A stretch of 64,000 nt of DNA from Candidatus Woesearchaeota archaeon (GTDB lineage Archaea; Nanobdellota; Nanobdellia; Woesearchaeales; GW2011-AR4): positions 62,001-126,000 of the forward strand of contig JACPMR010000012.1 of the NCBI GenBank assembly GCA_016185945.1, given 5' to 3'. The notes under the pieces are model-generated. The model ran no database searches and was not told the origin of the DNA. It was given only the letters and a program-made list of their open reading frames with translations. A program made the position numbers and the translations under genes. Positions 1-64,000 of the stretch are shown in pieces (the stretch's first letter is position 1; each line of letters opens with the position of its first letter).

Positions 1-6
1 CAGGCA

Positions 7-402
7 TTGCTTAAAAGGGGCAGAGTAAGGCCTACGCAGGAAAGCATATGGACTTACTACACAAGAGCCCCAAATACTCTGCACAACTCAAAATGGCACT
101 TGCTGCAGGCGGTGATTGACTTGTACTGGGCAGTTATTGATGCGGCGCATGCCGCCTTGATGAAGATTGGTGAAATACCTCCAACGCCAGAGCATGTTGC
201 TGATTTAATGGAGCAAAAGCTTGTAAAGAAGAAGATGCTTGAACATAAGTATGTCATTGTGATGAGGAACTTTTATAGATTGATGAAGATGGTAACTCAT
301 AGGGAAATTGTAGAGATTAAAGGCGCTGAATTCGATCATTACTACAAGATTGCAGAGGACTTCGTGCAGAGAATGAGAAGATTTATAGAGCACGGGAAGT
401 AA
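7..402 (+). CDS. Helical (HEPN-like) conserved protein, possibly truncated at window start
   Basis: ORF starts at TTG close to window edge; all-helical composition; HEPN-like impression only. Confidence 0.45.
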   Translation: MLKRGRVRPTQESIWTYYTRAPNTLHNSKWHLLQAVIDLYWAVIDAAHAALMKIGEIPPTPEHVADLMEQKLVKKKMLEHKYVIVMRNFYRLMKMVTHREIVEIKGAEFDHYYKIAEDFVQRMRRFIEHGK

Positions 403-404
403 GA

Positions 405-2726
405 TTATTTTGTAATTTTTGGTTTGCTGCAATCATTTACTTTTATTTCAGATGTTTTTGTATCCCTTAGCCTTCCATCGTCAGAATAAACATTAGCTGT
501 CATCGGGTAAGTGCCCTTTTTCACATTATTATCGATCTTTAGCTTTATCGAATCTAAGAATGTATTGTCTTCATCGCCAGATTCTATTGAAATGTTTTTT
601 ATTGTATGTGTAAAGTTTAACTCATTGCTTTTTATTTCCAAAATGATATTTTCCTCATCCTCTTGTCCAATATTTATTACCTCATAAGTTATTGTAACAA
701 TTCTGTTGCAATTAATTGTTGGAGGTTTTAAATCAAAACCCAAAAATCTTAGGCCATGCTTTTCCTTTTCTACTTCTAGCTTCACTTCGAAATGGCTTCT
801 GTGCAAAGTGCCATTTTCATCTTCCCCTTCTGCTTCAATCAAAACATCAAAAGTATCTTCGTCAATATCAAGCGGAACATTAAACTTGAATGTGATTTTT
901 TTGTCATCCTGCGCGCCTAAATCAAATTCTTTGGCTTCTAATTCCAAATCATCCCCGTCATCCATTTCCTCAATTGTAACCCTTAAATCAGTATCTTCTA
1001 TGCTTAAATCATCTTCATCTGAAAAATCGTTTTTTATCTTAACCTTGAACTCAACATTTGAGCCAGGCATAGCTTTTTTTCTAATTCTTGTATTATTATC
1101 AACATTAACTCTTTTATTTCTGATTTTTGCATCCAAATCAATAATCTTAAGTTTACTTCCCGGATTTACAGTTATGTTGGATGACTGGTTTGTTATTGCT
1201 ATAAAATCTGAAGCACTTACATTAACAACGAAAAATCCTATAGATTGTGGAGTGAATATTATCAATCCTCTTGAACTGTCTATCGACATTCCGCTTGCAT
1301 TTGTTTTTATGGAGAAATTCAATACGTCATTATCGGCATCGCTGGCGTCAACGTCATAGGTATGTTCCTCATTAACTGTAGCAGTTAATTTCGGAACAGA
1401 GGTTATTGTTGGTGGAGTATTGTTTGTTATATTTACTAAAATAATCGCCAATTTAGAACCAATCAGCAATCCATCGCTTACAGTAAAATTAATTGTATTT
1501 TTTCCTAAATCTCTGTTTGTTGGTTTCCAAGAAATTGCCGCAGCTGAATTGTTGATTTTTGATATTAAAATATCAGAGTGATTCGCTGAAAATATCAATG
1601 CGTCATTATCCAAATCGTTTGCAGTAATGTCAAAGCTCGAATTTATGTTTTTTGAAAATGTTTTGTCTGGTATTGCATCTAAAATTGGAGCTCTATTGAA
1701 ATTAGTTACTATAACCGCCCATTTCATTGAAACTTGGTTTGATGCAGGGTCATTTATTGTCGCATTTACTGAATGGGTTCCATTGGCATTAAAATCCGGC
1801 GAGTAGGAGAAATTGGCAATATTTGTGCCATTCAATTTTCCATCTATGAGCCAAGTAAAATCCAGCTTTGTGTCGTCTGGGTCAGTGGCATTAACACTAA
1901 ACTTTAAAGTTGAATTTTCAGTTATTGTTTGGGTTAAACTTGGTGGAGAGAACGAAACAATGTAAGGGCTGTTGTTTACAAATATGTTAAATAAACTATC
2001 AAAGTTAGATTTTCCGTAGCTGTCATTGAAGAATATAGTTATATTGTATAATTTTTGCGCATTACTGCCCGTATTCCACAGGAAATACCAGACATCACCA
2101 TTTTTTGCCATTGAGAAATTGGTGCCGTTGAAATTTATTATAGAGGTATTAACTTGCGCAGTATCGTCGGTTATATTAACCGTTATATTGGTTAATGCGC
2201 TTATATTTGTATTATTTTTCGACGGATTAGCCCATTTGTTCAATGTCGGCGCTTTGTTGTCGTTTTTTGCGCCAGGGGTTAAAGTGGAAAGGTTAAAAAT
2301 GCTTGAACTGCCATCAGGGTATCTGCCGATTGAGATGTTCTCAAATGTTTTGCCTGATCGCTGCACATACGCCATCAAGTCGACTAATATTCCTGATGAA
2401 TTATAAAGGCGGACTTCACCGCTTGTGTCTGCCAAATTGAAATTGGATATTGTTATGTTAATTATTCTTATTCCGCTTTGATTTACATTCGGGTATGTTG
2501 AATTGAAAGTGCTGAAATCTACTGCCAAAATAATAAAAGATTTTGATTGAATTGTTGTGTTTAATGTAAAATTACTGCTTAATGTTTCTGAAATCTTCCA
2601 GTTAGTTAAATTAATATCGGAAGTGCCGTTATTGTACAACTCAGCCCACTCATGTTCGGGGTCGCTTAATCCATTGGCAAGGATTTCATTGATTAAGACT
2701 GCAGAATAAGAATTGGAAGATAACAC
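405..2726 (-). CDS. Large secreted protein with N-terminal lamin-tail-like domain and Ig/cadherin-like repeats
   Basis: AVLINEILANG...HEWAELYN is LTD-like; DATDPDDTKLDFTWLIDG / ANDLDNDALIFSA repeats; hydrophobic residues continue in frame upstream of the GTG start, so the start may be further upstream. Confidence 0.75.
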   Translation of the reverse strand: MLSSNSYSAVLINEILANGLSDPEHEWAELYNNGTSDINLTNWKISETLSSNFTLNTTIQSKSFIILAVDFSTFNSTYPNVNQSGIRIINITISNFNLADTSGEVRLYNSSGILVDLMAYVQRSGKTFENISIGRYPDGSSSIFNLSTLTPGAKNDNKAPTLNKWANPSKNNTNISALTNITVNITDDTAQVNTSIINFNGTNFSMAKNGDVWYFLWNTGSNAQKLYNITIFFNDSYGKSNFDSLFNIFVNNSPYIVSFSPPSLTQTITENSTLKFSVNATDPDDTKLDFTWLIDGKLNGTNIANFSYSPDFNANGTHSVNATINDPASNQVSMKWAVIVTNFNRAPILDAIPDKTFSKNINSSFDITANDLDNDALIFSANHSDILISKINNSAAAISWKPTNRDLGKNTINFTVSDGLLIGSKLAIILVNITNNTPPTITSVPKLTATVNEEHTYDVDASDADNDVLNFSIKTNASGMSIDSSRGLIIFTPQSIGFFVVNVSASDFIAITNQSSNITVNPGSKLKIIDLDAKIRNKRVNVDNNTRIRKKAMPGSNVEFKVKIKNDFSDEDDLSIEDTDLRVTIEEMDDGDDLELEAKEFDLGAQDDKKITFKFNVPLDIDEDTFDVLIEAEGEDENGTLHRSHFEVKLEVEKEKHGLRFLGFDLKPPTINCNRIVTITYEVINIGQEDEENIILEIKSNELNFTHTIKNISIESGDEDNTFLDSIKLKIDNNVKKGTYPMTANVYSDDGRLRDTKTSEIKVNDCSKPKITK

Positions 2727-2818
2727 TATTATGAGTGTTATAGAGAATACAATAAAACCCGCTTTTTTTAAAATCGTAACCCCCGAATTATAAGAGGTTT
2801 GTACTGATTATTTAAATT

Positions 2819-3922
2819 TTATTGAGTTTGACTTCTTCTCAAATATCCGACAACAACCAAAACCGCAAGCACTATAATAACAAATCCCCCCAATATCATG
2901 AAAATAAACACAGGAGAGTTCAAAACAGAAACTTCTGTTGTTGCAGTTGTTATTTCCTCTTTGCCAGTTTCCTTTGTTTTTTCTTCTGGCTTTATTACAG
3001 TTACCTGCTCTTTTGTTTCCTTCTCTGGCTCCTGTTTGGGCTGTTCAGGTTTTGTCTCTGTTTTACTAGCTCCGCCACAATCCTTCACAACCAAATCTGC
3101 AGTTTTCTGATCAAACAGAACAAAATTCTTCCAGTAAAGATTCACAAAAATAGGATAAGTTCCTGACTTGAGGAATGAAGGCACTTCGAAATTCAGAGCT
3201 TTTGTATGTTTTTTCTCATCTTCGCTGGCATCTTCAGACGACTCCAAAAATATGTCTTTGTCAAATGAGTTAATGCCAAGATTGCTTGACTTGAACTCAA
3301 CAGCTACTTGATTTTCTGGGTTAGAGCCGGCGTTTGTTATCTCGGCAGTCAGCTTTGTTTTTCTATCACAATCCACAAAGCTTGGGTTGAGCAGAATATT
3401 TGTTATCCTTATGTCATGGCTTTGCTTTTTAACCTCAAACTTTAAGCTCAGTTTTGTTGAGAAGGAAGTGCCGTTTCTGTCCTCGCCTTCTGCCTCTAAG
3501 ACAGTATTGTAAGTGCCCGCATCAACATCGAGCGGAATTGCAAATTTGACATCAAACCTGTAATCGTCGCCTGGCTCCAAATCGAAGTCAAGGCTTTCCT
3601 CTTCCAAATCAGCGCCGTCATCTACATCCTCTATAGTTACCCTAGTAAATACGCCTTTTATTTCAGGCTCCTCACCCTGAAACGTGTTCTCAACCCTGAC
3701 TGTAAAAGTTACGTTAGAGCCGGGAAGAACATCAACATCAATCTTGGAGTTATTGGAAACCGAAACTCCGGCAGAATTTTTCCTATCGGTGCTTTCTACC
3801 CTGTAGACATAAGCTTCATCGTAATCCGCATTTACATCTATTTCAGTTATCTCTAGCCCCTTAGCTAAAGAACTCGTGGCCAACAATACAATAAACAGCA
3901 GCCCTAAAGTTATTATTCTCAT
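2819..3922 (-). CDS. Secreted membrane-anchored protein sharing C-terminal domains with the adjacent 773-aa protein
   Basis: Signal peptide MRIITLGLLFIVLLATSSLA, C-terminal TM helix, shared VTIEDVDDGADLEEE...VLEAEGEDRNGT motif. Confidence 0.75.
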   Translation of the reverse strand: MRIITLGLLFIVLLATSSLAKGLEITEIDVNADYDEAYVYRVESTDRKNSAGVSVSNNSKIDVDVLPGSNVTFTVRVENTFQGEEPEIKGVFTRVTIEDVDDGADLEEESLDFDLEPGDDYRFDVKFAIPLDVDAGTYNTVLEAEGEDRNGTSFSTKLSLKFEVKKQSHDIRITNILLNPSFVDCDRKTKLTAEITNAGSNPENQVAVEFKSSNLGINSFDKDIFLESSEDASEDEKKHTKALNFEVPSFLKSGTYPIFVNLYWKNFVLFDQKTADLVVKDCGGASKTETKPEQPKQEPEKETKEQVTVIKPEEKTKETGKEEITTATTEVSVLNSPVFIFMILGGFVIIVLAVLVVVGYLRRSQTQ

Positions 3923-3962
3923 TTGTAATTATTCTATAGTAGTTATTTTATATATATAAAGG

Positions 3963-4439
3963 TTATGGTTTTTCGCAGAAGAAAATCAAGTCTTTTTCTT
4001 CTTCAACAATCTCAGTTATTTTGAAATTTTTTCTAATAGAGTTTTTGGCGGAACCCAATTTTCTTGATTTTTTAAGAATACTGAACACAAAATCCCTTTT
4101 TCCAACCCTTTTCATTTCATCGATTGCTTTTTTTATGCTTTTGAAATTATGGATTGCAGTGACTGAAATCACATAATCAAATGAATTGCTTTTAAAAGGA
4201 AGACATTCCGCAATTCCAAGAACTTTGGTTTTATTGTTTTGTTTTATTAAGCCAATTGACGAGTCAATGCCGATAACTTTACAATTGAACTGGGAAGAGA
4301 TGCCTGTGCCGCAGCCAACATCAAGCAATTTGCTGTTTTTGTTGACTTTAATGCTGTTTTTTATTATAGACAGCTTTTTTAGCTGCTCTTCTTTGTAAAG
4401 CTCGTCATATCCTCTTGAAATTTTGCCATAGTATGCCAT
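3963..4439 (-). CDS. Class I SAM-dependent methyltransferase
   Basis: Motif I LLDVGCGTG, motif IGIDSS. Confidence 0.8.
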   Translation of the reverse strand: MAYYGKISRGYDELYKEEQLKKLSIIKNSIKVNKNSKLLDVGCGTGISSQFNCKVIGIDSSIGLIKQNNKTKVLGIAECLPFKSNSFDYVISVTAIHNFKSIKKAIDEMKRVGKRDFVFSILKKSRKLGSAKNSIRKNFKITEIVEEEKDLIFFCEKP

Positions 4440-4530
4440 GATTAAAGAATATTTTTAATGTTTAAATATCTTTCATAGGCATCCGAAAAGCATAAATATC
4501 TGTTATTAACCATCAATTGGCTTTAAACAG

Positions 4531-5211
4531 GTGATTATGTTGAAAAAAACATTATTGATACTCTTGGCGCTTTTAATTTTCGGATGCGTGCAAGCAAAAA
4601 ACTTCGATTATGGAATTGAGCAGGTTAATGTGCTGAATTCTAAGTACAATACAAGCATGGAAACTTACCCAAAAACCATAGAGCAGGTAAACTCAATGCT
4701 TAATGACTACAATGAGCTTAAAAATCTCCAACTGGAGAGCGGCAAAGAGCCATTTAATTATGTTGTGGATTACCGGATTTTGAACCTCGAGGCTGAAAAG
4801 TTGTTTATGGAAGACGATAAGTATGGCAGCACTGGCTCGACAAGAGAAGGATTTGGGTGCAAATCAAGGCCATTGATTATAGGGTCTGTGCAATTAAGAA
4901 ACAAGTCTGCATTGAAAGGCTTCGAGACAGTAGAGTTAGTAAGAGATTTTGTTGAAAAATATCCGGAAGAGGCAAAAACTGCAGGATTGTCGGAGAAAAA
5001 CGCTTTATTTTTGAATGCGACATTCTATGAAATATCAAGAGAGGCAAGAAGGGATAGCAATATAATTAATCAATTTTGCCCTGCAAATGTTACGCTGGAA
5101 TTGTATCAAGAAGAATTCAGGAAAAAAACTAACTTAAGCAAGGATTTCATTGACAATTTGACTTATGAAGATGCAGTTCCCATATGGAAGGAAATAAGAG
5201 GTATAAGTTAA
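4531..5211 (+). CDS. Putative lipoprotein of unknown function
   Basis: Signal sequence with lipobox-like LIFGC near N-terminus. Confidence 0.65.
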   Translation: MIMLKKTLLILLALLIFGCVQAKNFDYGIEQVNVLNSKYNTSMETYPKTIEQVNSMLNDYNELKNLQLESGKEPFNYVVDYRILNLEAEKLFMEDDKYGSTGSTREGFGCKSRPLIIGSVQLRNKSALKGFETVELVRDFVEKYPEEAKTAGLSEKNALFLNATFYEISREARRDSNIINQFCPANVTLELYQEEFRKKTNLSKDFIDNLTYEDAVPIWKEIRGIS

Positions 5212-5634
5212 ATGGTTTTTAAAAAACCTACAAGCATGGAAGAGTGCGTGTACTTTACCAGCAGAACTATGGGTTCCGGGAGGGCGATGTCATGGGTTTT
5301 CAGAAAGGAATGCCCGAAATGCAAAAAAGGAATTATGGAAAAGCCGTTAAAGAAAGGAGGCAAAATTGACAAGAAATCAGAGTATTATGTTTGCAATTCA
5401 TGTGGCTGTCAGGAAAGCAACGAGCAGGTTGAAAATGGGTTAGTCCTTAATGTCGAATACAAATGCCCTTATTGTGGCAATGAAGGCGAAACAACAACAG
5501 AATACAAAAGAAAAACATTTGAGGGTGTTCCATCCTATGTTTTTGAGTGCCAGAAATGCCATAAGAAAATTGGATTGACGAAGAAGATGAAAGATACGAA
5601 GAAAAAAGGTAATGAAGATTTGGGTAAGGAATAG
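5212..5634 (+). CDS. Zinc-ribbon protein with two CxxC...CxxC units
   Basis: CPKC...CNSC and CPYC...CQKC. Confidence 0.7.
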   Translation: MVFKKPTSMEECVYFTSRTMGSGRAMSWVFRKECPKCKKGIMEKPLKKGGKIDKKSEYYVCNSCGCQESNEQVENGLVLNVEYKCPYCGNEGETTTEYKRKTFEGVPSYVFECQKCHKKIGLTKKMKDTKKKGNEDLGKE

Positions 5635-5661
5635 AAATTTAATCTTACATAATTATTTTTT

Positions 5662-5805
5662 AACAATCAGGCGACCCAAATAATGTTTTACTATCATGGG
5701 TGCCCCGCAGTGATTGCTGCACTATAAACCAATGCTTGAGAGTGCCTCATCAAAAGCGGTTTACTTTAATTATGCTATGAGTCCAAAAGTCGCTCTATGT
5801 TTGTT
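5662..5805 (+). repeat. Structured intergenic repeat copy E1 (3' module class II)
   Basis: AAAAGCGGTTTACTTT...AAAAGTCGCTCT shared with E5, E7, E11; aligns along its length with reverse complement of E12. Confidence 0.75.
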
Positions 5806-6022
5806 AAATTTTTTGTTGTTCTTCAACTTTTCCTCCCATTATAATGATAAAATTATCCCAGAAGTAACGTGCTGCTTCGAGGTATGTGTTTCCAATTTGT
5901 GAATCCCCCTTATTTCCAAATTCCATTCCCTTCATTCTTAGTGTACCATAAATTACCAATCTCTCCGGCAATGTCAACTTGTCAATTACGATTATATGTG
6001 CTTCTATTGCCTCTTGAGTCAT
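5804..6022 (-). CDS. Small hypothetical protein
   Basis: 72-aa ORF; start overlaps the stop of the upstream small ORF (ATGA). Confidence 0.4.
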   Translation of the reverse strand: MTQEAIEAHIIVIDKLTLPERLVIYGTLRMKGMEFGNKGDSQIGNTYLEAARYFWDNFIIIMGGKVEEQQKI

Positions 6023-6159
6023 CCATGAATGACATTACTGGTTGAATATAAATTTACAACATGGTCCGCAAGACTACTTGTATTTAAACTGTCAGTAACT
6101 GTTTGTGGTATCCTGTCTAAGATTTGTGTAACCCTTCTTTCTAAAGGTTCATTAACCAT
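6019..6159 (-). CDS. Small hypothetical protein (46 aa) not in the ORF track
   Basis: MVNEPLERRVTQILDRIPQTVTDSLNTSSLADHVVNLYSTSNVIHG; TGA overlaps ATG of next ORF. Confidence 0.4.
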   Translation of the reverse strand: MVNEPLERRVTQILDRIPQTVTDSLNTSSLADHVVNLYSTSNVIHG

Positions 6160-6457
6160 ATTTTAAAAATAAGAACAAACAATAAAAATTTATCTCTTTG
6201 CTTTCTTAAACAATTCCTCAACCTTTTTCCAATTGACACTAGCACTGGACAAAAAACCACTGGACATCTTCACGTGATATTTATAAAGGACTAATTCTAC
6301 CATAATATTACTAAAAGAAAAAAGCCGCTCAAAGCGGCGGAACAGGAGACTGAGACCCTCAAGAAAGTATGAATAATACTTATATATAAACCTTTGTATG
6401 CCGCGGTCGCTCAACTTGGTGGAGCGGGAGCTTGAGACCCTCCTGCCAGCAATGGCT

Positions 6458-6500
6458 GTGACATGCGAGTGAGCTCGTTGCGAACTCGCTCACAAGTCAC
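6458..6500 (+). repeat. Palindromic module X copy inside the tRNA variable region
   Basis: GTGACATGCGAG...ACTCGCTC.C.AGTCAC, near-identical to 51849-51889 inside repeat E10. Confidence 0.75.
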
Positions 6501-6510
6501 TGGGTTCAAA

Positions 6511-6541
6511 TCCGAAAGGATATGGGCCTCTTGGGTGAAAA
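6511..6541 (+). other. Predicted archaeal tRNA intron at position 59/60 (T-loop)
   Basis: BHB: outer helix CUGGG/CCCAG, 3-nt bulges AAU and AAU, central 4-bp UUCA/UGAA; excision restores CUGGGUUCAAAUCCCAG. Confidence 0.75.
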
Positions 6542-6558
6542 TCCCAGCCGCGGCGCAT

Positions 6559-6643
6559 AATTTAAAAGAAGAAAAAATACCTTATGTCGAAAAATGGTTA
6601 AACAATGGAAAACAGAGATATGATTATTTTGCATTCTCATAAT
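6559..6643 (+). pseudogene. C-terminal remnant of a LAGLIDADG homing endonuclease
   Basis: Translation NLKEEKIPYVEKWLNNGKQRYDYFAFS* matches KLKEKKIKYVYNWLNNGK at the C-terminus of the 7725-8549 endonuclease. Confidence 0.65.
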
Positions 6644-6686
6644 TTTTATTAACTTGCTTCCAATTTACCACATTCCACCATGTTTT

Positions 6687-7472
6687 TTAAGTTTGACTAT
6701 TTTCAATAGACTTTGGGATATAATAACCTTGGGACATCATTTGGAGTATTCTCTCTTTATTTTGTGGAATGATAAGATTATCGTATTTTTCAATCATCTC
6801 TTTGATAAGTTTTTGGCAACCACGTGCATTATATACTTGATTATTAATGGCACTGTTAGCAATAATTGCATTAATATGTTCTTCACTAAATGGCTTCAAA
6901 GATAATAATAATTCAAAATGTTTTTCTGCATCTCTAAATGTCCAAGCGTTTTCGAGACTTGTAATTAAACAATCCCTTATATTTTCTTTAAACTCAGGTC
7001 TTTCAGCAAGGAATTCTATTATCTTAAATATTTCTTCATGACAATAAATTTCTTCTTTATTAGTAGTGTAATTTTTAGATACCGTATATTTAAAATTTCT
7101 AAATGCTTGAAATTTTTCCATAAATCCATAAGGTAGTGTTTCATCAATTGATACAGGAACAATAAATTTTGAGAATGATATTGCTAAACCAGTTTCTTGA
7201 TCAGTCCATTTAGATGTATGAAAATTTGAAGATAAAAGGACTATGAAAATATCTGATGATTTCAAGTTTTTTATAATTTCATTAGGCCAATCTTCTCCCG
7301 GAGGAATGTCATCATGAGCTAAAAAAACTTGGATACCATAGTGATTTAGTGCCTCTTTTATCCCACTAGCAATATTCTTATCTCTATCAGAATAACTAAT
7401 AAACGTCCTAAGTGTCTTGGGAGTGAATATATTTGATTTTACTTTAAAAAAATCTTTAGTTTCAATAAACAT
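6687..7472 (-). CDS. TIR-domain protein
   Basis: LRTFISYSDRDKNIASGIKEALNHYGIQVFLAHDDIPPGEDWPNEIIKNLKSSDIFIVLLSSNFHTSKWTDQE is TIR-like. Confidence 0.85.
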   Translation of the reverse strand: MFIETKDFFKVKSNIFTPKTLRTFISYSDRDKNIASGIKEALNHYGIQVFLAHDDIPPGEDWPNEIIKNLKSSDIFIVLLSSNFHTSKWTDQETGLAISFSKFIVPVSIDETLPYGFMEKFQAFRNFKYTVSKNYTTNKEEIYCHEEIFKIIEFLAERPEFKENIRDCLITSLENAWTFRDAEKHFELLLSLKPFSEEHINAIIANSAINNQVYNARGCQKLIKEMIEKYDNLIIPQNKERILQMMSQGYYIPKSIENSQT

Positions 7473-7684
7473 TTTTTATTCAATTATATTAGAAAGTTTA
7501 TTATTATATAAATCTATAGAGTTGATTATAACTACGACCACTGGACATCCTTGCCTAAAATATATAAACCCATTCTCTATCTAAAATTAAAAAAGAGAAC
7601 ACGCAAAACTGCTAAATTAAGTTTTTCGGCTTTCAGCACGAAAATCTTTTACGCAGTTCCGCTTAACATTCTCTTTTTCCTGAA

Positions 7685-7720
7685 CTCCAAAGTTTTGTGG
7701 AAAAATAAAAAACTTTGGAG
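7685..7720 (+). promoter_or_regulatory. Perfect 12-bp inverted repeat whose 3' arm includes most of the Shine-Dalgarno of the homing endonuclease gene
   Basis: CTCCAAAGTTTT (7685-7696) / AAAACTTTGGAG (7709-7720), followed by G and TTGATG. Confidence 0.7.
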
Positions 7721-7724
7721 GTTG

Positions 7725-8549
7725 ATGAAAATGAATATTAAGACAAAACATGAATTGAGAACAGAAGCTTACGAACTACTTAATAAACTCAAGCAAAGTG
7801 GCATTCCTAAGAAAGAGGTCATAAGTAAAGTTAGCAACCAATTTGGGATACCTTATGGTACATTATATGGGTGGTATCAGTATAATCTTTCTCCTTTTGG
7901 TAAAAGAAAAATTCAATATAATAAAGAGATATTTTATGTTTTAGGCGCTCTTTTAGGTGATGGATGTCCTTACTATTGGAAAAAAGGACAACAGCAAATG
8001 GTTATAATTGCAGGAGAAGAAGATTTTATTAATAAATTTTCTGAAAAACTTTCAAAGTGTATTGACAGGAGAATAAAGGGGTATCTAAATAGAAGTAATA
8101 GCACATGGCATCTTAGAACATACAACATCGAGTTATATCAATTATTCATAAAAGTGCGAAAGGATTTAGATTTTCTATCGTCCCTTCTTAAATACGGCAA
8201 TTATCATGAGAATTCCTTAGAGATTATAGAAGGCTTTTTCGATGCGGAAGGTTGTATTAAAATTATAAAAGAAAAAGTAAGAAGAAAAACTCCTAAAATA
8301 TGTCCTGATATTTGCTGCACAAATTATGAAATTTTAGAGTTGATAAGGAAACTTTTGCAAGAGCAACTCAATATCGAAGCTAGATATTCAATACAGAAAG
8401 CAGACAACATTAAAAATAAGAAAATCGCTTATCATCTTAGAATTTATAAAAAGGAATTTGTAAGAAGATTTTTTGAGAATATAAATACTATAAAGTTAAA
8501 AGAAAAGAAAATTAAATACGTATATAATTGGCTTAATAATGGTAAATAA
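7725..8549 (+). CDS. Freestanding LAGLIDADG-type homing endonuclease with N-terminal helix-turn-helix
   Basis: YVLGALLGDG and IIEGFFDAEGCI motifs; ATG after GGAGG; ORF track gives upstream TTG at 7551 in the same frame. Confidence 0.8.
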   Translation: MKMNIKTKHELRTEAYELLNKLKQSGIPKKEVISKVSNQFGIPYGTLYGWYQYNLSPFGKRKIQYNKEIFYVLGALLGDGCPYYWKKGQQQMVIIAGEEDFINKFSEKLSKCIDRRIKGYLNRSNSTWHLRTYNIELYQLFIKVRKDLDFLSSLLKYGNYHENSLEIIEGFFDAEGCIKIIKEKVRRKTPKICPDICCTNYEILELIRKLLQEQLNIEARYSIQKADNIKNKKIAYHLRIYKKEFVRRFFENINTIKLKEKKIKYVYNWLNNGK

Positions 8550-9173
8550 TTACTTTTTTAGACCCTTATTGTAGTTTACTTCTACCTGTTCCCAGTTAAC
8601 TACATTCCACCAGTTTTTGATATATTCTGCCCTCTGCCATTTATATAGGATGTAATATGAATGTTCCCACACATCAACTCCCAATATTGGAGTTTTCCCT
8701 TCCATCAATGGACTATCTTGATTTGCAGTGCTGTAAACTTCCAATTTGCCATTATTTACTACAAGCCATGCCCATCCTGAGCCAAATCTGTTCAAGCCAG
8801 CATTCGTGAACTCTTCCTTGAATTTGTCAAAACTATCGAAAGTTTGCTTGATTTCATCTGCGACATTTCCCTGCGGCTCGCCGCCTGCATTTTGCACCAT
8901 TATCTGCCAGAAAAAGGAATGATTGCTATGCCCGCCGCCATGGTTTCTTACAACAGTTCTTATATTTTCAGGCACGTCATTTATATTTTTCAGAATCTCG
9001 TCAACATTCATTTTTTCAAACTTTGTGCCTTTTACTGCACCGTTCAACTTGTCAATATAGGCTTGATGGTGCTTTGTGTGATGAATTGTCATAGTCAATT
9101 CATCGATATATGGTTCAAGCGCATTATAAGCGTATGGCAATTTTGGCAATTCGTGCATTAAAACCACCTCCAA
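8550..9173 (-). CDS. sod: Fe/Mn superoxide dismutase
   Basis: [50 protein letters not shown]. Confidence 0.95.
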
Positions 9174-9234
9174 ACGAATTTCGCATTTATTTAGATGAAA
9201 TTAGGATATTTAGATAGTATAAATAGTTTTTGAT

Positions 9235-10155
9235 TTATTTGAGTTCTACCACTTTCTTCAACTTCTCCAAATAAACACAAGCATTGCAGACATCATTTGC
9301 GCTTGGCTCACTGCATTTTGCGCATACTTTTATTGCTTCGTCTTTGAACTGCTGCTTTAGAAATGGTAACATTTGGAGAAATGAATTTACTATAGAATAT
9401 TTTGTGCCAGGAAATTTTTGCTCCAAACTATTCAAAGTATCTCTTACCTGTGCCCTGAATGATTGTGAAACATTTGGACATTCTGTAAAATTATCTAGCA
9501 ATCCGTTCAAGAAAGCATAAGTTGTCACTTCTTTTTCAGGGCATAAGTATAATGGCTTTATTCTCTGAACAAATTTGTCATCTTGCATTAAACCAACTTT
9601 CGGGCCAAGACGGGCAGATGCCTGTATATTGTTTTTTAATTGATTCATTAAGATTGATTGGGCTTCATCATCCAAGTTGTGTCCAGTTACAAGTTTGGTT
9701 AATTTTAATTCCCTTGATTTTTTATTCAGCAAGTATCTCCTGAAAATGCCGCATATAGTGCATGGCTTTACATCAAGGATTTTAAGCATTTCATCCAAAG
9801 TCAAGCCAAACTCTTCTTTGTAGGAGAAAATATGTAATTCTATACTGTTTTTGCTGCAATATTCTTTTGCTGTTTCAAACGTTTTATCCCTGTAGCCAGC
9901 AATGCCTTCATCAATTGCAATAGCACTTATTCTTATTTTTGGATTTTGCCGTGATAATTTATTTAGAATGTGAAGAACAGTCAACGAATCTTTTCCTCCT
10001 GACAAGGCTATTCCAAGATTTTCTTCCTTTCCAATCAACTCAAACTGCCTTATGGTTTTGAATACTTTATTTTCAAAATATTCTATGAAATGATTTTTGC
10101 AAAGCTTTTCTCCTGAAGGCAGTCCTATAATCGGCTTTTCGCTGCAGCAGTTCAT
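9235..10155 (-). CDS. tRNA thiolation PP-loop ATPase, TtuA/NcsA family
   Basis: LGIALSGGKDSLTVLHIL, zinc-binding CxxC clusters, CTICGIFRRYLLN. Confidence 0.85.
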   Translation of the reverse strand: MNCCSEKPIIGLPSGEKLCKNHFIEYFENKVFKTIRQFELIGKEENLGIALSGGKDSLTVLHILNKLSRQNPKIRISAIAIDEGIAGYRDKTFETAKEYCSKNSIELHIFSYKEEFGLTLDEMLKILDVKPCTICGIFRRYLLNKKSRELKLTKLVTGHNLDDEAQSILMNQLKNNIQASARLGPKVGLMQDDKFVQRIKPLYLCPEKEVTTYAFLNGLLDNFTECPNVSQSFRAQVRDTLNSLEQKFPGTKYSIVNSFLQMLPFLKQQFKDEAIKVCAKCSEPSANDVCNACVYLEKLKKVVELK

Positions 10156-10172
10156 TTTTAATAGGTTAATAA

Positions 10173-10397
10173 TTAAATTAGTTTTAAAAATTCTTCTCTT
10201 GTTAAGCCTGATTGCCTTATGATTTCTAGCAAAGTGCCTTTGTCAACCTCTTTATGATTTGGAACAACAACTGCTTTTTTGCCTTGTTCTGTTTCTTTAG
10301 CTAAGATTACGTGGCTCCCTTTTTGCCTTTTTTCTTCGAAACCAACTTTCTTCAGAATTTTGATAACTTCACGGCCTGAGAGAACCGGCAATTTCAT
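10173..10397 (-). CDS. hicA: HicA-like toxin
   Basis: SGREVIKILKKVGFEEKRQKGSHVIL. Confidence 0.85.
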   Translation of the reverse strand: MKLPVLSGREVIKILKKVGFEEKRQKGSHVILAKETEQGKKAVVVPNHKEVDKGTLLEIIRQSGLTREEFLKLI

Positions 10398-10603
10398 TAT
10401 TTGCTAACCTCAAAACTAGCTATGATTGTCTCTTTAGAATCAGCACCTTCTGGCACACCCATTTCTTCAATGTACAACTCTACAGCTTCTTTTAAGTTAC
10501 TAAGAGCTTCGTCTATTGTGTATCCTTGGCTAACTACATCAAGTTCTGGGCATAATGCAACAAATTGCTTTTCTCCTTTCTTTATGATTGCTCTAAATTC
10601 CAT
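10397..10603 (-). CDS. hicB: HicB-like antitoxin
   Basis: GEKQFVALCPELDVVSQGYTIDEALSNLKEAVELYIE. Confidence 0.85.
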   Translation of the reverse strand: MEFRAIIKKGEKQFVALCPELDVVSQGYTIDEALSNLKEAVELYIEEMGVPEGADSKETIIASFEVSK

Positions 10604-10642
10604 GTTTGGAATCTTTGTTTTGGGTGTTTATAAATTTATCTT

Positions 10643-10855
10643 TTATCCACCCGAAATAACCGACAAAACCTTTATTTCATCATTATCATTAAGTTTTTCA
10701 TCTTCCAGAATCAATTCGTTGTTTCTTGAGACAATGACGGTCACTGGATTTATTTTTAATTGATTTAACAAATCGGATACAACTGAGCCATTATTTAGTT
10801 CAAGTTTTGCTTTTTTGTTTTCCCTGTCTATGAAAACGTTGATTTTAATTGGCAT
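10643..10855 (-). CDS. ThiS/MoaD/SAMP-type ubiquitin-like sulfur carrier
   Basis: 70 aa, beta-grasp-like, C-terminal SGG. Confidence 0.75.
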   Translation of the reverse strand: MPIKINVFIDRENKKAKLELNNGSVVSDLLNQLKINPVTVIVSRNNELILEDEKLNDNDEIKVLSVISGG

Positions 10856-10932
10856 AATAAATAGAATTGGTTATTAATTAATAAATATTATTGAAAATTC
10901 AAGGTTTAATACCTCATGCTTTAGCTTGAATT

Positions 10933-11022
10933 TTCAATCCCGACAACTCGCCTATTTTGGCGAAGGGCGTAATACTGCATCCCTTTAGGGTGCAGTTAGC
11001 CCTGAGCGGCGAGTTGTCGTTA
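10933..11022 (+). repeat. Structured intergenic repeat copy E2 (compact variant)
   Basis: TTCAATCCCGACAACTCGCC...GGCGAGTTGTCG perfect 12-bp outer stem plus CTGCATCCC-TTTA-GGGTGCAG hairpin and CCTGAGC motif. Confidence 0.6.
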
Positions 11023-11031
11023 TCTAAAAAT

Positions 11032-11385
11032 TTATCCAACAGAATGCCCGCAGCCGCAAGTTGTCTTTACATTGGGGTTGATTATCTTGAAGCCGGCATT
11101 TTGCAAAGTGTCCATATAATCAATTGTAGAGCCTTTCATGAACGTTATGCTCGTCGGATTCATAAATATCTTAACACCTTTTTCCTCAATTACAATATCA
11201 TTGTCTTTTGGTGCTTTCTCAAGGGCTATTTCATACATGTAGCTCGAGCAGCCGCCTGGAACTACGCCAACCCTTAAACCACAATCTGGCTTGTTTTCTT
11301 TTTGAAGCAATGCTTTTACTTTATTGGCTGCCTTTTCCGTCAACGTAACAATTATCTCTCTTGTTTGCTGTTGCATTTTTATCAA
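11032..11385 (-). CDS. IscA/HesB-type Fe-S carrier
   Basis: LRVGVVPGGCSSYMYEIAL and C-terminal CGCG. Confidence 0.9.
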   Translation of the reverse strand: MIKMQQQTREIIVTLTEKAANKVKALLQKENKPDCGLRVGVVPGGCSSYMYEIALEKAPKDNDIVIEEKGVKIFMNPTSITFMKGSTIDYMDTLQNAGFKIINPNVKTTCGCGHSVG

Positions 11386-11409
11386 TTTGGTTTTTATTAA
11401 ACTTTGTTA

Positions 11410-11577
11410 TTTTCAATCCGCCTGCGGCGCATTTTACTGCGCGTCGGCATTCGGATGTGGAGGTTGCATTTTTTGTGCTCCTCCTCCGCGCCAATTTATT
11501 TGCCACAGTCGGGCAAACAGTCCTGAGCTGGGCTCCCATTTCACCTTTATAGATGTTGGGAAGCGACGATTTTTGAA
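11410..11577 (+). repeat. Structured intergenic repeat copy E3 (class I 3' module)
   Basis: TTTTCAATCCG...TCCTGAGCTGGGCTCCCA...TTGGGAAGCGACG..TTTTTGAA. Confidence 0.85.
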
Positions 11578-11602
11578 TTATTTTTATATTTTATTAATCT
11601 TG

Positions 11603-11965
11603 TTATTTCTCAACAGGATGCCCATGTTTCTTCCATTCGTCAAAGCCGCCAACCATTTCCATCACTTTATAGCCTTTTTTTGCAAGCTTCAAAGCGACTT
11701 TTGGGGCCGCATAACAAACTACATGGTAACAGTAAGTTATTAATGTTTTGTTTTTAGGCAATTTTTTGATATACTTATCAACTTCATAAGCAGGCACATT
11801 AATAGATGTTGGCACATGTCCTGCTTTATATGAATCTTTGTCTCTAACATCAACAACAAGGTATTCTTTGTCTTTTGAATCAACTATTTTCCTTACACTA
11901 TATGGGTCAATTTCATACTTTAACTTTTCGTCAAAAAATTTTACAGTGCCTTTGTTTGCTGGCAT
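11603..11965 (-). CDS. Rhodanese-domain sulfurtransferase
   Basis: YLVVDVRDKDSYKAGHVPTSINVP; TYCYHVVCYAAPKVALKL. Confidence 0.85.
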   Translation of the reverse strand: MPANKGTVKFFDEKLKYEIDPYSVRKIVDSKDKEYLVVDVRDKDSYKAGHVPTSINVPAYEVDKYIKKLPKNKTLITYCYHVVCYAAPKVALKLAKKGYKVMEMVGGFDEWKKHGHPVEK

Positions 11966-11979
11966 TTAAATCACCTCGT

Positions 11980-12735
11980 TTAAACAGATATTTCAGCTTC
12001 TTTTATTATTTCATCATATCCCTTTGCTTCAAGCTCATGGGCAAGCTCCTTTCCGCCGCTTTTCACTATCCTTCCCTTTACCATGATGTGTATGGAATCA
12101 GGCTTTACATAGTTTAAAATCCTCTGGTAATGGGTTATTATCAACACGCCAATATTTGGGCCAAGCAGAGTATTGACTCCATGGGCAACTGTCTTTAATG
12201 AGTCAATGTCCAAGCCAGAATCCGTTTCATCCAAAATTGCCATTTCCGGCTGCAAGACAGCAAGCTGCAATATCTCTGTCCTTTTCTTTTCACCGCCTGA
12301 AAAGCCCTCATTTAGGTAACGCCTTGCAAATGAGTCGTCAATTTTCAGCAATTTCATCTTGTCTTTCAACAATTTAACAAAATCAGGCACGGTGATTTGA
12401 TTTGGCTTGACAGAATTGTAGGCAGTTCTCAAAAAGTTTGATACGCTTACACCGGGAATTTCCTGCGGATACTGGAATGACAAGAACAAGCCGAGTTTTG
12501 CCCTTTCATCAGGAGCTAATTCAAGAATATTCTTTCCCTTGTACCATGCTTCGCCCTTGTCGATTGTATATTTAGGATGCCCCATTAAAGTATATGCCAA
12601 AGTTGACTTGCCACTTCCGTTTGGGCCCATTAATGCACAAACCTGCCCTTTCCTTACAATTAAGTCTACACCGTTTAATATCTTCTGCCCTTCAACGCTA
12701 ACGTGCAAGTCCTTGATGATAAGTTCATCTGTCAT
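11980..12735 (-). CDS. sufC: Fe-S assembly ATPase SufC
   Basis: GPNGSGKSTLAYTLMG, FSGGEKKRTEILQ, ILDETDSGLDID. Confidence 0.95.
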   Translation of the reverse strand: MTDELIIKDLHVSVEGQKILNGVDLIVRKGQVCALMGPNGSGKSTLAYTLMGHPKYTIDKGEAWYKGKNILELAPDERAKLGLFLSFQYPQEIPGVSVSNFLRTAYNSVKPNQITVPDFVKLLKDKMKLLKIDDSFARRYLNEGFSGGEKKRTEILQLAVLQPEMAILDETDSGLDIDSLKTVAHGVNTLLGPNIGVLIITHYQRILNYVKPDSIHIMVKGRIVKSGGKELAHELEAKGYDEIIKEAEISV

Positions 12736-12746
12736 TTTTGAGTCTC

Positions 12747-13454
12747 CTACTTGATTGCACCTTCTAAACTTTCAACATGTCTATTTGGATTTGAAACTAA
12801 AATCAGACCTGATGGAGTTCTATGATAAGAGTAAAATGTTTGTCCAGGTAGCTCTTTAAAAGGTTGCTCAAATAAATTTGGATTTCGTCTTGTGTAGTCA
12901 AATCTCGGATCAACGACACTTTCTCTAAATATGCTGATAGTAAATCTTTGTCCATTTTGAAGTAATTCATTAAAAACTGTTTTAGTTACTTTGTCAATTG
13001 GCAATATTGTTAAATATTCTGCATTGATTGGTGCAGTTTGTACAAAATGTTTATCTCCAAGGTTTGCTTCATACCCTAATACAAAAAATAATGCACTTTG
13101 GTACCGGCAACATCCAGCTTTTTGTTGCAAGGCATGACTCAAAGGATGATTTTCATCAACAATTTCTTTTAATCTTGCAATTTCTGCAGAATTATCTTGC
13201 CCCATTATAATAGTTTGAGTGGTACTCCCTCTATTCAAAAGTTCATATTTTTCCACCCTAGTTCGAGGTTGATGCATACCTTCATAAGCATTCACCATAG
13301 CTTCTAGAACAAGTCTTTTAACTGCTTCCAATCTTTCTGGGAAAGGTAAACTCCTTAATTCTTTTGCTCTTTCTACTAATGCTCTAAGTTCTGGAGAGTC
13401 ATTTACTAATACTGTAAAAGGTTCTATTCCTATGTAAGTGCCTAATATTTGCAT
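12747..13454 (-). CDS. Uncharacterised protein inserted in suf operon
   Basis: 235-aa ORF packed between SufC and SufU; no family recognised. Confidence 0.6.
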   Translation of the reverse strand: MQILGTYIGIEPFTVLVNDSPELRALVERAKELRSLPFPERLEAVKRLVLEAMVNAYEGMHQPRTRVEKYELLNRGSTTQTIIMGQDNSAEIARLKEIVDENHPLSHALQQKAGCCRYQSALFFVLGYEANLGDKHFVQTAPINAEYLTILPIDKVTKTVFNELLQNGQRFTISIFRESVVDPRFDYTRRNPNLFEQPFKELPGQTFYSYHRTPSGLILVSNPNRHVESLEGAIK

Positions 13455-13455
13455 T

Positions 13456-13851
13456 TTATTTCCTCACATACTTCTCAAATATCAATATGCTGTTTTTTAA
13501 TGTATCTAATGACAATAAAGCGCATTTCAGCCTTACAGGGCTTATTGGAATGCCGAGCATCTCCAAAATATCTTCTTTTGTCATATTTTTTAATTCATCC
13601 AGAGTTTTTCCTTTTATTTGTTCTGTCAGCATTGAGGCGCTTGCCAGCGATATTGCACAGCCTCTGCCATAAAATTTTACATCAATGACTTTTTTGTTTT
13701 CATCAATAACCAAATATAATTCAATCTCATCTCCGCATAATGGATTATATTCATGATGATGCACAGTGGCATTCCCTATTCTCCCAAAATTCCTTGGGCT
13801 CTTGTAATGGTCCAAAATGTTCTCCTGATACATCATTTCGATTGTGTCCAT
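13456..13851 (-). CDS. sufU: Fe-S scaffold IscU/SufU
   Basis: HYKSPRNFGRI...NPLCGDEIEL, KFYGRGCAISLASASMLTE. Confidence 0.95.
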   Translation of the reverse strand: MDTIEMMYQENILDHYKSPRNFGRIGNATVHHHEYNPLCGDEIELYLVIDENKKVIDVKFYGRGCAISLASASMLTEQIKGKTLDELKNMTKEDILEMLGIPISPVRLKCALLSLDTLKNSILIFEKYVRK

Positions 13852-13887
13852 TTTATTGTAAATTTTTTCTTTATGATATTTTTATCC

Positions 13888-14062
13888 TTTCAATCCGTCG
13901 CCTTCGGCGACATTGGTTACGCGCCTCGGCATTCAGATGTGGAGGCAGCATTCCTTTGTGCTACTCCTCGGCGCAAAATTCATTGTAACTGCCAGCGATA
14001 CGTTCCTGAGCTGGGTTCCCATATTGCCTATGCAGTGACTGGGAAGCGACGTTGATTGAAAA
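13888..14062 (+). repeat. Structured intergenic repeat copy E4 (class I)
   Basis: TTTCAATCCGTCGCCTTCGGCGAC...TCCTGAGCTGGGTTCCCA...CTGGGAAGCGACGTTGATTGAAAA. Confidence 0.9.
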
Positions 14063-14092
14063 TTATTTTAATTCAATGCATTTAATATAATC

Positions 14093-15328
14093 TTATACCC
14101 CAAACACTTTCTTTACTTTATGGATTGCATTAATGAAAGTGTCAATTTCCTGCTCCGTATTGTACAAATAAAAGCTTGCCCTTGCGGTTGCTGCAACACC
14201 AAGCACAGACATCAAAGGCATGCAGCAATGGTGCCCTGCCCTTATTGCAACACCTTCGCTGTCAAGCACTTGCGAAACATCATGCGCATGGATGCCGTGA
14301 ACATTGAACGAAGCAACTGCTCCTCTTTCTTTTGGCCCATAAATTGCAACTCCTTTTATTTCCTTTAACCTTTCCATTGCATATTCAACAAGCTCTTTGT
14401 CTCTTTCATGTACCTGCTTCATTCCAGCTTCATTCAGGTAATCAATTGCAACTCCCAAGCCAATCCCTTCAATTATGTTTGGAGTTCCAGCTTCAAATTT
14501 CCACGGCAGTTCATTGAACTTTGTGTCTTCAAACCTTACTTCCCTTATCATCTCACCGCCATATAAAAACGGTTGCATACTTTCAAGCAATTCTTTTTTG
14601 CCGTACAGAACACCAACCCCTGTTGGGCCAAGCATTTTATGCCCTGAAAAAGCATAAAAGTCAGCATCAAGCTTTTTTACATCAATTGGCATGTGGGGGG
14701 CTGCCTGAGCGCCGTCAACAACCATAAAGGCATTATTTTCATGTGCTATCTTTGTGATTTCTTCAATAGGGTTTATTGTCCCTAAAACATTTGAAACCTG
14801 GGTTATTGAAACTATTTTTGTATTTTTTGTTATGTTTTCCTTAATGCTTTCTTCGTCAAGCTTGCCTTCTTCGTCAATTTTGATGAACTTTAACTTTAAT
14901 CCTCTTTGCTTTGCTAACTGCTGCCATGGAACAAAATTGCTGTGATGCTCCATTTGTGAAATTACAATCTCATCTCCTTTCTTCAATCCCGCAGTCAAGG
15001 AGTAAGCAACCAAGTTCAATGACTCTGTTGTATTCTTTGTAAGCACAATGTTTTGGTACGAATCAGCATTTATGAAATCTGCTATCTTTTGATGAGCTTC
15101 CTCAAACTTTGCAGTTGCCTCCTCGCCAAGCTGGTGGATGCTCCTGTGGACATTGGCATTATAGTTTTTGTAGTAGAAATCAATCGCTTCAATCACTTGC
15201 CCTGGCTTTTGCGATGTTGCTGCATTGTCTAAGTAAACTAGTGGCTTATTATGTACTTTCCTCTGCAAAATAGGAAAATCCTTTCTTATTGATTCAACGT
15301 CCAATGATTTTGTTTGGGTGTGGAGCAT
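14093..15328 (-). CDS. sufS: Cysteine desulfurase SufS
   Basis: VYLDNAATSQKP, SGHKMLGPTGVGVLYG, RAGHHCCMPLM. Confidence 0.95.
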   Translation of the reverse strand: MLHTQTKSLDVESIRKDFPILQRKVHNKPLVYLDNAATSQKPGQVIEAIDFYYKNYNANVHRSIHQLGEEATAKFEEAHQKIADFINADSYQNIVLTKNTTESLNLVAYSLTAGLKKGDEIVISQMEHHSNFVPWQQLAKQRGLKLKFIKIDEEGKLDEESIKENITKNTKIVSITQVSNVLGTINPIEEITKIAHENNAFMVVDGAQAAPHMPIDVKKLDADFYAFSGHKMLGPTGVGVLYGKKELLESMQPFLYGGEMIREVRFEDTKFNELPWKFEAGTPNIIEGIGLGVAIDYLNEAGMKQVHERDKELVEYAMERLKEIKGVAIYGPKERGAVASFNVHGIHAHDVSQVLDSEGVAIRAGHHCCMPLMSVLGVAATARASFYLYNTEQEIDTFINAIHKVKKVFGV

Positions 15329-15349
15329 TTTATTGTTTCAATACTTGAA

Positions 15350-15823
15350 TCATACTCTTTCATTTTTAGGAAGCGTAAAATCTCTTCCATCAGGGTGGTC
15401 TCTTATAGTATGGAGGGTACTCTTTAGTTTGGCTGAATATAAGCCATGCACATATCTTATTGCCAGCCCATAGTTATCCAATTCCATCATTGCGATGCCC
15501 ACTTCTCCTTGAAGTAATTTTTCCATTGCTTTCCTGAATTCTTTTAACAAGTCCCTTACGGTAACTAAATAACAAAGCTCCCCAGTTCCTCCAAGAGTAT
15601 CAAAAGAAACTCTTGAATAAAAAGCATCCAATCTCACTAAAATGCCATCTGCTTGTTCCTTTGCTTTTGGATTCTTTGAAAGTTGCGGTGCTAGTTGCAA
15701 TATTTTGCTTATATCACTATTAAGGGTGGGATAATAATATTTGTTCATTACTAGTGCCTTCCTCATAAGTGCTGCTAATTTTGTATCATTGGTTGTTACA
15801 AGTTGTTCTAATTCTTGTTCCAT
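15350..15823 (-). CDS. Uncharacterised helical protein in suf operon
   Basis: 157-aa ORF tightly packed between SufS and SufD. Confidence 0.6.
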   Translation of the reverse strand: MEQELEQLVTTNDTKLAALMRKALVMNKYYYPTLNSDISKILQLAPQLSKNPKAKEQADGILVRLDAFYSRVSFDTLGGTGELCYLVTVRDLLKEFRKAMEKLLQGEVGIAMMELDNYGLAIRYVHGLYSAKLKSTLHTIRDHPDGRDFTLPKNERV

Positions 15824-15824
15824 T

Positions 15825-17036
15825 TTACCCCCCCACCATCTCCCTTATCCTTTCCCTCAACTCTTCCGATGGTATTTTTTGTATTATCGGCTCGAAAAAT
15901 CCCTCAATAATCAATCTTTCTGCTTCTTGTCTTGGCAAGCCGCGCGCCATCAAATAAAACAGATGCTCTTCATCTATCTGCCCGACTGTTGCGCCATGGG
16001 ATGCTCTTACATCATTAGCATCAATCTTCAAACTTGGAATACTATTCGCTAAAGTTTTTTCTCCTAGTTTCAATATGTGATTTGCAAGGTAAGAGTTTGT
16101 TTTCTGCGCCTGTTTTTCAATCCTTATTAAACCCCTGTATACAGATGAGGATTCATCTCTTAAAATCCCATCAATCAAAACATCATTTGTTGTGTTTTCA
16201 ACATTATGGTACATGTTTGTTGTGAAGTCAATATGCTCTTTTCCTTTGCCTAAAAAAATGCCTATATTGTTGCACTGTGCGCCCTGCCCATTGAAATTTG
16301 TATCAATCCTTAACCTGTTCAGTTTGCCTCCAAAGCAACTTGAAATCCAATTGACTGAAGAATCTCTTTGCAAATCTCCTACAATGTTTGTGAAATTATA
16401 GGCATTTTTTGCCCAGTTATTTAGATGGTAAAAATTGATTTTTGAATTGTCATTTGCAAAAACTTCTGTAATGCAGGCATTAAGCTGCCCGTTATTTGTT
16501 TCATTGCTTGAATACTCCTCGATAAAATCAATCTTGCTGTTTGGCTCAATAACAATAATGTTATGAAGCACGCTTGCTTTTCCGTCAAAATCAAAGTTTA
16601 CTTTTATTGGCTCTTCAAACTCGATATTTTTTGGAACATAAAGGAAAGCTCCATTAGTGAAGTAAGCAGCGCTTAATGCAACAAACTTATCCTTATCTGC
16701 TTTTGCAGATTTGAAAAAATATTTCTGCGCAATTGGATATTTTTCCAGTGCCGTATTTATATCGGTCAATATAACCCCTTTCTCAACCAAATCCTCGCTT
16801 AATGCAGTTGCAAATATCTTTGTTTTTGCATCATTGAAATCAAAATTTTCAAGTTTTAGTTTTTCAATCCCGAAGTTATATCTCCAATCCTCATCTCTTT
16901 CTTTTGGCATTGGAATAGCATTAAATCTGTCCAAAGATTGTTTTTTCTTTTCAGCTACAAATTTACTTTCAACCTGATTCAATTCCTGCATAGCGTTTTT
17001 TGTAACCAAGTTTTGCTTCATATTAAAAACCACCAA
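15825..17036 (-). CDS. sufD: Fe-S assembly protein SufD
   Basis: RVDTNFNGQG-like, NDVRASHGATVGQIDEEHLFYLMARGLPRQEAERLIIEGFFEPI. Confidence 0.9.
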   Translation of the reverse strand: MVVFNMKQNLVTKNAMQELNQVESKFVAEKKKQSLDRFNAIPMPKERDEDWRYNFGIEKLKLENFDFNDAKTKIFATALSEDLVEKGVILTDINTALEKYPIAQKYFFKSAKADKDKFVALSAAYFTNGAFLYVPKNIEFEEPIKVNFDFDGKASVLHNIIVIEPNSKIDFIEEYSSNETNNGQLNACITEVFANDNSKINFYHLNNWAKNAYNFTNIVGDLQRDSSVNWISSCFGGKLNRLRIDTNFNGQGAQCNNIGIFLGKGKEHIDFTTNMYHNVENTTNDVLIDGILRDESSSVYRGLIRIEKQAQKTNSYLANHILKLGEKTLANSIPSLKIDANDVRASHGATVGQIDEEHLFYLMARGLPRQEAERLIIEGFFEPIIQKIPSEELRERIREMVGG

Positions 17037-17045
17037 AAAATCTTT

Positions 17046-18236
17046 TTAGCCGACAGAACCTTCCATATTCAATGCAATCAACCTGTTCAGCTCAATAGCA
17101 TACTCAAGAGGGAGCTCTTTTGTGAACGGCTCCATAAACCCAGAGACTATCATTGTTTTAGCTTGGTCGTCACTCAAGCCGCGGCTCATCAAGTAAAAAA
17201 GCTGCTCTTCTCCAATCTTGCCGACAGTTGCCTCGTGCTCTATGTTGACATCCTTTTCATTGATTTCCATATATGGAACAGTATCAGATGCAGAATGCTC
17301 GTCCAAAATCAAGGCATCGCATGTTACATGGCTTTTGACATTTTTGCAGCCCTCTGCGACATGCAGCAATCCCCTGTAGGTCGTCCTGCCGCCATCCTTG
17401 CTTACAGATTTTGAAGTAATCCTTGACGATGTATTTGGTGCAAAGTGCAATACCTTTCCACCTGCATCTTGGTGCTGCCCTTTGCCTGCAAAAGCAACGC
17501 TTAAAATTTCTGCCCTTGCACGTTCTCCTAAAAGGTATATTGAAGGATACTTCATAGTGATTTTGCTGCCTAAATTCCCGTCAACCCAGAAAACTGTTGC
17601 ATTCTCATGGGCAAATGCCCTTTTTGTGACGAGATTGTAAACGTTGCTGCTCCAGTTTTGGATTGTTGTGTACTGGACTCTGGAGCCCGGCAGAGCAATG
17701 ATTTCAACAACTGCGCTGTGCAATGAATCTGAAGAGTAAACCGGGGCTGTGCAATTATGGACTATCATTCCATGACTCACGTAAGACTCATCTTCAACAA
17801 CGCTAAAATTATAGACCTCTACATCTTGTACAAACTCTTTTTTGATATCTTTTACTGGAACAAAAGCATAATTTTCTGTAATGTGAGCATAAGAAATAAG
17901 TTCTTGTTCTAAAAGCAAACTTCCCCCATCAACAAGATTAATGCTATGACTTACAACTTTTGAGAAAAGCTCTAGGTTAGAGCCGCCTATATAAACAACA
18001 TATGCAGTAATTCTTGGCGTTTTTCTCTTCCAAACATTTATTGAAGCAAAAATATTTAATCTCAGCAAAATGTCTCTTGTTTGTTCTGCAAGGACTTCAG
18101 AGACAGTATTTATTCTAAACATTCTTTTTCTGCCCCACGAGTATTTCTTATTCATGAAACTGCCATCGCCTCTCCAGTAACCTTTTATAAATTCTGCTTG
18201 TTTTTCAGGCGCTTCAAACATAAACCATTTAGGCAA
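17046..18236 (-). CDS. sufB: SufB C-terminal part plus second half of its intein (downstream frame)
   Basis: [13 protein letters not shown] second LAGLIDADG motif, ...[30 protein letters not shown]-extein. Confidence 0.85.
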
Positions 18237-18876
18237 TGCCTTGTTTTTTGTTCCCTTACCGAATTCGTTCTTAAAAAATCTTGAGGCTCACTCCGTTTTT
18301 ATATTCTTTATGCTCAATAGGGTTTTTTCCGAAGAATTTTTCTAAAAGTTCTTTTACATCATCAATGTACTTTCTTTCACTTTTATTGAATGTAAATGTC
18401 AAGTAGTGTTCTCCCATGACACTGCCTTCAGCCATATAATAACCGACAAGCCTGAAGAAATCCTTATCTGTGTCTATTTTAAATTGTATAGCTTTTGCTG
18501 GATGCCTTCCTCGACCTATTTTAATTGAAAAAAATCTCTCTTCCTTTGAGATAACGGTTCTTTCAATAGGGATGGCAACGTAATCATATTTTTCTAAATT
18601 TGCTGCTTCAATCCATTTAGGGTTCCAATCAGTGTTTTTAGATTCAATTTTTTGCCTTTTAACAGCGAGTACAGGATGCCCGCCTGTTATTTTTATTTCT
18701 TGTCTTGTGTCACCATAATATTTAGTAGTACACAATACTCCATTATGCTTCCTTTTTTGAGTTTTATAGACTTTTTTGTAAGAGCCCGTATGTGTAAGTA
18801 CAATATCTCCTTCTTTAACTTCCTCTATTTTCTTCGTACCATCAAGCGTTTTAATTGGTGCGCCTTTAGTAAAACA
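17754..18876 (-). other. Intein in SufB (Hint domain plus LAGLIDADG endonuclease), frameshifted
   Basis: Starts |[31 protein letters not shown]; ends ..[10 protein letters not shown]; length 1123 nt = 3x374+1, consistent with a 1-nt frameshift. Confidence 0.9.
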
Positions 18877-19611
18877 TCCTTCAATGTAATGCACTGAGCT
18901 ATTTGGCTCTGCTATGATTAAAGTCCTTTCAAACTGCCCCATGTTCTTTGCATTAATCCTGAAGTATGCCTGCAATGGCAAATCTACCTTTACTCCGGCA
19001 GGAACATAGACAAAAGAGCCGCCTGACCATACTGCTGTGTTCAATGAAGCAAACTTGTTGTCATTGTAAGGAATGACTGTGCCAAAGTATTTCTTTACAA
19101 TTTCTGGATATTCTCTTAAGCCGCCGTCCATGTCCAAGAAAACAACACCCTGCTTTTCCAGATCTTCCTTTATTTTATGGTAGACAACCTCGCTTTCGTA
19201 TTGGGCACCCACACCACCAAGAAACTTCTGCTCTGCCTCTGGGATTCCCAGCCTGTCAAAGGTCTTTTTGATGTATTCAGGGACATCTTCCCAAGTATCG
19301 CCTTGCCTTTCAGTCGGCTTTATGTAATAATAAATTTCATCAAAGTTAATTGTGTTTAAGTTAGCACCCCATTGAGGCATTGGCTTTTTCCAGAACTCTT
19401 CCAATGATTTTAATCTTATTTTTAGCATCCATTCCGGCTCTTTTTTCATCTTGGAAATCTGTTCAACTATCTCTTTTGTCAGTCCTTTCTCTGCCTTGAA
19501 AACATAGTCTTCCTTGTCATGAAATCCATACTTGCTGTAGTCCTTGTCAAAGATTTGTTCTGTTACTGGTGCCATTTTAATTGATAATTTTTTAATGTAA
19601 TTGTTTTTCAA
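18271..19611 (-). CDS. sufB: SufB N-terminal part plus first half of its intein
   Basis: N-extein [16 protein letters not shown]...VHYIEG then intein [24 protein letters not shown] first LAGLIDADG motif. Confidence 0.85.
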
Positions 19612-19759
19612 TCCGTTCGGGCTTCGCCCTCACAATATCTTCTGCTCGGCAAAAATTGTCTGCCACTAATTTTTGCCTCGCCAATTTATTACATTAAATC
19701 ATTAAAAGCGGTTTACTTTTATCACGCTGTGAATCTAAAAGTCGCTCTCGTTTTTGATT
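19605..19759 (+). repeat. Structured intergenic repeat copy E5 (class II)
   Basis: TTTTCAATCCGTTCGGGCTTCGCCC...AAAAGCGGTTTACTTTTA...TAAAAGTCGCTCTCG..TTGATT. Confidence 0.85.
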
Positions 19760-19781
19760 TATTTTTATTTTTTGTTATTAT

Positions 19782-20192
19782 TCAATTTGTTTTGACTGTC
19801 AAAAACCCTTCATCAAAACAGACATTACAATTTTCCAATTCTTTTGATTGCGCTCTGTGCAAGTCGCACAAAATATGCCTTACTGTTGTTAAGTTGCTTA
19901 TCCTGTACATCTCTGCAATTAATCGCTGCTTGTTTATTTTGTCTGCCAGAATCTTATCAGCAGATTTTCTTATTTCATCAACCACTGCTTCGCTAAAGAC
20001 AACTTCTTTGGCTCTTTTAGAGTGCTGATATTGTGATATTGCTGCTTCTGTAAGCCCAAGTATCTGTGCTGTTTCTTTCTGGGTTTGCTTGTGCTCTTCT
20101 ATTAGTACTCTAGCCAGTTCCCTTCTTATGGCAGGCAGAATGTACCTAACTTCTATCTCCTGAGGCATAGTTTCTTGCATAGTAGTTAACAA
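19782..20192 (-). CDS. HTH transcriptional regulator with C-terminal Cys cluster (candidate Fe-S or redox sensor)
   Basis: QTQKETAQILGLTEAAISQYQ HTH; HILCDLH...ENCNVC; adjacent to suf operon; likely ATG start at 20180. Confidence 0.75.
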   Translation of the reverse strand: MLTTMQETMPQEIEVRYILPAIRRELARVLIEEHKQTQKETAQILGLTEAAISQYQHSKRAKEVVFSEAVVDEIRKSADKILADKINKQRLIAEMYRISNLTTVRHILCDLHRAQSKELENCNVCFDEGFLTVKTN

Positions 20193-20199
20193 TTGTTAA
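20186..20199. promoter_or_regulatory. Perfect 14-bp palindrome TTAACAATTGTTAA at regulator promoter
   Basis: Lies between TATA-like CCTTTAAATAC (minus strand) and the likely ATG at 20180. Confidence 0.65.
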
Positions 20200-20278
20200 G
20201 TTCAAGTATTTAAAGGTTGCGGTGGATGGTAATACCTGTATGGTTATTTTTAAATAAACAATAAAAAATCCATACCAT

Positions 20279-21262
20279 ATGCGCTACATTCGTCAGGAAA
20301 TCTTCAAGGAAATAGGCAAGAAAGGGCAGGAAAAGCTTGGGAAAAGCACTATTGCAATAGTTGGATTAGGGGCTTTAGGCAGCAATTCTGCTGAATTGTT
20401 GGCAAGGGCTGGAATTGGAAAGCTTGTTTTGATTGACAGAGACATTGTTGAATTGTCAAACTTACAAAGGCAAAGATTATTTAATGAAAACGATATTGGA
20501 AAGCCGAAGGCATTGGCAGCAAAAGAGCATTTAAATAAAATTAATTCTAATGTTGAAATTGATTTCTTTATCGATGATTTGAACTTTGAAAATATAAATA
20601 AAATTTTAAATAAAAAAATTGATTTAATACTGGATTGCACAGATAATTTGGAAACAAGATTTTTAATTAATGATTTCTGCATTAAAAATAAAACAAAATT
20701 CGTCTATTCCTCTGCAGTCGGAAGCAAAGGATATGTTTTTAATATTATACCAACCAGAACAGCATGTCTAAGGTGCTTTCTTAAAGAAGCAGCACAATTG
20801 GATACTTGCGAAACTGTTGGAGTTTTGAATACAATAACAAACGTTATATCATCAATACAAGTCAATGAAGCAATTAAAATTTTATTAAATAAAAATGACA
20901 TTGAAAAAAATCTTCTGTTTTTTGATGTTTGGATGAATGAATTAACAAAAATGAAAGTCAATAAAGGCAATAATTGTATTTGCTGCATAAAAAGAGATTT
21001 TGAATATCTAAATGGAAAAAAACAATTAAGAATAGTTAAATTATGCGGTGACAATGTTTATCAAATAAAAACAAAATCCATAGACAAAAATCAATTTAAT
21101 GAGCTAAAAACTAAATTTAAAAAAATTGGAAAAATTATCGATTTTGATTACTGCATTAGTTTCAACAATAAAATCACCCTATTCAATGACGGAAGAGCAT
21201 TGATAAAGGCAAAAGACGAGAAAGAGGCAAAGTCCTTGTATTCAAAATTCGTAGGGAATTAA
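20279..21262 (+). CDS. ThiF/MoeB/HesA-type E1-like adenylyltransferase with extra C-terminal domain
   Basis: IAIVGLGALGSNSAELLARAGIGKLVLIDRD; DLILDCTDNLETRFLIND. Confidence 0.9.
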   Translation: MRYIRQEIFKEIGKKGQEKLGKSTIAIVGLGALGSNSAELLARAGIGKLVLIDRDIVELSNLQRQRLFNENDIGKPKALAAKEHLNKINSNVEIDFFIDDLNFENINKILNKKIDLILDCTDNLETRFLINDFCIKNKTKFVYSSAVGSKGYVFNIIPTRTACLRCFLKEAAQLDTCETVGVLNTITNVISSIQVNEAIKILLNKNDIEKNLLFFDVWMNELTKMKVNKGNNCICCIKRDFEYLNGKKQLRIVKLCGDNVYQIKTKSIDKNQFNELKTKFKKIGKIIDFDYCISFNNKITLFNDGRALIKAKDEKEAKSLYSKFVGN

Positions 21263-21696
21263 AGCTCAGCCTGATTTACAGGAATATGTATCAATTCAAT
21301 CCCCAATCTTTTTGCAACGTCAAAAATCCTCTCATCCCTGTAGAACTCGCCGTAATAGATTTTTTTAATTCCAGTATTTGCGAGCATCTTGAAGCAGTTC
21401 CAGCAAGGAGATGAGGTGATATAAACTTCAGCGCCTTCTATCCTTACGCCATTCTTGGCTGCCTGCAGGATTGCATTTGCCTCTGCATGAATTGTTGCAA
21501 CGCAATGACTGTTTTCCATCAAATGCCCGACTTCATCGCAATGCGGCATTCCCCGAATGCTGCCGTTGTAGCCAGTTGAAAGTATTGTCTTGTCCCTGAC
21601 AATTACCGCTCCCACATGCTTTCTGTCGCAGGTGCTTCTAGTTGCAGATTCCTTTGCAATGTTCATAAAGTATTGTTCCCAGCTTACTCTTGCCAT
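21259..21696 (-). CDS. dCMP deaminase family protein
   Basis: CVATIHAEANAILQAAKNG, TSSPCWNCFKML. Confidence 0.9.
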   Translation of the reverse strand: MARVSWEQYFMNIAKESATRSTCDRKHVGAVIVRDKTILSTGYNGSIRGMPHCDEVGHLMENSHCVATIHAEANAILQAAKNGVRIEGAEVYITSSPCWNCFKMLANTGIKKIYYGEFYRDERIFDVAKRLGIELIHIPVNQAEL

Positions 21697-21724
21697 TTTA
21701 TCGTTTGTTAATTTTTATTTTAAA

Positions 21725-21884
21725 TTTTCAATCCGTTGCTTCGCAACATATTCTTGTGCTCGGCGTTGCTGTCCTGCCACATCGCAACGCCTCGCCAATT
21801 TATTGCCACAGTCAGGCACACTTTCCTGAGCAGGGTTCCCACATCACTTTTGCTGATAGTGGGAAGCGACGTTTTTGTTGATTT
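21725..21884 (+). repeat. Structured intergenic repeat copy E6 (class I)
   Basis: TTTTCAATCCGTTGCTTCGCAAC...TCCTGAGCAGGGTTCCCA...GTGGGAAGCGACG. Confidence 0.9.
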
Positions 21885-21923
21885 TATTTTTTAAGGTGTT
21901 TATTAATTAAAATGTTTTAATAA

Positions 21924-22484
21924 TTATTTTAATTGAATCAACAAATCATCAACTTTTTTATGCAACTCCCCCAATGAACCCTCATTCACAATGATTTTTC
22001 CAGCCATTGCAAATGTTGCATCAAGCTGTTGGTTGGTGTCGCCTTTTAAATTTTCCCTTTGCTCTTGCTGCTTGAATTCTTCTAATGTTCTTGCATCTCC
22101 AACCCTATTTCTTTCAAGCAGTCTTTTGAACCTCAATTCAATCGTGGCATCTACTCCAATTAAACTAAACTCCTTGTTTTTCATCAACTCTTTTGCTTCA
22201 TGAGGGCTTCTTATACTATCTACAACAAAATTTTGATTTTTGTTGTTTTTTAATTGCCTTTTAATTTTTTTATTTACTTCTTTTGCCAAATATGAAGCTC
22301 CATGTTTTTTTCTTAATTCATTCCCCAAATTAATCAATTTTTCCCTTGAATGCTCAAGCCCTCTTTTTGTTGCTTCTTCCCTTAAGACATCAGAGAGAGA
22401 ATAATAAATGAATCCTTTTGTTTTGAGATAAGCAGCAACTTCGCCCTTGCCTGCTGCGTTTTTGCCGGTTAAGCCTATAATCAT
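21924..22484 (-). CDS. Dephospho-CoA kinase-like / nucleotide kinase (P-loop)
   Basis: MIIGLTGKNAAGKGEVAAYL. Confidence 0.75.
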   Translation of the reverse strand: MIIGLTGKNAAGKGEVAAYLKTKGFIYYSLSDVLREEATKRGLEHSREKLINLGNELRKKHGASYLAKEVNKKIKRQLKNNKNQNFVVDSIRSPHEAKELMKNKEFSLIGVDATIELRFKRLLERNRVGDARTLEEFKQQEQRENLKGDTNQQLDATFAMAGKIIVNEGSLGELHKKVDDLLIQLK

Positions 22485-22933
22485 TTTTTCTGCAACTTTT
22501 CCAATTCCTCCTCAAATTTCTCCAAATCCTCAAATTCCTTGTAGACAGAAGCAAACCTTATATAAGCGATTTTGTCAAGTGACTTTATTTTTTTCATCAC
22601 AAGCTCTCCGATAACCTTGCTTTCCACTTCGACAGAATCCCTTTTTCTCAAGTCAGATTCCAAATCATCAACGAGTTTTTCTATTTTTTCCAGCGGTATA
22701 GACCTTTTTTCACATGCTTTCAGGATTCCATTAAGGACTTTCTGCCTTTCAAAGCGCTCCCTTTTCCCATCTTTTTTTACAACAATTATTTCTGCCTCTT
22801 CAACCCTTTCATATGTTGTAAACCTTTTGTTGCACTTCAGGCACTCCCTTCTTCTCCTAGTTGCTTCAAGGTTTTCAGTTTCCCTTGTATCAATAACCTG
22901 TGTTTCCTCATAATTGCAGTAAGGACATTTCAT
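22481..22933 (-). CDS. nrdR: NrdR-family transcriptional regulator (zinc ribbon plus ATP cone)
   Basis: MKCPYCNYEETQVIDTRETE...RRRECLKCNKRFTTYERVE. Confidence 0.93.
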   Translation of the reverse strand: MKCPYCNYEETQVIDTRETENLEATRRRRECLKCNKRFTTYERVEEAEIIVVKKDGKRERFERQKVLNGILKACEKRSIPLEKIEKLVDDLESDLRKRDSVEVESKVIGELVMKKIKSLDKIAYIRFASVYKEFEDLEKFEEELEKLQKK

Positions 22934-23007
22934 ATTAAAAGCAAATTAAAGATGGCATATAAAGGTTGCGGAAATCAATAACTATTTAAAATGCCTCAAA
23001 AGTCAAA

Positions 23008-23928
23008 ATGCAAATGCCATACAAAAAAATCAATGTTGGAGGGCAGGCAGTTATAGAAGGTGTGATGATTAGGGGACAAAATAATTATGTTGTTGCAGTC
23101 AGAAAACACAAACAAATTATAACAAAAAAAGGCAGAATTTCAAAGAGAAAAAACAATTTCTTGAAATGGGTTTTTGTCAGAGGTTTTGTGAATCTTGTTG
23201 AGATGCTTGCTATCGGCATTAAATCATTGATGTGGTCCGCAGAACAAGCAGCACCTAGAGAAGAAAAAATAGGAAAAAATGATTTTTTGTTCGCTATCTT
23301 GATTTCAGTTGCATTCACAATATTATTTTTTATTGCATTGCCGTATTTTTTGACAAATCTAATAGGGTTTTATGAAGAAAAACAACCCCTATTATTCAAT
23401 TTAGTTGATGGTGTTATAAGGACTATGATTTTCCTGATTTATATCATTACAATCTCATTTATGAAAGATGTAAAAATATTGTTTCAGTACCATGGAGCAG
23501 AGCACAAGGCAATACATTGTTATGAAAAGGGAAAAGAATTAAGTATTAATAATGTTAAAAAATTCGCTACATTGCATCCAAGATGCGGGACATCATTTTT
23601 GTTGATCGTTTTAATTGTAAGCATTCTTGTTTTTTCTTTGTTGCCTTCAATAATTTTTGTTTATTTTCCAAACTTTTTAAATTTAAATCCTTGGGTAAGA
23701 AGAAGCATATTAGTTCCAATCAGGATTTTGTTGATACCAATCATTGCAGGCATTTCATACGAGATTTTGAAAATCAGCGATAAGCATCAAAAAAACTTTT
23801 TGTTCAGGTTAATTTCAATGCCCGGCTTATGGCTTCAGAAAATAACAACAAAAGAGCCGAATAAGAAGCAAATTGAAGTGGCTATAGCTTCTTTGAGGAG
23901 ATTATTAATAATAGAAAAACAAAAATAA
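23008..23928 (+). CDS. DUF1385 (YqhQ-like) membrane protein
   Basis: VGGQAVIEGVMIRG, FQYHGAEHKAIHCYEKG, LHPRCGTSFLLIV. Confidence 0.9.
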   Translation: MQMPYKKINVGGQAVIEGVMIRGQNNYVVAVRKHKQIITKKGRISKRKNNFLKWVFVRGFVNLVEMLAIGIKSLMWSAEQAAPREEKIGKNDFLFAILISVAFTILFFIALPYFLTNLIGFYEEKQPLLFNLVDGVIRTMIFLIYIITISFMKDVKILFQYHGAEHKAIHCYEKGKELSINNVKKFATLHPRCGTSFLLIVLIVSILVFSLLPSIIFVYFPNFLNLNPWVRRSILVPIRILLIPIIAGISYEILKISDKHQKNFLFRLISMPGLWLQKITTKEPNKKQIEVAIASLRRLLIIEKQK

Positions 23929-23946
23929 AAAAAATAAAGAATCGAT

Positions 23947-24195
23947 CTATCTTCTTCTTTTCTTTCTTCCGCCGCGAGCCATTTTGGCGCAAGACACGTC
24001 TCCGTGCTTGTCGATGAAGTACAAATGTCCTGATTTTTTCTTAACACCGACTTTGGCGACAACTTCAACTTTTGCTCTGCCTTTCTTCCTGCCGCCTCTT
24101 GACATCTTGGCTCTGGCTACATTTCCCCTCTTGTCCACGAAGTAAAGGTAGCCCGCTTGCTTCTTCACACCTACTTTTGCTACTTTTTCAGCCAT
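23947..24195 (-). CDS. Small basic protein with two tandem KVGVKK.G.LYF.DK.G.V repeats
   Basis: Internal duplication visible in translation; Arg/Lys-rich tails. Confidence 0.65.
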   Translation of the reverse strand: MAEKVAKVGVKKQAGYLYFVDKRGNVARAKMSRGGRKKGRAKVEVVAKVGVKKKSGHLYFIDKHGDVSCAKMARGGRKKRRR

Positions 24196-24309
24196 TTTCG
24201 ACTAACCTCCTCTGTTTTTTTGCTTTATTAAGACGATGTACACCCCACGTCTTACTCGAATGCAAAAACTGAGCAGATATATAAATATTTCGTTTCCGAC
24301 TATATTTTA

Positions 24310-24876
24310 CTAGTTTCTCCTGTGTTTTTCGACTATTCCTTTTACCCTTTCCAGTTCGTCCTGCAGCGGCTTCGGGATGTTCTCGCCAGTTTTCCAGTAT
24401 TTCTGTCCGTGATAAACAAGTACATCCTTTGTTTTGACAGGGTAAAGCTCGATAACTTCCCCTACAAAAGTTGTGTGGTCGCCAAGCTTTATTTTCTTGA
24501 AAAGCCTGCATTCAGCATTCATTGCAGCGCCTTCAACCATCATGGCACCGATTTTTTTTGCCTTGAAGAATTTGAAGCCAAGCTCCTTTAATGCCTCAAT
24601 CTTGTTGTAAATTTTGCCGGAATAGCCGCCTGAAATGCTTGAAAGAACATTCTGGTCAGAAGCACACAAATTAACGCCAAATTCTTTTGTCTTGGCTATA
24701 TTTGTGTGGGTTGCATCTCCGAAATTGACGCAGACCGCAATCAATCCCGGCCTGTAAGACACTTGGTGAGTCCACTCGCACGCCATTATGTCGCATCCGT
24801 ACGGGCCGTTGCTAGTAATCAATCCAACATTTGTGACAAACTGCTTTGTCCTTTCCTCTCCCCACGGCAAGTCCAT
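24310..24876 (-). CDS. Flavin reductase-like FMN-binding protein
   Basis: TSNGPYGCDIMACEWTHQVSYRPGLIAVCVN; FGVNLCASDQNVLSSISGG. Confidence 0.8.
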   Translation of the reverse strand: MDLPWGEERTKQFVTNVGLITSNGPYGCDIMACEWTHQVSYRPGLIAVCVNFGDATHTNIAKTKEFGVNLCASDQNVLSSISGGYSGKIYNKIEALKELGFKFFKAKKIGAMMVEGAAMNAECRLFKKIKLGDHTTFVGEVIELYPVKTKDVLVYHGQKYWKTGENIPKPLQDELERVKGIVEKHRRN

Positions 24877-24909
24877 AGAAAAAGATAGGCCGGATTAATA
24901 TTTAAATCT

Positions 24910-25377
24910 TTATAATTCATCAATTCTCTTCAAGTAGTCCTTAATCCTTGAGCTGATGCTTGGAAGCAGAATCTTTTCTATTTTATCCTCGAAAACTTCG
25001 ATTAGATTGCTGTTTTCAGCGATTCTATAAGCGTTTAATCTTTTCTCCACCAAAAGCGAGTCCTTCAATCTTTTCAGCTGCCTTCTTATGTTGGAAGACG
25101 CGATTCCCAGCATCGGCAATTTAAGGTTTCTCCTGTCTTCAATTACAAGGCTGCATACTTCGTCGCTGGTTAACTGCCTTTGCCCTTTCCTTGACTTTAT
25201 CAATACATTAAGGACATCTACAACAACGTCCCTTGAGTCGCCTGGCTGCAACAAGCCAATTGAGAGGCAAAGCTTCCTGACAAGCTCCCTCTCACTCAAG
25301 TTTGCGGGCTTTTCGTATCTTCTCAAAGTGATTTCTGCAAGAGGAATGTCTTTAGAAATTGTTTTCTGTTTTGCCAT
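24910..25377 (-). CDS. Predicted winged-HTH/DNA-binding conserved protein
   Basis: SSNIRRQLKRLKDSLLVEKRLNAYRI. Confidence 0.55.
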   Translation of the reverse strand: MAKQKTISKDIPLAEITLRRYEKPANLSERELVRKLCLSIGLLQPGDSRDVVVDVLNVLIKSRKGQRQLTSDEVCSLVIEDRRNLKLPMLGIASSNIRRQLKRLKDSLLVEKRLNAYRIAENSNLIEVFEDKIEKILLPSISSRIKDYLKRIDEL

Positions 25378-25449
25378 TAAAAGTTTTAAGAAATAATGGG
25401 TATATATAAGTTTTGATTGAATAAAATAAAAAATTATAAAACAAAAAAT

Positions 25450-25929
25450 TTAGCTGTAAGCCCCGAATCCAGCTGGCTTAACTAAAACTTCTGGACCGTG
25501 GAAACCGCCACATGGGTCATTGTAGATGCTTTCTATCTCGCAGTACGCTCCCCATAAAGGAACGCCGCCGATTGCAACACAATTTGCTTGGCTTGGCATA
25601 TAAACTATTTTGACAAACCATTCCCAGTTGCAGATTTTTTCATCCTGCATATACTCTCCCCTCATATGGTTTGTGATCCAGCCTGTGCTTATGCCTGAGC
25701 AAACTCCGGTTTTCCTATCGCAGCCCCTCTGCTTTTCAGGGTTAAGCCAATCATAACTCCACTTCATGCTTAAATGCACGTCGCAGAAAGCTCCTCCAAG
25801 AACCCTATCAAAATCGCAGTATCTGCCATTAAATGTCTGCGCTTGGTAATTGTAACCGAATTCGTCAAAACCCGCAAACGCTGATGTGCTTAAAGCCACA
25901 AAAATAACTAGCAATATTGCTTTTTTCAT
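25450..25929 (-). CDS. Secreted cysteine-rich protein
   Basis: Signal peptide MKKAILLVIFVALSTSAFA, multiple Cys in mature part. Confidence 0.65.
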   Translation of the reverse strand: MKKAILLVIFVALSTSAFAGFDEFGYNYQAQTFNGRYCDFDRVLGGAFCDVHLSMKWSYDWLNPEKQRGCDRKTGVCSGISTGWITNHMRGEYMQDEKICNWEWFVKIVYMPSQANCVAIGGVPLWGAYCEIESIYNDPCGGFHGPEVLVKPAGFGAYS

Positions 25930-25941
25930 TTTTCACCTCCT

Positions 25942-26496
25942 TTATAATTTCAAAATCTCATCCTTCTTCAGCAAAGCCAATCCTGCTTTTTTGCCGATAA
26001 TCTGAACTTCAATTATTTTTTGAGGGTTTTCCAAGTCAACCTTTGGCTTGTCGACAACTTCTGTGAGATTCATTATCAGCTCTGTCGAATGCATCTGCCC
26101 GAAATGCCTCTTTTGCAGGTCCATTTTCCATTTCTCGGTTTTTTTGATTCCCTTTTGCAGTTTTTTTATCTCTTTCTGCATTGCTTTTACATTTGCCGCT
26201 ATCCACTTGTCTATAGGAACCCAGTGGAATGTATGCTCGAACATCCCTTTCTTGCTTTTCAGCTTAGCCAATTTCTTGACTATGTTTCTGGCATTTCCAA
26301 CTCTCAGCTTGAAAACCCCCTCATTTTCGGATTTCAGAAACTTCGCCTTTTGCTTGACAGCCTTCATTAGCTTCTCAACCTCTTCCTTCGCGCTTCCGGC
26401 ACGGGAAGGGTCATGCGTTACAAGAAGATTTGCGTCTGGCATAACATCACCCAGTAGATTAGAATTTTGGAGGTATAAATAGTTTTCGATAAACAA
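25942..26496 (-). CDS. THUMP-like RNA-binding protein
   Basis: NLLVTHDPSRAGSAKEEVEKLM; ELIMNLTEVVDKPKVDLENPQKIIEVQIIGKKAGLALLKKDEI. Confidence 0.65.
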   Translation of the reverse strand: MFIENYLYLQNSNLLGDVMPDANLLVTHDPSRAGSAKEEVEKLMKAVKQKAKFLKSENEGVFKLRVGNARNIVKKLAKLKSKKGMFEHTFHWVPIDKWIAANVKAMQKEIKKLQKGIKKTEKWKMDLQKRHFGQMHSTELIMNLTEVVDKPKVDLENPQKIIEVQIIGKKAGLALLKKDEILKL

Positions 26497-26523
26497 GTTT
26501 GTCTGGATTACTAAGAATTAAAA

Positions 26524-27117
26524 TTATTCTACCTTATATCTTTGTTTCACGTGATTAATTACTTGAGACCATATCACTCTTGGCACTGAATTTTGTGCTG
26601 TAGCCAAAGCTTCATGGTCAAGTTTAGCAACTATCCCTTCTGCAGCCACCTGCCTAGCCCTTTCCCTTTCTCCTATGGCTTCTAACAAATAGGAAGCTTC
26701 TAATAAATCATTATATCTTACCCTTTGATTACTGACATTTGTACCATTTACTCTAGGAGGGGTGCTTCTAGCACGTTCAATAAGATTAGAAACTCTTGTC
26801 ATATATACATCTTTAATTTCCTCTTCACTAAATCCTCCTTGTCGTAAGAGACCCTTAAGATTATCATCTACTCTTGGATGAAATGGATACGTCCACAACT
26901 GAGAAAAAGTGCTAGCTACCTGCCTATATGCATCTCTTTCAGAATAACCAAATACTCGAGTATATAATCGAGCTGCACTTGTAAAATCCCTATCAGTAAC
27001 ATGATGTTGAATTGTTTTTAGTACTGCTTCCTGCTTTTTTGTTGCTACACCAAGTAAATCCCTATGTTTTTGAAGCTCTGCTTCTAATAAACCAAATCCT
27101 TGACCCAAAATATCCAC
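26524..27117 (-). CDS. Uncharacterised helical protein
   Basis: 197-aa ORF. Confidence 0.5.
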   Translation of the reverse strand: MDILGQGFGLLEAELQKHRDLLGVATKKQEAVLKTIQHHVTDRDFTSAARLYTRVFGYSERDAYRQVASTFSQLWTYPFHPRVDDNLKGLLRQGGFSEEEIKDVYMTRVSNLIERARSTPPRVNGTNVSNQRVRYNDLLEASYLLEAIGERERARQVAAEGIVAKLDHEALATAQNSVPRVIWSQVINHVKQRYKVE

Positions 27118-27213
27118 CTTATTTTATGTTTTGAGTTAAAGTATTTAAATTTTTCGAATCGTTATCACTTTATAATGCTGTCAAAGTCTCTCCCGAACTT
27201 ATAAATTTTTTGT

Positions 27214-27750
27214 TTATCGGTCATTTTCATTATCCAATAATCCTTGTTTAATAGCTTCCTGTCTTACCATTTCATTAAAAGCATCCCTGAAAGCTTGCCC
27301 TTTAAGTGCTATAGTTTCCAATTCTGGATGTTTGTCATACGCAATAGCTGCCTCGTGGTATCTTCCCTGCTGATGCAATAAATCGCCCAATAAGAGATAC
27401 ACCTTTCCTATTTCAGGTTTGAAAGAAACAAATCCTTTCAGTCTTTCTTCTGGTTCCTTAGTAGTCCTTTCTAACCAGTTGATAGCTTCATCAACAAGAT
27501 CAGATTTAGCATACGCCCTACCGAGATAGAACATTTCTTGTATCCCTGTTGGGTTCAATTCAACGGCTCTCTTAAAGTAATATATTGCCGCACCAATATT
27601 TCCATCTCTCTCCAATCGCAATCCCTCTCCAATATTCCAAGCAGCCCATTGAGATAGTTCTTCTGGTATTTGGTTTACAACTTCTTTTAGGGTATAATCA
27701 AAACTCCTTTGTTTGCGCCATATTCTTAAAATTTCAACAAGATTTACCAT
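27214..27750 (-). CDS. TPR-like protein
   Basis: GNIGAAIYYFKRAVELNPTGIQEMFYLGRAYAKSDLVDEAINWLER. Confidence 0.7.
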   Translation of the reverse strand: MVNLVEILRIWRKQRSFDYTLKEVVNQIPEELSQWAAWNIGEGLRLERDGNIGAAIYYFKRAVELNPTGIQEMFYLGRAYAKSDLVDEAINWLERTTKEPEERLKGFVSFKPEIGKVYLLLGDLLHQQGRYHEAAIAYDKHPELETIALKGQAFRDAFNEMVRQEAIKQGLLDNENDR

Positions 27751-27811
27751 ACTAAATTTGGGTAGAATAATTCGGTTTTAAAATTTTTCTCTTTTTATTA
27801 CTATGAAATAC

Positions 27812-30800
27812 TCAAACCCTCTCCAAATGTATCTCAAACTCCTTGTTCTTAACCTTTTCCCTGCTTACATGCTCGTGCTTCCTGCTCGGCTCAAGCTCTG
27901 AAATCCTGAACTGAGATGCGCCGACCTTTTCCTTTATCACCAAATTCCATTCTTTTAGCATCTCTTTCAATTCATTATCAGTTTTTATAAATAACGATAT
28001 ATTATCGGACTTCTGCAGTCCGGCTTTTTTCCTCAACGCCTGCACCCTTCTCATCATTTCCCTTGCAAAGCCCTCTGCCTCAAGCTCGTCAGTCATTTCC
28101 CTGTTAATGTAAACAAATCCCTGCTTGAATGTTCCCTCTACATAAGGCAAAGGCACTTCTCTTGTCACTATCAAATGCTCTTTCACTATGTTGAAAACTT
28201 CACCATCTATCTTCATAGAGTATTTTCCTTTTTCTTGGATGTGCTTCAACACAGTTTCCGGGCTGTCGATTGTAAGCTGCGCAATTATTTTTGCGGCTTT
28301 GTCGCCGAAATCAGGACCCATCTGTGAGTAATCTGCCTTTAGCCTTACCTTAACATTAGGTAATGATTCAACAACGCTAACATCTTTTACATTTACTTGT
28401 TTCTTTATGACATCCTTCAATTTTTCAACAGCACCCATTATATTATTGTCTTTAACAGCAACAACAAGCTCTTTTAAAGGCCATCTTACTCCCATTTGTA
28501 TTTTTTCCCTTATGGCAAGGGCGCTCTGCACAATGTCAGAAATTACAAGCATTGAATCTTCAAGCTCTTTCTCAATTGCTTCTTCGTCATACTTTGGCCA
28601 GCTAAACAAGTGAATGCTCTCTTCTTTAATCTTGAATTCGTGCCTTAGATTTTGGTATATTCTTTCTGTTACAAAAGGCGCAATGGGCGCGAACAATTTT
28701 AAAGTTCCAAGCAAGACATTATAAATCGTATAAAGCACCACCCTTTTTTCCTCTTCGCTTCCCATTGATGCCTTGTCTCGTGTCAATTGTATATAGGTTC
28801 TGCTCAGCTCTAAAAATAACTCTTCAACAGCCCAAGAAATCTCGTTTAATCTGTACCCCTCAAACATTTCGGTTACTTTTCTGATTGTTGAATTCACTTT
28901 TGATAGTATATAGCGTTCCTCAATATCATTTTCATATTTTTCCAAGCTTAGTTCGTCTGGATTTACATTTAAATTTGTAGCCATCTCTATAACGTATTTG
29001 TGCAGATTCCACAGCACCATCAAGTTCCTGTGCTTTACCTTCATGTCGTCAAAATTGTAGTTGATGTCAACTCCCGGAGATGTGCCTCCTATCATGTAAT
29101 ACCTCAAAGTGTCTGCTCCGTACTCCATTATTACTTCCTGCGGCAAAATGTAGTTTCCAAGAGACTTGCTCATTTTTCTTCCCTGTGCATCATTAATGAA
29201 ACCATGCATGTAAACTGCCCTGAAAGACTCGTTGTTCATTGCTATCATTGAAGCGACAAAAAGAAGATTGAACCAGCCCCTAATCTGGTCTATGCCCTCA
29301 AGTATGAAATCAGCAGGATACAACTTGTCAAACAAGTCATTTCTTTTTGGGAAATCCAGGCAGTTCCATGATGCAGAGCCTGCATCTAGCCATACATCCA
29401 ATATGTCAGGAATCCTTTCTTTTAACCCATTGCACTTGCATTTTATTTTTACCTCATCAATCCACGGCTTGTGCAAGTCATCAGGAATCCTGCCTGCAAG
29501 CTTTTTCAATTCATCGATTGAACCGACAACAACAAAATCGTCGCATCGACTGCATTTCCATATCGGCAATGGAGTGCCCCAGTATCTTTGCCTTGTTATT
29601 CCGTTATCCCTCAGATTTGCAAGCCAGTTGTCAAAGCTTTTTGAGCCGGCAAAATCAGGCACCCATTTTATGCTTCTGTTAATCTCCCTCATCCTGTCCT
29701 TCAAGTCCTCTATCCTGAAGAACCATTGAGTTGTTGTCCTGTAAATGACAGGGTTTTTGCATCTCCAGCAATGCGCATAGTCGTGCTCGAGTTTTGTTTC
29801 TGCAACAAGAAATCCCTTTTCCCTTATCTTTTCAGTAATCTGCTTGTCGTCCTTTTTAGCAGCCAATCCTGCAAATACGCTGCTTGTCTCGTCAAATACG
29901 CCCCTTTCCGTCAATGTGTTAAAGGGAGGGATTCCGTTTCTGTGGCCTATTTCATAATCCTCTGGGCCGCAGCCAGGAGCCATGTGCACCAAGCCACTTC
30001 CTTGACTAACATCAACATATTCCTCGCTCAGTACAACTGTATGGACTTTAGGATGCTTTTTCTTCATCCCCTTGAATTGGTGAATTTCATTCTCAAATGG
30101 ATGAACGTATTCCAAGCCGAGAAGCTTATTTCCTTTAAATTCCTCCAATATCTTGAACTCCTTATTTGCGATGCCCCTTATGAAGCTTTCTGCAAGCTCT
30201 TTTGCAACAATCCACACTTCATCTTCAACTTTTGCCTTTGCATAGTCGATGTTTGGATGGGCCATTACGCCAAGATTAAAGGGGATTGTCCATGGGGTTG
30301 TCGTCCATATTATAAGGAACTCATTTTCCCTGCCTTTGACTGGAAATTTTACATAAATTGAAGGGTCGGTTACCTGCTCATACTCAAGTTCATGCTTTGC
30401 CAATGACGTTGAGCAGCTTGCGCACCAGTGCATTGTCTTTTCGCCTTCATACAATCTTTTGTTTTCATATGCCTTTTTTATCAGCCACCATTCTCCTTCC
30501 ATAAATGTATTTTGAATTGATTGGTATGCATTGTCAAAATCCATCCAAACCCCAATCTTTCTGAAATCATTGTTCATTGCAATCATGTTTGCTATCGCAA
30601 ATTCCCTGCACTCATTGACAAAATTGGCTATGCCAAATACCGGGATTTCATCCTTGTGCTTCAAGCCAAGCTTTTTTTCAACAGCCTGCTCTGTCGGCAT
30701 GCCGTGCATGTCATATCCTGCTCTGTCCCAGACATCAAACCCCCTCATTCTCTTGTATCTCAGCACGCTGTCTTTCAACGCCTTATTCCATGCAGTGCCA

Positions 30801-30961
30801 AGATGGACTCTTCCTGAAGTATATGGCGGTCCGTCTAAGAAGTAGAACTTCTGCTTGCCCTTGTTTTTTTCCTTTGCCTTCTCATAAATTCTGTTTCTCT
30901 TCCAGAACTCAAGCACTTCCGGCTCAAGTTTTGTGGCTTCGTAGTTTGGCATCATTTTCAA
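27812..30961 (-). CDS. ileS: Isoleucyl-tRNA synthetase
   Basis: DGPPYTSGRVHLGTAWNKALKD (HIGH-like), GRKMSKSLGNYI (KMSKS). Confidence 0.95.
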   Translation of the reverse strand: MKMMPNYEATKLEPEVLEFWKRNRIYEKAKEKNKGKQKFYFLDGPPYTSGRVHLGTAWNKALKDSVLRYKRMRGFDVWDRAGYDMHGMPTEQAVEKKLGLKHKDEIPVFGIANFVNECREFAIANMIAMNNDFRKIGVWMDFDNAYQSIQNTFMEGEWWLIKKAYENKRLYEGEKTMHWCASCSTSLAKHELEYEQVTDPSIYVKFPVKGRENEFLIIWTTTPWTIPFNLGVMAHPNIDYAKAKVEDEVWIVAKELAESFIRGIANKEFKILEEFKGNKLLGLEYVHPFENEIHQFKGMKKKHPKVHTVVLSEEYVDVSQGSGLVHMAPGCGPEDYEIGHRNGIPPFNTLTERGVFDETSSVFAGLAAKKDDKQITEKIREKGFLVAETKLEHDYAHCWRCKNPVIYRTTTQWFFRIEDLKDRMREINRSIKWVPDFAGSKSFDNWLANLRDNGITRQRYWGTPLPIWKCSRCDDFVVVGSIDELKKLAGRIPDDLHKPWIDEVKIKCKCNGLKERIPDILDVWLDAGSASWNCLDFPKRNDLFDKLYPADFILEGIDQIRGWFNLLFVASMIAMNNESFRAVYMHGFINDAQGRKMSKSLGNYILPQEVIMEYGADTLRYYMIGGTSPGVDINYNFDDMKVKHRNLMVLWNLHKYVIEMATNLNVNPDELSLEKYENDIEERYILSKVNSTIRKVTEMFEGYRLNEISWAVEELFLELSRTYIQLTRDKASMGSEEEKRVVLYTIYNVLLGTLKLFAPIAPFVTERIYQNLRHEFKIKEESIHLFSWPKYDEEAIEKELEDSMLVISDIVQSALAIREKIQMGVRWPLKELVVAVKDNNIMGAVEKLKDVIKKQVNVKDVSVVESLPNVKVRLKADYSQMGPDFGDKAAKIIAQLTIDSPETVLKHIQEKGKYSMKIDGEVFNIVKEHLIVTREVPLPYVEGTFKQGFVYINREMTDELEAEGFAREMMRRVQALRKKAGLQKSDNISLFIKTDNELKEMLKEWNLVIKEKVGASQFRISELEPSRKHEHVSREKVKNKEFEIHLERV

Positions 30962-30983
30962 TGAATTTCTTAATTTTTAAAAG

Positions 30984-31149
30984 TTTCAATCCGTCGTGCT
31001 TCGCACGACACTATCTTGGCGCCTCGGCATTCAGATGTGGAGGTTGCATTCCTTCGTGCTCCTCCTCGGCGCAAATTTATCGTATTAAACATTAAAAGCG
31101 GATTACTTTCTTAACCTTGTGAAATCACAAAGTCGCTCTCGGGATTGAA
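30984..31149 (+). repeat. Structured intergenic repeat copy E7 (E4/E8-like 5' half with class II 3' module)
   Basis: TTTCAATCCGTCGTGCTTCGCACGAC...CTCGGCATTCAGATGTGGAGG...AAAAGCGGATTACTTTC...AAAGTCGCTCTCGGGATTGAA. Confidence 0.9.
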
Positions 31150-31231
31150 GTATTTTTATCAATGTTTTTGTTTGAAATATTTTTATTGTTGATTTTTGAT
31201 TTAATATATTATCCAAATTTATAACAAGAAT

Positions 31232-31834
31232 CTAACTTTTGTTTTTAAATTTTTGTAGATTTTTAATATGCTTTTTGGTTGTTTTTAAAAATAACCTTGC
31301 CAACGATATAAAGGCATTTTTCTGCCTTTGATGGGCCGAATGCAGCTTTTCAATGTGCTTGCTGTACTTTTCCTCGATTTCCAGCTTGATGTCCAATCCT
31401 TTTGGAGATAATTTTGAATGATATGTTTTAAATTCCTCCAGCTTTGCCTTGAAGTCATTCAATTCGCCCACCATGATGCTGATATCGGTTTCATCGCTGT
31501 ACAAGAATACATTAAGCGCAGCTTTAACAGCAGAAACATCAGCTGCATTTTTTAAAATATTCAAATTGAAGTGAAGCGTATGTAGCCTGTCATTTATGCG
31601 CTTCTTGTGATTTATCTGCGAGGCAAGATTCCTCATACGCATCAACAAGCCCAAATCATGGATTTGCTCAAGATGCTCCTTGCTTACGTGCCTTGCCTCT
31701 TTTTCAAAATCATCAAAAATGTGCGAGGATTTGCTTAAGTCGAGCAGTTCTTCCCTTATTGAATACAAATCCAATTCTTTCTCTTCTTTGACTTTTAATC
31801 CGTCAATATAATTTTTAACATCATTTCCTACCAT
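31232..31834 (-). CDS. Helical conserved protein downstream of AbrB-like ORF
   Basis: 200-aa ORF overlapping 31821-31976. Confidence 0.55.
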   Translation of the reverse strand: MVGNDVKNYIDGLKVKEEKELDLYSIREELLDLSKSSHIFDDFEKEARHVSKEHLEQIHDLGLLMRMRNLASQINHKKRINDRLHTLHFNLNILKNAADVSAVKAALNVFLYSDETDISIMVGELNDFKAKLEEFKTYHSKLSPKGLDIKLEIEEKYSKHIEKLHSAHQRQKNAFISLARLFLKTTKKHIKNLQKFKNKS

Positions 31835-31976
31835 CTTTTTTTGCCTTTTCTATTGTGACCCTGACTATCTCGTTTTCTTTCAGGTTGAGAATTTTAATCA
31901 CTTCAAGGGGTATGTTTACCCCCAAGCTGGTGCCTGTTTTCCTTATGTACCTTACAAATTCTTCCTTTCTATCCAT
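31821..31976 (-). CDS. AbrB/SpoVT-like DNA-binding protein (51 aa), not in ORF track
   Basis: MDRKEEFVRYIRKTGTSLGVNIPLEVIKILNLKENEIVRVTIEKAKKDGRK; promoter ACCGCAACCTTTATATAC upstream. Confidence 0.75.
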   Translation of the reverse strand: MDRKEEFVRYIRKTGTSLGVNIPLEVIKILNLKENEIVRVTIEKAKKDGRK

Positions 31977-32072
31977 AAGATTAAATAAGATTAAATAATA
32001 TAGGAGTATATAAAGGTTGCGGTTTTAATGAGGACTAATTTAAGAGTTTACACGAATGATTGGACTTAAAAT

Positions 32073-32867
32073 TCAAAATTCCTTAGCAAGTTTTATTCTT
32101 TCGGAAGCAGGGTTTACAATGGAGTAAGCGGCAAGAATACTGTCATAAACATGCCTTAACGCTTCTTTTAGTTCCCGCCTAACAGCCATTTGAAATGCAG
32201 TAGTTAAATGTATGTGAGCCCTCATCGGCTGGCGATTAAATAAATAAAATATTCCAAGCTTGACGCCTTTGTCCAAACTGTCGGGACGTTTTTCTAGCTG
32301 GGTTATGCCATCTTCGCTTAAAGGTTTGTGTAGTAGTTCTGTAGTTAAGTACCAATAATGAGATAGCACGGCTTTGAGTGCATTAGATATATGGACAAAT
32401 CCTTTGTTGTTTTCCTCAATCCACTGCATTAAAAATCCGTAAGGATTTTGTTTTGCTTCTACCAATAATTCAAGTTCCCTTTTTACTGCGGTTGCTACTC
32501 TAATGTACCTGCTCAACGATTCATCATAAATGCCTCTAGCAGGGGATTCGTCATCTTCTGCTTTTTTTTGGGATAAAATATTGTCTCTTTTTGTAAGACC
32601 ACTATACCTGCCTTTAGCCTTGAAAGTATTTGCTTCACTGGTGCCAGAAATTCCTTGAAGTCCGTCTAGGTACCCATTGTAGAAATCTAAATAAGAAGTT
32701 AATCTGCTGTCGCTTGGCAAAGAAGCGACTAAGCCTTCAATCTCAGTAGACGCCCTTACTACTGGTTGTAATCTACCAAAATCACCGCTATCTATTCTAT
32801 CAGTAATTTTTAAGCTAAACAATAAAGTTTCTAGATTACCCATTATTTTTTGAAGAACATATATCAT
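32073..32867 (-). CDS. Uncharacterised helical protein
   Basis: 264-aa ORF. Confidence 0.5.
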   Translation of the reverse strand: MIYVLQKIMGNLETLLFSLKITDRIDSGDFGRLQPVVRASTEIEGLVASLPSDSRLTSYLDFYNGYLDGLQGISGTSEANTFKAKGRYSGLTKRDNILSQKKAEDDESPARGIYDESLSRYIRVATAVKRELELLVEAKQNPYGFLMQWIEENNKGFVHISNALKAVLSHYWYLTTELLHKPLSEDGITQLEKRPDSLDKGVKLGIFYLFNRQPMRAHIHLTTAFQMAVRRELKEALRHVYDSILAAYSIVNPASERIKLAKEF

Positions 32868-32907
32868 ATTTTAAATCTTTCTTTTTTAATCACTTAATAG
32901 TAACTAT

Positions 32908-35466
32908 CTAGAAAAACCCTTCCAGCTTTGTCTGCTCCTTTATCTCGAGCAAATCCTCTTTTGTGTAGCCGAGAACATTAAATATCCTTTCAACTGCTGG
33001 CACCACTTGGTTGTTTATGTAGTAGTCAGCGTCGTACTCCCCTTCCTTGATTTCTTCAGGCAGCTTGGAGCGGTTCCTTATTATGTCATTCCCTTGAGTT
33101 ACTACATACTTTATGATCGAGCCTGGGCCAATCGGCTTGCCCTTGTTTATCAATCGCTGGGCAACAGCAACATGAGGGCCTTTTGCAGCATAGTCGAGTA
33201 TCTCTTTCTGGAGCTGTGTGTGTATCACTACCTTCTCCATTGGTATCCTCTTGTTTTTCAAGTCATTGATGACACTCTTTACATATTCCAGTGCCTTTTT
33301 CGTGTCATGCTCCCTTAAAACTATGTCCAAAACCTCTTCTTGGGCATCCTTTGCAATCAAAGACCAGTTTCTTCTTACTGTTTCAAAGCCCCTTATTTTC
33401 AATGTTCCAAGCTCTGACAGCATAGCATATTTTTTCTTCGCTCCTGCAGGGCTCATCTTTGCGGAAACAAAAATTCCTGCAGGATAAAACCCTTCATACT
33501 CGAGCTCCATTAAGCCGGGCAGCTCGCTGTTTACCGATTCAGCGAATTCTACCGCGCTTTTCTTGGACTTGCCGTCAAGCGTCAAAAAAACAGAATCTGT
33601 GTCGCTATACAGAACAAAAAACCCTTCTTTTTGAGCTTTGTCTATCACTTTGTGGATGTAATGTCTTCCCCATGCTGTTATGCTTCTTGCGCATTCAATC
33701 GAGTACCACCTTGCTCCAAAAAATCCCAAATAGCCATAGTAGGAATTTGCCAGCAGCTTCAGGCTGTTCTGCCTTGCGTCAAGGAATGCAAATTTCTCAT
33801 CTTGTTCTTCCTTTATTATCTCCTTTATTCGCATTCTTCTGGTGATTATGTCTTCCAGCAATATGGGAATGAAGCCCTTCCTTTTCGTGCAGAACCAGTG
33901 CCTTTCATTTTCATCTATTGGAGTGATTTTTGCAATGTTTTCACAGCATGCGCAATTTATGGTGTCAGGCCCTATGTTGTGCGAGCTTAATATCGTGGGG
34001 TACAAGCTCCTGAAGTCAAAAACAGCAATATCCTTGTATAAGCCGGGCTTCGGCTCGTAGACAAAAGCTCCTTGGTATGTGCTTGCTCTTCTCTGCTGCA
34101 CTTCATCATGGCTTGGCTTGTTTGGCGCAATCTCATTGAATTGGGGAGCCTGCCTTATCATGTACCACTCCACAAGCTGGGAGAAGCCCATCCTGTTGAC
34201 ATCGTAGATTGGAATGCCGACTATCTTTACCATCTCTATCAATGTGGGGAGCATCTTGACAGACAAGTTATATGTCAGGATTGAGTCATTCAGGTTGTAT
34301 TCGCAATACTTTTCAAGATTGTCATGGCTGTTGTCCCATATGTCCGGCAGCTCTGCCAAAGAGACATCGTGCTTTTTCTCGTCAAGAAGCTCTGAGGCAA
34401 CTGCATTCAGGTCATAAGAATATGTCTCCAAAGTGCCGCCGATGACCTTCTTGATGAATTTGAAGATGTCAAGATGTGTTATGCCATTTACTGAAACAGC
34501 AGATTCCCTTGCGCTCTTTACCTTAATTTCAGAATAATCCCAGCCAATGTCGAGCTTGATATTGTGCTTGTCAGCCCTTGTCTTTATGTAGGGCAGGTCA
34601 AAGCCGTCGGAGAAGTATCCAGTCAGAATGTCGGGCTTGTAGCTTTCGATTGTTTCCTTGAATTTTTCAATCAGTTCAGATTCGTTTTCTACAAACTCTA
34701 TGTAGTCTAGATTTGTGCTGAATTTTTTCCATACAAAAACCTTTTTGAAATTCTCCCCATAGAAGGAAAGCATTATGATTGGGTTTTTCTCAGCGTCAAT
34801 CGAGAAGTCAAACGGGCTGTACGTCTCGATGTCGAATGCAAGCACTCTTGGATTGTGAAGCGTGTCGGTACTAACCTGCCCTATGTTTTCTGCCTTGAGA
34901 ACAGGCACTCTTGACTTCTGGCTTGCAAACTCGCCTATGGCTTGATGCAGAACAAGGGGGGTTATGCCTCTGTCAATCAAGTACCGCCTGACAAAAGGTA
35001 TGTCATACTCATGTGTTGAGTTTACAATGCCCCAGTCCTTTACAATTTCCCTTATTTTTGGCACGCTGCTTGGAAGGTTTGTATAAACCTTTATGGCAAA
35101 AACCTCTTTTCCCAAGAATTTCTTTATTACGGATTCTGTTCTTATAACAAAAGAAACCTCATTTTCTTCTTCTATTCTGAGCTTTTCCAGCTTCTCGCTT
35201 ATGTTAATGCTGTCTTTTGGAATCACATAAAAATAAGGCGCAAAGCTTTCGTCAAGCACGCAAATCTGTGTGCCATCTGCTGTTTTTCCGTACAGGTTTA
35301 TTACTGCCTTTCCTCCTGCCACCTTGTAAGCAGCATCCAATGGAAAGAACTGGATTGTCTCAGCCATATAGACGAGAAAAGGTTTTGCAGTATATAAAAG
35401 TGTTGGTTGCTGTCGAGATAAAGGAAAATTTTTTATAATTATGCTGATTGATTTGCATTTATGCAT
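32908..35466 (-). CDS. polB: Family B DNA polymerase (likely start at 35367)
   Basis: RVLAFDIETYS exonuclease motif, DFRSLYPTILSSHNI, YSDTDSVF. Confidence 0.95.
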   Translation of the reverse strand: MHKCKSISIIIKNFPLSRQQPTLLYTAKPFLVYMAETIQFFPLDAAYKVAGGKAVINLYGKTADGTQICVLDESFAPYFYVIPKDSINISEKLEKLRIEEENEVSFVIRTESVIKKFLGKEVFAIKVYTNLPSSVPKIREIVKDWGIVNSTHEYDIPFVRRYLIDRGITPLVLHQAIGEFASQKSRVPVLKAENIGQVSTDTLHNPRVLAFDIETYSPFDFSIDAEKNPIIMLSFYGENFKKVFVWKKFSTNLDYIEFVENESELIEKFKETIESYKPDILTGYFSDGFDLPYIKTRADKHNIKLDIGWDYSEIKVKSARESAVSVNGITHLDIFKFIKKVIGGTLETYSYDLNAVASELLDEKKHDVSLAELPDIWDNSHDNLEKYCEYNLNDSILTYNLSVKMLPTLIEMVKIVGIPIYDVNRMGFSQLVEWYMIRQAPQFNEIAPNKPSHDEVQQRRASTYQGAFVYEPKPGLYKDIAVFDFRSLYPTILSSHNIGPDTINCACCENIAKITPIDENERHWFCTKRKGFIPILLEDIITRRMRIKEIIKEEQDEKFAFLDARQNSLKLLANSYYGYLGFFGARWYSIECARSITAWGRHYIHKVIDKAQKEGFFVLYSDTDSVFLTLDGKSKKSAVEFAESVNSELPGLMELEYEGFYPAGIFVSAKMSPAGAKKKYAMLSELGTLKIRGFETVRRNWSLIAKDAQEEVLDIVLREHDTKKALEYVKSVINDLKNKRIPMEKVVIHTQLQKEILDYAAKGPHVAVAQRLINKGKPIGPGSIIKYVVTQGNDIIRNRSKLPEEIKEGEYDADYYINNQVVPAVERIFNVLGYTKEDLLEIKEQTKLEGFF

Positions 35467-38085
35467 AAAGGGGTGGTAGTTTTTTGGATTTTCATAGTTA
35501 CGATACCCCTAGCTTTTTCCATCTCAATAAAAGAACTGATATCAAGGTACACTTTTTCTACCACTACAGCACAGATGAATGTCACAAACCACACAGATTT
35601 TATGGTTGATAAGGATAATAATGAAGCTAATGACACACTTGTTTTTGAACTTACAACAAACAATACAGCAGGCACTTTTGTTTTTGTAATTAATTTGTTT
35701 GATAAGGACAGCACATCAGTCAATGAAACAAACAAAACATTAAGCTTCGGGATAAATAAAATTAACATCACTTTCAGCTCCCACCTCCTTGACCAAAACC
35801 AGTTTAACTATTCAATCAAAATCTACAATGCAAGCCGCAGCCTGAAATACCGGAAAGACAAAATTTTGACGAATTTTTACTCAAATTACGAGGAGGGCTT
35901 TAGGATACTTGCCGTCAATGACTCAAGAATAAACAAAACCTTGAGGGTAAATGTATCTGCAAATTCGCCGGATAACAAGACACATGTAACTACCTTGTTT
36001 TTATCTTATAGCAATTCAATAATTTTCTCAAAGGCAAGCAAAAAATACAAAGTCGGAATCAATTATTTAATTTTTAACTTTGACAATGAAACAATTAAAA
36101 ATACGCATTATATCGGCAATTTTAACATATCTTCAATTAAGATAGGGACAAAGACAATAAAAACAAATTTTACAACTGCATTTTACGATTTCAAGGATTT
36201 TGGTGTGACTTCTTACATTTATAATTTTACTGACAACGGAACCGACACCGATAATAATGGCAAATTTGATTTCTTGGAGATAAATACAAGCACACAGATT
36301 TTAAAAACTGATGATTATACGCTTGCAATCTCTTTGTATGACTTATTTGACAATTTGGTTGAAATAAAGAATTTATCAATTTATTTGAACGTTGGGAAAA
36401 ATATTGTGCCAGTCAAAATTAATGGCTCGAAGATATATGACAAAAAGATTAATGGCCCCTACATGTTAAAATCCGTGGAGCTTTATGACAGCATAGCACT
36501 TGTTGATGGAATAAAAAACGCTTACACGACTTCAAGCTATAATTTTAATGATTTTGACAAGCCGGATTTGCCTGACTTGAAAGTGAATATATCGGCATCC
36601 AGTTTACACCGCTACGGAATAGGAAATGTAACGATAAATATAACAATAAAAAATATAGGGTACAAGCATGCTTTTGATGTTTTTGCCGACATATTCGACA
36701 ATAAAACGCTTTCCATAAGCAACAAATCAAGCGCCCTTGCGCCAAATTCGCAAATTTTATACCAGTTTAATTTTACTGACTTTTCGGACTTTGAGATAAA
36801 TGCCATTGCTGACTTGAATGATTTTGTCGAGGAATTGAATGAAAGCAACAACGCAGAAAAAGCCTCAATCAAGTTGAATAAGCACCCCATTTTGTCATCC
36901 GTAAACAACTTGACATTAAATGAAACAGACAAGATTTCAATAAACTTATCTGCTGTTGACCCTAATGGCGACAATCTGTCTTTTTCAATAAATCTTTCCA
37001 AATTTTCCAACGAATCCAACAAATTCCAGTGGAACACGACAGTTACCGACAGCGGAAAATATTTTTTGATGGCAACTGCATCTGACGGCTATCTTAATGA
37101 CTCAAAAATTTTTATAGTGACAGTTCTTGACTTACAAGAAAAAGACACTGACAATGATGGAATAGACGATGATATTGACGAGCTTATAGGCAATGAAAGC
37201 CATGTCAATACAAGCACATTGAACCTGGGCATACTTATAGGCAATTCAAGAAACCTTTCAAAGAGGTTCAACGGCAAGATGAACGTGAGGTTTATGGATG
37301 GGAATTTTACAATAGCGGATTTTGACTTCAATTTTTCCAGATACAAGCTAAACTTAACAAACATAACTATAAACAAGCAAGGAATAAACGCTACTGGCTC
37401 TTTGTTTGCCAAAGGACTCAAAATGCCCGAGGGCGTTACGAAAACATTGTATGTTGACAAGGTTAATGCTTCAATCAACGGGCTGTGCATCAAGGAAGAG
37501 GAAATCTTGTCCATAAATGATATCAGCGACAATTGCAATTCAAACAATGAATTCAAGATAGAATGCGATGGCACAGCCCAAAATCCTTATACATGCACTT
37601 ATAATTCAACCTCCAATAAATATAAAATTGAGGGATTGAAGCATTCTGGAATTATGCAAATAAGCTATGCAAAGCCGTTGTCAGAATCAACTAGCACTAC
37701 AACATCATCTGGCACTTCAAGTTCAGGCGGCGGAGGCGGCATTTTCTGCGCTTCTGATTGGCAATGTACTCAATGGACAGGATGCGTTGATGGCTTTCAA
37801 AACAGGAAATGCTCTGATATAAGCCAATGCGCTTTTCCTGCAAACAAACCGTCAGAAACACAGCAATGTGAAATTTTTGAATCTGGGTTGGTAAATGTGA
37901 TTAAGCAGATAGAATATGCCAGAAAAACAATAAGTAGGGTAACACAAAAAACACAAACCTCTGGAATTACCGGACAGGCTATTAAAGAACAATATCAAAA
38001 AAATTCTGGAATTTTAATTGTTTTTATCGAGATTTTTGTTTTTGTCGGCTCTTATCTCTTGATAAAAAGCAAATTCTTTAAATAA
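35461..38085 (+). CDS. Large secreted surface protein with CARDB/PKD-like domains, C-terminal Cys-rich segment and TM anchor
   Basis: DLPDLKVNISASSLHRYGIGNVTINITIKNIG; DTDNDGIDDDIDE; SDWQCTQWTGCVDGFQNRKC. Confidence 0.8.
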   Translation: MHKGVVVFWIFIVTIPLAFSISIKELISRYTFSTTTAQMNVTNHTDFMVDKDNNEANDTLVFELTTNNTAGTFVFVINLFDKDSTSVNETNKTLSFGINKINITFSSHLLDQNQFNYSIKIYNASRSLKYRKDKILTNFYSNYEEGFRILAVNDSRINKTLRVNVSANSPDNKTHVTTLFLSYSNSIIFSKASKKYKVGINYLIFNFDNETIKNTHYIGNFNISSIKIGTKTIKTNFTTAFYDFKDFGVTSYIYNFTDNGTDTDNNGKFDFLEINTSTQILKTDDYTLAISLYDLFDNLVEIKNLSIYLNVGKNIVPVKINGSKIYDKKINGPYMLKSVELYDSIALVDGIKNAYTTSSYNFNDFDKPDLPDLKVNISASSLHRYGIGNVTINITIKNIGYKHAFDVFADIFDNKTLSISNKSSALAPNSQILYQFNFTDFSDFEINAIADLNDFVEELNESNNAEKASIKLNKHPILSSVNNLTLNETDKISINLSAVDPNGDNLSFSINLSKFSNESNKFQWNTTVTDSGKYFLMATASDGYLNDSKIFIVTVLDLQEKDTDNDGIDDDIDELIGNESHVNTSTLNLGILIGNSRNLSKRFNGKMNVRFMDGNFTIADFDFNFSRYKLNLTNITINKQGINATGSLFAKGLKMPEGVTKTLYVDKVNASINGLCIKEEEILSINDISDNCNSNNEFKIECDGTAQNPYTCTYNSTSNKYKIEGLKHSGIMQISYAKPLSESTSTTTSSGTSSSGGGGGIFCASDWQCTQWTGCVDGFQNRKCSDISQCAFPANKPSETQQCEIFESGLVNVIKQIEYARKTISRVTQKTQTSGITGQAIKEQYQKNSGILIVFIEIFVFVGSYLLIKSKFFK

Positions 38086-38108
38086 ACACTTTGTCTTATA
38101 CTTTTGTC

Positions 38109-38198
38109 GGGGCTGTGGTGTAGCTTGGTATCATTGGCCCTTGGGGCAGCTTATGCTCTGGTATGGGTCCGACCTGAGTTCGAATCTCAGCAGCCCCA
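38109..38198 (+). tRNA. tRNA-Pro (anticodon GGG) with 17-nt intron 38147-38163
   Basis: Acceptor GGGGCTG/CAGCCCC, T-arm CTGAG-TTCGAAT-CTCAG, anticodon stem GGCCC/GGGTC; BHB with 3-nt bulges GGC and UAU, central UUGG/CUGG, intron stem AGC/GCU. Confidence 0.88.
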
Positions 38199-38199
38199 C

Positions 38200-38664
38200 T
38201 TATAACCCTCCCATTCCTATATTCTCTTCCTTAATTGTATTAAGAATCAGCTTTGTTTCTGTCCTCTCGACAAACTCGTATGTCTGCAGTTTCTTCAAAA
38301 AATTGTCCATCTGCCTTCTTGTGGGGAATCTTGCCAGCACAACAGAGTCAAACGCGCCTGTGACATCATAAACCGCAAAAACATTTGGGTGCGAGGCAAT
38401 CTTCCTCTCAACCTCAAAAAGCTTGCCCTTTGAAATTCTGATTTCAATCATAACCTCAACATCATAGCCAACCTTTTCGTAGTCAAGCTTTGCAGTATAT
38501 TTCTTGATTAAACCTTCCTGCTCGAGCTTCTTTATGTGGTGCATTACAGTAGCAGCAGAAACATTTGCCTTCTTGGCTATCTGCCTCATTGAAAGTCTTG
38601 AGTTATCAACCAGGATATCCAATATCTTCCTATCTTTCTCTTCCAACTGCATTTTATCAATCAA
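38200..38664 (-). CDS. Lrp/AsnC family transcriptional regulator
   Basis: LEEKDRKILDILVDNSRLSMRQIAKKANVSAATVMHHIKKLEQEGLI. Confidence 0.93.
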   Translation of the reverse strand: MIDKMQLEEKDRKILDILVDNSRLSMRQIAKKANVSAATVMHHIKKLEQEGLIKKYTAKLDYEKVGYDVEVMIEIRISKGKLFEVERKIASHPNVFAVYDVTGAFDSVVLARFPTRRQMDNFLKKLQTYEFVERTETKLILNTIKEENIGMGGL

Positions 38665-38803
38665 AACCCCAACATTTGTTTATTTTGATATAACATAAAA
38701 CAATATTTCTAAACAAATATTTAAAATTATCGGTTTTTAATGTATTTTTGTTTAATAAAATCTGGAATAAATATATAAATAGCTACAAAAACTACATAAT
38801 CCT

Positions 38804-38826
38804 AATTCTAAATGACATTTAGAATT
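38804..38826. promoter_or_regulatory. Perfect 11-bp inverted repeat at the predicted glnA transcription start
   Basis: AATTCTAAATG A CATTTAGAATT about 30 nt after TATA-like ATATATAAA. Confidence 0.65.
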
Positions 38827-38870
38827 GATAGGTAGGCGAACTAATAAAACTAAAAAAGCGGGGTGAAACC

Positions 38871-40340
38871 ATGAGCACAACAGAAATTCTGGAATTGATT
38901 AAAAAAGAGCCGTCAAGAACCGTTAAGACGGAGTTTGTTGAGAGCTTAAAGAGGGATTTGGAAAGAGTCAAATTTGTGGACTTGAAATTTACCGACATGC
39001 CGGGCTTATGGCAGCACTTTACAGTGCCGATAACAGAGCTTAATGAAAGCGCGATTTCAACTGGATTTGGATTTGACGGCAGCTCCATAAGGGGCTTCAA
39101 GGATATTCATGAAAGCGACATGCTCTTTGTGCCTGACTTGAAAACTGGCTTTACAGACCCTTTTTCTGACTCAACAGTTAGCATTATTGGCAATGTCAAA
39201 GATCCTGAAACAGGCGAATTGTTTACCAGAGACCCAAGATATATTGCGCAGAAGGCAGAGTCCTACCTTAAAGAGACAGGAATTGCGGATGTTGCCTACT
39301 ATGGGCCTGAGCTTGAGTTCTTCATATTTGACAGCATAAGGTACGACCAAAAAGAAAATTTTGGCTATTACTACATTGACTCTTCTGAAGGAAGTTGGAA
39401 TACAGGGACAGAGAATGGAAGCCCTAATCTTGGATACAAGCCAAAATTCAAGGAAGGTTATTTTCCTGTTCCACCGACAGATTCCTTGCAGAACATAAGG
39501 AACGAGATTGTCGAGACAATGATAAAATCGGGAATTGGAGTGGAGTGCCATCATCACGAAGTTGCCACAGCAGGGCAATGCGAGATCGACATGGGCTATT
39601 CCTCGCTTGTAAGAATGGCAGACCAGACTATGATGTACAAGTACATAATAAAGAATATTGCAAGAAAGCACGGCAAAACCGCAACTTTCATGCCAAAGCC
39701 TTTATTTAACGACAATGGCTCTGGAATGCATGTACATCAAAGCTTGTGGAAGCAGGGCAAAAATTTATTTTATGACAAGGATGGCTATGCTTTATTAAGC
39801 GATACAGCAAAATACTACATTGGCGGATTGCTGGAGCATGCGTCTGCATTATGTGGCTTGATTGCACCAACAACAAACTCTTACAAACGCCTTGTGCCTG
39901 GATTCGAGGCGCCTGTCAATTTAGTTTATTCAAAAAGAAACAGGAGCGCTGCAGTAAGGATTCCCATATACCACACAAGCGACAAGGCAAAAAGGATAGA
40001 GTTCAGGACTCCGGATCCAAGTAGCAATGTTTACCTTGCGTTTGCAGCGATGCTGATGGCAGGACTTGACGGCATAAAAAGAAAAGTTGATCCAGGCGAG
40101 CCATTGGACAAGGACATTTATCATCTAACCAAGGAAGAGGCAACAGCAATCAAGAGTGTGCCAAGCTCGCTGGGAGAATCTTTGAATGCACTCGAAGAGG
40201 ACCATAAGTTCTTGCTTGCAGGCAATGTATTCACTCAGGATATGATTGACACGTGGATTGACTATAAAAGAACAAAAGAAGTTGATCCTGTAAGGCTAAG
40301 GCCGCACCCGTGGGAATATCACTTGTATTTTGACATTTGA
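38871..40340 (+). CDS. glnA: Glutamine synthetase type I
   Basis: [38 protein letters not shown]. Confidence 0.97.
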
Positions 40341-40365
40341 ATTTTTTATTTGTTGATTAGTTATA

Positions 40366-40539
40366 TTTCAATCCGTCGCCTTCGGCGACATTAGTTACGC
40401 GCCTCGGCATTCAACTATAGAGGTTGCATTCCTTTGTGCTCCTCCTCGGCGCCTATCTATTTAATAATTTCAGGCAAACTTTCCTGAGCTGGGTTCCCAT
40501 ATCTTGCTTGCTGATATTGGGAAGCGACGTTGTTTGAAA
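40366..40539 (+). repeat. Structured intergenic repeat copy E8 (class I)
   Basis: TTTCAATCCGTCGCCTTCGGCGAC...TCCTGAGCTGGGTTCCCA...TTGGGAAGCGACGTTGTTTGAAA. Confidence 0.9.
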
Positions 40540-40620
40540 TTTTTATTATTGTTTTTGAAAAATATTTTAATTGAAATTTCATACCAAATCTTTTTAAACT
40601 TCTTTTGAATACTCTGCCCT

Positions 40621-41022
40621 ATGAAAAAAGTAATGTGCGCAGGGACTTTTGACATAATCCATCCAGGGCATTTGTACTATTTATCTGAAGCAAAGAAATA
40701 TGGTGACAAGCTAATTGTTGTTGTTGCAAGAGATGATACTTCTGAAACTTTTAAGGGGAAAAAGCCAGTGCATAATGAAAAGGGAAGGTTAGAGCAGGTA
40801 AGAATGCTCAAGATTGTCGATGAAGCTGTATTAGGGCATCTAGGTAATATTTTTAATATAATTGAAGAAATAAAGCCAGATGTTATCTGTTTGGGTTATG
40901 ACCAAAATGTTCAAAAGCAGGAGTTGGAAGAAGAATTAAACAAAAGAGGCTTAAAAGCAGAGGTTATAAGAATAAACTCCTATATGCCAAATCTGTATAA
41001 AAGCTCTAAGATGAAAAAATGA
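40621..41022 (+). CDS. ribL: Archaeal FAD synthetase-like cytidylyltransferase (RibL/TagD family)
   Basis: MCAGTFDIIHPGHLYYLSEAKKYGDKLIVVVARD. Confidence 0.8.
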   Translation: MKKVMCAGTFDIIHPGHLYYLSEAKKYGDKLIVVVARDDTSETFKGKKPVHNEKGRLEQVRMLKIVDEAVLGHLGNIFNIIEEIKPDVICLGYDQNVQKQELEEELNKRGLKAEVIRINSYMPNLYKSSKMKK

Positions 41023-41660
41023 TTAAGGGGGTTATATTTGATATGGATGGTGTTATTGCAGATTCTCTTGGTGTTCATAATAAAGCCTTTATTCAACTAT
41101 TTAGAAAATATAAACTAAAATTAACAAAAAATGATATAAAATCCACATATGGAAAATCTACCAAAGAAAACTTGAAAAATCTTAAGAGGAAATATAATAT
41201 GAAAACCCCCCTAAATAAATTAATTAAAGAAAGGGATTCTATTTTAATGGGCATGATTTATAAAATCAAACAAATTCCAGGTGCAGTTAAGTTAATCAAA
41301 GAATTAAGCTCATTAAAAAAACTGGCAGTAGCCTCTTCTTCTCGTAGACAAATTATTAAGAAAATATTAAAAAATTTAAAGATAGAAAAATTTTTCAGTG
41401 TAGTTGTTTCTTCAGAAGATGTTGTTAAATCAAAGCCAAACCCAGACATACTTTTATTCACTAAAAGAAAACTTGGCTTAAAGAAAGATGAATTGATAGT
41501 AATTGAAGACAGTCGAAACGGTATTATAGCTGCGAAAAGAGCAAAAATTAAATGTATTGCAATTCCAAACAAATACACCAAAAACGAAGATTTTTCATCT
41601 GCCGATTATATTACAAAATCAATGATTGATGCTAAACGAATAATCAGTCATATAAAATGA
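41019..41660 (+). CDS. HAD hydrolase, beta-phosphoglucomutase-like
   Basis: IKGVIFDMDGVIADS; VIEDSRNGIIAAKRA. Confidence 0.9.
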   Translation: MIKGVIFDMDGVIADSLGVHNKAFIQLFRKYKLKLTKNDIKSTYGKSTKENLKNLKRKYNMKTPLNKLIKERDSILMGMIYKIKQIPGAVKLIKELSSLKKLAVASSSRRQIIKKILKNLKIEKFFSVVVSSEDVVKSKPNPDILLFTKRKLGLKKDELIVIEDSRNGIIAAKRAKIKCIAIPNKYTKNEDFSSADYITKSMIDAKRIISHIK

Positions 41661-42058
41661 AGCACATTTACTTAATAATTTTATCATTGATTGGATTTTT
41701 GGTTTCATTCTACATTTATTACTCCAAAAAATATGGCAAGCCGATGCATTGCGTAATCGGGCAGGACTGCGACGCAGTTGTCAAGAGCAAGTATGGAAAG
41801 ACATTTGGCATCGAGAATACAGTGCCTGGAATGCTGTATTATGTCTTGATATTTGTTTATGGAATTTCCATCCTTATAAATCGAAATATTTTTAAAGTAG
41901 ATATATTCTACTATCCAATAGTAATTGCGAGCATCGGCAGTGTTTTGTTTTCATTGTACTTAACTGCTGTGCAGGCATTCATTTTGAAGAAATGGTGCGA
42001 GTACTGCATTGTTTCAACGATTGCATCAGTGCTAATATTGATGATATTGATTTTATAA
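41657..42058 (+). CDS. Vitamin K epoxide reductase (VKOR) family protein
   Basis: CVIGQDCDAVVKSKYGKTFGIENTVPGMLYY; KKWCEYCIVSTI. Confidence 0.88.
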   Translation: MKHIYLIILSLIGFLVSFYIYYSKKYGKPMHCVIGQDCDAVVKSKYGKTFGIENTVPGMLYYVLIFVYGISILINRNIFKVDIFYYPIVIASIGSVLFSLYLTAVQAFILKKWCEYCIVSTIASVLILMILIL

Positions 42059-42059
42059 A

Positions 42060-42491
42060 ATGCCAAAAAACAAAAACAATTTAAGCCAATGGAGTTTATT
42101 TTTATTGAGGGTGGTTCTTGGAGTTATTTTCATTTATCACGGCTATGCAAAGCTTTTTGTGAAAGGCGCTTTGCCAGGCATTGCGCAGTTTTTTGCAGCA
42201 GTTGGAATTCCATTGGCAAATCAGGCTGCAGTTCTTGTTGCATTTGCTGAATTTGTTGGTGGATTGTTACTAATATCTGGCTTGCTGACAAGATGGACTT
42301 CTGTAGTTTTAATCATTGAAATGCTGGTTGCATTATTTAAAGTGCATCTCAAGCAGGGATTTTTTATATCACCACCAGCTTATGGATATGAGTTTGTTTT
42401 GTTGATTTTGGCTGTGTTGGTTATTCTTCTAGTTAATGGGCCTGGCGCTTTGTCGCTTGGGAAGAAATTTAAGAATAAGCAGTTACATTAA
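42060..42491 (+). CDS. DoxX family membrane protein
   Basis: LLRVVLGVIFIYHGYAKLF; FVGGLLLISGLLTR. Confidence 0.88.
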   Translation: MPKNKNNLSQWSLFLLRVVLGVIFIYHGYAKLFVKGALPGIAQFFAAVGIPLANQAAVLVAFAEFVGGLLLISGLLTRWTSVVLIIEMLVALFKVHLKQGFFISPPAYGYEFVLLILAVLVILLVNGPGALSLGKKFKNKQLH

Positions 42492-42497
42492 AAATCT

Positions 42498-43244
42498 TTA
42501 TCTCAAAAATCCTGCAAAAACGCTTTTCCTTTTAGCTCTTTTTGCCTCTCTTGCAAGCTTGTCTTCCATTCTGTACTTGTTTATTTCAACATGCCCGCAG
42601 TAATCATCTTCGTAGATTATTGACATGTCCTCTATAACTAATCTTTTAGAAAACAAAGGACAATCAGTAACTAAAGTGTCTGCATAGCCACCTTCAAATC
42701 CGATATGAAAACCATACCTTAAAGAATCTCTTTTCAATTGCGAAAAATTCTCAATTGTAATTCTCTTTCCAAGCCAATCTTTCAAGCCGTCAGATGCAAT
42801 TTGCGTTATCAAGATTTCATAACCATTCTTAAGCATTTCTTCCATTACCAAGTCATGGTCTTCACCAGCATGGCTTGCGAAAGCATCAACCTTTAATGGC
42901 ATCAATGCCTTTTGTATGCTTCTTAATTGAGTTTCCTGCAATCCAACTCCGCCAAGAACAACAGCATCAATTCTCATCTTTTTCTGGTTCTTTGCTACGA
43001 TATCCTTTACAATCTCTGCTTCTTTTTCAGGGTTTGCAACCCTGCATTTCACATAGAAATGTGGAATTCCAAGCATCTTGGCTAAATCTTTTGTCAGTTC
43101 AACGGTTGCATAGTGAAACAAAAAGCAGTCCTTTCTTGTTGGCTTTACAGAAATCAAGTACTTAATGTCCCAGCCCCTGTCTTTTGCATGCTGAACTGCA
43201 AAAGTGCTGTCCTTTCCACCAGAGTAAAGAATTGCGACATCCAT
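42498..43244 (-). CDS. Diphthamide synthase-like PP-loop ATPase (Dph6 family)
   Basis: MDVAILYSGGKDSTFAVQHA; HAGEDHDLVMEEML. Confidence 0.8.
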   Translation of the reverse strand: MDVAILYSGGKDSTFAVQHAKDRGWDIKYLISVKPTRKDCFLFHYATVELTKDLAKMLGIPHFYVKCRVANPEKEAEIVKDIVAKNQKKMRIDAVVLGGVGLQETQLRSIQKALMPLKVDAFASHAGEDHDLVMEEMLKNGYEILITQIASDGLKDWLGKRITIENFSQLKRDSLRYGFHIGFEGGYADTLVTDCPLFSKRLVIEDMSIIYEDDYCGHVEINKYRMEDKLAREAKRAKRKSVFAGFLR

Positions 43245-43318
43245 AAAAAAAGGATAATTATTTTATTTATAAAGTTTTTGTTAAAAACATTTTTAAACAG
43301 CTAAAAAATCAACATATT

Positions 43319-43976
43319 ATGAACCCAAAAAATAGTATCAATAATCAAAAAAACTAAGGCAGACCTTGTTGTTTTTCCGGAGCTTTCTGTAACCGGCTAC
43401 AGCCCGCAGGATTTGTTACTAAGAAAAAATTTCATTGAACAGAACATTATTGCATTAAAAAGAATAATAAATAATACAAAAAATAAAACTGCAATTGTCG
43501 GCTTTATAGAAAAATTCAATGAGGACATCTACAATAGTGCTGCCATTATCAGAAACCAGCAGATTGTTGAAATCCATCATAAGATATGCCTGCCTAATTA
43601 CACAATTTTTGACGAGAAAAGATGGTTTAAGGAAGGCAATGAAGCAACGGTTTTTGAGTACTCAAACAAAACAATTGGCTTGAGCATCTGTGAGGATATA
43701 TGGTTCCCAGAAACAACAAAGCAGCAAAAAAACAGAAGCGCTGATTTGATAATAAATATTTCTGCTTCCCCTTACAGGAAAGGAAAAATTGAGGCAATTG
43801 AGAACGTTCTCTGGCAAAGATGGGAAGAAAATAAAGTGCCAATAATTTATGTAAATCAAGTTGGCGGGCAAGACGGGATTGTGTTTTACGGGCACAGCAT
43901 GTACTTTAAAGATGGAAAAATTGTAAACAAATGCAGGGATTTTGATGAAGATATTTTGATTGTTGATGTAAAATGA
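43319..43976 (+). CDS. Carbon-nitrogen hydrolase (glutaminase-like domain of NAD synthetase); 5' end disrupted
   Basis: ADLVVFPELSVTGY, HHKICLPNY, LSICEDIWFP retain the E-K-C triad; continuous only from 43413 in ORF track; one extra A in A6 at 43327-43332 separates ATG 43319 from the frame. Confidence 0.7.
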
Positions 43977-44803
43977 ACACAAAAGAAATCTACAATGCAT
44001 TGATTCTTGGAATTAGGGATTATTTCAAAAAAAATGATTTCCAAAAGGCAGTTATTGGCTTGAGTGGGGGAATTGACAGCTCTGTTGCATGTTATTTAGT
44101 TGTAAGAGCACTTGGAAGCAGAAATGTCACTGCGCTTTTGATGCCGGATTTGGGCACGACATCAAGGCAAAGCATAGAAGATGCAAAATTAATTATTAAT
44201 AAATTGAGAATACATCACCATATTATTGCAATTAACAATGCTGTTGATTATTTCAATGCCATAAACAAACAATTAAAATTCCAAAAAAACATTTACGCAA
44301 TTGCAAACGTTAAAGCAAGAGCCAGAATGACGCTTCTTTATTATTTTGCAAATTTAAACAACGCATTAGTTATAGGCACATCAGACAAATCCGAAATAGC
44401 GCTTGGCTACACTACAAAATACGGCGACAATGCAGCAGACATTTTAGTCATTGGGGATTTATGGAAAACAGAAGTTATCGAAATGGGAACATATTTGAAA
44501 GTTCCTAAATCTATATTAAAGAAAAAACCAAGCGCAGAATTGATTATAGGGCAGACAGCAGAGAAAGAGCTTGGCGCTTCTTACGAAATTCTGGACAAAA
44601 TATTGAAAATGTACATTGAAGAAGAATTGTCTCCAGAAGAAATAATAAACAAAGGCTTTAACAAAAAAATCGTCAAAAATATTGTTGAAAGAATTAGGCT
44701 AAACGAGCACAAGAGAAGAACTGCAATGCTTATCAGAGTTTCCGAGCGCTCATTTCACGGCATGGAATGGAGAATGCCGATAACTAATAAATTTAGGGGC
44801 TGA
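43973..44803 (+). CDS. nadE: NAD+ synthase
   Basis: AVIGLSGGIDSSVACYL; GTSDKSEIALGYTTKYGD. Confidence 0.95.
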   Translation: MNTKEIYNALILGIRDYFKKNDFQKAVIGLSGGIDSSVACYLVVRALGSRNVTALLMPDLGTTSRQSIEDAKLIINKLRIHHHIIAINNAVDYFNAINKQLKFQKNIYAIANVKARARMTLLYYFANLNNALVIGTSDKSEIALGYTTKYGDNAADILVIGDLWKTEVIEMGTYLKVPKSILKKKPSAELIIGQTAEKELGASYEILDKILKMYIEEELSPEEIINKGFNKKIVKNIVERIRLNEHKRRTAMLIRVSERSFHGMEWRMPITNKFRG

Positions 44804-44850
44804 TTTAATATAAAATAACCTTTATATACTACTCATTAAACATTCTTTAT

Positions 44851-45360
44851 ATGCACCGTGCCCTCTTCATAGGAAGATTCCAGCCATTTCACAATGCCCA
44901 CTTAATTGACGTGCAGAAAGTTCTGAAAGAAGTTGATGAAGTTATAATTGCAATTGGCAGTTCTCGGGAAAAGGACACTCTGGAGAACCCTTTCAGCTAT
45001 AATGAAAGGAAAAAAATGATTGAGGCAGCTTTGAAAAAAGCCAAAATCAAAAAATACGAGATTTATCCGGTGCCTGACTTGTACAACGACAGGAAATGGG
45101 TAGAATACATAAAGAAAAACCTGCCAAGATACGAATTTGTTTATTCTGGCAACCTCTGGACTTTGAAGTGCTTCAAAAAATATGATTCCAAAGTCAGGAA
45201 AATCAGGCTAATTAAGGGAATCAACAGCACAAAGATAAGGGATATGATGATAAAGGGCAAAGAATGGCAGAAATTAGTGCCAAAGGAAATTGTTGATTAT
45301 ATTAGAAAAACCAAGGGTGTGGAAAGGGTTAAAAGTATTCATAAACCTATTTTTTCTTGA
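44851..45360 (+). CDS. nadM: Archaeal nicotinamide-nucleotide adenylyltransferase
   Basis: RALFIGRFQPFHNAHL; NSTKIRDMM. Confidence 0.93.
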   Translation: MHRALFIGRFQPFHNAHLIDVQKVLKEVDEVIIAIGSSREKDTLENPFSYNERKKMIEAALKKAKIKKYEIYPVPDLYNDRKWVEYIKKNLPRYEFVYSGNLWTLKCFKKYDSKVRKIRLIKGINSTKIRDMMIKGKEWQKLVPKEIVDYIRKTKGVERVKSIHKPIFS

Positions 45361-45868
45361 TTTTACCAAGTAAATCCCAAAATTCAAGCAGAACTTTAGT
45401 GCTAAACCTATATTTTGAATTTTCCATTTCATTTATAAAATTATTTATTTCTTCCTTGTCAATTAAACCTTCTCTGTAAGCTATTAATAACACTCTTAGA
45501 GAGCCTATAGTTTTTATCCCAAATGCCTTTGCTGCCTCTCTTGCAGCTATTTCATCTATTATAATTTCTTTCTTATTAAGCTGCAATGCTAAAGCAATAG
45601 TTTCAGCTTCACCAATGTCGATGTTATAAATCAATTGAATCCTAGAAGCCGTATCAAAGAATTTAGGCGCGAGCGTGAAAATGTTGATATTCTTATCGTC
45701 AATGTGTTCCTTGACAACGAGAGCATCCCTAAGATTTTGTTCTACGCCCTTTAATACAACTTCCCTATAAACTTCATTCGTTATTTCTATTTTTTTATAT
45801 AAATTTTTAAGAATATCTATCCTATTTAATTTGCCAAAAATAATCAACGGAGAAGCATTTACAATCAA
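45347..45868 (-). CDS. DUF3368-type PIN-domain toxin
   Basis: MIVNASPLIIFGKLNRIDIL; DIGEAETIALALQLNKKEIIIDEIAAR. Confidence 0.85.
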   Translation of the reverse strand: MIVNASPLIIFGKLNRIDILKNLYKKIEITNEVYREVVLKGVEQNLRDALVVKEHIDDKNINIFTLAPKFFDTASRIQLIYNIDIGEAETIALALQLNKKEIIIDEIAAREAAKAFGIKTIGSLRVLLIAYREGLIDKEEINNFINEMENSKYRFSTKVLLEFWDLLGKIKKK

Positions 45869-46164
45869 ATCAATCCCTCAAAATCTTCTCTTAACTCTTT
45901 CAACCCATAATGGAAATCAATACCTTTTTGGACTAAAATATCTAGAAACTTTGATAGAGGTACATCAGCCATTCTTGCGGCTTTCCAAGCTGTTGCTTCA
46001 TTGTTCCTGAATTTTTCAAGAGCTATCTCTAATTTTTTTTCTTTTATGCCCTTTTCAAGCACTTCCCTTAATACATTAGATTTTGTTTTTTTCTCTAGCT
46101 TTGAAATTTCATTAATTTCTTTTAGCTCTTCCTTGTCTATTCTCACAGATACTGTTTCAGCCAT
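45865..46164 (-). CDS. UPF0175-like/ribbon-helix-helix antitoxin
   Basis: Overlaps the toxin start; SVRIDKEELKEINEISKLEKKTKSNVLREVLEKGIKE. Confidence 0.8.
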   Translation of the reverse strand: MAETVSVRIDKEELKEINEISKLEKKTKSNVLREVLEKGIKEKKLEIALEKFRNNEATAWKAARMADVPLSKFLDILVQKGIDFHYGLKELREDFEGLI

Positions 46165-46208
46165 ATTGTATACAAATGTGGTAACTTGTATATAAAGGTT
46201 GCGGTTTT

Positions 46209-47321
46209 TTAACCAAACATCCCCTTAAACAAACCCTTCTTCCCGCCTTCCTCCTCAAAATCTTCCAATAATTGCTTCTGTTTTTTGGTCAATTTCTCCG
46301 GCACAGTTATGTAAACCTCAACATGCTCGTCCCCAGCATGATGCGAATGCAAGTCAGGGATTCCAAGCCCTTTCATCCTGAAGACAGTATTGCTTTGGGT
46401 GCCTGCTGGAATCTTCAATGTGGCTTTTCCTTTCAAGGTTGGAACTTCAATTGAACCACCAAGCGCTGCTGTTGTGAAGGGGATTGGAAATTTGGCATAA
46501 ACATCATTGCCATGCCTTTCAAAAATCTTGTGAGGCTTGACATGGATCACAATGTACAAATCTCCAGAAGGCATGCCTGCTTCTCCTGCCTCACCTTCGC
46601 CTTGAATCCTCAAATTTGTGCCGTCAACAGCGCCTTCTGGAATCTTGACTTCAATCTTTCTTGTTTTTCTCACAGCACCTCTGCCATCACATTCTCTGCA
46701 TTCATTCTTTATGTATTTACCTTGTCCTCTGCATTTCCTGCATGTTGTAGTTGTGGAGAATAATCCAAAAGGGGTTCTTTGCGTGCGAGTTGTTACACCT
46801 CTACCATGGCATTCATCACAATTTACAATATCGGATTTGCTTTCAGCGCCTGTTCCGTGGCATTTTGGGCATTCCTCATTTCTTGGAATTTCAATTGTTT
46901 TTTTCGCTCCAAAGGCAGCATCCTCAAGCTCAGTTTCCAAATCGTACCTTAAATCAGAGCCACGCTGCCTTCTTCTTGTCCTAGGGCCATAGCTTCCGCC
47001 AAAGAATGTCTCGAATATCCTGTCAAAGTCAAACCCAAACCCTCCAATGTCAGACATGAAGTCGGAATAGTCAAATCCCTCAAACCCCCCAAACTGCTCT
47101 GCAGTTTTGCCGTACCTGTCATATTGGGCTTTTTTAGCGTCGTCACTCAGGACAGCAGCAGCCTCGTTTATCTCCTTGAACTTTTCAGCGGCATCCGAAC
47201 TTTTATTTAAGTCAGGATGATACTGCTTTGCCAATTTCTTGTAAGCTGCCTTTATATCGTCCTTTGTCGAATTCTTGCTTACGCCTAAAACTTTATAGTA
47301 ATCTTTGTCTTTTGCTGGCAT
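46209..47321 (-). CDS. dnaJ: Chaperone DnaJ
   Basis: [31 protein letters not shown]; CxxCxGxG zinc repeats. Confidence 0.97.
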
Positions 47322-47322
47322 T

Positions 47323-47916
47323 TTATTTCAAAATTCCATAATTCAATATCTTTCTTAGTTTTTCTTTATCAGGAACTAAATTTTCCAATTCTGCGCCTGG
47401 AATTACTTTGCCTCCGCTTTTGATGTAGTTTGCATACTGCCTTATGCTTTCTGCATCGTTTGTGTCAATGACATGGTTAACCATGAACCACACGCTTAAA
47501 TCCTCCCCATAGTCCTTGCATTGTATTGAAGTCTTGCACTCCAACGGCTTTACAGGATGGATTGTGCAGCCCTTTTCATCGTCGAAAAAAACGCATCTTC
47601 CATATGGCTTGCCTTGCTCCCTTATTAGTTTCGGGCGCAAAACTTTTTTGTTGAATAATTCAACCTCTTCCAAAAAATGATTTTTCAGCTCTTCTTCTTT
47701 AACTTCTAAAAATCCTGCAATGTTTTTTACATCATTACCAGCCAAAGAGCCGGAGCCGTACTTGCAGCCATGGTTGCAGGCATTGCAACGACATGGCGCT
47801 GCTAATTTCAACACTTCTTTTAATGGGGTGTTTTTATTAATCAAATTAATCAAACTCTTTTTAACAATATTTTTGATAATTTTAATAACATAATTCAATC
47901 CGTCGCTTCGCGACAA
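47323..47916 (-). CDS. YkgJ-type CxxCxxxCC zinc/iron-chelating domain protein
   Basis: [36 protein letters not shown]. Confidence 0.75.
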
Positions 47917-48048
47917 TATTTACTGCTCGCTCCTCACTTCCCCGCCAATCGTTCGGAGCTCGCCTATTTATTGAAATAGTCAGGCTTACTGTCCTGAGCT
48001 GGGCTCCTTTTCCACCTTTAGAGATGCTGGGAAGCGACGTGCTTGATT
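47894..48048 (+). repeat. Structured intergenic repeat copy E9 (class I)
   Basis: TTCAATCCGTCGCTTCGCGAC...TCCTGAGCTGGGCTCC...GCTGGGAAGCGACGTGCTTGATT. Confidence 0.9.
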
Positions 48049-48081
48049 AAATTTATTGTCGGATTTTTATATTGTTGTACC

Positions 48082-48576
48082 TTAATCTATCTTTTTATCT
48101 CCCAATAATTCATATTCTATTTTTTTAGTAAATTGAACTTCGTTTTCTACATCTTCCTTTTTATACCTTTCCCTTATGTAGGAGAACCTCTCGTCAACGC
48201 TTACTATCTTATCGCCTTTTACCCTTTTGTCTGCGTAAAAAACAATCTTTTCCTCCCATGATTTGGGCTCGAACTCTTCCTTTTTGATATGAACAAGCCC
48301 ATGCTTTTTGATTATCAAGGCAACTTCCGGAAACCCAAGCGATTTGACAAGCTCGTAACCATCAAGAATATGGTCTTCAGAATTGACTTTTTTAATGTCA
48401 TGCAGCAATGCGCCTGCTGCAATCAAATCCCTATTGACATTAATGCCTCTTTTTTCAAGCAAATCGCAAACCTTCATTGAGAAGTCATGAACTGCCTTGA
48501 GATGTGCGATTACATTGTCAGGAACATTCTGCTCTTTCAGTATTTTCAGGCATTCTTCGCGAGTGGGGATTATCAT
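48082..48576 (-). CDS. HD-domain hydrolase
   Basis: HLKAVHDFSMKVCDLL; AAGALLHDIKKVNSEDHILDG. Confidence 0.88.
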   Translation of the reverse strand: MIIPTREECLKILKEQNVPDNVIAHLKAVHDFSMKVCDLLEKRGINVNRDLIAAGALLHDIKKVNSEDHILDGYELVKSLGFPEVALIIKKHGLVHIKKEEFEPKSWEEKIVFYADKRVKGDKIVSVDERFSYIRERYKKEDVENEVQFTKKIEYELLGDKKID

Positions 48577-48623
48577 GTTAAAAACGAAATATATTTATAT
48601 TACTTTGTTTTATACACATATAT

Positions 48624-48721
48624 CATATCTTGATGGTGTCTTGACTAATCCCATGCTGGTGGCTCTTTTGAGCAGGAACTTGGGTGCAGGCAAGTCTTGG
48701 CCAAAGCCCCCATCAGATATG
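48624..48721 (+). ncRNA. Candidate structured ncRNA of unknown class
   Basis: Closing stem CATATCTTGATGG/CCATCAGATATG; internal stems CTTG/CAAG, CCCA/TGGG, GCTC-TTTT-GAGC; TATA-like AAATATATTTATATT upstream. Confidence 0.5.
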
Positions 48722-49162
48722 ACTTAATAATTCTTTTTTGCTAATTATTCTGTCAGACTTTATTTCTTTATTATGCACTTTTTTAGCAATTTCATGCGCT
48801 CTAGATTTTTTGCCTATTTCCTTAATCCTCAAATCTCTTTTGTCAAATTTAGGGTTGATTTTCCATATTAAGTTTAGCAAAATCCCTTTTACGTCATTTT
48901 CTCTGCCGCTAAATTCGTTGTCGATTGTTATTATCACATCTTCTTTTATCATATCCTTGAGTAAGTAAAATAATCCTGAACAAAATAGTTTTATTTTGAA
49001 AATTACCTTATTCTTCTGCTTCCCATATAACTCCTTGAATACTTCTCTTTTTACACTATTTGAAATTAAAATTGAATAATACTTTTCATTGCTGTATGCT
49101 AAAATTGTATCACCGTTTGTGTCATCAATTTTAATGCTTTGGTCAATTTCGATGTAGTTCAT
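48713..49162 (-). CDS. Conserved hypothetical (possibly RNase H-like)
   Basis: 149-aa ORF; YIEIDQSIKIDDTNGDTILAYSNEKYYSILI. Confidence 0.5.
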   Translation of the reverse strand: MNYIEIDQSIKIDDTNGDTILAYSNEKYYSILISNSVKREVFKELYGKQKNKVIFKIKLFCSGLFYLLKDMIKEDVIITIDNEFSGRENDVKGILLNLIWKINPKFDKRDLRIKEIGKKSRAHEIAKKVHNKEIKSDRIISKKELLSHI

Positions 49163-49260
49163 TGCCCAATTAGTTGCGATTAAGTTTTTAAGGGCTTTGA
49201 TTTGAGAAGAATTTTATTCTCTTCAGTTTTAATGAGGAAATGCATGTATGTTCACGTCTA

Positions 49261-49452
49261 TTATAATGTGGCATATTCAATAGCAGCTATGATACCCGCT
49301 CTTTTAACTCCATACTCCCTTTCTATTTCTTCATAGCCCATCCCGCCAACCAAGCTGCCAAGAATTACATCTACAGGCACTCTAGTACCTTTTATCACAG
49401 GCTTTCCATGCATTGTCTTTGGATTAGTTGTTATTCTTTCCATTTTTATCAC
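49261..49452 (-). CDS. DUF433 antitoxin-like protein
   Basis: RITTNPKTMHGKPVIKGTRVPVDVILGSLVGGMGYEEIEREYGV. Confidence 0.9.
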   Translation of the reverse strand: MIKMERITTNPKTMHGKPVIKGTRVPVDVILGSLVGGMGYEEIEREYGVKRAGIIAAIEYATL

Positions 49453-49538
49453 CTTGATTCTTCATTTGATTGTTTATAAAGGTATTGGTGGGGGTTTTGA
49501 AATTATTTGACATTGGTTGTGAGTGTTGAGTATCATTA

Positions 49539-49796
49539 TCACTTATTTCCTTTTTTCATTTCTTCAATAGATTTAACAACTTTCAAAGAGCAATCTCTGC
49601 ATAAAAATGTTGTGACTTTTGTATCTTGAGATGACCAATAACTAAACTCCGCTACAAAATTTATATCCAACTCCTCCTGAATCCTACTCTTATTAAAAAA
49701 GAATTTTTTAATGCTAGTTAAGAAATTATCTTTTATTTCTGGATCCGCCATGGTTTCTCCACATATATGGCATATTCCCCATTTAATTGTAACCAT
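49539..49796 (-). CDS. Small zinc-binding protein
   Basis: CHICG...CRDC. Confidence 0.55.
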   Translation of the reverse strand: MVTIKWGICHICGETMADPEIKDNFLTSIKKFFFNKSRIQEELDINFVAEFSYWSSQDTKVTTFLCRDCSLKVVKSIEEMKKGNK

Positions 49797-49840
49797 TTTT
49801 TATCATCCTCTTTCAACATTAACAATATCAAACAAAAAAA

Positions 49841-51733
49841 TCATTTCTTCTTCCCCTTCTTCTCCTCATCCTTCACTTCATAGTCAGCATCTACAACATT
49901 ATCATCCTTTTTTGGTTTTTTTTCTTCTGTTTCTTCACTTGTTTGCTGCCCATGTTCTTGTTTATATTGCTGCCCTGCTTTCTGGTACAATTCAGTTGAC
50001 ATTCTCTGGACAAGTTCATTCACTTCATCCATCTTCCTCTTGATTGCATCAACGTCTTTCTGCTGCGGCTTCAATAACTCCTTCAATTCAAGTATCTTGC
50101 CCTTCACTTCTTCAATTTCTTTGCCTGGGACTTTGCCTTCAAAGTCCTTGAATAATTTTTCTGTTGAATACACTACGTTATCAGCTTGGTTGATTGTTTC
50201 AATCTCTTCCTTTCTTTTCCTGTCAACATCAGCAAACTCCTCTGCCTGCTTTCTCATCTTTTCAATCTCTTCTTCACTTAATTTCTGGGAAGCAGTTATC
50301 CTTATGCTTTGTTCTTTTCCAGTTCCCAAGTCCTTTGCATTGACATGCAATATTCCGTTTGCATCAATGTCAAAAGCAACCTCAATCTGGGGGATTCCTC
50401 TAGGAGCAGGCGGTATTCCTATCAAGTCAAACTGCCCCAGCAATTTGTTGTCGGCAAACATTGGCCTTTCTCCCTGCCCTACCCTTATAGTTACTGCAGT
50501 TTGGCTGTCAGCAGCTGTGCTGAATACCTGCTGCTTCTTTGTCGGAATTGTGGTGTTTCTTTCAATCAGCTTAGTAAACACCCCTCCCAATGTTTCAATC
50601 CCAAGGCTAAGCGGTGTCACATCAAGCAGCAAGATGTCCTTTACCTCGCCTGCAAGCACTCCTGCCTGAACAGCAGCACCCATTGCAACACACTCCATTG
50701 GATCAACTCCCCTTTCAGCCGGCTTTCCTATATAGTCCTCTACAAACTTCCTTACAATAGGCATTCTTGTTGGCCCGCCTACAAGGATTATCTTGTTAAT
50801 TTGATTGACAGATAATTTAGTATCCTTGATTGCCTGCTCCAATGGATGCCTGCATCTCTTGATTATCGGCTCAATCAGCTGCTCAAGCTTTGCTCTTGTC
50901 AATTTCATTGTTAAATGCTTTGGCCCTTCGTCTGTTGCTGTTATGAAAGGCAGGTTAATGTCAGTTTCAAAGACAGTAGAAAGCTCAATCTTTGCCTTTT
51001 CAGCTGCCTCTCTTAACCTTTGCATTGCTGTCTTGTCCTTGCTTAAGTCAATGCCTTCTGTCTTCTTGAACTCGGAAGCAAGGTAATCAACCAAATTTTG
51101 GTCCATGTCAGTTCCGCCAAGCTGGGTGTCTCCAGATGTAGACAACACTTGGAAAACCCCATCGCCAAACTCCATTATTGTAACGTCCAAAGTTCCCCCG
51201 CCCAAATCAAATACAAGAATCTTAAGCTGCTTATCCTGCTTGTCTATGCCATAAGCCATTGAAGCGGATGTTGGCTCATTGACTATTCTTACAACTTCAA
51301 GTCCTGCAATCTCTCCTGCATCCTTTGTTGCCTGCCTCTGGTTGTCGTCAAAATAAGCAGGGACTGTAATCACTGCTTTGTTTATTTTCTCTCCCAAAAA
51401 TTCCTCTGAATCTTTTTTTATTTTTTGAAGAATGAATGCAGATATTTGTTGTGGTGTATACTCTTTGCCGTCAATCACGTACTTGTGCGTAGTGCCCATC
51501 TTTCGCTTTGCAGCCATTATTGTTTTTTCAGGATTGGAAACTGCCTGCCTTCTGGCCGGCTCTCCTACTAAAACTTGCCCGTCTTTTGTGAATGCAACTA
51601 CGCTTGGAAACGCCTTTCCATATGCAGTTGTGCCCTCTGCGCTGGGAATTATAGTTGGCTTTCCTGCCTGCAAAACTGCAGCTGCGCTGTTGCTTGTACC
51701 CAAATCAATTCCAATGATTTTTTCCTTTGCCAT
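49841..51733 (-). CDS. dnaK: Chaperone DnaK
   Basis: [45 protein letters not shown]. Confidence 0.98.
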
Positions 51734-51783
51734 TTTGAGTTCCTCCTTAAATGTTAATTTTTATTTTTATAAAATTTTTAATT

Positions 51784-52041
51784 CTTCAATCCGAAAATTC
51801 GCTTTGCGAATTTTCAATAGTTACAGCTCGGCTTTCGCTTCCCTGCCAGTGACATGCGAGGCTCGCGAAGAGACTCGCTCGCCAGTCACCCGCTCAAGCC
51901 TCGCCTATTAATTCAATGAATTCAGGCGTACTTCCCTGAGCTGGGTTCCCATCAACGACAAAGTTCGTTGACACCTTGTGCAAGTGGGATTTGCAATCCC
52001 ACGGACTTTGCAGATGCTGGGAAGCGAATATTTTTTGAAAT
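51784..52041 (+). repeat. Structured intergenic repeat copy E10 (class I, expanded by nested modules X and Y)
   Basis: TTCAATCCGAAAATTCGCTTTGCGAATTTTC...CCTGAGCTGGGTTCCCA...GCTGGGAAGCGA...TTTTTTGAAA. Confidence 0.9.
51849..51889 (+). repeat. Palindromic module X copy nested in E10
   Basis: GTGACATGCGAGGCTCGCGAAGAGACTCGCTCGCCAGTCAC, matches tRNA insert at 6458-6500. Confidence 0.75.
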
Positions 52042-52073
52042 TTTTTATAAATTTGTTATTATTGATCTTTGTT

Positions 52074-52571
52074 TTATTTCCCGCTAATCTTTACTTTGCT
52101 GTGCCTCAAAACCTTGTCATTGAGCATATACCCTTTCTGGAATTCCTCCAGAATTGTTTCTTCGGGCTTGTCTGATTCCTCTTTCATCAAAACCTCGTGC
52201 TTGTATGGGTCGAATTTTTCTCCAGTTGCTTTTATCGGCTTCAAGCCTTCTGCCTCAAGCACAGAGTAAAGCTGCGCATAAATGATTTTGATGCCTTCAA
52301 TGAATTTTTCTTTTTCTGTTGTGTTTTTTAACGCTATTTCAAAGCTATCAAGCACAGGCAAAAGCTGTGCAATCACATCAGCATGAGCAAATTTTACAAA
52401 CTCTGTTTTTTCCTTGTCAACCCTCTTTTTGTAATTCTCAAACTCTGCCTGAAGTCTTTTCAAAGTGTCTGTCAACTCTTCGATTTTTTGATTTTTTTCT
52501 TCGAGCTGTTTTTTTAATGAATCTTTCTCGTCTGTTTTTTTCTCTTCCTTCGCTTCTTTTTTCGGTTCCAT
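52074..52571 (-). CDS. grpE: Nucleotide exchange factor GrpE
   Basis: LKRLQAEFENYKKRVDKEK; LRHSKVKIS. Confidence 0.95.
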   Translation of the reverse strand: MEPKKEAKEEKKTDEKDSLKKQLEEKNQKIEELTDTLKRLQAEFENYKKRVDKEKTEFVKFAHADVIAQLLPVLDSFEIALKNTTEKEKFIEGIKIIYAQLYSVLEAEGLKPIKATGEKFDPYKHEVLMKEESDKPEETILEEFQKGYMLNDKVLRHSKVKISGK

Positions 52572-52572
52572 T

Positions 52573-53076
52573 TTAGTTTATGTAATTAATGTTCTTTTTG
52601 TCAATTCCCATAACAAAATCAATGTTTATGTCAGTCGGCGGCTGGAAGCCGGCAACCGGATAAGTCAGATTAGGCATGAATTTTTGCATATTTGTAGTTA
52701 ACTGGGTTATTGTATGCTCTTCGCCAAAGTAATGCCTGCTGATTTCATAGACAAGCTGTCTTGTCTGGGCTTCGTCAAGAGAGCCGATTGAATGGATGTA
52801 TTCATGCAATATTATATGGAAAAGATAAAAATTATACAATGAAGGGTTTGTCCGGAATAATCTTGCCAATGGCTTTTTGTTGATGATTATTGTGTTGGCA
52901 TCCAATGAATAAAACGCCCCTATAAAGCCCCTGTCATGCATGCCCAAATCCGTCAAGCCGACCATCAGCCCAGCTTGCTCCAAGCCAAGATATTCTCTGA
53001 CAATCTCTTTCACTATTTCAAATATGTCGCTGATTGTATTTGCGTTTTTGATACTTTTTTCGTGATTCATTTTCAA
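52573..53076 (-). CDS. Putative zinc metallopeptidase-like protein
   Basis: HEYIH (HExxH) in LFHIILHEYIHSIGSLDEAQT. Confidence 0.65.
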   Translation of the reverse strand: MKMNHEKSIKNANTISDIFEIVKEIVREYLGLEQAGLMVGLTDLGMHDRGFIGAFYSLDANTIIINKKPLARLFRTNPSLYNFYLFHIILHEYIHSIGSLDEAQTRQLVYEISRHYFGEEHTITQLTTNMQKFMPNLTYPVAGFQPPTDINIDFVMGIDKKNINYIN

Positions 53077-53180
53077 AAAACCACCAAATCTCTTGTTGAG
53101 TTTAAATCAACGAAATGTAGGTAAAACCAACTAATATATAAAGTTTTCGGCAAAAGTTTATATATAAGGACTCTTAGAGA

Positions 53181-53594
53181 GTGCTTATGGTATTCATAAG
53201 GCAGAGAATAACCATTGTGCACATAAGGAAGCCCTCAGAGCATAATGTGAATCAGGAACTGCAATGGCTGGGTTCATCTCTTGGGTTATTTAACTTAAGG
53301 GATAAGGACAAAAGCACTTTTAGGTTATTTATAGAACTATTGAAGTCAGCCAAAGCAGACAAGTCATTGACTAGCGATGAGCTTGCTGCAAGATTAGCGT
53401 TATCAAGAGGCACAATAATCCACCATATAAATAAGCTTATGGAATCTGGCTTGGTAATTCATGAAGGCAACACCTATATCTTAAGGGTCGATAATCTTAA
53501 AGCGCTGATTGATGAGGTTGAGAAAGATATCAAAAGAGCATGCGAGGACTTAAAAGAAGTTGCAAAGGAGATTGACAGTAGGTTGGGGTTGTGA
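53181..53594 (+). CDS. Winged-helix (ArsR-like) regulator
   Basis: LTSDELAARLALSRGTIIHHINKLMESGLVIHEGNTYIL. Confidence 0.8.
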   Translation: MLMVFIRQRITIVHIRKPSEHNVNQELQWLGSSLGLFNLRDKDKSTFRLFIELLKSAKADKSLTSDELAARLALSRGTIIHHINKLMESGLVIHEGNTYILRVDNLKALIDEVEKDIKRACEDLKEVAKEIDSRLGL

Positions 53595-53599
53595 TTAAA

Positions 53600-54655
53600 C
53601 TACGCAGATTGTTTATATGGCACACTATAAGTCGGATCATTATAACGAATTCTCAATGCCCTAATGATTCTTGGTACTAATTTGTCAATGTTTTCAATAG
53701 CAACTTGAACCAGATTTAATGTTGTACTAACCTTTTGTGCTATGCTATCTATGCCTTTGTACCCTTTACCAATTGCTTTGTAAACACGACTTGCTAATGA
53801 TAAAGTCAATGATGTTCCTTTCAAACTAGTACTCCTTTTTATACTGACTCCTCTTTCTTTCGCATAAGAGCAAAGTACATAGGGAGGAATATCTGCAAAA
53901 TATGCTGCATCGGGAATGCTCATGCCTAATCTATATATTTTTAGTCCAATTTTTTTCTGTTCCGTTGAAAACTTATGTACAACTCTGCTTCCAGATGGGG
54001 GTTCAAGTCCGACGGATTTAAGTATGTATCCAACCACTGTTGCACTCATGCCTAAAGGTTTGCCTAATTCTGCCAACGACATTTTTACTCCCTTATTTTT
54101 CGCAGTTTCATATCTTTGGAATAATATAATGCAATCCCTTATTGAATACCTCACAAATTTTTGTGTCCTCGCATATTGAACTGCTTTCTGAACAGCCCAT
54201 TCTTTGCTGTCTGCCAATTTCATAAGTTCGGCTTCAAGAGGGCTTATTTGTCTTTGAGCATTTCTTAATTCAATCCTTTGTTGCCTCTCTGCCGCTTTGC
54301 GCTCTGCACTTTTCTTAAGCCAAAGCCCATACTTATCACTTGCAATCATATATTGACGTGCTCTTGCTCGAGTAACATTCCCTGCTTTGGCTATCTCCTC
54401 TTGAGTTGCGCCTTCTCGTATTTTGGCATTCATTCCAGGATATCCGACAGACAAATCACGAGGCAATTCTATTCCTTCTTCATTACAAACCCTTTCCAGT
54501 ATTCCTGGCTTTAATTGATTGTCCATGTAAAAAGCCGCGAAATAATCTACACCCTTAGCAAATGCCTTACGAATCTCTTTGACTATTGCTTTAATTTCCA
54601 TATCTGTTAATCTTTTGCCATGATATGAACCAACTATAATTTCTAGTATAGACAT
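53600..54655 (-). CDS. Multi-HTH DNA-binding protein of unknown function
   Basis: Several HTH-like segments (GATQEEIAKAGNVTRARARQYM, MSLAELGKPLGMSATVVGYILKSVG, MSIPDAAYFADIPPYVLCSYAKERG). Confidence 0.55.
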   Translation of the reverse strand: MSILEIIVGSYHGKRLTDMEIKAIVKEIRKAFAKGVDYFAAFYMDNQLKPGILERVCNEEGIELPRDLSVGYPGMNAKIREGATQEEIAKAGNVTRARARQYMIASDKYGLWLKKSAERKAAERQQRIELRNAQRQISPLEAELMKLADSKEWAVQKAVQYARTQKFVRYSIRDCIILFQRYETAKNKGVKMSLAELGKPLGMSATVVGYILKSVGLEPPSGSRVVHKFSTEQKKIGLKIYRLGMSIPDAAYFADIPPYVLCSYAKERGVSIKRSTSLKGTSLTLSLASRVYKAIGKGYKGIDSIAQKVSTTLNLVQVAIENIDKLVPRIIRALRIRYNDPTYSVPYKQSA

Positions 54656-54781
54656 ATCTTGTGCCTATACGTCCTCTTTTATAAATATTACCATTATAAA
54701 GTGGTATATGTACGTAAATTCTAAATTTTAAAAGTAAGAATAGTAGTAAATTATAAATACCAGTATTCAAAGTTTTAAGCC

Positions 54782-56260
54782 ATGAAAAAAGGCGCTTTGA
54801 TTCTGGCGTTTTTGTTAATAATGCCAATTGCTCTTGCAGACATTACAATAATAACCGACCAAAACATATATAATCTTGGCAATAAAATCAAAGCATCCGC
54901 TTCTATTATACAAAGCGAAAATTTCGAAGGATTGTTCAAATTGACGATTTCCTGCGACAATTACAATCTGCAGTATTTCCTAACTCCTATTAGTTTGGAG
55001 CCGAATTTCAGGACAGCAGTCAATGTGCCTGAATTAGTGGCATCCTCTTCAATGCTTGGAAACTGCACAATTATTGGGGAATTGCTGACAAATGACAATC
55101 TACTGGTTGAGAATAGGCAGTCAAATGCTTTCAGCATTACAAGACAACTTGCAGTTCTGCCTGTGAAAAGCAAAATCACTGCCTTGCCAGACGAGACATT
55201 GCAGATTAATGGCGTGGTCAACGAGGCATTCGGCAACAATGTGCTAAAAACAGCGATGAAAATCGCCATGGACAATAACACATACACAACAGACGCAATC
55301 AATGGAAAGTTCAACATGACTCTGGGGCTGCAAGCAAACATAAAGTCAGGAAGGCACACATTGGAGATAAGCGCTTATGACACCAAAAACAATTTTGGCT
55401 CTGCTTTAATTGAATTGGAAATAACAGCAATTCCGACATACATAAAGATAGATATAAGCGGAGCCCAATTGCAGCCAGGCTACAAAGTTGAGATTGTTTC
55501 TTCCCTATACGATCAGGCAGATGACTTGATAAATGCTTCTTTGGATCTTGAATTAACTTCACCAAGCAAAAGCAAGGTATTCCTAAAGGCGGTGCAGAGC
55601 GATGAACAGATTGGGTATGAGTTCAGCCAGTATGCTGAACCAGGGCTTTATACCCTAATCAGCTCTTACAAAAACCTTCTGGCACAATCAACAATAAACA
55701 TATCAACTATAAGGGGGGTAAAAATAAGATATGACAATGAAGTTGTCTTGGTTGAAAACATAGGCAATGTGATTTTTGAAGATGAGCTGACTTTTATTCT
55801 GGAAAGTGAATCAAAAAAATACCCGATAACAAAGAAAGTCAAGGTTGAACCAGGCAAGGCAATAAGCATTGACTTGTCAAAGGAAGTGCCTTTCGGCATT
55901 TACGACGTCGTGCTCCCGGTAAAAGAAGGCTTGGAGCCATTAAAGGAAGAGATAGATGAAAAAATCAAAAATCTCACAGAGTCTGCCATTCAAAAGCTGG
56001 CAGCTGAAAAAGAAAAATTACTGGCAAAAGACGTCACGATACATGATGACAGGCCTCTTTATAAAAAATTCGCAAGCAGCTTTTCTTCAATCAGTAGCGG
56101 TTTAATAGGTTCTGATGGCATACTTACAAAGAATCCCTTGATTGCGCCGATAATCCTGGTTGTTATATTGCTGGCGGTAGTATTCCGCTATGGAAGAAGG
56201 CCGATAATGAGGTTGATAAAAGGCAAAAAAGACGATGAGAATAAGGAAAATGAGGCTTAG
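54782..56260 (+). CDS. Secreted Ig-like protein with C-terminal TM anchor
   Basis: MKKGALILAFLLIMPIALA signal; C-terminal APIILVVILLAVVFRYGRR. Confidence 0.75.
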   Translation: MKKGALILAFLLIMPIALADITIITDQNIYNLGNKIKASASIIQSENFEGLFKLTISCDNYNLQYFLTPISLEPNFRTAVNVPELVASSSMLGNCTIIGELLTNDNLLVENRQSNAFSITRQLAVLPVKSKITALPDETLQINGVVNEAFGNNVLKTAMKIAMDNNTYTTDAINGKFNMTLGLQANIKSGRHTLEISAYDTKNNFGSALIELEITAIPTYIKIDISGAQLQPGYKVEIVSSLYDQADDLINASLDLELTSPSKSKVFLKAVQSDEQIGYEFSQYAEPGLYTLISSYKNLLAQSTINISTIRGVKIRYDNEVVLVENIGNVIFEDELTFILESESKKYPITKKVKVEPGKAISIDLSKEVPFGIYDVVLPVKEGLEPLKEEIDEKIKNLTESAIQKLAAEKEKLLAKDVTIHDDRPLYKKFASSFSSISSGLIGSDGILTKNPLIAPIILVVILLAVVFRYGRRPIMRLIKGKKDDENKENEA

Positions 56261-56436
56261 CTTCTTCTTTTTCTTTCTTCATCCATTGCTCCAAATTCAC
56301 CAAAGGTTTCATTAAGAAAGTCCTGCGCTGTTTTCAGCAAGCCGACAGAACCCTCTTTCGAGCAATAAGGGCACCTAGGCGGGATTTTTTCTTTTCTGAA
56401 CTTGAATCCGCAACTGCGACATTCCAAATCAATCAT
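56257..56436 (-). CDS. Small zinc-ribbon protein (59 aa), not in ORF track
   Basis: MIDLECRSCGFKFRKEKIPPRCPYCSKEGSVGLLKTAQDFLNETFGEFGAMDEERKRRS. Confidence 0.75.
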   Translation of the reverse strand: MIDLECRSCGFKFRKEKIPPRCPYCSKEGSVGLLKTAQDFLNETFGEFGAMDEERKRRS

Positions 56437-56551
56437 AACACTACCTTGTAGTAAGAAGTATATAAATTTTGTGGGAAAATCAGTCAGAAAATCTAAAAAA
56501 CAATAAAATTATTTTCCAATAACGAGGCTTCCTAAAAACAATAAATTAATT

Positions 56552-56740
56552 TTTTCAATCACGTGGGCTTCCCACAACGGCAAAGTCCGTTGACACCTTG
56601 TGGGTTTCGCTTCGCTCAAGCCCACATGAGGGAGCCACAGCCTCTTCTGTCTGCACTTGATTGTTGAAGTTTATAGTGCCTTAATAAAAAGCGGTTCACT
56701 TTCTGCACGTATACGGCAAAAAGTCGCTCTCGGGATTGAA
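56552..56740 (+). repeat. Structured intergenic repeat copy E11 (class II, contains module Y)
   Basis: TTTTCAATCACGTGGGC...CAACGGCAAAGTCCGTTGACACCTTGTG...AAAAGCGGTTCACTTT...AAAAGTCGCTCTCGGGATTGAA. Confidence 0.85.
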
Positions 56741-56793
56741 TTAGCTTATAACTATTTCTTTGTTTAAATTTAATTTTGTCAATTTTTAAAAAC

Positions 56794-57423
56794 TTAATTT
56801 CCCTTTCTATTATGTGCCCTTAAGCTAGGCCTTATCTTTTCCGCGCCTTTGCCTTTGTGCAATAATCCCCTTGCTCTTTTGCCTGCGCTTGTCAGTCCTC
56901 TTTCAGACCTTCCCTTGTGGTTTAGAATCCAATTTATATTAGAATCCGCAAGTATTGAAGGGTTGGTTCTATCAACTAAAATAACTTCATACCAATAATG
57001 CAAGCCGTCTTCTGCAACATAATAGCTGCTGAGAACTTCGCAGTTTGGATATTTGTCTGCTGCCCTGTTTTCGGCAACTGCTTGGTAATTCATAGTCAAG
57101 TCTTTTCTTCTGCCCATTGCCTTTGGCCTTCGGGGATGCCTTATTTGTGGGCGTTGCCTGCCCCCCCTTGTTACTCTCTGCCTTACTATTACGAAGCCAG
57201 GCTTTGCTTTATAACCTAAAGAACGAGCCCTGTCAAGCCGTGTCGGTCTTTCAATCCTTATAGTTGCCGGCTCCCTGCGCCACTTGATGATGCGCTGCTG
57301 CCACAAGTCTTCTAGAGTTTCAGTTGGTTTTCTCCAAGCTTCCCTAATATATTGATACATTCCCATTTTAGCCTCCATTGTTTGAATTTTAATTAATTTA
57401 AGTTCAGGTAAGCTACTACCCAC
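56794..57423 (-). CDS. rpl15e: 50S ribosomal protein L15e
   Basis: [63 protein letters not shown]. Confidence 0.97.
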
Positions 57424-57505
57424 ATCCTCGCTAACTAGTTATTTTAAGCAATTTATAAATATATTGGAAATCTTTTTATACAATCACTAGTTAGTAAGTT
57501 CTAAA

Positions 57506-58474
57506 ATGCCAATCGACAACTCCAATATGCTAAAAGTTATTGAGGATTTTCCTCAGCAATGCAAAACCGCTTTGGAACTGCCAAAAGGAATGTCTGTTTC
57601 TGGAAAGGTTGACAAAATTGTTGTCTGCGGAATGGGCGGCTCTGCTGTTGGCGGAGATTTATTGAAAATCTGCATGCACGATTCAAAAATTCCTGTTTTT
57701 GTTGTTCGGGATTACAAAGTGCCTGATTTTGTGGATGAAAACACCTTGGTTTTTGCTGTTTCTTATTCTGGCAATACGGAGGAAACTCTTGCAGCATATG
57801 AAGATGCTTTGAAGAAAAAAGCAAGAATTGTTGCTGTCACAAGCGGCGGGCAGCTCGGTTCAATGGCGAAAAGGGTTGTCAAGATTCCAGCCGGGCTGCA
57901 GCCGAGGGCAGCGCTTGGCTACTTGTTTTTTCCTGTCTTGGGGGTTTTAGTTAATTCAGGAATTGCGGATGTCAAAGGAAAGGAAGTTGAGGAGATGCTT
58001 GACATTCTGTCAAAAACTGACGAATTCAAAGCAGTCGGAGAAAGAATCGCAAAAAAAATTGGGCAGAGAACTCCTATAGTTTATGCTTCTGAAATGCTTG
58101 CGCCAGTTGCTTACCGCTGGAAAACGCAATTTAATGAAAACAGCAAGGTCGCATCATTCTGTCATACGTTTTCAGAAATGAACCACAATGAGATTGCCGG
58201 ATTCCAGACAATGAACAGAAGCGATTTCATCGCGATTTTTATCCGGGACAAGCACGACAATGAAAGGATAAAGAAAAGGATGGACATAACAAAAGAGATA
58301 ATCTCAACAAGAGTTGATGTCGAGGAGGTTTTCACAAAAGGAGAGCATCTATTGTCAAGAATTTTCTCGGGGATTTACTATGGTGATTTTGCTTCTTATT
58401 ATCTTGCGATTGCAAACAGGGTTGACCCAACGCCTGTAACTGTTATTGAGACTTTGAAGAAGAAGTTGAGGTAA
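57506..58474 (+). CDS. Bifunctional phosphoglucose/phosphomannose isomerase
   Basis: VVCGMGGSAVGGDLL; VFAVSYSGNTEETLAAY; MNHNEIAGF. Confidence 0.92.
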   Translation: MPIDNSNMLKVIEDFPQQCKTALELPKGMSVSGKVDKIVVCGMGGSAVGGDLLKICMHDSKIPVFVVRDYKVPDFVDENTLVFAVSYSGNTEETLAAYEDALKKKARIVAVTSGGQLGSMAKRVVKIPAGLQPRAALGYLFFPVLGVLVNSGIADVKGKEVEEMLDILSKTDEFKAVGERIAKKIGQRTPIVYASEMLAPVAYRWKTQFNENSKVASFCHTFSEMNHNEIAGFQTMNRSDFIAIFIRDKHDNERIKKRMDITKEIISTRVDVEEVFTKGEHLLSRIFSGIYYGDFASYYLAIANRVDPTPVTVIETLKKKLR

Positions 58475-58547
58475 AGATATAAATTTTAATTGTTTAAACT
58501 TTAAAATAACAACAACTTTTATATAATTTCAAGCATTAACTTGTGTT

Positions 58548-60614
58548 ATGCTCCTCAAATCAATAAAACTTCACAACATAAGAAGCTATGAAGACGAAGA
58601 GATAAATTTTCCTATCGGCTCTGTTCTTCTTGCAGGCGACATCGGCTCTGGCAAATCAACCATACTTCTTGCAATAGAGTTTGCTATATTCGGCGCAAAG
58701 AAAGGAGAGCTTCCAGCTTACACTCTATTAAAGCACGGAAAAAAAGAGGGTTATGTAGAATTAAAAATGCAGATTGATGGCAAGGAAATACTGATAAAAA
58801 GAACACTAAAAAGAAGCAATGAAGATATAAAGCAGGAAACTGGGTATGTTATTGTCAACGGACTGAAAAAAGAAGCCACATCGGAGGAATTAAGGGCAAT
58901 AACGCTTGACTTGCTTGGCTATCCGAAAGAATTAATCAAGAAAGGGAAGGATTTGATTTATCGCTATACGGTCTATACCCCCCAAGAGGAGATGAAGCAG
59001 ATTCTATACGACACAAAAGAAAACCGCCTTGAAACTTTGAGAAAAGTGTTTAACATCGACAAATACAAAAGAGTGAGGGAAAACTCAAAAATTATAACAA
59101 CTTCTTTGCGGGAGAAAAAAAAGCACCTGGAAGGATTCATTCTTGATTTAGATTACAAAAAGAAAGAACTTGAAGAAAGAAAAGAGGAAATTTTGGAGAT
59201 AGACAATAGAATAAACAATATGCTCCCTAAGATTGAAGAAGTCAGAAATATCCTCACTGAAAAAAAGAACTCTCTTGATAGCATTGAAAGTGAAATCAAA
59301 GAATTAAATATTCTGAAAAAGGAATTGGGCATTGCAGAAGCAAATCTCAGCCACAAGATAGAACAAAACAACAGGCTGAATGATGAAATAAAATTATTGG
59401 AAAAACAAATCGGGCAACTTGGGGAAGAGCTAAAGGATAAAAAATTGGACGAGCTGGACAACATAATCAAAAAAATAGAAGAAAAAGAGAATGAAATAAA
59501 TCAGGCAGAAAAAAATTACAATGGCACTATAAGGGGACTAAGGGAAATAGAAGTCAGGATAGAGAATTGCAATGAAACTATTAGAAAAATAGAGTCTCTT
59601 GAGATATGTCCGCTCTGCGAGCAGAAAGTTGACGAAAGCCACAAGCACGAAATACACTCGAGGGAGAACAAAAAATATGAGGAACTGCTCGAACAGGTAA
59701 AAAATCACAAGCAAGAAGAAGCAAACCTGGAAAAAATAAGGATGGGCCTGAAAAAGGAAAGAGATTTCTTGGTTAAGGAACAAAGTCATTTCAATGTTAT
59801 AAGATACAAGTTTGACAGCTTAAATGAAAAAACCAGCTTGAGAGAAGAGAAATCAAATTTAAAGGAGAAGATAAGGAAAGAAATAGGATTGCTGAATGCA
59901 AAAAAAATCGAATTAAGTGAGAAAATTGGTAACTTTTCTGAAGTAGATGAAAGATACAAAATTGCAAAAAAGGAAATCGACGAGATAGCACAACAGGAGA
60001 AATTTCTTGAATTGGAGAAAAGGGATTATGAGTCAAAAAAATCAACAACAAAAATGTTTATTTCCAGAATAGAAAAAGAGATTGCCGAAAAGGAAAAGGC
60101 AAAGGGAAAGCTTGCCTATATCTCCCAATTAAGCAACTGGATTGATGAGATGTTTGTGAACCTGATGTCAACAATGGAGAAGCATGTTATGGTTAACATC
60201 CACTCTCAGTTTAATGAGTTGTTCAGGAGCTGGTTTGATACTTTACTGGAAGACGAATCAATCAATATAAGGGTTGATGAAGAATTTACACCGATAATTG
60301 AGCAGGACGGCTATGAAACATATATAGAAAATTTAAGCGGCGGTGAAAAAACTTCTGTTGCATTGTCTTATAGATTAGCTTTGAACAAGGTAATCAACGA
60401 TATTGTTGCAGGCATTAAAACTAAAGAAATAATAATGTTGGATGAGCCGACTGACGGGTTCAGCGGGGAGCAGCTCGATAAAGTCAGGGATGTTTTGAAT
60501 CAGCTTAATATGAAACAGATTATTATAGTCTCTCACGAAAGCAAAATTGAAAGTTTTGTTGATAATGTGATAAGGGTGGAGAAAAAGGATAATGTAAGTG
60601 TTGTAAGCACGTAG
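58548..60614 (+). CDS. Rad50/SMC-like ATPase with zinc hook
   Basis: LLAGDIGSGKSTILLAIEFAIFG; CPLCEQKV hook; NLSGGEKTSVALSYRLAL. Confidence 0.93.
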   Translation: MLLKSIKLHNIRSYEDEEINFPIGSVLLAGDIGSGKSTILLAIEFAIFGAKKGELPAYTLLKHGKKEGYVELKMQIDGKEILIKRTLKRSNEDIKQETGYVIVNGLKKEATSEELRAITLDLLGYPKELIKKGKDLIYRYTVYTPQEEMKQILYDTKENRLETLRKVFNIDKYKRVRENSKIITTSLREKKKHLEGFILDLDYKKKELEERKEEILEIDNRINNMLPKIEEVRNILTEKKNSLDSIESEIKELNILKKELGIAEANLSHKIEQNNRLNDEIKLLEKQIGQLGEELKDKKLDELDNIIKKIEEKENEINQAEKNYNGTIRGLREIEVRIENCNETIRKIESLEICPLCEQKVDESHKHEIHSRENKKYEELLEQVKNHKQEEANLEKIRMGLKKERDFLVKEQSHFNVIRYKFDSLNEKTSLREEKSNLKEKIRKEIGLLNAKKIELSEKIGNFSEVDERYKIAKKEIDEIAQQEKFLELEKRDYESKKSTTKMFISRIEKEIAEKEKAKGKLAYISQLSNWIDEMFVNLMSTMEKHVMVNIHSQFNELFRSWFDTLLEDESINIRVDEEFTPIIEQDGYETYIENLSGGEKTSVALSYRLALNKVINDIVAGIKTKEIIMLDEPTDGFSGEQLDKVRDVLNQLNMKQIIIVSHESKIESFVDNVIRVEKKDNVSVVST

Positions 60615-60833
60615 GTTCTACTGCCTTTTATTGTTTATATCAAGTAGTAATCTATTTTTGGGAATTCATTTGACTATCTTGAACTACATGCGTCTCCATT
60701 TTAATTTTATTTAATATTATTGATTAGAAATATCTGTTTTAAACCGAAACCATTGACAAATCGCATTTTTCGGGCTTTGCTCTGCTTTGCAAAGCGAAAC
60801 CTTTAAAAAGCCAATACCACACGAATTATCCAT

Positions 60834-60980
60834 ATGGCGTACGTTGGGGGAAATGTTAGGAGTCTTGAAACTGTTAAGAGAGAAGATCTTAATAGAGAGT
60901 GCCCTGACTGCGGAAGCAAGGACATAGAATACGCCAATGAGGAGTTCTATTGCAAGAAATGCGGCTTAGTGCTGGATTAG
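60834..60980 (+). CDS. Standalone TFB/TFIIB-type zinc ribbon protein (48 aa), not in ORF track
   Basis: MAYVGGNVRSLETVKREDLNRECPDCGSKDIEYANEEFYCKKCGLVLD; upstream CGAAACCTTTAAAAA promoter-like. Confidence 0.8.
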   Translation: MAYVGGNVRSLETVKREDLNRECPDCGSKDIEYANEEFYCKKCGLVLD

Positions 60981-61003
60981 GGGGTTGAACATCCATATTC
61001 CCG

Positions 61004-61876
61004 TTATTTAATCACGTCGTGGGAAAATACACCACTCACATCAATCTTGCTTACTTTGCTTGGTATGGTGTTTGTGGAAACAACCTTTATTCCCGCATTT
61101 TTTAATTTGCTTAATGCGTTGTCCACAAAAATCCCATGAACGCAAAGGCAATGAACATTTTTGGCGCCCAATTTTCGTAATACTTTGGCAGTCTCCAAAA
61201 TTGTATGTCCTGTGCTCACGATGTCGTCAACAATAACCGCATCCCTACCCCCCAAACCAATCTTTTTATTCAGCTTTACCTCAACATGATAAGAGGAATA
61301 CCTTTTTTTCTTTAAAATTCTCGATTCGACTCCAAGCATTTCAGCAACATTTTTCGCCCATTTATAGCTCTCCTCGTCAGGGCCCATTATCACTGGATTT
61401 TTAATGTGTTTTTTAATATAATCCGCGATAAGATTGTTAGCCGTTAATTTTACCGCTCTTATTTTGAAAATATTTCCCAATATGTTTTTTCTGTGCAAAT
61501 GAGGGTCCATTGCATAAACAGCGTCAAAATACTTGTCAATCAACCCTCCGATTATTCTCTGGCTTACTGCCTCGCCTTTATGAAATCTCTTGTCCTGCCT
61601 CATGTAGGGAAAGTAAGGCGCTACCAACACAACTTTTTTTGCGCCTAATTCTTTTGCTGTTTTTGAAGCTAAGATAACCTCGATAATGCAATCGCTGATA
61701 TTTTTATAGAAGGATTGAACCAAAAAGACATTTCTATTTTTAAAATTGAAATCAAATCTTACTCTAATCTCATCGTCGGGAAATTTATCAACAATCAGGT
61801 TGGAATGGGGCATTCTTAGTTTTTTGGCTATTAACCTGCCCAAGTGCCTTCCGTGCGAGCAGCTTACAATCAACAT
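61004..61876 (-). CDS. prs: Ribose-phosphate pyrophosphokinase
   Basis: VFLVQSFYKNISDCIIE; DAVIVDDIVSTGHTILETAKVL. Confidence 0.93.
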   Translation of the reverse strand: MLIVSCSHGRHLGRLIAKKLRMPHSNLIVDKFPDDEIRVRFDFNFKNRNVFLVQSFYKNISDCIIEVILASKTAKELGAKKVVLVAPYFPYMRQDKRFHKGEAVSQRIIGGLIDKYFDAVYAMDPHLHRKNILGNIFKIRAVKLTANNLIADYIKKHIKNPVIMGPDEESYKWAKNVAEMLGVESRILKKKRYSSYHVEVKLNKKIGLGGRDAVIVDDIVSTGHTILETAKVLRKLGAKNVHCLCVHGIFVDNALSKLKNAGIKVVSTNTIPSKVSKIDVSGVFSHDVIK

Positions 61877-61884
61877 TTCGCTCC

Positions 61885-62460
61885 TTAAACATCATTCGTA
61901 AACTTTTTTAATGTGTCGTTCAATTCAATAGCAACCGCCAAGACACCATTTTCAGCAGTTCTTTTATCGTTTGAAAATGCAACAAGCAGCACATCATTGT
62001 CTTTAAGCTCGAAATGCTTTTCTAACTCTTTGTAGTCCTGCTTATGATCAAAATCTGGCACATAAAGCCTGCCTTTGAATTTGAGTATTAAAACGCCTTC
62101 TGCGCTGTTTTTGACAGCAACGTCCCTGAGCTTGTACGCCTCTTTTAAATTTACCACATTTCTAACCAAAACAGCAGCTTTCTTAAATTCTGGGTAAACT
62201 CCGTCATAAGCGACAATCTTTGGCAAGCTTACGCTTTCACAAATTTGGCTTAGCATTTCGCTTCCTTTTCTGCTTAAAAAATGCCCTTTTTTTGTAGAAT
62301 CAAGAAATTTTTTTGACTTTAATATTCCAAGAATCGTCCTTGTAGTCCCTTCTCCAAGCCCAAGCTCTTTGGCAATCTCTTGCCTCCCAATATTCTTGCC
62401 AAACTTAAGAAAGCATCTCAAGATGTCAATCTTAGTGAAATTAGGAATGTTGCCAACCAT
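61885..62460 (-). CDS. DUF4443-like winged-HTH protein
   Basis: GRQEIAKELGLGEGTTRTILGILKSKKFLDSTKKGHFLSRKG. Confidence 0.75.
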   Translation of the reverse strand: MVGNIPNFTKIDILRCFLKFGKNIGRQEIAKELGLGEGTTRTILGILKSKKFLDSTKKGHFLSRKGSEMLSQICESVSLPKIVAYDGVYPEFKKAAVLVRNVVNLKEAYKLRDVAVKNSAEGVLILKFKGRLYVPDFDHKQDYKELEKHFELKDNDVLLVAFSNDKRTAENGVLAVAIELNDTLKKFTNDV

Positions 62461-62547
62461 AAAAAAATTTGTTTTGAATAAGATTTATAAACTTTCTGTT
62501 AAAGCCAAGTAAAATATCCAAAATTGAAAATTAAAATTTACAAAAAA

Positions 62548-62699
62548 TTCAATCAAAAAGAGCGTCCTTTAGTGGTAATGGTGATAAAGGAGACCGGCTT
62601 TTGCAGAGGCACTTTTAAGTTGTGGTTTATAGTGTAATAATTATGGCGGGGTACCCTTATCACTTGTGCAGAAAAAGTGTCGCTTGTTTGTTATTGAAA
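62548..62699 (-). repeat. Structured intergenic repeat copy E12 (class II, divergent, only copy on the minus strand)
   Basis: Reverse complement: GCGACAC...GGTACCCCGC...CACTATAAACC...AGTGCCT...AAAAGCCGGTCTCCTTTA...AAAGGACGCTCTTTTTGATTGAA, aligns with E1. Confidence 0.7.
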
Positions 62700-62727
62700 A
62701 ATAGAAATCATATCTGTCTTATAGTAG

Positions 62728-63486
62728 TTGATTTTTATGGAAATAACAAGCTTAATTTTGTTGTTGATTATAAGTTTTGTAACCTCCATTATAGGCACTT
62801 TGATAGGCACTGCAATGCTTATAATGCCGCCTGCAATGATATTTCTTGGAGTGCCGGTGCATACGGCAATTGCAACTGCAAGGTTTTCAATGCTCGGCAT
62901 TGGCATAGGCAATATAACGAAGTTTTCATTGCAAGACAGGATTAATCTCAAGTATGCACTGCCCTTTGCAATAGCCGGAATTTTTGGAGCGTTGTTTGGT
63001 GCATCCCTCTTAGCAAAAATTGAAGAGAATGTTCTCAAGATTATAATCGGTATTTTAATGATATCCATCTCGCTGCTTGTTCTTTTTGAGGACAGGATAA
63101 AGCCGAGCAGCAAAAGAAAGCAAATAAGATTAGGGCATTATGCCTTAAGTATTATAGCTGGATTATTTATAGGCGCATACATAGGTGTTATAGGCGGAGG
63201 AGGCGCAACAATCATCATCTTTCTCTTGGTGCTGATTTACGGGCTTAATTTCAAGGATGCTGTTGCAAACCAGAAAGCAGTCACCTTGCCTATGACAATT
63301 ACAGCCACTATTATTTTCGTATACCAAGGGCTTATTGACTACAAGCTCGGAGTCCCATTGCTGTTAACTAATTTACTAGGCGGCTGGGTTGGAGCTGGAT
63401 TATTGCTGAACTTCAAGAATAAATGGCTTAAAATTATCTTGATTCCAATAATGGTAATAATGGCTGTAAAGCTGATATTTTTCTAA
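62728..63486 (+). CDS. TauE/SafE family sulfite exporter-like permease
   Basis: VTSIIGTLIGTAMLIMPPAMIFLGVPVHTAIATARF; GAYIGVIGGGGATIII. Confidence 0.88.
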   Translation: MIFMEITSLILLLIISFVTSIIGTLIGTAMLIMPPAMIFLGVPVHTAIATARFSMLGIGIGNITKFSLQDRINLKYALPFAIAGIFGALFGASLLAKIEENVLKIIIGILMISISLLVLFEDRIKPSSKRKQIRLGHYALSIIAGLFIGAYIGVIGGGGATIIIFLLVLIYGLNFKDAVANQKAVTLPMTITATIIFVYQGLIDYKLGVPLLLTNLLGGWVGAGLLLNFKNKWLKIILIPIMVIMAVKLIFF

Positions 63487-63550
63487 TATTATAACTAAAT
63501 AGTGACAAAAATTAGAAAAATTTATAAATATTGTAAACTTAGTAAAAAAC

Positions 63551-64000
63551 ATGGCAGTAGAAGATGCGTTAAAGAAAGCACTAAGTGACGCTAGTGTACT
63601 GAATTCTGTCCGAACTATTTTCAAAGACATAGACTCAAAAGGTTTTTTGATACATGTAGCTAATGATGGTACTGTAACGTATGGTTCTCCAATACACTAT
63701 GAACCTTCTCGAATAGCTTCTAGATATCACAGCTTGGTATATGAAGCAATGCGTGGTATGTTTGCTAATCCTGAAAAAGAATTGACTTCTAATCCAGAGT
63801 TAAGGCTATTAGCACTTCTTGCTGAAAAGATAAGACCTGATACTTTTTTCGAATTTTGTAAATATTTGTGGGCTTATGAATCTGGCAATAACAAAAGAGT
63901 TGACAAATCAGGAACATTATTTTTATCAAAATGGTTGCCTCCCCTAGTAACTGAAGTTTTGGTAGAGTATGTAACGGAATTTTTTGGCGGGAAACCAGTT
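63551..64000 (+). CDS. Hypothetical protein, truncated by window end
   Basis: Open frame from ATG 63551 (MAVEDALKKALSDASVLNSVRTIFKDIDSKGFLIHVANDG...) to window end. Confidence 0.5.
   Translation, partial: MAVEDALKKALSDASVLNSVRTIFKDIDSKGFLIHVANDGTVTYGSPIHYEPSRIASRYHSLVYEAMRGMFANPEKELTSNPELRLLALLAEKIRPDTFFEFCKYLWAYESGNNKRVDKSGTLFLSKWLPPLVTEVLVEYVTEFFGGKPV

Follow-up and report, generated by a model that had tools for sequence, protein, structure and literature searches.

The window analyzed here, a 64,000-nucleotide stretch of the genome of a Candidatus Woesearchaeota archaeon (G000), contains two copies of a short self-complementary sequence (Table 1). One is nested in the palindromic repeat E10, which lies between grpE (52074-52571) and dnaK (49841-51733), both on the minus strand and named by reading of their translations; the other lies within a class II tRNA gene that has a gene for a TIR-domain protein (6687-7472, minus strand) directly downstream. 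Both sequences quoted in the original prediction are present on the plus strand, 41 nt long in E10 and 43 nt in the tRNA gene, and both fold as hairpins. Its statement that they are the same module is right for the two ends, GTGACATGCGAG and CTCGCTC(A/G)C..GTCAC, which are common to both, and wrong for the copies as wholes, which belong to different subtypes. The CTGCCAG that it saw as a common context is coincidental; the host hairpin of E10 has CTGCCA as its tip, and in the tRNA gene CTGCCAG is part of the variable-arm stem GCCA-GCAA-TGGC, of which the counterpart in relatives, whether filled or empty, is GCTC..GAGC or GCTG..CAGC.

Table 1. Copies of the hairpin element in the window and the structures that hold or lack them
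Feature	Position	Strand	Basis
Element copy, E10 subtype, GTGACATGCGAGGCTCGCGAAGAGACTCGCTCGCCAGTCAC	51849..51889	+	Covariance model, 47.6 bits (L163)
Arms of the hairpin that holds the E10 copy, GCTCGGCTTTCGCTTCCCTGCCA and CCGCTCAAGCCTCGCC	51827..51908	+	Paralogues with empty tip at 21756 and 47925
Empty host hairpin, E-family paralogue, tip CCGCCA/AT without module	47925..47967	+	
Empty host hairpin, E-family paralogue, tip CTGCCA/CA without module	21756..21799	+	
Host tRNA gene, class II, long variable arm	6400..6555	+	Rfam RF00005, 26.2 bits; MFE fold; conserved family in relatives
Acceptor stem of host tRNA, with G73 at 6555	6400-6406/6548-6554	+	
Element copy in tRNA gene	6458..6500	+	Covariance model, 63.9 bits (L148); insert-free alleles in 16 homologous tRNAs
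T-loop putative bulge-helix-bulge intron, 31 nt	6511..6541	+	Read from sequence and alignment

Exact search of the 1.506-Mb genome gives 24 matches to GTGACATGCGAG (12 per strand) and none to the reversed pattern, which excludes chance; only the two copies of Table 1 lie in the window. It marks a hairpin element with a core of 35–48 nt and no ORF of its own, and longer forms (up to ∼115 nt) are nested composites with a further hairpin in the loop. A covariance model built from 24 copies finds 58 matches at ∼49 distinct places in the same genome, so the genome-wide search that had been proposed as a check shows the element to be multicopy. Most other members of the genus (all genomes, that of the window included, are draft MAGs) have 1–62 matches; the richest genomes in this search were G009 (62), that of the window (56, the second-highest count in the genus), G018 (48) and G002 (39). 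For further analysis 153 distinct copies were extracted with their flanks, ∼49 from the window's own genome and 104 from relatives; those from relatives were the highest-scoring ones, a choice that disfavors weak or decayed copies. Their ends are inverted, (CA)GTGAC...GTCAC(TG) with variants (the form CAGTGACATG...GTCACTG among them), and thus comprise 5-bp terminal inverted repeats GTGAC/GTCAC that are often extended to CA..TG. The hairpin stem is conserved and hardly varies, so that covariation is weak and does not point clearly to a role of the hairpin as RNA; the folding energies of the two strands show small biases that are opposite under RNA and DNA parameters, and for this reason no claim is made as to which strand folds.

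The element stays within one family of Woesearchaeota. Among 60 related genomes most other members of the genus have GTGACATGCGAG, as do four genomes from other genera in the family; the 24 other families of the order have none, and control matches were zero throughout. A longer 20-mer, GTGACATGCGAGTGAGCTCG, matches 18 contigs in GTDB species genomes, every one of them with Woesearchaeota or Nanoarchaeota in its title. Two patterns searched against 2.9 million viral contigs (IMG/VR) gave no match, and viral carriage was rejected on this ground.

The host tRNA gene of the window falls below the 29-bit Rfam cut-off because it carries two inserts; Rfam at its curated thresholds reports nothing in the window, and ARAGORN with intron options reports no tRNA at 6300-6700. 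The tRNA family is nevertheless conserved in relatives, and its variable-arm stem shows compensatory changes. BLAST and alignment with relatives place the element exactly between the variable arm and the T stem; C6500 does double duty as the base that opens the T stem, which leaves 6458-6499 (42 nt) as the insert itself. The anticodon loop, TTGAGAC, reads GAG or UGA and is accompanied by G73. Four paralogous class II tRNA-like genes of G001 (on C12, C3, C16 and C6) also have G73 and unusual anticodon loops, of which TTCAGAA, CTAAGAC, CTGATAC and TTGACAC are examples.

Four tRNAs of this family are filled (those of the window, G012:C9, G012:C1 and G006:C4), and the insert-free allele that had been proposed as a test was found in 16 homologous tRNAs. 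The nearest body of each of the four filled tRNAs is an empty tRNA of another genome (87–93% identical), and the elements of the window and G012:C1 are identical at 42 of 42 positions over tRNA bodies that are only 76% identical. These relationships argue for repeated insertion at one tRNA site, rather than for the possibility raised beforehand that the variable arm of distant relatives contains the segment as a conserved portion. When the 42 nt are deleted in silico, all 38 other predicted base pairs of the window tRNA are unchanged. The idea of a tiny self-complementary element that inserts without disrupting folding is thus supported by its copy number, by the empty tRNAs, by the pairs kept and by the empty tips of the E10 paralogues.

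The window's genome has another class II tRNA (C2:2885, with UAA as its anticodon on reading of the sequence) that is filled at this site too, whereas C9:124684, its paralogue, is empty. Altogether 8 of the 153 copies lie in tRNA genes, as against ∼0.6 expected from estimates of tRNA count and length; six are at the border of variable arm and T stem, and two are inside tRNA introns at hairpin tips. The hosts of these two are a tRNA-His of G009 (L277) and a gene that looks like a tRNA-Pro, with a weak tmRNA as its best Rfam match (L187). The second insert in the window tRNA, in the T loop, has a central helix TTCA/TGAA with 3-nt bulges AAT and AAT and is kept in most homologues, insert-free ones among them; it is probably a bulge-helix-bulge (BHB) intron separate from the element. 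Similar T-loop inserts are present elsewhere in the genome, in the class II tRNAs at C2:2885, C9:124684 and C13:12812. In G010 a homologous tRNA (C4:2486-2658, L110) has a different, larger hairpin in its T loop, suggesting that other hairpin families may also enter tRNA genes.

The E10 copy occupies the tip of another hairpin, and the two empty paralogues in the window show such a tip without it. The three read CCGCCA/AT/CGTTCGG (47925), CTGCCA/CA/TCGCAACG (21756) and CTGCCA/element/CCGCTC (E10). A filled counterpart of the hairpin at 21756 is found at G000:C5:45211, and a second copy of the E10 subtype lies in a like host at G000:C24:30990. Bases −2 and −1 outside the element are mostly CA (112 and 113 of the 153 copies), and in 43 copies (28%) the flanks pair exactly over 6 bp or more directly outside the element, against a mean of 4.75% and a maximum of 11.2% in 300 permutations of the left and right flanks. 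This complementarity is far above chance, which indicates that other hairpins hold many of the copies in their tips; the remaining 72% have no long exact flanking stem. At four loci the nesting involves the element itself, a full copy being found in the loop of an inner hairpin that is in turn within a host hairpin.

The window contains larger composite palindromes of the E family (11439-11583, 13888-14070, 21756-21886, 31006-31078, 40366-40548, 47925-48054 and 51827-52027); they form several families with common blocks such as CCTGAGCTGGGTTCCCAT and TGGGAAGCGA. In the tRNA-His intron mentioned above (G009:C1) the mobile hairpin is nested in the tip of a AACGGCAAAGTCCGTTGACACCTTG repeat, a repeat that also occurs in the window at 51942 and 56564.

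Copies are also present in frame in protein-coding genes, which, like the nesting of the element in its own copies, goes beyond the original prediction. Nine sites with ten copies were confirmed, all in relatives and none in the genome of the window. They are in genes for GT2 glycosyltransferases (two sites), phosphatidylserine decarboxylase, phosphomannomutase, TruB/Cbf5, a pyruvate-dehydrogenase-type E2, YchF, ProRS (at the N terminus in two genomes, L246 and, by matching sequence, L247) and ribosomal protein S3 (in the tail). In ychF of G002 there is an in-frame insert of exactly 39 nt, SNASELVRTRSQL, whose translation would contain SNASELVRTRSQLT; the gene is 1233 nt long, compared with 1194 nt (1191 in one case) in the full-length orthologues of the genus, all of which lack the insert. 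An archaeal structure (1wxq) has an alignment gap at this point, and AlphaFold2 predicts the inserted residues 285–297 as a low-confidence loop (pLDDT below 50 at 286–297) in a protein that is otherwise mostly confident. Eight of the ten protein-gene copies are of the GTCGAA subtype, which in one additional frame is free of the stop codon that the GTGAC form has; this subtype has 8 of its 23 copies in protein genes, the others 2 of 130 (Fisher p = 3e-6). Other ORFs that span copies (e.g., L152 and L153) were judged spurious and left out of the counts. A membrane-protein-like ORF without a Pfam match in G009 (C17, L276) possibly contains an antisense in-frame copy and, if real, may be an exception to the sense orientation of copies in genes described below.

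The element resembles several known kinds of short repeats, compared here by description and not by homology. Rickettsia palindromic elements, of ∼150 bp, lie in frame in unrelated housekeeping genes, where they are tolerated as peptide, and between genes (PMC10969869); the present element is likewise dispersed, in frame in unrelated protein genes and intergenic, but it is archaeal and only 35–48 nt long, and its hosts include tRNA genes and the tips of hairpins. REPs are palindromic, multicopy repeats of 20–40 bp, partly intragenic, of which the CGTC class has no dedicated transposase (PMC3733652). They are similar in size, symmetry, copy number and partial location inside genes, but none of the 153 copies has a terminal GTAG or CGTC tag, no RAYT/Y1 association is seen, and hairpin tips and tRNA genes are the targets. 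The mitochondrial hairpin elements of fungi and sponges are described as short, conserved in the stem, present between genes and in RNA genes, and kept in transcripts (PMC2800124). The likeness to them is in behavior only, namely insertion into structural RNA genes without flanking duplication; they are organellar and of other sequences, and as far as the account drawn on here extends, in-frame insertion into many housekeeping genes and systematic nesting set the archaeal element apart. Its 5-bp terminal inverted repeats are MITE-like. Like archaeal BHB introns it interrupts tRNA genes, as those introns do at variable positions, but it has a plain 5-bp end helix and occurs in protein genes and intergenic DNA as well. 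In its length, in its ends and in showing no apparent target duplication and no link to a transposase, it thus fits none of the REP, Rickettsia or mitochondrial kinds, and no report of it in connection with archaea, Woesearchaeota or DPANN was found among open-licence papers.

That this is a mobile element is shown by its dispersal in many copies, by its empty alleles, by its nesting in itself and by the identity of elements whose hosts have diverged. It seems quite probable that it is a non-autonomous, non-coding mobile hairpin of ∼35–48 nt belonging to one Woesearchaeota family. Insertion is apparently tolerated because the element folds on itself and leaves its surroundings intact. No clear target duplication is present at the YchF, tRNA and hairpin sites, and the YchF flanks share only ACTG. 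Copies in genes are all in the sense orientation (9 of 9 confirmed protein sites and 8 of 8 tRNA sites), whereas those between co-directional genes are 26 sense to 26 antisense, so the genic bias looks like the result of selection, as for open reading frames, or of a match to CTG at the right junction and not of movement at the RNA level; it was accordingly set aside as evidence for an RNA route.

Three kinds of enzyme were considered as mobilizers. IS200-type Y1 transposase genes (PF01797) are present in 9 of the 20 genus genomes and reverse transcriptase genes in 5 of 20; neither tracks copy number (Mann-Whitney p = 0.91 for Y1; rank test for reverse transcriptase), and both were rejected. 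LAGLIDADG genes were rejected also, as every genome of the genus has 3–18 of them, including one without copies of the element. These results, together with the lack of orientation bias between genes, favor insertion at the DNA level. LAGLIDADG_3 proteins are encoded ∼1 kb from the filled tRNA gene of the window (7551-8549) and just downstream of the filled ychF (L189:1991-2854), and a reverse transcriptase domain split over two reading frames is found in the window's own genome at G000:C7:2831-3455.

The mechanism we propose, to which we give nearly even but not better confidence, is that the element would be copied and pasted as DNA into hairpin tips that are exposed, or where the target matches its ends over a few bases (CA at left, CTG at right), either by a trans-acting enzyme or by replication template switching between hairpin tips. 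Selection in genes would then keep only those insertions that give a tRNA one more folded-out arm or, once translated, give a protein a short flexible loop. It is possible, though somewhat less likely than not, that the element stands for a class that targets the unpaired tips of DNA or RNA hairpins and spreads without a recognizable transposase or reverse transcriptase, its palindromes coming to lie within other palindromes, tRNA arms and protein loops.

A passive process might also be imagined, in which template switching or gene conversion between similar palindromes exchanges their tips and spreads the sequence. Tips are replaced as much as inserted into (a loop of AT or CA is swapped for the module), copies are nested, and identical inverted ends should ease switching in and out; however, ychF and the other protein-gene sites had no pre-existing long palindrome, and none of 18 GTCGAA copies has a 6-bp flanking stem. 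This explanation is less likely than not. IS200/IS605-type (HUH, Y1) enzymes handle small palindromes without target duplications and prefer hairpins, properties that match this element, and a REP- or MITE-like sequence might be moved in trans by such a transposase recognizing single-stranded hairpins, much as REPs have been linked to RAYT transposases (PMC3733652). With no Y1 match in the genome of the window or in G009, the two with the highest copy numbers, and with neither type of REP tag on the element, Y1 mobilization is unlikely in spite of the Y1 genes elsewhere in the genus. Spread at the RNA level, by ligation or reverse splicing of the hairpin into RNAs by the tRNA splicing machinery and return to DNA by reverse transcriptase, would account for the uniform sense orientation in genes and the missing target duplications, and the Allomyces mitochondrial elements, reported to lack flanking duplications, have had an RNA intermediate suggested for them on that basis (PMC2800124); the even orientation between genes, the few genomes with a reverse transcriptase and the other explanations of the genic bias given above make it distinctly improbable here. 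That the tRNA insert is itself a BHB intron and the other copies unrelated look-alikes is hardly credible, even though archaeal tRNA introns are known at many positions and the same tRNA has a real-looking one in its T loop, because no 3-4-3 BHB motif is made by its ends, either on reading of the sequence or in the fold, its 42 nt recur unchanged in a tRNA of another genome and match an intergenic and coding family, and the protein-gene copies keep frame, which an excised intron need not do.

The preferred reading is thus that of a mobile hairpin inserted at the DNA level. If it is true, an element of 42 nt that enters tRNA genes, essential protein genes in frame, and hairpin tips would be among the smallest mobile elements known. 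It would also be a concrete case of tRNA genes and proteins gaining inserts, apparently without loss of function. The filled and empty alleles spread through the genus could serve as a test set for how palindromic repeats move, those of the Rickettsia type included.
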